From Bacteroidaceae bacterium (GTDB lineage: Bacteria; Bacteroidota; Bacteroidia; Bacteroidales; Bacteroidaceae): 32,848 nucleotides of DNA. How positions within the stretch are numbered: the first letter of the stretch is position 1; each line of letters begins with the position of its first letter. The position numbers were made by a program, and so were the translations under genes. Location: positions 1 to 32,848 of the forward strand of contig JAIKZS010000146.1 of assembly GCA_024682035.1 (NCBI GenBank). Direction: 5' to 3'. The notes below the pieces were generated by a model that worked only from the letters and a program-made list of their open reading frames with translations, was not told the DNA's origin and ran no database searches. Below, in pieces: positions 1-32,848 of the stretch.

Positions 1-241
1 CCTGCGTATGCAGACTCTGACACTGGGTTACTCTCTGCCTAAGAAGGTGGTTAACAAGATCGGTTTCAGCCGTATCCGCTTCTACGCTCAGATGTCTAAC
101 GTATTCACCATCACAAGCTATGAAGGTCTGGATCCTGAAATCAACAGTAACAGTATCAACGGCGACCGTTCAAGAGGTGTTGACTACGGTGGCTACGGTG
201 CACCACGCCAGTATCTGTTCGGTGTGAACGTTGATTTCTAA
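1..241 (+). CDS. SusC/RagA-family TonB-linked outer membrane protein, C-terminal fragment (5' end outside window)
   Basis: Reading frame open from window start to TAA at 241; C-terminus RIRFYAQMSNVFTITSYEGLDPEI...YLFGVNVDF matches the typical SusC-type terminal beta-strands; directly followed by a SusD gene. Confidence 0.85.
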   Translation, partial: LRMQTLTLGYSLPKKVVNKIGFSRIRFYAQMSNVFTITSYEGLDPEINSNSINGDRSRGVDYGGYGAPRQYLFGVNVDF

Positions 242-269
242 TCAATAGTTGAGTAATGAAATAAAGAAC

Positions 270-2156
270 ATGAAAAACAATTTAAACAACAAGAACAATA
301 TGAAAAAAGCGATATTATATTCAGCGATGGCTCTTGCCACTACACTTGGCATGAGCAGTTGTGGAGATGACTTCCTGCTGATTGATCCCGCTGGTGCTGT
401 GTCAGAAGGTACACTGACCAACGATCAGGGTATTGACTTCGTACTGACAGGTGCTTACGCATCTCTGAACGGTATGATTGGCAGCCCATGGAACAATCCT
501 GGCAACTCTTTGTCAAACATCGTATTCGGCGATGTAGTTGGTGCCGATGCCAACAAGGGTTCAACGGCTGGTGACCAGTCTGACTGGACCATGCTGGAAA
601 CTTACTCATTCACTTCAGCTAACTCATACATCCGCGACAAGTGGGGTGCTATCTATGAGGTAGTTAAGCGTTGCAACAACGTAATATCAATGGTTGGCAA
701 GGGTGGCGATGCTATCAGTAACCCAGACCAAATCATTGGTCAGGCTCAGTTCCTGAAATCTCTGTGGTTGTTTGAAGGTATCCGTATGTACGGTGCTGCT
801 ATTCCTTATGTTTCAGTAGAGGATTACGAGGCTAACGTTGACCCACAGGTATCAAACGTTGATGAGAGTGGTAACTATGTATATATTTGGTCAAATGTAG
901 AGGCTGACTTGAAGGATGCTATCTCTAAGTTGCCAGCTGACTGGACAAGCACTGGTGATTATGGTCGTGCTACTTCTTGGATGGCTAAGGCCCTGCTGGG
1001 TAAGTTGTATCTGTACTGGTCATCTCCTTACAACGGCACTAACGGTACTGCTGATCACTATTCTGATGCAAAGACTCTGTTCAAAGATATCATTGACAAT
1101 GGCGTTGACGCTAAGGGTCAGAAATATACATTAGCTAACACCTATGAGGAACTGTTTGCTGCAGCTACTTCAGACTGGACAGGTGAGTCAATTATCGACT
1201 GCCAGATGACACTGGATGGATCAAACTCTCTGCCTAATGGTGTCCGTTCTAACTACTACATCGGCTTCGTATCTGGTGACATCCCTGGTGGTGGTTGGGG
1301 TTTCTATCAGCCAACTTCTGAATTTGTAAACAGTTACTTGGTTGACGCTGATGGTCTGCCTGCATCTGACTATCAAGATCAACCTGCATTGACACTGACC
1401 AAGTTGGTTGACGAAGGTCTGGAAACTGAGCACACTGATGTTGTAAGTGACCTGGATACTCCTACCGATCCACGTTTGGATGTAAACGTAGCACGTTTCG
1501 GCGTTCCAATGCTTGACTGGGGTTCAACTCCTGATGCTACTTGGATTCGTTCATTTGCTAACGGTGGTCCTTACCTGTCAAAGAAGGCTCAGTCTCGTCG
1601 TTCTGAGCGTGGTACATATTCTTTGACTAACTATCCTATCTCAAGTACTGCTAACTTCCACTACATGCGTCTGGCTGATGTATATCTGATGTATGCTGAG
1701 TGCTGCATCCACGATGGTGACTATACTACCGCTATGGAGTACATCAACAAGGTACGTGCACGTGCAGCTAATGGTTACGTTGCTGCTGAAGATGGCATTA
1801 CTACCAAGGCTTACACTTTGGAAGACAAGGTGAACGGTCAGACTATTACTGGTACAGCTGCTAACTACCGCATCGGTCTGTACAAGTCACTCGACGCATC
1901 TAACGCTATGACAGCTTTGAAACGTGAGCGTCGTGCAGAGTTTGGTATGGAAGGTGCACGCTGGTATGACTTGGCTCGTTGGGGCAACATCGCTGATGAG
2001 TTGAATGCATTCATCAAGTTCGAGATGAGCTCAACCGGTGGTCAGAAGAGCAAGTATGTATTCGGCTATGACAACAAGATGGTTACATTCCCAATTCCTG
2101 AGAGTGAAATCCAGACTGCAGAGGGTCGTTTCGTACAGAACGAGAACTGGAAATAA
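270..2156 (+). CDS. SusD/RagB-family nutrient-binding outer membrane lipoprotein
   Basis: Lipoprotein signal MKKAILYSAMALATTLGMSSCGDD; SusD-like features (YMRLADVYLMYAE, RRAEFGMEGARWYDLARWG, FPIPESEIQ). The track ORF opens at 249; the start is more likely 270 or 300. Confidence 0.92.
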   Translation: MKNNLNNKNNMKKAILYSAMALATTLGMSSCGDDFLLIDPAGAVSEGTLTNDQGIDFVLTGAYASLNGMIGSPWNNPGNSLSNIVFGDVVGADANKGSTAGDQSDWTMLETYSFTSANSYIRDKWGAIYEVVKRCNNVISMVGKGGDAISNPDQIIGQAQFLKSLWLFEGIRMYGAAIPYVSVEDYEANVDPQVSNVDESGNYVYIWSNVEADLKDAISKLPADWTSTGDYGRATSWMAKALLGKLYLYWSSPYNGTNGTADHYSDAKTLFKDIIDNGVDAKGQKYTLANTYEELFAAATSDWTGESIIDCQMTLDGSNSLPNGVRSNYYIGFVSGDIPGGGWGFYQPTSEFVNSYLVDADGLPASDYQDQPALTLTKLVDEGLETEHTDVVSDLDTPTDPRLDVNVARFGVPMLDWGSTPDATWIRSFANGGPYLSKKAQSRRSERGTYSLTNYPISSTANFHYMRLADVYLMYAECCIHDGDYTTAMEYINKVRARAANGYVAAEDGITTKAYTLEDKVNGQTITGTAANYRIGLYKSLDASNAMTALKRERRAEFGMEGARWYDLARWGNIADELNAFIKFEMSSTGGQKSKYVFGYDNKMVTFPIPESEIQTAEGRFVQNENWK

Positions 2157-2191
2157 ACCTATACTTTAGTATAGAATATGATTCAAATATA

Positions 2192-2225
2192 GGGGTGAAC
2201 CTCTTGGTTCACCCCTTATTTTATG
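2192..2225 (+). terminator. Intrinsic terminator downstream of susD-like gene
   Basis: GGGGTGAACC-tctt-GGTTCACCCC (10-bp perfect stem, 2192-2215) followed by TTATTTTAT. Confidence 0.85.
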
Positions 2226-2252
2226 TAAACAAAAAAAATAAAAACGAAAAAA

Positions 2253-3299
2253 TTAGTCCATCGAAATTTCACCAACCAAAGAATGCATCATTGCATTCCT
2301 AACTTCATCGACAGACAAGCCTTGACCAAACAGAAACATTAACTTTGTCAATGCAGCTTCAGTGGTAATATCATAACCGCTCAACACACCTGCCGATTTC
2401 AATTGATAGCCTGTTTCATAACGATCCATATCTACCATACCTGATTTACACTGAGTAACATTTACAATCACCATCCCTCTACTGGTGGCTTCACTCAAGC
2501 AATCCAATAGCCAACCCTTCCTTGGGGCATTACCACTGCCATAAGTTTCTAATACGACTCCCTTAAGACCTTTTATAGATAAGACCGAACGAACCACCAT
2601 TTCCTGAATACCGGGAAAAAGTTTTAAAATGGCCACATCTGTATTCATATCGGTATGTACCTTCAAACCACTATCCTTATGTATATAATGAATAGCATTT
2701 AAGTTATAACGGATGTGAATGCCTACATTAGCCAAGTCAGGATAATTATAGGAGCGGAAAGCATTAAAATCTTCAGCATTAAGTTTTGTAGTTCGATTAC
2801 CACGCATCAATTTATTCTCAAAATACACACAAACCTCCTGAACTATAGGCTGGCCAGAGGTCCCTCGTGTAGCTGCTATTTCCAAACTTGTTAATAAGTT
2901 TTCTTTTCCGTCTGTACGAATAACACCAATAGGTAATTGAGAACCAGTAAGAATAACAGGTTTACACAGACCTTGCAACATAAAGCTCAAGGCTGAAGCG
3001 GTGAATGCCATTGTATCAGTTCCATGCAGCACCACAAAACCAGTATATCTGTCATAGTTTTTATAAATTATGTCCACCAATTTACGCCAAGCCTTGGCAT
3101 CCATATCAGACGAATCCATGGGTTTGTCGAATTGACAACTATCAATATTAAAATTAAACTTTTGAAGTTCGGGGACATGTTTCTTGAGCTGAGCAAAGCT
3201 AAAGTTTTCAAGCGCGCCGGTTACCGGATTCTCAATCATACCAATGGTACCACCAGTATAAACCAGCAAAATAGATGTATTCTCTTTGTCAGACTGCAT
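2253..3299 (-). CDS. ansA: Type I L-asparaginase
   Basis: ILLVYTGGTIGMI N-terminal motif and VVLHGTDTMAFTASALSFML motif of the asparaginase/glutaminase family. Confidence 0.92.
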   Translation of the reverse strand: MQSDKENTSILLVYTGGTIGMIENPVTGALENFSFAQLKKHVPELQKFNFNIDSCQFDKPMDSSDMDAKAWRKLVDIIYKNYDRYTGFVVLHGTDTMAFTASALSFMLQGLCKPVILTGSQLPIGVIRTDGKENLLTSLEIAATRGTSGQPIVQEVCVYFENKLMRGNRTTKLNAEDFNAFRSYNYPDLANVGIHIRYNLNAIHYIHKDSGLKVHTDMNTDVAILKLFPGIQEMVVRSVLSIKGLKGVVLETYGSGNAPRKGWLLDCLSEATSRGMVIVNVTQCKSGMVDMDRYETGYQLKSAGVLSGYDITTEAALTKLMFLFGQGLSVDEVRNAMMHSLVGEISMD

Positions 3300-3326
3300 A
3301 ATTGTTAGATTTTAAGTGCGAAAATA

Positions 3327-3334
3327 CAAAATTA
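3327..3334 (-). promoter_or_regulatory. Putative Bacteroidetes -7 element (TAATTTTG) for ansA
   Basis: Matches the Bacteroidetes sigma-ABfr -7 consensus TAnnTTTG on the minus strand, upstream of the asparaginase start. Confidence 0.45.
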
Positions 3335-3338
3335 TTCT

Positions 3339-3346
3339 TAATTTTG
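3339..3346 (+). promoter_or_regulatory. Putative Bacteroidetes -7 element (TAATTTTG) for thrA
   Basis: TAATTTTG matches TAnnTTTG, 25 nt upstream of the thrA start codon. Confidence 0.5.
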
Positions 3347-3370
3347 CAGCAAATTTTCAAGAATTAGCAG

Positions 3371-5803
3371 ATGAAGGTATTAAAATTTGGTGGTTCATCC
3401 GTAGGAACCACCGCCGGCATTAAAAATGTCAAACAAATTGTAAACAGCCAGCAAGGGCAAGTAATCGTGGTAGTCTCTGCACTGGGAGGTGTAACAGACC
3501 AACTCATCAACACTGCCAAAATGGCTTCTGAAGGCAACAAAGCATACGAAGTGGAACTTGCCAAGTTGACAAACAGACATTATGACCTTATAAATGACAA
3601 TATAATCACAGGCAACAAACGCAACGAACTATTTATTAAAGTTGATAAGCTTTTGGGTGAACTGCGTGATATTTTTCAAGGCATTTATCTCATTAAAGAT
3701 TTAAGCCAAAAAACGAATGATACCATACTCAGTTATGGCGAACGACTCTCAAGCATTATAGTGGCTGAAGTAACAGGTGCAGAATGGAAAGATTCACGCG
3801 AATTTATAAAGACAGAGCGTAAGCAAGGCAAGCACACCCTAAATGCCGACTTAACCAACGCACTTATCAAGGAACAATTCAGCACTCTTCCTGATTTAAC
3901 ATTGATACCTGGTTTTATATCTACCGACATGAGTACGGGTGAGGTTACCAATTTAGGAAGAGGAGGTAGTGACTATACAGCTGCCATTGTAGCTGCAGCA
4001 TTAAATGCCAGTAGTTTGGAAATTTGGACCGATGTGGATGGATTCATGACGGCCGACCCACGTGTTATACATAGCGCCTATACCATCAACAGCCTTACAT
4101 ATGTAGAGGCTACTGAGCTTTGCAACTTTGGAGCCAAAGTAGTGTATCCACCTACCATCTGGCCGGTTTATCACAAAAATATCCCAATTTTAATTAAGAA
4201 TACTTTTAACCCTGATGCGCAAGGTACTGTTATTCGCCAAGGCACTTCTAATGGAACAGGTAAAGCCATCAAAGGTATCAGTAGCATTGATGACACCTGT
4301 CTTATTACTGTCCAAGGTTTAGGTATGGTAGGTGTAATTGGTGTGAACCGTCGTATATTCAGCACGTTGGCTGAACATGGCATCAGCGTTTTTATGGTTA
4401 GTCAAGCATCAAGTGAAAACTCTACTTCCATTGGTGTTCGAACAGCAGATGCCGTATTAGCATGCGAAGTACTCGACAAAGAATTCAGTAAAGAAATAGA
4501 ACTGGGCGAGATGTTCCCCATGAAAGCAGAATATGGTTTAGCTACCATAGCTATTGTAGGAGAGAACATGAAACATACACCAGGTATAGCGGGTAAACTA
4601 TTTGGAGCATTAGGACGAGGTGGTATCAGCGTTATAGCTTGTGCTCAAGGTGCCAGCGAGACTAATATCTCTTTTGTTGTTAACAAAAAACTATTACGTA
4701 AGTCGCTGAATGTTATTCACGATTCATTCTTCCTTTCCGAGTACCAAGTACTGAACCTTTTCATATGCGGTATTGGTACAGTAGGTCATAGCCTCATCAC
4801 TCAAATTGAAAGTCAGCGAGAAAAGCTCATGCGTGAAAACGGATTGCAACTGAACGTTGTGGGCATAGCTAACAGCAAGAAAGGTTTATTCAATCGTGAA
4901 GGCATTACCCTTAAAGACTATAAAAGCGAACTTTTGGAGAAGGGTAAAGATTGTGATTTAAAAATCTTGCTTGACGAAGTAACCGGAATGAACATCTTCA
5001 ATGCAGTGTTTGTAGATTGCACAGCCAATAGCGGTGTAGCTGCCTTGTACGAAAATTTACTGCAACATAATATATCTGTGGTAGCAGCCAATAAGATAGC
5101 AGCATCCTCACCTTACGAAAACTATATGAAATTAAAGCAAACAGCCCATCAACGTGGAGTAAAGTTTCTTTTTGAAACCAACGTAGGTGCAGGTTTGCCA
5201 ATTATCAATACCATCAACGATCTTATACATAGTGGTGATAAGATCTTAAAAATTGAGGCAGTACTGAGTGGAACACTGAACTACATTTTCAATGCACTAA
5301 GTGCAAAAACCTCTATGAGCAAGGCCATAGCTGAAGCCAAGCAGAAAGGTTTTTCTGAACCAGATCCCCGCATAGACCTTAGTGGTACTGATGTTATAAG
5401 GAAATTAGTCATCTTAGGTCGAGAAGCAGGTTATCGTCTTGACCAAGAAGATGTGGAGAAACATTTGTTCATCCCTAACCAACTAATGGAAGGCTCGTTG
5501 GATGACTTCTGGAAGCATATTCCAGAATTAGATGCTGATTTTGAAGCTCGTCGCCAAAAACTTGAAGAACAGCATAAACGTTGGCGCTTTGTGGCGAGGT
5601 TATCAGAGGGCAAAGCGTCTGTTGGTTTGGAGGAGGTAGCTAATAACCATCCTTTCTATGGTTTGGAAAGCAGTAATAACATCATATTGCTAACTACAGA
5701 GCGCTATCATGAATATCCTATGATGATTCAAGGATATGGTGCTGGTGCCAGTGTTACAGCAGCTGGTGTATTTGCAGATATCATGTCGATTGCAAATGTA
5801 TAA
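3371..5803 (+). CDS. thrA: Bifunctional aspartokinase / homoserine dehydrogenase
   Basis: N-terminal MKVLKFGGSSVG aspartokinase motif; ACT region; C-terminal homoserine dehydrogenase (GIGTVGHSL, VAANKIAAS, LSGTLNYIFN). Confidence 0.96.
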   Translation: MKVLKFGGSSVGTTAGIKNVKQIVNSQQGQVIVVVSALGGVTDQLINTAKMASEGNKAYEVELAKLTNRHYDLINDNIITGNKRNELFIKVDKLLGELRDIFQGIYLIKDLSQKTNDTILSYGERLSSIIVAEVTGAEWKDSREFIKTERKQGKHTLNADLTNALIKEQFSTLPDLTLIPGFISTDMSTGEVTNLGRGGSDYTAAIVAAALNASSLEIWTDVDGFMTADPRVIHSAYTINSLTYVEATELCNFGAKVVYPPTIWPVYHKNIPILIKNTFNPDAQGTVIRQGTSNGTGKAIKGISSIDDTCLITVQGLGMVGVIGVNRRIFSTLAEHGISVFMVSQASSENSTSIGVRTADAVLACEVLDKEFSKEIELGEMFPMKAEYGLATIAIVGENMKHTPGIAGKLFGALGRGGISVIACAQGASETNISFVVNKKLLRKSLNVIHDSFFLSEYQVLNLFICGIGTVGHSLITQIESQREKLMRENGLQLNVVGIANSKKGLFNREGITLKDYKSELLEKGKDCDLKILLDEVTGMNIFNAVFVDCTANSGVAALYENLLQHNISVVAANKIAASSPYENYMKLKQTAHQRGVKFLFETNVGAGLPIINTINDLIHSGDKILKIEAVLSGTLNYIFNALSAKTSMSKAIAEAKQKGFSEPDPRIDLSGTDVIRKLVILGREAGYRLDQEDVEKHLFIPNQLMEGSLDDFWKHIPELDADFEARRQKLEEQHKRWRFVARLSEGKASVGLEEVANNHPFYGLESSNNIILLTTERYHEYPMMIQGYGAGASVTAAGVFADIMSIANV

Positions 5804-5856
5804 CCACATTTTGGGCTTACCTTGTAATCTTTCGTACCAATAAAAGAATAATTTAT

Positions 5857-7074
5857 ATGAAGCATATCATACTACTAGGTGACGGCATGGCCGATCATGC
5901 AGTGGAACGACTGGGTGGCAAGACTCTTATGCAATATGCCCATACCCCAGCTATGGACCAACTTGCGAAGATGGGAAGATGTGGCCGACTTCTCACGGTG
6001 CCAGAAGGTTTTAGTCCTGGCTCTGAGGTGGCTAATACCACCATCCTTGGTTACGATATGAACAAGGTATATGAAGGTCGTGGCCCTTTGGAGGCAGCCT
6101 CTATCGGCTATGACATGCAACCATGTGATTTGGCCTTACGCTGCAACATCATCACCCTGGCCGATGGAAAGATAAAGAACCACCACGGCGGACATCTCAC
6201 TACCGAACAAAGTGATGTACTTATTAAATACTTAAACAAGCATTTGGGGAATGAACGAGTGAAGTTTATCACGGGCATTCAGTACCGGCATCTGCTCATT
6301 ATCAAAGATGGCAACAAAGAAGTAGATTGTGCTCCTCCACATGACCATCCCAACGAACCTTGGCAACCTTTATTACCAAAAGCAATGACCCAAAAGAGCG
6401 ATGCTCAAGCGACAGCCAATTTACTTACTGACCTCATCTTAAAATCACAAGAGTTGCTTGTTAAACATCCATTTAACATTGAGCGCCAACAACAAGGCAA
6501 AGATATGGCCAATTCTATTTGGCCTTGGAGCGGAGGCTACCGTCCGCAGATGCAAACCCTCATGGAGATGTATCCACAAATTAAGCGAGGGGATGTCATT
6601 TCTGCCGTTGATCTGATTAGGGGCATTGGAAAATATGCAGGGCTCAATAACATCATTGTCGAAGGAGCTACAGGCATGGCAAATACCAATTACGAAGGTA
6701 AGACCAAAGCTGCTATCGAAGCCTTGAAGCAAGATGACTTTGTTTTCCTACATGTAGAAGCTAGCGATGAAGCTGGTCACGATGGAGACCTTAATTTGAA
6801 ACTACAGACCATCGAAGATTTTGACAAGCGCATTGTAGCACCTATTTATAGCGAGATTAAAAACTGGACAGAACCTGTATGCATAGCCATCTTACCCGAC
6901 CACCCTACCCCCGTAGAGATTCGCACTCATGTGGCAGAACCAGTGCCTTTCCTTATTTGGCATCCTGGCATGAAACCTGACGAAGTTCAGACTTTTAATG
7001 AGGTAAGCTGCGTAAATGGCAGCTACGGCTTGCTGAAGTATCAAGAATTTATGAACGAATTTATGCAAATATGA
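5857..7074 (+). CDS. Cofactor-independent phosphoglycerate mutase-like (ApgM) protein; proposed homoserine kinase
   Basis: MKHIILLGDGMAD metal-binding start, GYDMNKVYEGRGPLEAAS, HVEASDEAGHDGD and ILPDHPTP motifs of the alkaline phosphatase/ApgM superfamily; located between thrA and thrC with a 4-nt overlap with thrC. Confidence 0.9.
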   Translation: MKHIILLGDGMADHAVERLGGKTLMQYAHTPAMDQLAKMGRCGRLLTVPEGFSPGSEVANTTILGYDMNKVYEGRGPLEAASIGYDMQPCDLALRCNIITLADGKIKNHHGGHLTTEQSDVLIKYLNKHLGNERVKFITGIQYRHLLIIKDGNKEVDCAPPHDHPNEPWQPLLPKAMTQKSDAQATANLLTDLILKSQELLVKHPFNIERQQQGKDMANSIWPWSGGYRPQMQTLMEMYPQIKRGDVISAVDLIRGIGKYAGLNNIIVEGATGMANTNYEGKTKAAIEALKQDDFVFLHVEASDEAGHDGDLNLKLQTIEDFDKRIVAPIYSEIKNWTEPVCIAILPDHPTPVEIRTHVAEPVPFLIWHPGMKPDEVQTFNEVSCVNGSYGLLKYQEFMNEFMQI

Positions 7075-8378
7075 AATATTATAGCACTAATCACCAGACT
7101 CCCGATGTTACTCTACAAGAGGCAGTAGTAAAAGGACTTGCTGCCGACAAGGGTTTGTATATGCCAGAGCGCATTCATGCTTTGCCTACCACTTTTTACG
7201 AGCAAATGCCACAAATGAATTTGCAAGAAGTAGCTTTCGAAGTGGCAAAAGCTTTCTTTGGCGAAGACATTCCTGCTGACAAACTGAGGCAGATAGTATT
7301 TGATACCATGAGTTTTGACATCCCTCTGGTGAAGGTAAGCAACAATATTTATTCCTTAGAACTATTTCACGGTCCTACCCTCGCCTTCAAGGATGTGGGT
7401 GCACGTTTTATGGCACGCATGCTGGGCTATTTTGTTGGCAAGCAGCAAAACACAGTTAATGTACTCGTCGCTACATCCGGTGACACCGGTAGTGCTGTAG
7501 CCAACGGTTTCTTAGGAGTAGAAGGCATTCATGTATATGTGCTTTATCCAAAAGGGAAGGTTAGCCTCATCCAGGAGAAGCAGTTTACTACATTGGGAAA
7601 GAACATCACAGCATTAGAAGTTGATGGTACTTTTGATGATTGCCAGCGACTGGTAAAATCAGCATTTATGGATGCTGAGCTGAACGCACACATGAAACTA
7701 ACCAGTGCCAACTCCATCAATGTGGCTCGTTTCCTACCCCAAGCCTTTTATTACTTCTGGGCAATGGCACAATTTGAAAGTAAGAAATATAGCTTAAATA
7801 ATAAGGAAATTGTATGTTGTGTTCCAAGTGGTAACTTTGGCAACATTACTGCAGGCTTATTCGGTAAACGTATGGGCTTACCAATCAAGCGATTCATAGC
7901 TGCTAACAATCAAAATGACATTTTTTACCAGTATCTAAAAACTGGTCAATATAACCCACGGCCAAGCGTCGCAACCATTGCCAATGCCATGGATGTGGGC
8001 GATCCCAGCAACTTTGCCCGTGTACTTGCGCTCTATGACAATAGTCATAAAGCCATTTGCCGAGACATCAAAGGTGCTACATATACTAATGAGGAAATTG
8101 CTGATGAGATTCGACGCGTTTATGAAACCAATGGTTATTTGCTTGACCCTCATGGTGCTTGTGGCCATCGTGCTTTACGTGAAGACTTAGGTCCTAATGA
8201 AACAGGTTTCTTTATAGAGACTGCTCATCCAGCTAAATTCAAGGATACTGTAGAAGGCATCATTGGTAAAGAAATCAACATTCCTCAACGCCTGCAAGAC
8301 TTTATGAAGGGTACGAAGCAAAGCATTGAGATGAGTAGTAGCTTCGAGGACTTAAAAGCGTACTTATTGACAGAGTAA
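7071..8378 (+). CDS. thrC: Threonine synthase
   Basis: MKYYSTNHQTPDVTLQEAVVKGLAADKGLYMPE; PLP-site region HGPTLAFKDVGARFM; ATSGDTGSAVANGF. Confidence 0.96.
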   Translation: MKYYSTNHQTPDVTLQEAVVKGLAADKGLYMPERIHALPTTFYEQMPQMNLQEVAFEVAKAFFGEDIPADKLRQIVFDTMSFDIPLVKVSNNIYSLELFHGPTLAFKDVGARFMARMLGYFVGKQQNTVNVLVATSGDTGSAVANGFLGVEGIHVYVLYPKGKVSLIQEKQFTTLGKNITALEVDGTFDDCQRLVKSAFMDAELNAHMKLTSANSINVARFLPQAFYYFWAMAQFESKKYSLNNKEIVCCVPSGNFGNITAGLFGKRMGLPIKRFIAANNQNDIFYQYLKTGQYNPRPSVATIANAMDVGDPSNFARVLALYDNSHKAICRDIKGATYTNEEIADEIRRVYETNGYLLDPHGACGHRALREDLGPNETGFFIETAHPAKFKDTVEGIIGKEINIPQRLQDFMKGTKQSIEMSSSFEDLKAYLLTE

Positions 8379-8402
8379 CTTCACTGACTCATTTACATAA
8401 AA

Positions 8403-8489
8403 CAATATAGTATATTGTAGCCTTTAGATATAGTATATCTCCACTCTACGATATAGTATATTAACACCCTACGATATACTATATCGTAG
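8403..8489. repeat. Four-unit tandem array, exact 23-bp period, of near-palindromic ATATA(G/C)TATAT cores
   Basis: Cores start at 8405, 8428, 8451 and 8474. Unit 1 CAATATAGTATATTG, unit 2 AGATATAGTATATCT and unit 4 CTACGATATACTATATCGTAG are odd-centred perfect palindromes. Confidence 0.9.
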
Positions 8490-8511
8490 ATCTCCTCGCA
8501 ACAATAAAAGT

Positions 8512-8544
8512 CCACACTTTACAACAAAGAATTGTAAAGCGTGG
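8512..8544. terminator. Bidirectional hairpin between convergent thrC and lolA-like gene
   Basis: CCACaCTTTACAA-caaagaa-TTGTAAAGcGTGG inverted repeat (one mismatch) in a convergent intergenic region. Confidence 0.6.
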
Positions 8545-8565
8545 TGAATATACTTTCTTGTCAAT

Positions 8566-9186
8566 TTACTTATCACGATGGTCTATGCGCGTATAGTCTG
8601 CATAGAGCTGTTCGGGAAAGACAAAGGTGTCATCAGATATGTCGCCAGCTCTGAAATTAGTGATCTTAATGGTGGTGGAGAAAATGAAGACCTTAATGCG
8701 GAGGCTTTCGGGATAGCCCGTCGCCTTATTAATATAACACTTACCTTCCTTAATGCCTTTCACTCCCTTTTTTGCTTTCAAGGTGATAACATATTGACCG
8801 TTGTCTTCTTTGGCAGAATAGATATAATTATCGGGCTCGAAAGAGAACTTTGAGGCATATTTGTCACGACTTTCGTCTGTCATGGTAAATACATCAACCT
8901 TTCTTTTACTACGGTCAACGCGAGTATAAACATCACCTTCGTTCCAAGCAATGTATTTCTCATCAATAAACTTACTCTTGCCCTGCTTAAACCAGATAGT
9001 GCCTTCTGTCTTATAAATGCCTATGATGTTAACTGCGTAATGAAGGGTACAGCCTTCATCACCGAACACCATCTGATATTTTTCGTCGAACATACGACGA
9101 GCCTCTTCTGCAGTAAAAGTCTGATGACCGAAAGCAGAAAGACCAACCGTCATACAAAGGAGCAAAAAGAATTGTATTTTCTTCAT
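8566..9186 (-). CDS. LolA-like outer-membrane lipoprotein carrier-fold protein (secreted)
   Basis: Signal peptide MKKIQFFLLLCMTVGLSAFG; LolA-like pattern (IYKTEGTIWFKQGKSKF, YCINKATGYPESLRI-type region); position at the end of the aromatic operon. Confidence 0.5.
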   Translation of the reverse strand: MKKIQFFLLLCMTVGLSAFGHQTFTAEEARRMFDEKYQMVFGDEGCTLHYAVNIIGIYKTEGTIWFKQGKSKFIDEKYIAWNEGDVYTRVDRSKRKVDVFTMTDESRDKYASKFSFEPDNYIYSAKEDNGQYVITLKAKKGVKGIKEGKCYINKATGYPESLRIKVFIFSTTIKITNFRAGDISDDTFVFPEQLYADYTRIDHRDK

Positions 9187-9232
9187 TTACTGATTATCTA
9201 TACTATTGGTTGAGAATTTATGTAATGAATGC

Positions 9233-10009
9233 TTAACTCAATACGTTATTACGGATCTTAGTCAAATAGTGCTTGAAGCCTTCGGCATCTTTGTCTCCTA
9301 AAATTTGAAGTAGTTCCTTCAATTCACGGCGAATATTCTCAACCTGTGGCATAGTACGAGGGTTGAAAAGTATTTCCTGCAAGAGATAATCGTCTTCGTT
9401 CATTACGCCATGTGCTATAGCCATGTGTTTCTTAAAAGTGGTGCCGGGGGCATCCTGGTGCTTCATTACTGCAGCAAATACAAACGTTGATACGAAGGGG
9501 ATGCTCAAGGAATAAGCCACCGTCTCATCATGCTCGTCGAAAGTGTATTCAAAGATATGGAGATGCAAACTCTGGTAAAGGTCCTTGAAGAAAATACGTC
9601 CTAAGTGATCACCCTCCTTGATGATGATAGCATTCTCACTGCTCAGGTTGTTGAGAGAGGCAAATGTAGGACCAAACATGGGATGTGTGGAAACATAACG
9701 GAAACCACTCTTTTCATAAAACTCCTGCAAACCAGTCTTAACAGAAGCAATGTCGCTCAAAATACAATCTTTTGACAATGCGGGAAGTACCATGTTGAAT
9801 GCATCAAACGTATATTTTAACGTGACAGCATTGATAACCAACTCAGGATTAAATTCCCTAATTTCGTCGAGAGTAGTGTAACGATAGGTATGATACACAA
9901 ACCTCAGTTTCTGAGGGTCAGTATCAAACACAGCTGTCTCATGCTGAAAGCTCAACACATCAGTAAGAAAGGTGCCCATTTTGCCGGCACCAAGAATTAA
10001 GATTCTCAT
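9233..10009 (-). CDS. tyrA: Prephenate dehydrogenase
   Basis: N-terminal Rossmann motif MRILILGAGKMGTFL; STHPMFGPTF motif; adjacent to DAHP synthase/chorismate mutase and prephenate dehydratase. Confidence 0.9.
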   Translation of the reverse strand: MRILILGAGKMGTFLTDVLSFQHETAVFDTDPQKLRFVYHTYRYTTLDEIREFNPELVINAVTLKYTFDAFNMVLPALSKDCILSDIASVKTGLQEFYEKSGFRYVSTHPMFGPTFASLNNLSSENAIIIKEGDHLGRIFFKDLYQSLHLHIFEYTFDEHDETVAYSLSIPFVSTFVFAAVMKHQDAPGTTFKKHMAIAHGVMNEDDYLLQEILFNPRTMPQVENIRRELKELLQILGDKDAEGFKHYLTKIRNNVLS

Positions 10010-10025
10010 AGTCTGGCAGTTTTAT

Positions 10026-10050
10026 AAGGTGAGGTTTTGAACCTCACCTT
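10026..10050 (-). other. Perfect intercistronic hairpin between aroG/CM and tyrA
   Basis: AAGGTGAGGTT-ttg-AACCTCACCTT, 11-bp perfect stem; no following U-tract on the minus strand. Confidence 0.75.
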
Positions 10051-10057
10051 CCCATAA

Positions 10058-11125
10058 TTACATATTTAAAATTTCCAATTGTTGACGTACACTCTCTTCG
10101 TGAATAGCTTCAAAAATCTTACGTACACACATAGGACTAATGCCACAGAGTGCACCTTGTGAGCCACGCTTATCAAGAATTTCGCTATAACGACCAGTCT
10201 GCAAAACGGTCATATCATGCTCTTTCTTAAATACGCCAATCTCACGTGCTACACGCATACGTTTCGACAATTCCTGAATAAGGTTATCATCGCATTCATC
10301 AATTTGCTTACGCAATTCGGTGAGACTTTCTGTAGTGTAAGTTTCCTTTCTGATAACTAACAAGTTAAGGATATAATCTAGAATATCAGGTGTAACTTGC
10401 TGTGCAGCATCGCTCCATGCAATATCTGGCGTGCAATGACTCTCTATAATAAGTCCATCCATACCCAAGTCCATAGCTTGCTGGCACAATGGTGCAACCA
10501 ACTCACGTTTACCCCCTATATGACTAGGGTCACAAAACAGAGGCAAGGATGGGATGCGGCGACGCAACTCAATAGGAATGTGCCATTGAGGAATGTTACG
10601 ATAAATCTTTTTATCAACGCTGCTGAAGCCACGATGAATAGCAGCCAATCGTTTGATGCCCGCTTGGTTGAGACGTTCCAACCCACCAATCCAAAGTTCA
10701 ATATCAGGGTTCACTGGGTTCTTTACCAGTACGGGAATATCAATCCCTGTAAGAGCATCAGCAATTTCTTGCATGGCAAACGGACTAGCTGTAGTGCGTG
10801 CACCAATCCAAAGAATATCGATACCATATTTGAGAGCCAGCTCTACATGCTCAGCATTAGCCACTTCGGTTGTGACATACATTCCTGTTTCCTGCTTTAC
10901 ACGCTGCAACCAAGGCAGAGCCTTCTCTCCATTCCCTTCAAAACCACCTGGTTTAGTTCGTGGTTTCCATACACCAGCACGGAAAATTTTAATTCCGTTA
11001 TTGGCCAACGCTTTGGCAGTGGTCATTACTTGTTCTTCAGTCTCTGCACTGCAAGGGCCTGCTATTACAATGGGGCGTTCCTTTTTAACACCCGCAAACT
11101 CGATAGGAAGTAAATCTAATTCCAT
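10058..11125 (-). CDS. Bifunctional 3-deoxy-7-phosphoheptulonate synthase / chorismate mutase type II
   Basis: DAHP synthase motifs (PIVIAGPCSAE, FRAGVWKPRTKPGGFEG, LPLFCDPSHIGGKR, LIIESHC) plus a C-terminal chorismate mutase domain (LTELRKQIDECDDNLIQELSKRMRVAREIGVFKKEHDM). Confidence 0.95.
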   Translation of the reverse strand: MELDLLPIEFAGVKKERPIVIAGPCSAETEEQVMTTAKALANNGIKIFRAGVWKPRTKPGGFEGNGEKALPWLQRVKQETGMYVTTEVANAEHVELALKYGIDILWIGARTTASPFAMQEIADALTGIDIPVLVKNPVNPDIELWIGGLERLNQAGIKRLAAIHRGFSSVDKKIYRNIPQWHIPIELRRRIPSLPLFCDPSHIGGKRELVAPLCQQAMDLGMDGLIIESHCTPDIAWSDAAQQVTPDILDYILNLLVIRKETYTTESLTELRKQIDECDDNLIQELSKRMRVAREIGVFKKEHDMTVLQTGRYSEILDKRGSQGALCGISPMCVRKIFEAIHEESVRQQLEILNM

Positions 11126-11131
11126 AATATA

Positions 11132-12337
11132 TTATTTATTAATTAACAATTGATTGTTTTTGAGACGCTTGACTCGTTCCAAGGCCTCTTTAAGTTTATC
11201 GTCCTTACAACAAAGGGAGATTCGGATGTATCGGCTACCATTACTACCAAAGATAAAACCTGGGGTAATGAATACCCTTGCATCGTGCAGCACCTGTTCA
11301 GTAAGTTGTTCTACATCGTTATAACTATCAGGTATCTTCCCCCAAAGGAACATCCCCACTTGTTTGTCATCATAGGTACAACCCAACTCATGCATGATGG
11401 CACCAGCTAAAGCACGACGGTTGCGATAGTTACGGTTATTACCCTCGTACCAATCAGCCTCAGCATCCAATGCAGTAGCTGCGGCTAACTGAACAGCACG
11501 GAACATACCGCTATCAATATTACTTTTAACTTTCAAAATCCACTGAACAAAGTCGGCATTAGACGCCAGCATAGCCACACGCCAACCTGGCATGTTATGA
11601 CTCTTGCTCATAGAATTGAACTCAATGCAACAGTTCTTGGCGCCCGGCACACTTAATATGCTCTGGGGGTGATCATTGAGAATAAAGCTATAAGGATTAT
11701 CATTCACAATCACGATGTCTTTCTCCTGAGCCAATTTCACCAACTGCTCATATAGTTCAGGAGTGGCATTTGTTCCAGTTGGCATGTGTGGGTAGTTGGT
11801 CCACATGAGTTTCACGCGACTCATATCCATATGGTTCAACGCATCGAAGTCAGGCATCCAGCCATTCTCTTCCTTCAAATCATAATAGATGACCTCAGCT
11901 CCCAAGATTTTACTCAATGACGTATATGTAGGATAACCTGGATTGGGGACCAACACCTGTTCACCAGGGTTAACAAAAGCTAACGTTACGTGCAATATGC
12001 CTTCTTTTGAACCTATGAGAGGCTGAATTTCTTTACTCGGATCTAAGTCAACATTATACCAACGCTTATACCAGCGCGCAAAAGCCTGACGCAGTTCGGG
12101 TATGCCCACATAGGGCTGGTATCCATGACCATTGGGATCGTGAGCAGCTTCACATAGCTGTTGCAGAGTTGCATCAGAAGGAGGCATATCAGGACTTCCT
12201 ATACCCAAACTGATGACATCCTTGCCCTCAGCATTCATCTGCGCAACTTCTTTCAGCTTACGAGAGAAATAATATTCGCTAACACTACTCAGTCTGTCGG
12301 CTGGGCGTATTTTAGATACTTGATCTTCCTTCTTCAT
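11132..12337 (-). CDS. PLP-dependent class I/II aminotransferase (likely aromatic amino acid aminotransferase)
   Basis: Motifs VLVPNPGYPTYTS, IVNDNPYSF, FNSMSKSHNMPGWRVAMLASN; aromatic operon context. Confidence 0.9.
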   Translation of the reverse strand: MKKEDQVSKIRPADRLSSVSEYYFSRKLKEVAQMNAEGKDVISLGIGSPDMPPSDATLQQLCEAAHDPNGHGYQPYVGIPELRQAFARWYKRWYNVDLDPSKEIQPLIGSKEGILHVTLAFVNPGEQVLVPNPGYPTYTSLSKILGAEVIYYDLKEENGWMPDFDALNHMDMSRVKLMWTNYPHMPTGTNATPELYEQLVKLAQEKDIVIVNDNPYSFILNDHPQSILSVPGAKNCCIEFNSMSKSHNMPGWRVAMLASNADFVQWILKVKSNIDSGMFRAVQLAAATALDAEADWYEGNNRNYRNRRALAGAIMHELGCTYDDKQVGMFLWGKIPDSYNDVEQLTEQVLHDARVFITPGFIFGSNGSRYIRISLCCKDDKLKEALERVKRLKNNQLLINK

Positions 12338-13160
12338 ATTCTCCTAATATTTTGAGTTCTTTGGTTAATGGAGCAATGGCAGCAATCGACTGTTTATAGC
12401 GCAACATGTTGTCATATACGACATCTATATAGAATTGGTATTCCCACTCACGCCCTATAATGGGCAATGACTGAATTTTCGTAAGGTTAATTTGATAGAA
12501 CGACAAGATGGATAACACCTGCGACAGGCTACCTTCCCTATGAGGCAAGGTAAACACCAAGTTAGCTTTATTGGGATTCAAAGGCTGAGTGCGGTTCAAT
12601 GCATCCACCTGCCAAGGATCGGCCACTACCAAGAAACGAGTAAAGTTATGCTTATTGGTTTCTATGCCCTCTTGCAACACTTTCATGCCATACATTTCGG
12701 CTGCATATTTTGAACAGATGGCTGCATGACCATGCAAGTTATTCTTCTTTATATTTTCTGCACTAAGGGCGGTATCTTCTGTTTCAACGACTTTCATTGA
12801 AGCATGTTGTGAAAGGAAATCACGACATTGCATCAACGCAATGGGATGTGAATTTACCTCCAAAATATTGTCCCAATCGTCGTCTGGTAAACAGACAAAA
12901 CTATGGGATATCCTCAGCTTATGTTCACCAATAATCTGCACACCACTTTGGCGTAGCAACTCATTATTGTGCAACAAGCTTCCTGCAATTGTATTCTCAA
13001 TGGCCAGCATGCCAATTACATGACTATCCTGTTGAATAGCCTTGAACACATCTTCAAAGGTGGTACAACAAATCAGTTCAATTTCCTCTCCCTCGAAATA
13101 CTGATGGGCTGCTATATCATGAAAAGAACCATATCCTCCTTGTATTGCTATTTTCTTCAT
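12312..13160 (-). CDS. pheA: Prephenate dehydratase
   Basis: MKKIAIQGGYGSFHDIAA, GMLAIENTIAGS, TRFLVV motif, and an ACT-domain C-terminus (NLVFTLPHREGSLSQVLSILSFYQINLTKIQSLPI). Confidence 0.95.
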   Translation of the reverse strand: MKKIAIQGGYGSFHDIAAHQYFEGEEIELICCTTFEDVFKAIQQDSHVIGMLAIENTIAGSLLHNNELLRQSGVQIIGEHKLRISHSFVCLPDDDWDNILEVNSHPIALMQCRDFLSQHASMKVVETEDTALSAENIKKNNLHGHAAICSKYAAEMYGMKVLQEGIETNKHNFTRFLVVADPWQVDALNRTQPLNPNKANLVFTLPHREGSLSQVLSILSFYQINLTKIQSLPIIGREWEYQFYIDVVYDNMLRYKQSIAAIAPLTKELKILGEYEEGRSSI

Positions 13161-13174
13161 AACTGGTGTAAATT

Positions 13175-13210
13175 AAAAAGTCCCGCTTCACACAGGATGA
13201 GCGGGACTTT
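13175..13210 (-). terminator. Intrinsic terminator (attenuator) in pheA leader
   Basis: Minus-strand RNA AAAGUCCCGCU-caucctgtgtga(12 nt)-AGCGGGACUUU, 11-bp perfect stem (13177-13210), T-run TTTTT at 13179-13175; ends 15 nt before the pheA ATG. Confidence 0.88.
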
Positions 13211-13280
13211 ATATCTGTTTTATTATTTCATTCTTGGTTCTTAAGCGTCACTGTCACTTGACACATACAAACTCCCGCTC
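13199..13280 (-). promoter_or_regulatory. Candidate antiterminator pairing in pheA leader
   Basis: Minus-strand GAGCGGGA (13280-13273) is perfectly complementary to TCCCGCTC (13206-13199), which overlaps the terminator 5' arm, so the two structures are mutually exclusive. Confidence 0.75.
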
Positions 13281-13340
13281 TAGTTTCTGGCTAAAGTAAA
13301 AGTAATAAAAATGGTATGCAAAAGTGAACAATGCCTTCAT
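13254..13340 (-). CDS. Phe/Tyr-rich leader peptide (28 aa) MKALFTFAYHFYYFYFSQKLEREFVCVK
   Basis: Hand-translated on the minus strand, ATG at 13340-13338, TGA at 13256-13254; 9 of residues 5-16 are Phe/Tyr; upstream of the attenuator and an operon devoted to Phe/Tyr synthesis. Confidence 0.82.
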   Translation of the reverse strand: MKALFTFAYHFYYFYFSQKLEREFVCVK

Positions 13341-13366
13341 TTGTTATAATTTTATTATTTCGGATG

Positions 13367-13374
13367 CAAATGTA
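13367..13374 (-). promoter_or_regulatory. Putative -7 element (TACATTTG) of the Phe/Tyr operon leader transcript
   Basis: Matches TAnnTTTG; a TTTTG lies about 22 nt further upstream, compatible with the Bacteroidetes -33 element; 26 nt upstream of the leader peptide ATG. Confidence 0.5.
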
Positions 13375-13417
13375 AGTATTTTATTTGAAAAACAAGCAAA
13401 ATGTGAGAAAAATTTCA

Positions 13418-14374
13418 TCAAAGGTGCATAATATCTATTTCCTTTATGCTGGCTGCTGGGTCAACAATCTCTGTTTTTACCTCACCTGCAGCCTTCAGAT
13501 TAGCTGCAGCTGTAGCATCTTTTGCTGCTCCTTCGGCATCGCCTAAGAGTTTTTTTGCCTCTGCCCGCAGGGCATAAGCTTCACTAAAAACAGGACTCAT
13601 CTCTATTGCATCATTCATTGTACCAATAGCATCTTCTACTCGTTGTTGCTGTATATATAGCTTGCCTAAATTGAGGTAAGCTTGTTGGCAGAAGGGGTCT
13701 ATCTCCAACACTCTCAGATAATCAACCTCTGCTTCGGTGATTTCCTGTTGTGCCTCTTTTACGGCTCCATGTAATAACAACCCGCTCTCCAGTTCGTTTT
13801 CCGATGCTATAACAGCCTCGGCATCTTTAAGCGCTGCTTCTAATTGGCCTTTATGTAAATAGGTCTGCCCTCTGAGTAACAAAGCCTCAGCATAATCAGC
13901 TTGTAGTTCAATAGCTTTTGAAAACAAACTAATAGCTTCACCATCATTGTTCAATGCATTAGCAGCTTTCCCTTTTAGATAATATGCTTGTGGATTGGTG
14001 GGCTCCAGATGAATTGCAAGTTGAGCTTTATCAGCCATTGCGAAATAATCTTCTAAAAGAAAATACACGTTGGCCAAGGTAATATAGTTGGTAACAATGG
14101 TGGGCTCTGATTTCGCCATGTGGAGCAACGGCGTCAATGCGCCTTGCAAATCACCCTTCTCCACTAAAAGCTGTGCTAAATGACCATAAGTTTCATAGTC
14201 ATCCTGTAGCTTGATAGCTTCTTCGAAACATTTCTGCGCATAATCAAAACGACGCATACGATAGGCACGTATGCCATCATATTTCAATATGTCGAACTCT
14301 TTCTGAGCCTTTATTTCTTGTTCCTCAACAGAATTATTTTTCTTAGACTTAAATAACGAACTGAGTAATCCCAT
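13418..14374 (-). CDS. Tetratricopeptide repeat protein
   Basis: Repeated TPR-like motifs (AQKCFEEAIKLQDDYETYGHLAQLL, AISLFSKAIELQADYAEALLLRGQTYL, YLRVLEIDPFCQQAYLNLGKLY). Confidence 0.85.
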   Translation of the reverse strand: MGLLSSLFKSKKNNSVEEQEIKAQKEFDILKYDGIRAYRMRRFDYAQKCFEEAIKLQDDYETYGHLAQLLVEKGDLQGALTPLLHMAKSEPTIVTNYITLANVYFLLEDYFAMADKAQLAIHLEPTNPQAYYLKGKAANALNNDGEAISLFSKAIELQADYAEALLLRGQTYLHKGQLEAALKDAEAVIASENELESGLLLHGAVKEAQQEITEAEVDYLRVLEIDPFCQQAYLNLGKLYIQQQRVEDAIGTMNDAIEMSPVFSEAYALRAEAKKLLGDAEGAAKDATAAANLKAAGEVKTEIVDPAASIKEIDIMHL

Positions 14375-14467
14375 ACAATCAATTTATTTTGAGCTGCAAA
14401 GATAGTATAAGCAAAAGAGAAAACCAAATAAGCCTGATAATTTGTTTTTACACAGATACACACATTC

Positions 14468-16186
14468 TTATGCTTTCTTTCCTTGACATACGTCACACAT
14501 TCCGCAACAATGATTGTTTTCTTCTCCAAAATAACTTAGCAGAAGACGACTTCTACAGGTTACTTTATTCTGAACATAGTTAATCATTGCTTCTATGCGT
14601 GATTTCATGCGTTCTTTACGCTCTTCGTAAGCAGATGCAGGAATAACCAGACGCTCTTTTTCCACACGCTCACGAACATATATTATATAAGGTGTACTTT
14701 TGGCTGGTATATAACTGACAATATGCTGTTGTGACAAATAACGGAAAATATGATAAACTTGATCGTGGGTAAGACGAGTACGCAAGGCCAACAAAGACTC
14801 ATCAATATATGCATAGTCTGAGAACAAGCCTGTATAACAACGTAAGGTAGTTTGAATGAGAACATCAGCTTCTTTGCTAAGATGCTGCAATCGATATAGC
14901 TCGTCACGTCGCAAAGTAAACATCAGGCGAGAGCCTCGGTGCTGCTCATCGGTATAGGTAATATATCCTGCCTGTGTTAATATTCTCAACGCACTATCAG
15001 CTTGTACAGGAAATAGTTTAAACTTTACACAAAAGTCATCTATCTTAAACTCTTTCACGCATCCCAAACCATCACCCATTGCCATTTGATAGTAGTATTG
15101 CAATTTTTCATACACATCGCAGATATAGCTCTTTTCTGGGAAAGTCTCTCCCACCTTTCGTTTCAAAGTAGCAATGTCAAGATTGTTATAAAGAAGCACA
15201 GCATAAGATTTTTTACCATCACGACCACCACGACCAGCTTCCTGAAAATATGCCTCGATTGAATCTGGTATATCAAGATGAATCACTAAACGGACATCTG
15301 GTTTATCTATACCCATGCCAAAAGCATTGGTGGCCACCATTACCCGGCAACTATCTTGTTGCCACTCACGCTGGCGTACATCTCGTACTGCCTGTTCCAA
15401 GCCCGCATGATAAAAGGTAGCAGAAACACCTTCATGTAAAAGCAATTCGGCCACCTCTTTAGTGCGCTTACGATTCCGCACATAAATAATGGCACATCCA
15501 GGTACACTAGCAAGAATATGTAGCAATTCCCCCCGCTTATCGTCAACCTGACGAGCCACATAAGCCAGGTTATTGCGTTCAAAGCTCATGCGGAACACAT
15601 TTTCCTTTCGGAAATGTAATTGATGCTGAATATCAGCAACTACTTCAGGAGTAGCTGTAGCTGTAAGTGCTAAGACTGGTATTTCAGGCATGAAACTCCT
15701 GATATCAGCTATACGCAGATAGGAAGGACGGAAATCGTAACCCCACTGTGAAATACAATGGCTCTCGTCAACCACAATCATGCTGATGTGCATTTGCTTA
15801 AGACGGAGGCGGAACATGTCAGTCTCCAAGCGTTCTGGAGAAACATAAAGAAACTTATAATCACCAAAGATGGCATTATCGAGCACTTGGTTGATTTCAT
15901 TTCGAGTCATGCCTGCATATATTGCCAAAGCTCTGATACTCTTATCACGAAGATGCTTAACCTGGTCTTTCATCAAAGCAATAAGAGGTGTCACTACCAA
16001 GCACATGCCCTCCATAGCTAAAGCAGGCACTTGAAAGGTAACAGATTTACCTCCCCCTGTAGGCATTAGGCCCAAAGTGTCTTTACCCGAGCCTATACTT
16101 TCAATGATATCCTGTTGAATGCCACGGAATGAATCGTAGCCCCAGTATTGGCGTAATATGCTGAGATAGTCTGCCATCAGCGCCAT
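14468..16186 (-). CDS. recQ: ATP-dependent DNA helicase RecQ (short form without obvious HRDC)
   Basis: MPTGGGKSVTFQVPA Walker A, VVDESHCISQWGYDFRPSYLRI, VATNAFGMGIDKPDVRLVIH, QEAGRGGRDG; C-terminal Cys motif CCGMCDVC. Confidence 0.92.
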   Translation of the reverse strand: MALMADYLSILRQYWGYDSFRGIQQDIIESIGSGKDTLGLMPTGGGKSVTFQVPALAMEGMCLVVTPLIALMKDQVKHLRDKSIRALAIYAGMTRNEINQVLDNAIFGDYKFLYVSPERLETDMFRLRLKQMHISMIVVDESHCISQWGYDFRPSYLRIADIRSFMPEIPVLALTATATPEVVADIQHQLHFRKENVFRMSFERNNLAYVARQVDDKRGELLHILASVPGCAIIYVRNRKRTKEVAELLLHEGVSATFYHAGLEQAVRDVRQREWQQDSCRVMVATNAFGMGIDKPDVRLVIHLDIPDSIEAYFQEAGRGGRDGKKSYAVLLYNNLDIATLKRKVGETFPEKSYICDVYEKLQYYYQMAMGDGLGCVKEFKIDDFCVKFKLFPVQADSALRILTQAGYITYTDEQHRGSRLMFTLRRDELYRLQHLSKEADVLIQTTLRCYTGLFSDYAYIDESLLALRTRLTHDQVYHIFRYLSQQHIVSYIPAKSTPYIIYVRERVEKERLVIPASAYEERKERMKSRIEAMINYVQNKVTCRSRLLLSYFGEENNHCCGMCDVCQGKKA

Positions 16187-16195
16187 ACAGTCATT

Positions 16196-17911
16196 TTAAT
16201 TTGGCTGTATGTCTTCAATCTGCAACTGAACATCACCTTTTTTGTGCGTATTCTCTTCAATGGTATAGCAGATATCAAATGAACGCTTTGTTTTAATATA
16301 TCTCACGCGAGAACTTTGCCCAAAAGCGATGCCATTCATAACCTTATTAGACTTGTTATCGACCAATTCCAGTTTAATATGTTCCTGTTCTTTGCCCACC
16401 ACCTTACTTGTTCCATAATCATAAACATTGTGGGTACAGAAAACTGGTTTCATATTATCAGGTCCAAATGGGTTGAATTTCTTAAGGTCACTGCAGAACT
16501 TATTAGTGATGTCCTTGAAATCAATCTCTGCATTGATGTCAATGACAGGAACGGTCTGCTCATCCTTGATATGCTTATCTACATATTCCTCAAAACGCCG
16601 TCTGAATTCAGGCACATTTTCAACTTTCATTGACAAACCGGCCGCATAGGTATGCCCACCAAAATTCTCCAAAAGGTCACGGCAATTCTCAACAGCTTGA
16701 TAGACATCAAAGCCTGATACAGAACGAGCTGAACCGGTAGCAAGGTCATTAGTACGGGTAAGCACTACTGCTGGACGATAGAACACCTCTGTCAGGCGAG
16801 AAGCAACTATGCCAATCACACCTTTATGCCAATCTGGATTAAAGAGGACAATGGCACGTTTATCATTCAATCCTTCTGCCTTAGAAACAATATCATTGGC
16901 TTCTTCAGTCATCTGCTTGTCAAGATCTTTGCGCAGTTCATTATACTGATTAATCTGGTTAGCCTTCTTAAGTGCCGACTTAAAATCTTTCTCGGTAAGC
17001 AAATCAACAGAGTCTTTGCCATTTTGCATACGCCCAGAAGCATTCAGGCGAGGGCCAATTTTGAAAACAATATCACTCATCGTTATTTCTTTATCTGACA
17101 ATCCGCAGATATCGATAATAGCTTTGAGTCCAATGCTAGGATTACTATTAATCTGTTTTAAGCCATGATAAGCCAAGATACGGTTTTCACCCATAATTGG
17201 CACAATATCAGATGCAATACTTACAGCACACAAATCCAGCAGTGATATTAAGCGATGAAACTCTATACCATTGCTAATAGCAAATGCTTGCATGAACTTA
17301 AAGCCCACGCCACATCCACTAAGGTGTTCGTAAGGATAAGTATTGTCTAGACGCTTAGCGTTCAGAATAGCAACAGCTGGAGGCAGAACATCATCAGGTA
17401 CATGGTGATCGCAGATGATAAAATCAACCCCTTTTTCTTTAGCATAGGCAATTTCTTCTACAGCCTTAATGCCACAATCCAACACGATAATTAGCTTGAC
17501 GCCAGTTTCTACAGCATAATCTACTCCCTTGAAAGAAACGCCATATCCTTCTTCATATCGATCAGGTATATAATAGTCTATATTGGAATAGAACTCCTGT
17601 ATAAACCTGTAAACCAACGAAACTGCCGTTGTACCATCCACATCATAATCACCATAAATCATGATGCGTTCTTTCTTACCCAACGCTTTATTCAAGCGAT
17701 CTACTGCCACATCCATGTCTTTCATCAAGAAAGGATCAATCAAATCTGGCAGTTGGGGACGGAAGAATTTCTTGGCAGATGGGACATCAGTAATGCCTCG
17801 TTCTACCAGAAGCCTACCCAGGATCGGGCTGATACCCAAGTCCTGTGCCAGCTGATGGCTCGCCTCTGTTTGATCGGTTGAAATGGGCAGATAATTCCAT
17901 TTGTAAGTCAT
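16196..17911 (-). CDS. recJ: Single-stranded-DNA-specific exonuclease RecJ
   Basis: IMIYGDYDVDGTTAVSLVYRF, IICDHHVPDD, LDLCAVSIASDIVPI, and GGHTYAAGLSM DHH/DHHA1 motifs. Confidence 0.95.
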   Translation of the reverse strand: MTYKWNYLPISTDQTEASHQLAQDLGISPILGRLLVERGITDVPSAKKFFRPQLPDLIDPFLMKDMDVAVDRLNKALGKKERIMIYGDYDVDGTTAVSLVYRFIQEFYSNIDYYIPDRYEEGYGVSFKGVDYAVETGVKLIIVLDCGIKAVEEIAYAKEKGVDFIICDHHVPDDVLPPAVAILNAKRLDNTYPYEHLSGCGVGFKFMQAFAISNGIEFHRLISLLDLCAVSIASDIVPIMGENRILAYHGLKQINSNPSIGLKAIIDICGLSDKEITMSDIVFKIGPRLNASGRMQNGKDSVDLLTEKDFKSALKKANQINQYNELRKDLDKQMTEEANDIVSKAEGLNDKRAIVLFNPDWHKGVIGIVASRLTEVFYRPAVVLTRTNDLATGSARSVSGFDVYQAVENCRDLLENFGGHTYAAGLSMKVENVPEFRRRFEEYVDKHIKDEQTVPVIDINAEIDFKDITNKFCSDLKKFNPFGPDNMKPVFCTHNVYDYGTSKVVGKEQEHIKLELVDNKSNKVMNGIAFGQSSRVRYIKTKRSFDICYTIEENTHKKGDVQLQIEDIQPN

Positions 17912-18069
17912 TATATATATTTTTTTTATTTTTTATCATAACACAAAAATGTCGGAAAGATTAAAATGTTTTTTCCAACAAGCGGTAAAGATAGAGAATT
18001 ATCTGCAATAATTGCTATAAAAAAGAAACAAAAAAGGAAGCCTTTGTGTAATTTATGTTAAAAGCGTGT

Positions 18070-18528
18070 TTAAGGGTGGTATTTTTTCTCTTTTCTTACA
18101 TCTTTCCCTTCATACGCACAAATGGCTTCTACCCATTCTTCGCGTAAAGGAATAGACTCATGAGCCTTGAGATCATAAGTAACCATAACGGATGTTCCTA
18201 CACACTTTACCTCCTGAGTACGGACATCGATTACTCGCTGAGCCAATGTAAAACTTTTTGTGCCAATTGCTGTAACAGCGGTCTGCACAGCGATTTCATC
18301 TGTTCCATGTATTTGCGAAAGGAAATCTGCCGTAACATGCACAGCCACGATGCCTATAGCCGACCAATCGACATGAGGACAAACTGTTGCAAAATACTCA
18401 CTCTTTCCTAAATCGTAAAATTGGAAATACACCACATTATTTACATGGCCAAATCTATCGACATCACTAAATCGCAGTTGTATTGGCAAAGTGTGACGGT
18501 AACTGATATTATCACTCGGATTTTTCAT
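18070..18528 (-). CDS. Acyl-CoA thioesterase (4HBT, YbgC/FadM-like)
   Basis: LPIQLRFSDVDRFGHVNNVVYFQFYDLGKSEYF is a hotdog-fold thioesterase signature. Confidence 0.88.
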   Translation of the reverse strand: MKNPSDNISYRHTLPIQLRFSDVDRFGHVNNVVYFQFYDLGKSEYFATVCPHVDWSAIGIVAVHVTADFLSQIHGTDEIAVQTAVTAIGTKSFTLAQRVIDVRTQEVKCVGTSVMVTYDLKAHESIPLREEWVEAICAYEGKDVRKEKKYHP

Positions 18529-18557
18529 GAATTATTTTATTATCGCTGCAAAAATAG

Positions 18558-18565
18558 TAATTTTG
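18558..18565 (+). promoter_or_regulatory. Putative -7 element (TAATTTTG) for tsaC-like gene
   Basis: Matches TAnnTTTG about 60 nt upstream of the ATG at 18625. Confidence 0.4.
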
Positions 18566-18624
18566 CAAATGAAAACGGCAAGAATAAAAAAAGATTTGCC
18601 GTTGACCCCAAAAAAATTATAAAA

Positions 18625-19194
18625 ATGAACATAAATGATGATATTCGTAAGGCTTGCGAGGTGATGGAAAAGGGAGGCATAATCCTTTATCCTACAGACA
18701 CCATATGGGGCATTGGCTGTGATGCCACTAACGAAGAGGCCGTAAAACGTATATTCGAGATAAAACATAGGAGTGACAGCAAGGCCATGTTGGTTCTGAC
18801 TGACTCTGCAGCGAAACTGAATTATTATGTGAAAGAGGTGAACGATGTGGCCTGGGACCTGATTGAATTATCAGATAAACCTATGACTATCATTTACGAT
18901 GGGGCTCGTAATCTGGCCAAGAATCTTATTGCCGAAGATGGCAGTGTGGGCATCCGCATCACAAACGAAGCTTTTTCCAAGCAACTGTGTCAGAGATTCC
19001 GTAAAGCCATCGTTTCGACATCGGCCAACATAAGTGGCACTCCATCACCTGCTAATTTCAGTGAAATAAGCGAGGAGATTAAGAAGGCAGTGGACTACAT
19101 TGTTGAAAGCAGAAGAGATGAAAAGATTGAAGCTAAGCCATCAAGCATTATTAAACTTAGCGCTAAGGGGGAAATCAAAATTATCAGAATGTGA
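18625..19194 (+). CDS. L-threonylcarbamoyladenylate synthase (Sua5/YciO/YrdC family)
   Basis: GGIILYPTDTIWGIGCDATN, KAMLVLTDS, AIVSTSANISGTPSP. The track ORF opens at 18421, but conservation begins at MNINDDIRKACEVMEKGG (18625). Confidence 0.9.
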   Translation: MNINDDIRKACEVMEKGGIILYPTDTIWGIGCDATNEEAVKRIFEIKHRSDSKAMLVLTDSAAKLNYYVKEVNDVAWDLIELSDKPMTIIYDGARNLAKNLIAEDGSVGIRITNEAFSKQLCQRFRKAIVSTSANISGTPSPANFSEISEEIKKAVDYIVESRRDEKIEAKPSSIIKLSAKGEIKIIRM

Positions 19195-20993
19195 CTATGG
19201 AAAAACCTGTTACTAGAAAAACCCGATTGGAGCTATTCATAGAATGGAGAGAACAGCACATAAAAGAAAGACAATTTGTGCTGGTTTTAAGTTTTCTCGT
19301 GGGCTTAGGTTGTGCATTGGCGGCTTGGATATTAAAAATGCTCATAGCTTGGATACAGTCCTTCTTAACGGGTAGTTTTATTAGCTCAGAGGCCAACTTC
19401 CTTTATTTAGTCTATCCCGTAATTGGCATCTTCATTACAGGACTTTTTATTCGCCATATTGTAAAAGATGACATCAGTCATGGTGTAACAAAAATTCTTT
19501 ATGCTATTTCCAAACGCGAAGGGCATATAAAGAAGCACAACACGTGGTCGAGCCTGATAGCCAGCTCAATAACCATTGGTTTTGGTGGGTCGGTAGGAGC
19601 AGAGGCACCTATTGTACTAACTGGATCTTCCATAGGTTCGCAACTGGGCACTATTTTTAAGATGCCTCAAAACATTTTAATGCTATTGGTTGGTTGCGGA
19701 GCTGCAGGAGCTGTAGCAGGTATCTTCAAGGCGCCTATTGCCGGACTTGTCTTTACGATTGAGGTCATTATGATTGACCTGACTATGAATTCACTTTTAC
19801 CCTTACTCATAGCTTCTGTAACTGCAGCGACAGTAGCTTATTTTACCACGGGGCAAAATGCTATGTTTGAATTTCACCTTGACGAGGCTTTCCAACTAGA
19901 ACGAATACCTTATGTTATCTTATTGGGCATTTTTTGTGGATTGGTTTCATTGTATTTCACTCGGGCCATGAATGCCACAGAAAACTTATTTGGAAAGTTG
20001 CAGAAAAATTGGCAGAAACTCGTTGTAGGAGGCCTTATCCTGAGCATACTTATTTTCTTGTTCCCACCTCTTTATGGAGAAGGATATGATACTATTACAT
20101 TATTGCTAAACGGAACAGCTGAACAAGATTGGAATGCTGTAATGAATAACTCTTTGTTCTATGGGCATAACAATTGGCTGATTGTTTTCCTGATATTAAT
20201 TCTGCTTACAAAAGTATTTGCCTCTAGTGCTACGAATGGCGGTGGAGGTTGTGGTGGTGTATTTGCACCTTCATTGTTTTTAGGATGTATAGCTGGCTTT
20301 ATTTTTGCTCACTACAGCAACACCATTGAGTTTACTTACTATTTGCCTGAAAAAAACTTTGCTTTAATGGGCATGGCTGGCATCATGAGTGGTGTTATGC
20401 ATGCCCCGTTAACAGGAGTTTTCCTCATTGCCGAGCTGACCGGAGGGTATGATTTGTTCTTGCCGTTGCTTATTGTTTCTGTAAGTGCATATTTAACAAT
20501 CATTGTATTTGAGCCTCATAGCATTTATTCTATGCGACTGGCCAAAAAGGGTGAGCTACTTACACACCACAAAGACAAAGCTATTTTAACGCTGATGAAA
20601 ACCGAAAACGTGGTTGAAAAAGACTTTAAGACTGTGCGACCAGAGATGGACATGGGCGAGATGATAGGTATAATAGCCACATCAAAACGAAACATCTTCC
20701 CCGTGGTTGACGAAGAGGGGAAATTAATGGGCTTAGTTTTGCTTGACAGTATTCGTAACATCATGTTCAGGCAGGAGCTATATCACATATTTACAGTTAA
20801 GAAACTAATGGTTTCACCTCCTGGCAGGTTATTATATAATGACAACATGGAACAAGTAATGAAGAAATTTGACGAAACAAATGCTTGGAACTTGCCAGTG
20901 GTGGATGAAACTGGAAAATATATAGGCTTTGTTTCGAAATCAAAAATCTTCAATTCTTACCGAGGCATGTTACTAAACCTCACTGCAGAATAG
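19191..20993 (+). CDS. ClC-family chloride channel/transporter with C-terminal CBS domains
   Basis: GFGGSVGAEAPIVLTGSSIGS, GAAGAVAGIFKAPIAGLVFTIE, GGGGCGGVFAPSLFLG, two CBS-like domains at the C-terminus. Start GTG 19191 or ATG 19197. Confidence 0.93.
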   Translation: MTMEKPVTRKTRLELFIEWREQHIKERQFVLVLSFLVGLGCALAAWILKMLIAWIQSFLTGSFISSEANFLYLVYPVIGIFITGLFIRHIVKDDISHGVTKILYAISKREGHIKKHNTWSSLIASSITIGFGGSVGAEAPIVLTGSSIGSQLGTIFKMPQNILMLLVGCGAAGAVAGIFKAPIAGLVFTIEVIMIDLTMNSLLPLLIASVTAATVAYFTTGQNAMFEFHLDEAFQLERIPYVILLGIFCGLVSLYFTRAMNATENLFGKLQKNWQKLVVGGLILSILIFLFPPLYGEGYDTITLLLNGTAEQDWNAVMNNSLFYGHNNWLIVFLILILLTKVFASSATNGGGGCGGVFAPSLFLGCIAGFIFAHYSNTIEFTYYLPEKNFALMGMAGIMSGVMHAPLTGVFLIAELTGGYDLFLPLLIVSVSAYLTIIVFEPHSIYSMRLAKKGELLTHHKDKAILTLMKTENVVEKDFKTVRPEMDMGEMIGIIATSKRNIFPVVDEEGKLMGLVLLDSIRNIMFRQELYHIFTVKKLMVSPPGRLLYNDNMEQVMKKFDETNAWNLPVVDETGKYIGFVSKSKIFNSYRGMLLNLTAE

Positions 20994-20996
20994 AAA

Positions 20997-21062
20997 AGGT
21001 TTTAGTAGTAGTAAGCTGAGGTTTTAGTAGTAGTAAGCCTGTTGTTTAATAGTAATAAACAG
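20997..21062. repeat. 22-bp tandem repeat array (two near-identical units plus one degenerate)
   Basis: AGGTTTTAGTAGTAGTAAGC at 20997-21016 and 21019-21038 (20/20 identical), then degenerate GTTGTTTAATAGTAATAAAC at 21041-21060 in the same 22-bp phase. Confidence 0.88.
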
Positions 21063-21098
21063 GATGACGAGGAATAGATATTTTTGATATAATATATA

Positions 21099-22085
21099 AT
21101 GAATAGTAAAAGTCAAACCAAAGATAGCCTAAGAATAGTGTATATGGGCACTCCAGATTTTGCCGTAGAATCGCTGCGTTGTCTGGTAGAAGGCGGATAC
21201 AATGTGGTAGGTGTTATAACCATGCCCGACAAGCCCGCTGGCAGAGGACACAAAATTCAGTTCTCGCCCGTTAAACAATATGCCTTAGAGCACAACCTGC
21301 CCTTATTACAACCAGAGAAACTAAAGGACGAAAGTTTTATAGAAACACTTAGGGCTTGGCAAGCAGATTTGCAAATTGTGGTGGCATTTAGAATGTTGCC
21401 CGAGATTGTATGGAGTATGCCAAAATATGGTACTTTCAATTTACATGCTTCATTATTACCACAATACCGTGGTGCAGCTCCCATCAACTGGGCTGTTATG
21501 AATGGTGACAAAGAAACTGGCATCACCACCTTCTTCTTGAAACACGAGATTGATACAGGAGAAGTTATTCAGCAGGTTAAAGTGCCCATTGCCGATACTG
21601 ATGATGTGGGTATGGTACACGACAAGTTAATGGTGCTAGGAGGAAAGCTGGTGACAGAAACGGTAGATGCTATCATTAACGGTACCGTAAAGTCAATACC
21701 GCAAGAGAATATGATTGCAGACGAAACGCTACGTCCTGCTCCTAAGATTTTTAAAGACACTTGTCGCATTAATTGGAGCAACAATGTGGAAACAATCTAT
21801 AATCATGTGCGAGGTTTATCGCCCTACCCAACGGCATGGACAGAGTTGCATCAGTCTGAAACAGAATCGCCTATACCTGTAAAAATATATCAAACAGCAA
21901 AGATTCTAAAAACCCACAACTATCTGGCAGGCAGCATTGTTACTGATGGAAAAACTTACCTGCATGTAGCAGCAACTGACGGATTTATTGACATCAAATC
22001 TTTGCAACTGCCTGGAAAGAAGCGCTTACAAACTGAAGAATTATTACGAGGATTCAAGATAATAAACCAATGCTATTTTAAATAA
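21099..22085 (+). CDS. fmt: Methionyl-tRNA formyltransferase
   Basis: RIVYMGTPDFAVESLRCL, MPDKPAGRGHKIQFSPVKQYAL, NLHASLLPQYRGAAPINWAVMNGDKETGITTF. Confidence 0.96.
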   Translation: MNSKSQTKDSLRIVYMGTPDFAVESLRCLVEGGYNVVGVITMPDKPAGRGHKIQFSPVKQYALEHNLPLLQPEKLKDESFIETLRAWQADLQIVVAFRMLPEIVWSMPKYGTFNLHASLLPQYRGAAPINWAVMNGDKETGITTFFLKHEIDTGEVIQQVKVPIADTDDVGMVHDKLMVLGGKLVTETVDAIINGTVKSIPQENMIADETLRPAPKIFKDTCRINWSNNVETIYNHVRGLSPYPTAWTELHQSETESPIPVKIYQTAKILKTHNYLAGSIVTDGKTYLHVAATDGFIDIKSLQLPGKKRLQTEELLRGFKIINQCYFK

Positions 22086-22092
22086 TGTGCTT

Positions 22093-22743
22093 ATGAAACC
22101 TATCATCTCTCCTTCTATCCTATCGGCCGACTTCGCTCATTTGGCTGATGAAATAGACATGCTGAACCAAAGTGAAGCCGACTGGATTCATTGTGACATC
22201 ATGGATGGTGTGTTTGTGCCAAACATTTCTTTTGGCTTCCCAGTACTAAAGCATGTAGTTAAACTGTCTAACAAGCCACTTGATGTACACTTGATGATTG
22301 TGCAACCAGAGAAGTTTATTCCAGAAATCAAAGCCTTGGGTGCCTATATCATGAATGTACATTATGAAACCTGCCCGCATTTACATCGTGTAATACAACA
22401 AATTCGTGATGCTGGCATGGAACCGGCTGTTACGCTGAATCCTTCTACACCTGTTTCGATGTTAAAAGACATCATAAACGATGTTTACATGGTTTTGTTA
22501 ATGGGTGTCAACCCTGGTTTTGGCGGACAAAAATTTATTGAAAACACGGTAAAGAAGACAAGAGAGCTACGTGATTTAATTAATGAATCGGGCTCACATG
22601 CTTTAATTGAGATTGACGGAGGAGTAAACATCAATACAGGAGCGAGACTCATTGAGGCAGGAGCCGATGTCTTGGTGGCAGGCAATGCCGTTTTCTCGGC
22701 AGCTGATCCTATAGCTGCCATTGAAGCCCTGAAAAATCTTTAG
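22093..22743 (+). CDS. rpe: Ribulose-phosphate 3-epimerase
   Basis: ISPSILSADFAHLADEI, WIHCDIMDGVFVPNISFG, LDVHLMI, VLLMGVNPGFGGQKFI, IEIDGGVN. Start ATG 22093 or GTG 22087. Confidence 0.96.
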   Translation: MKPIISPSILSADFAHLADEIDMLNQSEADWIHCDIMDGVFVPNISFGFPVLKHVVKLSNKPLDVHLMIVQPEKFIPEIKALGAYIMNVHYETCPHLHRVIQQIRDAGMEPAVTLNPSTPVSMLKDIINDVYMVLLMGVNPGFGGQKFIENTVKKTRELRDLINESGSHALIEIDGGVNINTGARLIEAGADVLVAGNAVFSAADPIAAIEALKNL

Positions 22744-22748
22744 CATTT

Positions 22749-24326
22749 ATGCTGTCAACAGCCATTCAACGACATCCGTCTATCAGGTTATTATTGCCCC
22801 TGGCTGTTGGCATTGCTATTAGATGGTATATCCCTATAACTCATCTTGAATGGGTATGGGTACTTTTACTTTTTGCTTGGTTAGTTGCAGTCTCAGAAGT
22901 TATTTTTAACAAGAGGCACGACTGGATATTTGCTGCCGCATTAAATATAACAATCATTTGCTGTGGGTACCTACTTACTTCTTGGCAATTATCAAAAACC
23001 GATTATACCTTTAGCGACCAACCTGGTCATTACATCGCTATAGTAAAGAAGCCTCCTCAAGAAAAGCCTCGCACATATTTACTTGAGGCCAATGTGTACG
23101 AGCTGGGCAAAAAGTCGCATGACTTTCTCTTGTATGTGGCTAAAGATGATTCTTCAGCCACAATCGTGCAGGGGGACACCATATTATTATATGCTAAATT
23201 ACAACCCCCAAATAATGACTTTACGGGAGATTTTGATTACGTAAGCTACCTTAAGCGTAAAGGGATTACTGGCACCGGATATATTAAAGCGGGGCATTGG
23301 ATAGTTAAAGGGCATAATGACGTGAAAGACTGGATACAGCAATGTCAGGATTTACGTACAGCTATTATCGACAAATTTAAAAGCTTAGGTTTTAGTGGCG
23401 ATGCTTTCGCCATTATAACAGCCTTAACAACAGGCATTAAAGATGATTTGAGCGATGAGATACGTGAGACTTATTCAATTGCCGGTGTTAGTCATGTATT
23501 GGCTTTATCAGGCTTGCACATCGGACTTGTTTACGGATTCATGCTGTTGCTCTTCATGCCTTTATGGAAACGAGCATCTTATATAAAACTGCCATCTATC
23601 TGTCTTATCATTGGCACATTATGGATATATGCTATCTTCACAGGTTTATCAACCTCTGTTGTCCGTTCAACCATCATGTTCAGCATACACGCCATTGCTT
23701 CATTCAAGGAGGAGCATCCTGCAGGTCTGCATATCTTAACATTTACTGCTTTTGGAATGTTATTATATAACCCATTATGGCTTTTCGATGTAGGTTTTCA
23801 GCTCTCTTTCATTGCAGTTGCATCCATTCTTATCCTTCAGCCCCGAATAGCTTTAATTGTACCAGATCCCAAACTTAATGTGATAAAAAAGATAAAAGAT
23901 ATTATGACAGTATCAATTGCTGCACAAATAGGTACAGCTCCATTGGTAATTCTGTACTTCCATCGTTTTTCGACGCATTTCTTGCTCAGTAATTTACTCG
24001 TATTACCGCTAATAACAATAATCATGTATGGAGCTGTTATGATGCTATTTACAACTCCTTTGCCTGGAATACAACAATGGGTTGCTGAAGGTGTCAACAG
24101 CTTGATAGAGGTATTAAACGGATTATTGTATCAACTGGCAGGTATGCCATTAGCATCTATTGACAACCTAAGGACCAACGCTTTAGAAATTGCTTTATTC
24201 TACTGCTGTGTATATCTTTTTATACGGTATTTAAACCTCCGCACTGCATGCAGGGCTATCAGCACCTTATTAGCAACATGGCTAATGGTTGGGTGCCATC
24301 TAATAAGCACCATAATGAGGTTATAA
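22749..24326 (+). CDS. ComEC/Rec2-family membrane protein
   Basis: Polytopic; YSIAGVSHVLALSGLHIGLVYGF competence-domain signature; DFDYVSYLKRKGITGTGYI; no metallo-beta-lactamase domain visible. Confidence 0.88.
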   Translation: MLSTAIQRHPSIRLLLPLAVGIAIRWYIPITHLEWVWVLLLFAWLVAVSEVIFNKRHDWIFAAALNITIICCGYLLTSWQLSKTDYTFSDQPGHYIAIVKKPPQEKPRTYLLEANVYELGKKSHDFLLYVAKDDSSATIVQGDTILLYAKLQPPNNDFTGDFDYVSYLKRKGITGTGYIKAGHWIVKGHNDVKDWIQQCQDLRTAIIDKFKSLGFSGDAFAIITALTTGIKDDLSDEIRETYSIAGVSHVLALSGLHIGLVYGFMLLLFMPLWKRASYIKLPSICLIIGTLWIYAIFTGLSTSVVRSTIMFSIHAIASFKEEHPAGLHILTFTAFGMLLYNPLWLFDVGFQLSFIAVASILILQPRIALIVPDPKLNVIKKIKDIMTVSIAAQIGTAPLVILYFHRFSTHFLLSNLLVLPLITIIMYGAVMMLFTTPLPGIQQWVAEGVNSLIEVLNGLLYQLAGMPLASIDNLRTNALEIALFYCCVYLFIRYLNLRTACRAISTLLATWLMVGCHLISTIMRL

Positions 24327-24351
24327 TATTGCTAATTACAATCTTTTTCAT

Positions 24352-24359
24352 TACTTTTG
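24352..24359 (+). promoter_or_regulatory. Putative -7 element (TACTTTTG) for nrnA-like gene
   Basis: Matches TAnnTTTG, 25 nt upstream of ATG 24384. Confidence 0.45.
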
Positions 24360-24383
24360 CCACGCAAACAATTAGGATAAATT

Positions 24384-25436
24384 ATGCTAACTGAAATCAT
24401 AGAACGTGAACATATAACAAGGTTTACAGAGTGGTTATCTGACTGCCAAAAATTTGTTATCGTGGCTCATACCAACCCCGATGGTGATGCCATTGGTTCT
24501 TCTTTGGCTTTGTATCATTATTTGCAACATTTACAGAAAAAAGCATGGGTGATTTTGCCTAACCAATTCCCTGATTTCTTAGGATGGCTACCTGGAGCGG
24601 ATAGCGTTTTATTTTACAACCGACATAAGGACGAGGCAAACAAGAGAATTGAAGAAGCTGATGTGATTTGTTGCATGGATTTTAATAGGTTAGATCGCAT
24701 TGATGAGATGGCAACAAAAATAAATGAGTCTAAATCCAGAAAAATTTTGTTAGACCACCATCTTGGTCCTGATCAATTTGCTAACATCATAATCTCACAT
24801 CCTAATCAATCTTCTACGTGCGAACTCCTATTTCGCTTTCTCTTTGACTTAGGATACTTTGAACAGATGAATGTCATGGTTGCTACCTGTATATACACAG
24901 GAATGATGACTGATACGGGCGGTTTTACTTATAATTCCAACAATCCTGAAATATTCTCTATTGTCAGTATGCTACTTAGCAAACAGGTTGACAAGGACCT
25001 TATATACAGAAAGGTGAATTATAATTTTACGGCAAACCGGTTGTATTTACAAGGACATATACTTGCTGGTATGGAGGTCTTGCCCGAATACCACACGGCC
25101 CTATTGACCTTGTCAAACGATCAGCAACAACATTTTCATTATGAAAAAGGTGACAGCGAAGGATTTGTGAACATGCCGCTTCAAATTAAAGAGGTTATTT
25201 TTACCTGTTTTTTGAGAGAAGATAAAGAGAAAAATTTGGTAAAAGTATCGCTGCGCTCTATTGGTGATTTTCCGTGTAATGTGGTGGCAGAGGAATTTAA
25301 TGGTGGAGGACATAAAAATGCTTCGGGTGGTGAGCTTCGAAAGATAGATATCAAAGAAGCAGCTGAACAGTTTAAGAAAGTTCTTAAAAAATATAAAAGC
25401 TTGCTTGATGAATGCTATAATCAGCACCCCAAGTAA
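24384..25436 (+). CDS. DHH/DHHA1 phosphoesterase (bifunctional oligoribonuclease/PAP phosphatase NrnA-like)
   Basis: FVIVAHTNPDGDAIGSSLALYHYL, LLDHHLG, TGMMTDTGGFTYNSNNPEIF, FNGGGHKNASGG. Confidence 0.92.
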   Translation: MLTEIIEREHITRFTEWLSDCQKFVIVAHTNPDGDAIGSSLALYHYLQHLQKKAWVILPNQFPDFLGWLPGADSVLFYNRHKDEANKRIEEADVICCMDFNRLDRIDEMATKINESKSRKILLDHHLGPDQFANIIISHPNQSSTCELLFRFLFDLGYFEQMNVMVATCIYTGMMTDTGGFTYNSNNPEIFSIVSMLLSKQVDKDLIYRKVNYNFTANRLYLQGHILAGMEVLPEYHTALLTLSNDQQQHFHYEKGDSEGFVNMPLQIKEVIFTCFLREDKEKNLVKVSLRSIGDFPCNVVAEEFNGGGHKNASGGELRKIDIKEAAEQFKKVLKKYKSLLDECYNQHPK

Positions 25437-25499
25437 CTAAATAAGGTTAAAAATTGCAAGCTTTCGGGCTACAGTTTCGTACATTAGAATGAAATGACC

Positions 25500-25507
25500 T
25501 ATTTTTG
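25500..25507 (+). promoter_or_regulatory. Putative -7 element (TATTTTTG) for DUF4827-like lipoprotein gene
   Basis: Matches TAnnTTTG, 21 nt upstream of ATG 25528. Confidence 0.4.
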
Positions 25508-25527
25508 CAAATAAAAATAAGTATAAA

Positions 25528-26148
25528 ATGAAGAAACTTGTTTTATGTATTATTAGCTTTGTCGCTGTTTGCATAGTTTTTAATGCTTGCTCTGACAGTG
25601 TTACTTACGCAGAACTACTGAATGAGGAGAAAGATGCTATTAAGAATTTTATCAAGGACAACGACATCAAAGTTATTACACAGAAAGAATTTCAAGATGC
25701 TGGTTGCGTGACCGATGTAAGCAAAAATGAATATGTTCAGACTACGAGTGGTGTTTATATGCAGATAATCGACAAAGGGTCTGATGAATTAGCCGACACT
25801 ATTCGTAACAATGATATGGTGCTTGCACGTTACGCAGAATACCGACTGGAAAAAGATAGTGCTGCTACATTTGTTATGAGCAACCTCAATGTCGCCCAAA
25901 TTGCGCAAGTAGATATTTTCCGCTACCAAAAAACAAGCACAGGTGTTTCTGGTCTTTTTAGCGCCGGAATGATGTATTATGTCTATAGCAGCCAAAATGT
26001 TCCCCAAGGTTGGCTTATCCCATTCAATTACATCCGTGATGGGGCACGAGTAAAACTCATTGTTCCTTCAAAAATGGGCCATGAAACCGCCATGAGCGCA
26101 GTGAAAGCATATTTTTACGATATTCATAAATTTCAATTATATAGATAA
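25528..26148 (+). CDS. Lipoprotein, DUF4827-like / FKBP-related hypothetical
   Basis: Lipobox VCIVFNACSD; gene context directly upstream of glmM. Family assignment from recall of similar Bacteroidetes proteins, not tested. Confidence 0.6.
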   Translation: MKKLVLCIISFVAVCIVFNACSDSVTYAELLNEEKDAIKNFIKDNDIKVITQKEFQDAGCVTDVSKNEYVQTTSGVYMQIIDKGSDELADTIRNNDMVLARYAEYRLEKDSAATFVMSNLNVAQIAQVDIFRYQKTSTGVSGLFSAGMMYYVYSSQNVPQGWLIPFNYIRDGARVKLIVPSKMGHETAMSAVKAYFYDIHKFQLYR

Positions 26149-26149
26149 A

Positions 26150-27535
26150 ATGACCTTAATTAAATCTATTTCAGGCATTCGCGGCACTATAGGTGGTAGT
26201 GCGAGTAAAGGTTTGACGCCTTTAGACATTGTTAAGTTTACTTCTGCATATGCTACTTTGATTAGGAGAACTTGCACCATAAAAAACAATAAGATAGTTG
26301 TTGGTCGTGATGCTCGCATTTCAGGTCCTATGGTACGTAACGTAGTTGTAGGTACTTTGATGGGCATGGGATGGGATGTGGTTGATATTGATCTTGCTAC
26401 TACCCCAACGACAGAGCTGGCCGTTACCATGGAAGGGGCCAGCGGTGGAATTATCCTCACAGCGTCTCATAATCCTAAACAATGGAATGCATTGAAATTG
26501 CTGAATGAAAAAGGAGAATTCCTGAACAAAGAAGAAGGCAATGAAGTGTTACGCATAGCTGAAGCTGAAGACTTTGACTATGCTGAAGTTGACAAGTTGG
26601 GCAACTATCGTAAAGACCTATCATATAATCAGAAGCATATTGATGCTGTATTGGCTTTACCTTTGGTTGATATAACAGCTATTCGGAATGCTCATTTCCG
26701 CGTTGCTATTGATACAGTAAACTCAGTTGGAGGTATAATTCTTCCCGCATTATTAAAGCAATTGGGCGTGGAAACCGTAACAGGACTTTATACTGAGCCT
26801 TCAGGTGATTTCCAGCATAACCCTGAGCCACTGGAAAAGAATCTAAGTGACATTATGCAGCTGATGAAAAAGGGTAATCATGATGTAGCCTTTGTTGTAG
26901 ATCCAGATGTAGATCGTTTAGCTATGATTTGTGAAAACGGGAAAATGTATGGTGAAGAATACACATTGGTTACTGTAGCAGATTATATCTTAAAACACAC
27001 ACCAGGCAATACAGTATCTAATCTGAGCTCTACCCGTGCATTACGAGATGTTACACGCAATTATGGCATGCAATATTATGCTTCTGCGGTTGGCGAAGTT
27101 AATGTAACAACCAAAATGAAAGAAGTGGGAGCTGTAATAGGTGGCGAAGGCAATGGTGGAGTTATTTATCCTGCCATTCATTATGGACGTGACGCTTTAG
27201 TGGGCATTGCTCTATTACTTAGCCACATTGCACACGAAGGCAAAAAGGTAAGCGAACTACGTGCCACTTATCCTTCTTACTTTATGGCAAAAAATCGTAT
27301 TGACCTTAAGCCAGACACAGATGTACCAAGTATATTGGCTAAAGTAAAAGAATTATATAAGAAAGAAGAAATTAATGACATAGATGGTGTAAAGATTGAC
27401 TTTGCCGATGCTTGGGTGCATTTAAGGAGTAGCAATACTGAGCCTATTATCCGAGTATATAGCGAGGCTTCATCACCTGAAAAGGCTGAGGCTATTGGGC
27501 AGAAAGTAATGTCTGTAGTTATGGAGTTGATTTAA
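26150..27535 (+). CDS. glmM: Phosphoglucosamine mutase / phosphomannomutase family
   Basis: ISGIRGTIGG, VVGRDARISGPMV, GGIILTASHNPKQWNALKLL, VVDPDVDRLAMI, VIGGEGNGGVIYP. Confidence 0.92.
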   Translation: MTLIKSISGIRGTIGGSASKGLTPLDIVKFTSAYATLIRRTCTIKNNKIVVGRDARISGPMVRNVVVGTLMGMGWDVVDIDLATTPTTELAVTMEGASGGIILTASHNPKQWNALKLLNEKGEFLNKEEGNEVLRIAEAEDFDYAEVDKLGNYRKDLSYNQKHIDAVLALPLVDITAIRNAHFRVAIDTVNSVGGIILPALLKQLGVETVTGLYTEPSGDFQHNPEPLEKNLSDIMQLMKKGNHDVAFVVDPDVDRLAMICENGKMYGEEYTLVTVADYILKHTPGNTVSNLSSTRALRDVTRNYGMQYYASAVGEVNVTTKMKEVGAVIGGEGNGGVIYPAIHYGRDALVGIALLLSHIAHEGKKVSELRATYPSYFMAKNRIDLKPDTDVPSILAKVKELYKKEEINDIDGVKIDFADAWVHLRSSNTEPIIRVYSEASSPEKAEAIGQKVMSVVMELI

Positions 27536-27560
27536 ACATCAGTTTCTTTTATAAAAAACG

Positions 27561-27592
27561 AAGGGAGACATTTTTGTCTCCCTTTTGTTTTT
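27561..27592. terminator. Intrinsic terminator between glmM and convergent ABC ATPase gene
   Basis: AAGGGAGACA-tttt-TGTCTCCCTT followed by TTGTTTTTT. Confidence 0.88.
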
Positions 27593-27612
27593 TATATTGG
27601 CATGATAGTTTT

Positions 27613-28386
27613 CTAGTTATGCTGTTCGTGTTCTTCGACTTCTTTTACTTTTTTGAATAAATCGGAAGCAAAAATAAAATCATTCAATTTTTGATTGGTA
27701 GAAGAAATAACGTCTTTACTAGCACCTCTCCACTCCAAGCTACCTTTATGAATAAAAATAATACTTTCACCAATACCCATCACAGAATTCATATCATGTG
27801 TATTAATAATAGTCGTCATATTATATTCATGCGTTATACTCTGTATTAATTCGTCAATTACGAGTGAAGTTTTTGGGTCAAGACCTGAATTGGGCTCATC
27901 ACAAAAAAGATATTGAGGATTAAGAGCTATAGCACGAGCTATAGCAACACGTTTCTGCATTCCTCCGCTAATCTCGCCGGGGAACTTGTCATGTGCATCA
28001 GTCATAAGATTAACACGTTCCAAACAGAAACGAGCTCGCCGGGTACGCTCGCGCAAAGTGTCATTGCTGAACATATTCAATGGGAACATCACATTCTCTA
28101 ATACAGTCATAGAATCAAATAAAGCGGCACTCTGAAAAATCATACCCATCTCTCGACGAAGCAACTTCTTCTCTTGTTTACCCAAACTAAGGAAATCACG
28201 ACCATCATAAAGCAATTGACCACAATCTGGCGTTAGTAGCCCTACAATACACTTCATCAGTACGGTCTTACCAGATCCACTTTGACCTATAACAAGATTA
28301 GTCTTACCATTTTCAAAGATAGCACTGATATCCTTTAATACATCAAGACCATCAAAAGACTTGCATATGCCTCTCAATTCAATCAT
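27613..28386 (-). CDS. ABC transporter ATP-binding protein (MlaF/Ttg2A-like)
   Basis: [20 protein letters not shown] Walker [39 protein letters not shown] is typical of Mla-type ATPases. Confidence 0.9.
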
Positions 28387-29693
28387 TTCTGTCTTATAAA
28401 TATATTAATCGGAGTTCCTTTAAAATTCCATTTCTCACGCAGTTTATTCTCTAGGAAGCGTTTATAAGGCTCCTTAATATACTGTGGTAGGTTGGCAAAA
28501 AACACAAAAGATGGCACTGCCATGTTAGGCAACTGTGTGATGTATTTTATCTTTAACATCTTTCCTTTAGTCATTGGAGGAGGATATGCCTCAATTAATG
28601 GGAGCATCTCTTCATTCAACTTAGCAGTTGAAACACGGGTAGTTCTATTTTTATAAACCTGACGAGCTTCTTCTAAGACCTTTAGAATACGTTGCTTAGT
28701 TAAAGCAGAAGCAAAAATGATAGAGAAATCAACAAAAGGAGCAAATCGATTATAAATAGCTTCTGTAAAAGTCTTGATTACCTTATCGTTTTTCTCTTCC
28801 ACTAAGTCCCACTTATTAACCACGACAACTAAACCTTTGGAGTTCTTCTGAATTAAAGAAAAAATATTCAAATCTTGATTTTCAATACCGCGAGTGGCAT
28901 CAAGCATCAGGACACATACGTCAGAATTTTCTATGGCGCGTATTGAACGTACCACAGAATAATACTCTAATTCTTCAGTTACTTTGGTTTTTTTACGAAT
29001 TCCTGCTGTATCAACCAAATAAAAATCAAAACCAAATTTATTGTATCGTGTATATATAGAATCACGTGTAGTGCCTGCTATATCCGTAACAATATTACGA
29101 TCTTCTCCTATCAAAGCATTGACGATAGATGATTTGCCTGCATTAGGGCGGCCAACAACAGCTATACGGGGTAGGTTCTCTGTCAACCCATCATCTTCTT
29201 TCTTCAAATGTGAGACAACTTCGTCAAGCAAATCGCCAGTTCCACTGCCAGTCAAAGCAGAAATACAGAATGGGTCGCCAAGGCCTAAACTATAAAACTC
29301 AGAAGCACCAAAAGCCAACTCATTATTATCAGCCTTATTTGCTACCAGTACAACCGGTTTGTTAGCCTTTCGTAAAATAAAAGCTACTTCCTGGTCAAGA
29401 TCATTCAAGCCATATGCCACATCTACTACAAACAATATAACATCAGCTTCTTCAACTGCCAATAATACTTGCTTATGGATTTCTTCCTCAAATATATCTT
29501 CTGAATTTACAACCCATCCTCCTGTATCAATAACGGAGAACTCACGCCCTCCCCATTCCGACTTTCCATATTGGCGGTCACGGGTTGTACCAGCCTGTTC
29601 TGCAACAATAGCTCGACGAGTCTGCGTCAAACGATTAAATATAGTCGATTTTCCTACGTTAGGTCGTCCTACAATGGCTACAATATTTCCCAT
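28383..29693 (-). CDS. der: Ribosome biogenesis GTPase Der (EngA)
   Basis: Two tandem G domains ([16 protein letters not shown] and [19 protein letters not shown]), KH-like C-terminus. Confidence 0.96.
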
Positions 29694-29726
29694 AATTATA
29701 AAACTGTATTTGCTTGAGTTATCAAA

Positions 29727-30611
29727 TTAATCTTTTTGGTCATAACCAAAATTTCTCAATTCCTTGTCGGAATTACGCCAATCTTTATCAAGCTTAACAA
29801 AAGTCTCTAAGTAAATTTTCTTACCAAAAAACTTCTCTAAACTTTTACGTGCTTCAGTCGACACTTTTTTTAGTGCTTTACCTTGGTGCCCTATAATAAT
29901 ACCTTTTTGTGACTCTCTCTCAACATAAATGATAGCATTGATACTTATATTATTTTCTGTTTCCTTGAAGCGCTCTACAACCACCTCAACAGAATAAGGT
30001 ATTTCCTTGTCATAATATAGCAATATCTTCTCTCTTAATATCTCAGATACAAAGAAACGAGCCGGTTTATCTGTCCATTGATCTTTGTCAAAATAAGGTG
30101 GAGAATCTGGCATTAAGTCTTTAACTCTACGTAAAACCACATCCACGTTAAATCTATTAGACGCAGAAATAGGAATAATCTCAGCCATAGGCAATTTTGA
30201 GTGCCACTCTTCAACTAAGACTTCCAAATTTTGCTGATTTGACAAATCTATCTTATTTATTAATACAATAATTGGGACTTCCAGTTTTCTTACTTTATCA
30301 ATAAAGTCATCGTTCTTCTCCGCTTTTTCAACCACATCAGTTACATAAAGAAGAACGTCAGCATCGGCAAGTGCAGAATTGGAAAATTCCAACATAGACT
30401 CTTGTAACTTATATGCGGGTTTAACTACTCCCGGCGTATCAGAAAATACTATCTGCATATCATCCGTATTATAAATACCCATAATACGATGACGTGTGGT
30501 CTGAGCCTTAAAGGTAGCTATAGAAATACGCTCACCCAATAACGCATTCATCAAAGTAGATTTACCTACATTAGGATTGCCTACAATATTTACAAAACCT
30601 GCCTTATGCAT
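29727..30611 (-). CDS. era: GTPase Era
   Basis: GFVNIVGNPNVGKSTLMNALLGERISI, FSDTPGV, KH domain IIGHQGKALKKVSTEARKSLEKFFGKKIYLETFVKL. Confidence 0.96.
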   Translation of the reverse strand: MHKAGFVNIVGNPNVGKSTLMNALLGERISIATFKAQTTRHRIMGIYNTDDMQIVFSDTPGVVKPAYKLQESMLEFSNSALADADVLLYVTDVVEKAEKNDDFIDKVRKLEVPIIVLINKIDLSNQQNLEVLVEEWHSKLPMAEIIPISASNRFNVDVVLRRVKDLMPDSPPYFDKDQWTDKPARFFVSEILREKILLYYDKEIPYSVEVVVERFKETENNISINAIIYVERESQKGIIIGHQGKALKKVSTEARKSLEKFFGKKIYLETFVKLDKDWRNSDKELRNFGYDQKD

Positions 30612-30629
30612 AAAACCTTCTAAAAATTA

Positions 30630-30677
30630 GCACAAAAGAGCGCATCGTATGTTTATATATGATGCGCTCTTTTGTGC
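30630..30677. terminator. Long inverted repeat between fabH and era (probable terminator or processing hairpin)
   Basis: GCACAAAAGAGCGCATC (30630-30646) / GATGCGCTCTTTTGTGC (30661-30677), 17-bp perfect arms, 14-nt loop that can extend the stem. Confidence 0.7.
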
Positions 30678-30687
30678 ATTAAAAAAA

Positions 30688-31725
30688 TTATTTCTTAATA
30701 TCAGCGTTACGAATCTTATCTAAATGAGATTGACCATCATAACCCCACACTAAATAAATTGCGCCCCATGAATAACCAGCACCAAATGTTGTAAGAATTA
30801 TCTTGTCTCCTTTCTTCAAAATATGCTCGTAATCCATCAAGCACAAAGGAACAGAAACTGCGCTGGTATTGCCATAATGTTCAATATTAACTAACACCTT
30901 TTCCTTTGGTACCTGCAGCATATGAGCAACAGATTCAATTATTCGCAAATTAGCCTGATGAGGAACTATCCACTTTATATCTTCCTTAGTCAGTCCATTG
31001 TTTTCAATCACTTTATTACATGCCAATGTCATATCTGTTACAGCATGTTTGAAAACAGGTCGGCCATCTTGATAGATATAATGCATTTGGTTATCTATCG
31101 TAAAATACGATGGTGGACATACAGAACCTCCTGCTTTCATATGCAAAGAAGGCAAACCTAGCCCGTCTGTTCGCAAATAAGAATCAATAACACCAATTTC
31201 TTCAAACGTAGGCTCTAAAAAACAAGCAGCAGCCCCATCACCGAAAAGTGGGCATGTATTACGGTCATTGTAATTAACCATACAAGACAACTTTTCTGCT
31301 GCCACTAATAATACTTTTTTATATCGACCAGAACGAATAAAACTTGCTCCTATTTCCAATGCATACAAAAAACCACTGCACGCGGCTTCCATATCAAAGG
31401 CAAAAGCATTTTTCAATCCTAATTTCTCACAAAGTATTGAAGCAGTTGAAGGGAAATGATAGTCAGGAGTTGTTGTTGCAACAACTAACAAATCTATATC
31501 ATCGGGATTCGTACCTGTTTCTCTGATCAGTTTTCTGCAAGCTTTACGAGCCATATAGCCACTTCCCAAACCTTCTTCTTTGAGAATATGGCGTTCTTTG
31601 ATACCAACGTGAGACATTATCCATTCATCACTTGTATCAACCATTTTTGACAACTCTTCGTTTGTCAAAATATAATCAGGGACATAACCTGCAATTCCTG
31701 TAATAACGGCATTAATTTTATCCAT
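30688..31725 (-). CDS. fabH: Beta-ketoacyl-ACP synthase III
   Basis: ITGIAGYVPDYILTNEELSKMVDTSDEWI, FDMEAACSGFLYALEIG, WIVPHQANLRIIESVA, VNIEHYGNTSAVSVPLCL. Start reset to MDKINAV at 31725. Confidence 0.95.
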   Translation of the reverse strand: MDKINAVITGIAGYVPDYILTNEELSKMVDTSDEWIMSHVGIKERHILKEEGLGSGYMARKACRKLIRETGTNPDDIDLLVVATTTPDYHFPSTASILCEKLGLKNAFAFDMEAACSGFLYALEIGASFIRSGRYKKVLLVAAEKLSCMVNYNDRNTCPLFGDGAAACFLEPTFEEIGVIDSYLRTDGLGLPSLHMKAGGSVCPPSYFTIDNQMHYIYQDGRPVFKHAVTDMTLACNKVIENNGLTKEDIKWIVPHQANLRIIESVAHMLQVPKEKVLVNIEHYGNTSAVSVPLCLMDYEHILKKGDKIILTTFGAGYSWGAIYLVWGYDGQSHLDKIRNADIKK

Positions 31726-31761
31726 AGTTAGCTCTATACACTGAGTTAAAAGTAGGTACAT

Positions 31762-31793
31762 GAAAAGGCTTGCTCAAACGGGCAAACCTTTTC
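31762..31793 (-). terminator. Putative hairpin terminator downstream of rpmF
   Basis: GAAAAGGCTTGC / GGCAAACCTTTTC imperfect inverted repeat in the gap between rpmF and fabH. Confidence 0.5.
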
Positions 31794-31828
31794 TGCTATA
31801 CCTGCCTTATTCATAACAGAACTACCGA

Positions 31829-32014
31829 TTAAACGGCTGCCTCTTTTTCAACTGCTAACTTACCACGGTAATAGCCGCAAGCTGGACATACTGTGTGATA
31901 AACATGCCACTCACCACAATTTGGGCAGATTGCCAATGTAGGAGCAACTGCTACATCATGAGTTCTTCTTTTAGCAGTTCTAGTTTTAGACTGTCTTCTC
32001 TTAGGATGTGCCAT
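31829..32014 (-). CDS. rpmF: 50S ribosomal protein L32
   Basis: MAHPKRRQSKTRTAKRRTHDVA...CPNCGEWHVYHTVCPACGYYRGK zinc-ribbon L32. Confidence 0.97.
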   Translation of the reverse strand: MAHPKRRQSKTRTAKRRTHDVAVAPTLAICPNCGEWHVYHTVCPACGYYRGKLAVEKEAAV

Positions 32015-32027
32015 TTTCTAAATTTAT

Positions 32028-32564
32028 TTAATTGTTATTTAATAATTTCTTTAAATCATTCCAACGTGGATCAGTCATGTTGCTATCATTATTAACAACA
32101 TTATTCTCATCTTCTAAAAATTGTCCTGAATGCTCTTTCAATATTTTCATCATTTCTTCGTTACACTTACCAGGTTCATGCACATGCTGAATTGGAATAG
32201 ATAATGCAACAACCTCATAAAGGAACCATGCTACATTTACCTTACCCAATTCCTCTGGAACGATAATAAGGTCATCACCATCATCTTTGTAAGAAGGGCC
32301 AAACTTCACTTTTAAAACCGTATCAGCCTCTATTGGTTGAATCATATCGTCTAGGCATCTATCGCATAGTATAGTAATCACACCATTAACATGCAAGCCT
32401 AACTCATAAGAAGCTGACATTTTTTTTACAATCACCTGCGCTTCTACTTGTCCACCTGAAATATCTTGAGCATCTATCTCTTTAAAGAAAGCGTCATCAA
32501 GAGAATAAGAAAAGACACCTTCGTCTTCAATAGCCTTCAAATCTATTTCAAAATTCTCTAACAT
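32028..32564 (-). CDS. DUF177 (YceD-family) protein
   Basis: GVITILCDRCLDDMIQPIEADTVLKVKFG motif; adjacent to rpmF as in many genomes. Confidence 0.85.
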   Translation of the reverse strand: MLENFEIDLKAIEDEGVFSYSLDDAFFKEIDAQDISGGQVEAQVIVKKMSASYELGLHVNGVITILCDRCLDDMIQPIEADTVLKVKFGPSYKDDGDDLIIVPEELGKVNVAWFLYEVVALSIPIQHVHEPGKCNEEMMKILKEHSGQFLEDENNVVNNDSNMTDPRWNDLKKLLNNN

Positions 32565-32595
32565 AACAATTCCTTTACATAAATAATTCGAGTTG

Positions 32596-32603
32596 CAAAG
32601 TTA
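32596..32603 (-). promoter_or_regulatory. Putative -7 element (TAACTTTG) for DUF177-rpmF-fabH operon
   Basis: Matches TAnnTTTG upstream of the DUF177 start. Confidence 0.45.
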
Positions 32604-32670
32604 CAAAATATTCTGTATATAAAATGCTTTTATAAATAAAAATATTTAATAATAACGTCATTATATGCAA

Positions 32671-32704
32671 GAAGCGGTCCCCAGAGTTATCTGAAGACCG
32701 CTTC
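32671..32704 (-). terminator. Hairpin downstream of 5S rRNA (end of rRNA operon)
   Basis: GAAGCGGTC / GACCGCTTC inverted repeat with 16-nt interior containing CAGA-gtta-TCTG. Confidence 0.7.
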
Positions 32705-32710
32705 AATAAA

Positions 32711-32820
32711 GACGGCGGCTACCTACTCTCCCACCTTGTGGGCAGTACCATCGGCGTGGTCGGGCTTAACTTCTCTGTTCGGGATGGGAAGAGGTGGAAC
32801 CCCGGCGCTATAGCCACCTG
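32711..32820 (-). rRNA. rrf: 5S ribosomal RNA
   Basis: Reverse complement reads CAGGTGGCTATAGCGCCGGGGTTCCACCTCTTCCCATCCCGAACAGAGAAGTTAAGCCCGACCACGCCGATGGTACTGCCC...GGGAGAGTAGGTAGCCGCCGTC, a canonical 5S; ends approximate. Confidence 0.95.
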
Positions 32821-32848
32821 AATAAGTCTGACATGATGAGTTCGTGAC

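Follow-up and report, generated by a model that had tools for sequence, protein, structure and literature searches.

The DNA analysed here, referred to as the window, comprises 32,848 nt of a contig from a Bacteroidaceae bacterium. Its minus strand carries pheA, encoding prephenate dehydratase (13160-12312; PF00800, E 5.2e-54), a class I/II aminotransferase gene (12337-11132; PF00155, E 7.4e-61), a gene for DAHP synthase fused to chorismate mutase (11125-10058; PF00793 and PF01817), and tyrA, encoding prephenate dehydrogenase (10009-9233; PF02153, E 9.3e-9, with the NCBIfam prephenate dehydrogenase models scoring below cut-off). These pheA-aminotransferase-DAHPS/CM-tyrA genes are closely spaced on one strand, and identification of all four by Pfam agreed with the original prediction that the genes downstream of a leader make phenylalanine and tyrosine. 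A TPR gene (13418-14374) lies upstream of the leader on the same strand. Elsewhere in the window, on the plus strand, an apparent threonine cluster, with genes named from their translations (aspartokinase/homoserine dehydrogenase, phosphoglycerate-mutase-like protein and threonine synthase), spans 3371-8378; only about 70 nt separate it from an upstream ORF of opposite orientation, too little room for a leader of the pheA type.

Architecture of the pheA leader region

The predicted short ORF rich in Phe and Tyr codons was found letter for letter in the window; it consists of 28 codons on the minus strand (13340-13254), encodes MKALFTFAYHFYYFYFSQKLEREFVCVK*, and contains the run FYYFYF. The promoter-like element proposed just 5' of this ORF, TACATTTG (13374-13367, minus strand), matches the Bacteroides-type -7 box TAnnTTTG, and transcription is expected to start a few nucleotides 3' of it. 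Because the box sits 5' of the leader ATG, the ORF very likely lies inside the transcript.

The 11-bp terminator hairpin anticipated before pheA was likewise present on the minus strand, with the 5' arm AAAGTCCCGCT at 13210-13200, the 3' arm AGCGGGACTTT at 13187-13177, and a T tail that reaches 13175; the pheA ATG follows 14 nt later, at 13160. As for the antiterminator, the 8-bp complementarity proposed between GAGCGGGA (13280-13273), inside the leader ORF, and TCCCGCTC (13206-13199) exists, but its true extent is larger, since 13280-13265 pairs with 13214-13199 as 8+7 bp around a G/G mismatch; the first account had held the first 8 bp alone and had lacked a 1:2 hairpin. Four minus-strand segments can thus be distinguished. 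Segment 1 (13303-13291), recognized by folding and by a partner-swap test, is formed by the last Phe/Tyr codons and joins 13283-13271 in the 1:2 hairpin, the putative anti-antiterminator. Segment 2 (CUAGAGCGGGAGUUUGUAU, 13283-13265) includes that stretch, and its part 13280-13265 pairs with segment 3 (AUAUAAAGUCCCGCUC, 13214-13199), the 3' arm of the antiterminator, which from 13210 onward is also the terminator 5' arm. Segment 4 (AGCGGGACUUU, 13187-13177, with the U tail to 13175) is the terminator 3' arm.

The window leader folded alone adopted the 1:2 and 3:4 (terminator) hairpins, while a fragment spanning segments 2 and 3 folded as the antiterminator at -27.3 kcal/mol, compared with -17.2 kcal/mol for the terminator. 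Across 46 families the two stabilities were similar, with medians of -16.3 kcal/mol for the terminator and -17.5 kcal/mol for the antiterminator fragment. A further hairpin directly follows segment 2 (GUGUCAAGUGACAGUGACGC, 13264-13245, minus strand); it is well kept in the genus with a stability of only -6.6 kcal/mol, and a polymerase pause site is one guess at its possible role. The post-stop sequence of this stretch, AGUGACAGUGAYGCUUAAG, hardly varies across Bacteroides, and the small hairpin that can form here spans the stop codon.

Conservation of the aromatic codon run and the competing pairings

Upstream of pheA, an ORF with at least 8 Phe or Tyr residues in 12 was found at 29 of 30 loci of the genus, 64 of 79 of the order and 22 of 40 of the class or phylum; the same criterion yielded approximately none in dinucleotide shuffles and 0 on the opposite strand. 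The in-frame Phe/Tyr codons expected in relatives are therefore conserved in the genus and the order. A scan of 595,693 nt from named Bacteroides yielded 79 Phe/Tyr-rich ORFs of this kind, every one of them the pheA leader; as these stretches were picked for carrying the leader, the informative point is that no other such ORF occurred. The genus in question is Bacteroides, as the matches in named genomes included B. fragilis, B. faecis, B. xylanisolvens, B. cellulosilyticus and many others. One other short Phe/Tyr-rich ORF, probably a product of chance, was observed in the window at 27619 (plus strand), and no second copy of the leader was found elsewhere in the same genome at up to 3 mismatches.

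The flanking elements recurred with the ORF. A TAnnTTTG box within 75 nt 5' of the leader ATG was found at 28/28 genus, 52/61 order and 12/22 class loci, compared with 4.8% of shuffles, and in the genus its distance to the ATG is typically about 28 nt. A terminator upstream of pheA was detected at 69 of 79 order loci, against 4-6 in shuffles. One Bacteroides locus (L029, G127:C34) has an intact leader but lacks segment 3, the 5' arm of the terminator, which may reflect either a natural loss, with the operon then constitutive, or an assembly error.

The composition of the aromatic run follows the codon frame. Over its last nine codons, A occurred 165 times at codon position 2 but 16 and 24 times at positions 1 and 3, and the Leu codons TTA and TTG as well as stop codons were missing from the list of its 20 commonest codons. 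An element acting purely as RNA would have no need of such a reading-frame signature. Trp codons were present in the leaders of 11 of 46 families, often inside the Phe/Tyr run (L088, L090, L103, L117 and L118, among other loci), so that all three aromatic amino acids may be sensed in some lineages.

Covariation of the antiterminator was examined with 46 sequences, one per family; in each, the terminator 5' arm was matched against the 40 nt that follow the Phe/Tyr run, and the best pairing was scored. The 2:3 pairing averaged 21.0 with both arms from their own genome versus 15.1 (sd 0.49) with arms swapped among families, and 0 of 2000 permutations reached the own-genome value, so the competing pairing that had been expected in relatives is indeed conserved and covaries with the terminator. 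An arm swap within the genus (18.75 versus 18.61) was uninformative because the arms hardly vary there, and the test was therefore moved to one sequence per family. Two control pairings were unexceptional (73/2000 and 380/2000 permutations). As many as 63 distinct 2:3 helices were found among the loci, and across families the arms are replaced wholesale, for example AGCGGGA/TCCCGCT, GGCAGGA/TCCTGCC, GACAGGATTTTGTATG/TATATAGAATCCTGTC, CCGGAGG/CCTCCGG and AGGGCTT/AAGCCCT. In one Bacteroides relative (L012), the same substitution appears in all three competing segments (GAGTGGGA / TCCCACTC / AAGTGGGA). The evidence for the 1:2 hairpin is modest: the effect of swapping was small (15.7 for own-genome partners, 14.4 for swapped ones; 1/2000 permutations), and synonymous-codon shuffling revealed only a weak bias of codon choice towards pairing (median rank 0.2-0.3).

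The position of segment 2 also fits a stalled ribosome. Its start lies 5-18 nt after the last aromatic codon (median 13, quartiles 11-16; 107 loci, chosen with the start no more than 25 nt after the run, so that the tail is clipped, although few loci fall outside that limit), and 12 nt after it in the window. With the last aromatic codon in the A site, the leading edge of a ribosome reaches approximately the start of segment 2, and a stall would thus break segment 1 and leave segment 2 free. The stop codon is placed less regularly, varying by locus between a position shortly 5' of segment 2 and one about 30 nt past the point where segment 2 begins. In Bacteroides it lies 16 nt past the segment 2 core, so that a ribosome terminating there would reach back over no more than the 3' half of segment 2, which is the least tidy part of the model.

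Proposed attenuation mechanism and alternative readings

Judged by its sequence, the element is an attenuator, combining a control-codon ORF, an intrinsic terminator, a covarying 2:3 pairing, a 1:2 hairpin, a regular spacing of segment 2 and matching downstream genes, and it is real and probably functional. The trp/phe/his-type reading of the original prediction was supported at this level by covariation, spacing, the promoter box and gene content. We consider it very probable that the leader is a ribosome-mediated transcription attenuator that senses both Phe-tRNA and Tyr-tRNA, where the regulatory response, translation and stalling are inferred. In the proposed mechanism, RNA polymerase would start just 5' of the leader ORF and a ribosome would begin the peptide. 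Under a shortage of charged tRNA-Phe or tRNA-Tyr, the ribosome would stall in FYYFYF and disrupt segment 1; segment 2, 12 nt beyond the stall, would be left free to pair with segment 3, and the antiterminator so formed would block the terminator and allow transcription of pheA through tyrA. When both tRNAs are charged, the ribosome would reach the stop codon and cover part of segment 2, and when no ribosome is present, segment 1 would hold it; in either case the 3:4 hairpin would form and transcription would end before pheA.

Other readings of the same features were weighed. The hairpin could be the terminator of the upstream TPR gene, which runs in the same direction and for which the scanned stretch offers no other terminator, and the short ORF a chance frame in AT-rich DNA. 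However, the promoter box and the ORF sit between the TPR gene and the hairpin, the sequence of the hairpin shifts across families with segment 2 shifting along, and neither the shuffles nor the Bacteroides DNA described above yielded comparable ORFs besides the leader, making this explanation very unlikely. We regard as similarly improbable a leader that binds a protein or metabolite (a riboswitch, a T-box or the target of an RNA-binding regulator), in which the binding would control the terminator and the peptide would be incidental. The conservation of the genus DNA past the stop codon, in the post-stop sequence given above, is not required by the peptide alone and would be in keeping with such a leader, but Rfam gave no riboswitch or T-box family match, and the families have in common their Phe/Tyr codons and the logic of the pairings rather than a binding fold.

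A functional small protein, with the terminator merely setting basal expression, might be suspected from the C-terminal part of the peptide, VEREFVCVK, whose sequence is kept within the genus. This same part, however, encodes segment 2, and in other families it is missing or different, the ORF ending right after the aromatic run; leader length and ends differ between families, and the Phe/Tyr run alone is constant. A small-protein function was accordingly judged extremely improbable. Taken together, the comparative evidence strongly supports a Phe/Tyr leader-peptide attenuator.

Distribution and relation to known systems

Leader and terminator occur together in 38 of the 44 Bacteroidales families examined and in 8 of 21 others; among these 8, f115, f116, f118, f119 and f122 belong to the same class, Bacteroidia. 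These counts are lower bounds, because the strict Phe/Tyr threshold missed weakly aromatic leaders; real-looking leaders at L091, L092, L093, L098 and L101 were called absent for this reason. At 13 loci the leader was present and the scan detected no terminator, and no leader was detectable in five members of the class (L048, L052, L080, L102 and L129). On these distributions, the leader is conserved in most Bacteroidia examined and is apparently ancient in the class.

Outside Bacteroidia the leader is almost absent except with a Bacteroidia-like pheA. Three genomes of other classes (L113, L119 and L131) carry the leader and a pheA unusually near that of the window (41-44% identity). Family-mates of two of them (L142 and L146) have a more distant pheA and no leader, and no leader was found at the other loci examined outside the class (L138-L151). 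This co-occurrence suggests that operon and leader were transferred together, and horizontal transfer of both is the simplest reading.

A second candidate attenuator was observed in the window's own genome (L232, contig C48, minus strand, offset 1348-1396), where a His-rich short ORF, MNYTVSHHHHKHPSE, lies directly upstream of the hisG ORF, with a terminator, ATAGAGGCTTACCG / CGGTAAGCCTTTAT, between the two. It is likely a His leader attenuator, so this mode of control would not be isolated in the genome. No trpE was found in the same genome, the assembly of which is incomplete.

If the model holds, the leader provides a control circuit, concrete enough to be tested, for the synthesis of aromatic amino acids in Bacteroidia, a dominant gut class. 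It deserves an RNA family of its own and, in many genomes, annotation as a small ORF. A further implication is regulation that depends on ribosome-polymerase timing in bacteria with unusual promoters; Bacteroidia make little use of Shine-Dalgarno sequences.

As to whether the element had been described before in Bacteroidetes, which the original prediction had left undecided, the answer is in part affirmative. Song et al. (2005; PMC1173090, Table 7, from Merino's attenuator site) listed a putative attenuator before pheA > hisHb > aroAI-beta-aroQ > tyrA in Bacteroides thetaiotaomicron, that is, a terminator/antiterminator predicted upstream of the same operon, in the same gene order and genus. 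The entry gives a putative attenuator only, without the word "leader" and without control codons, a mechanism or conservation. No description of the leader peptide was found in the literature searched; a 2010 comparative survey by Lopatovskaya, Seliverstov and Lyubetsky, which possibly covers the phylum, lay outside this search. Naville and Gautheret (2010; PMC2965389) stated that no leader-peptide system outside Proteobacteria and Actinobacteria was known before their own Firmicutes case. A B. thetaiotaomicron transcriptome paper (PMC7366714) mentioned ORFs reminiscent of leader peptides in general, with pheA and phenylalanine unmentioned, and a Flavobacterium psychrophilum study (PMC9723704), in the parts of it consulted, reported strong clues for leader-peptide attenuation at amino-acid operons, naming no operon there and leaving phenylalanine unmentioned in the main text.

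Among catalogued RNAs, no Rfam family reached threshold in the window leader or in 12 related, divergent loci. The Bacteroid-trp motif (RF01692), a candidate cis-regulatory RNA of Bacteroidetes linked by name to tryptophan synthesis (Weinberg et al. 2010, PMC2864571), concerns different genes; it gave no match to the window at E <= 5 and none in the 12 divergent leaders at the gathering threshold. RF01859 (Phe_leader) scored 23.7 bits (E 0.07) against a gathering threshold of 55 bits. The enterobacterial pheA leader that this family represents (pheL) nevertheless resembles the present one in its control-codon peptide before pheA, its 1:2, 2:3 and 3:4 hairpins and its intrinsic terminator. The two differ in that the control codons here are mixed Phe and Tyr, with Trp in the minority of families noted above, and in that the operon here also carries DAHP synthase/chorismate mutase and tyrA. 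We lean, with some reservation, towards the broader view that this is one two-amino-acid attenuator, ancestral to Bacteroidia and absent from the RNA-family catalogues, by which a shortage of either Phe or Tyr would open the whole operon including DAHP synthase, and which seemingly travelled to other classes with the operon. If so, a single leader would do the work that in enterobacteria is split among separately regulated genes.
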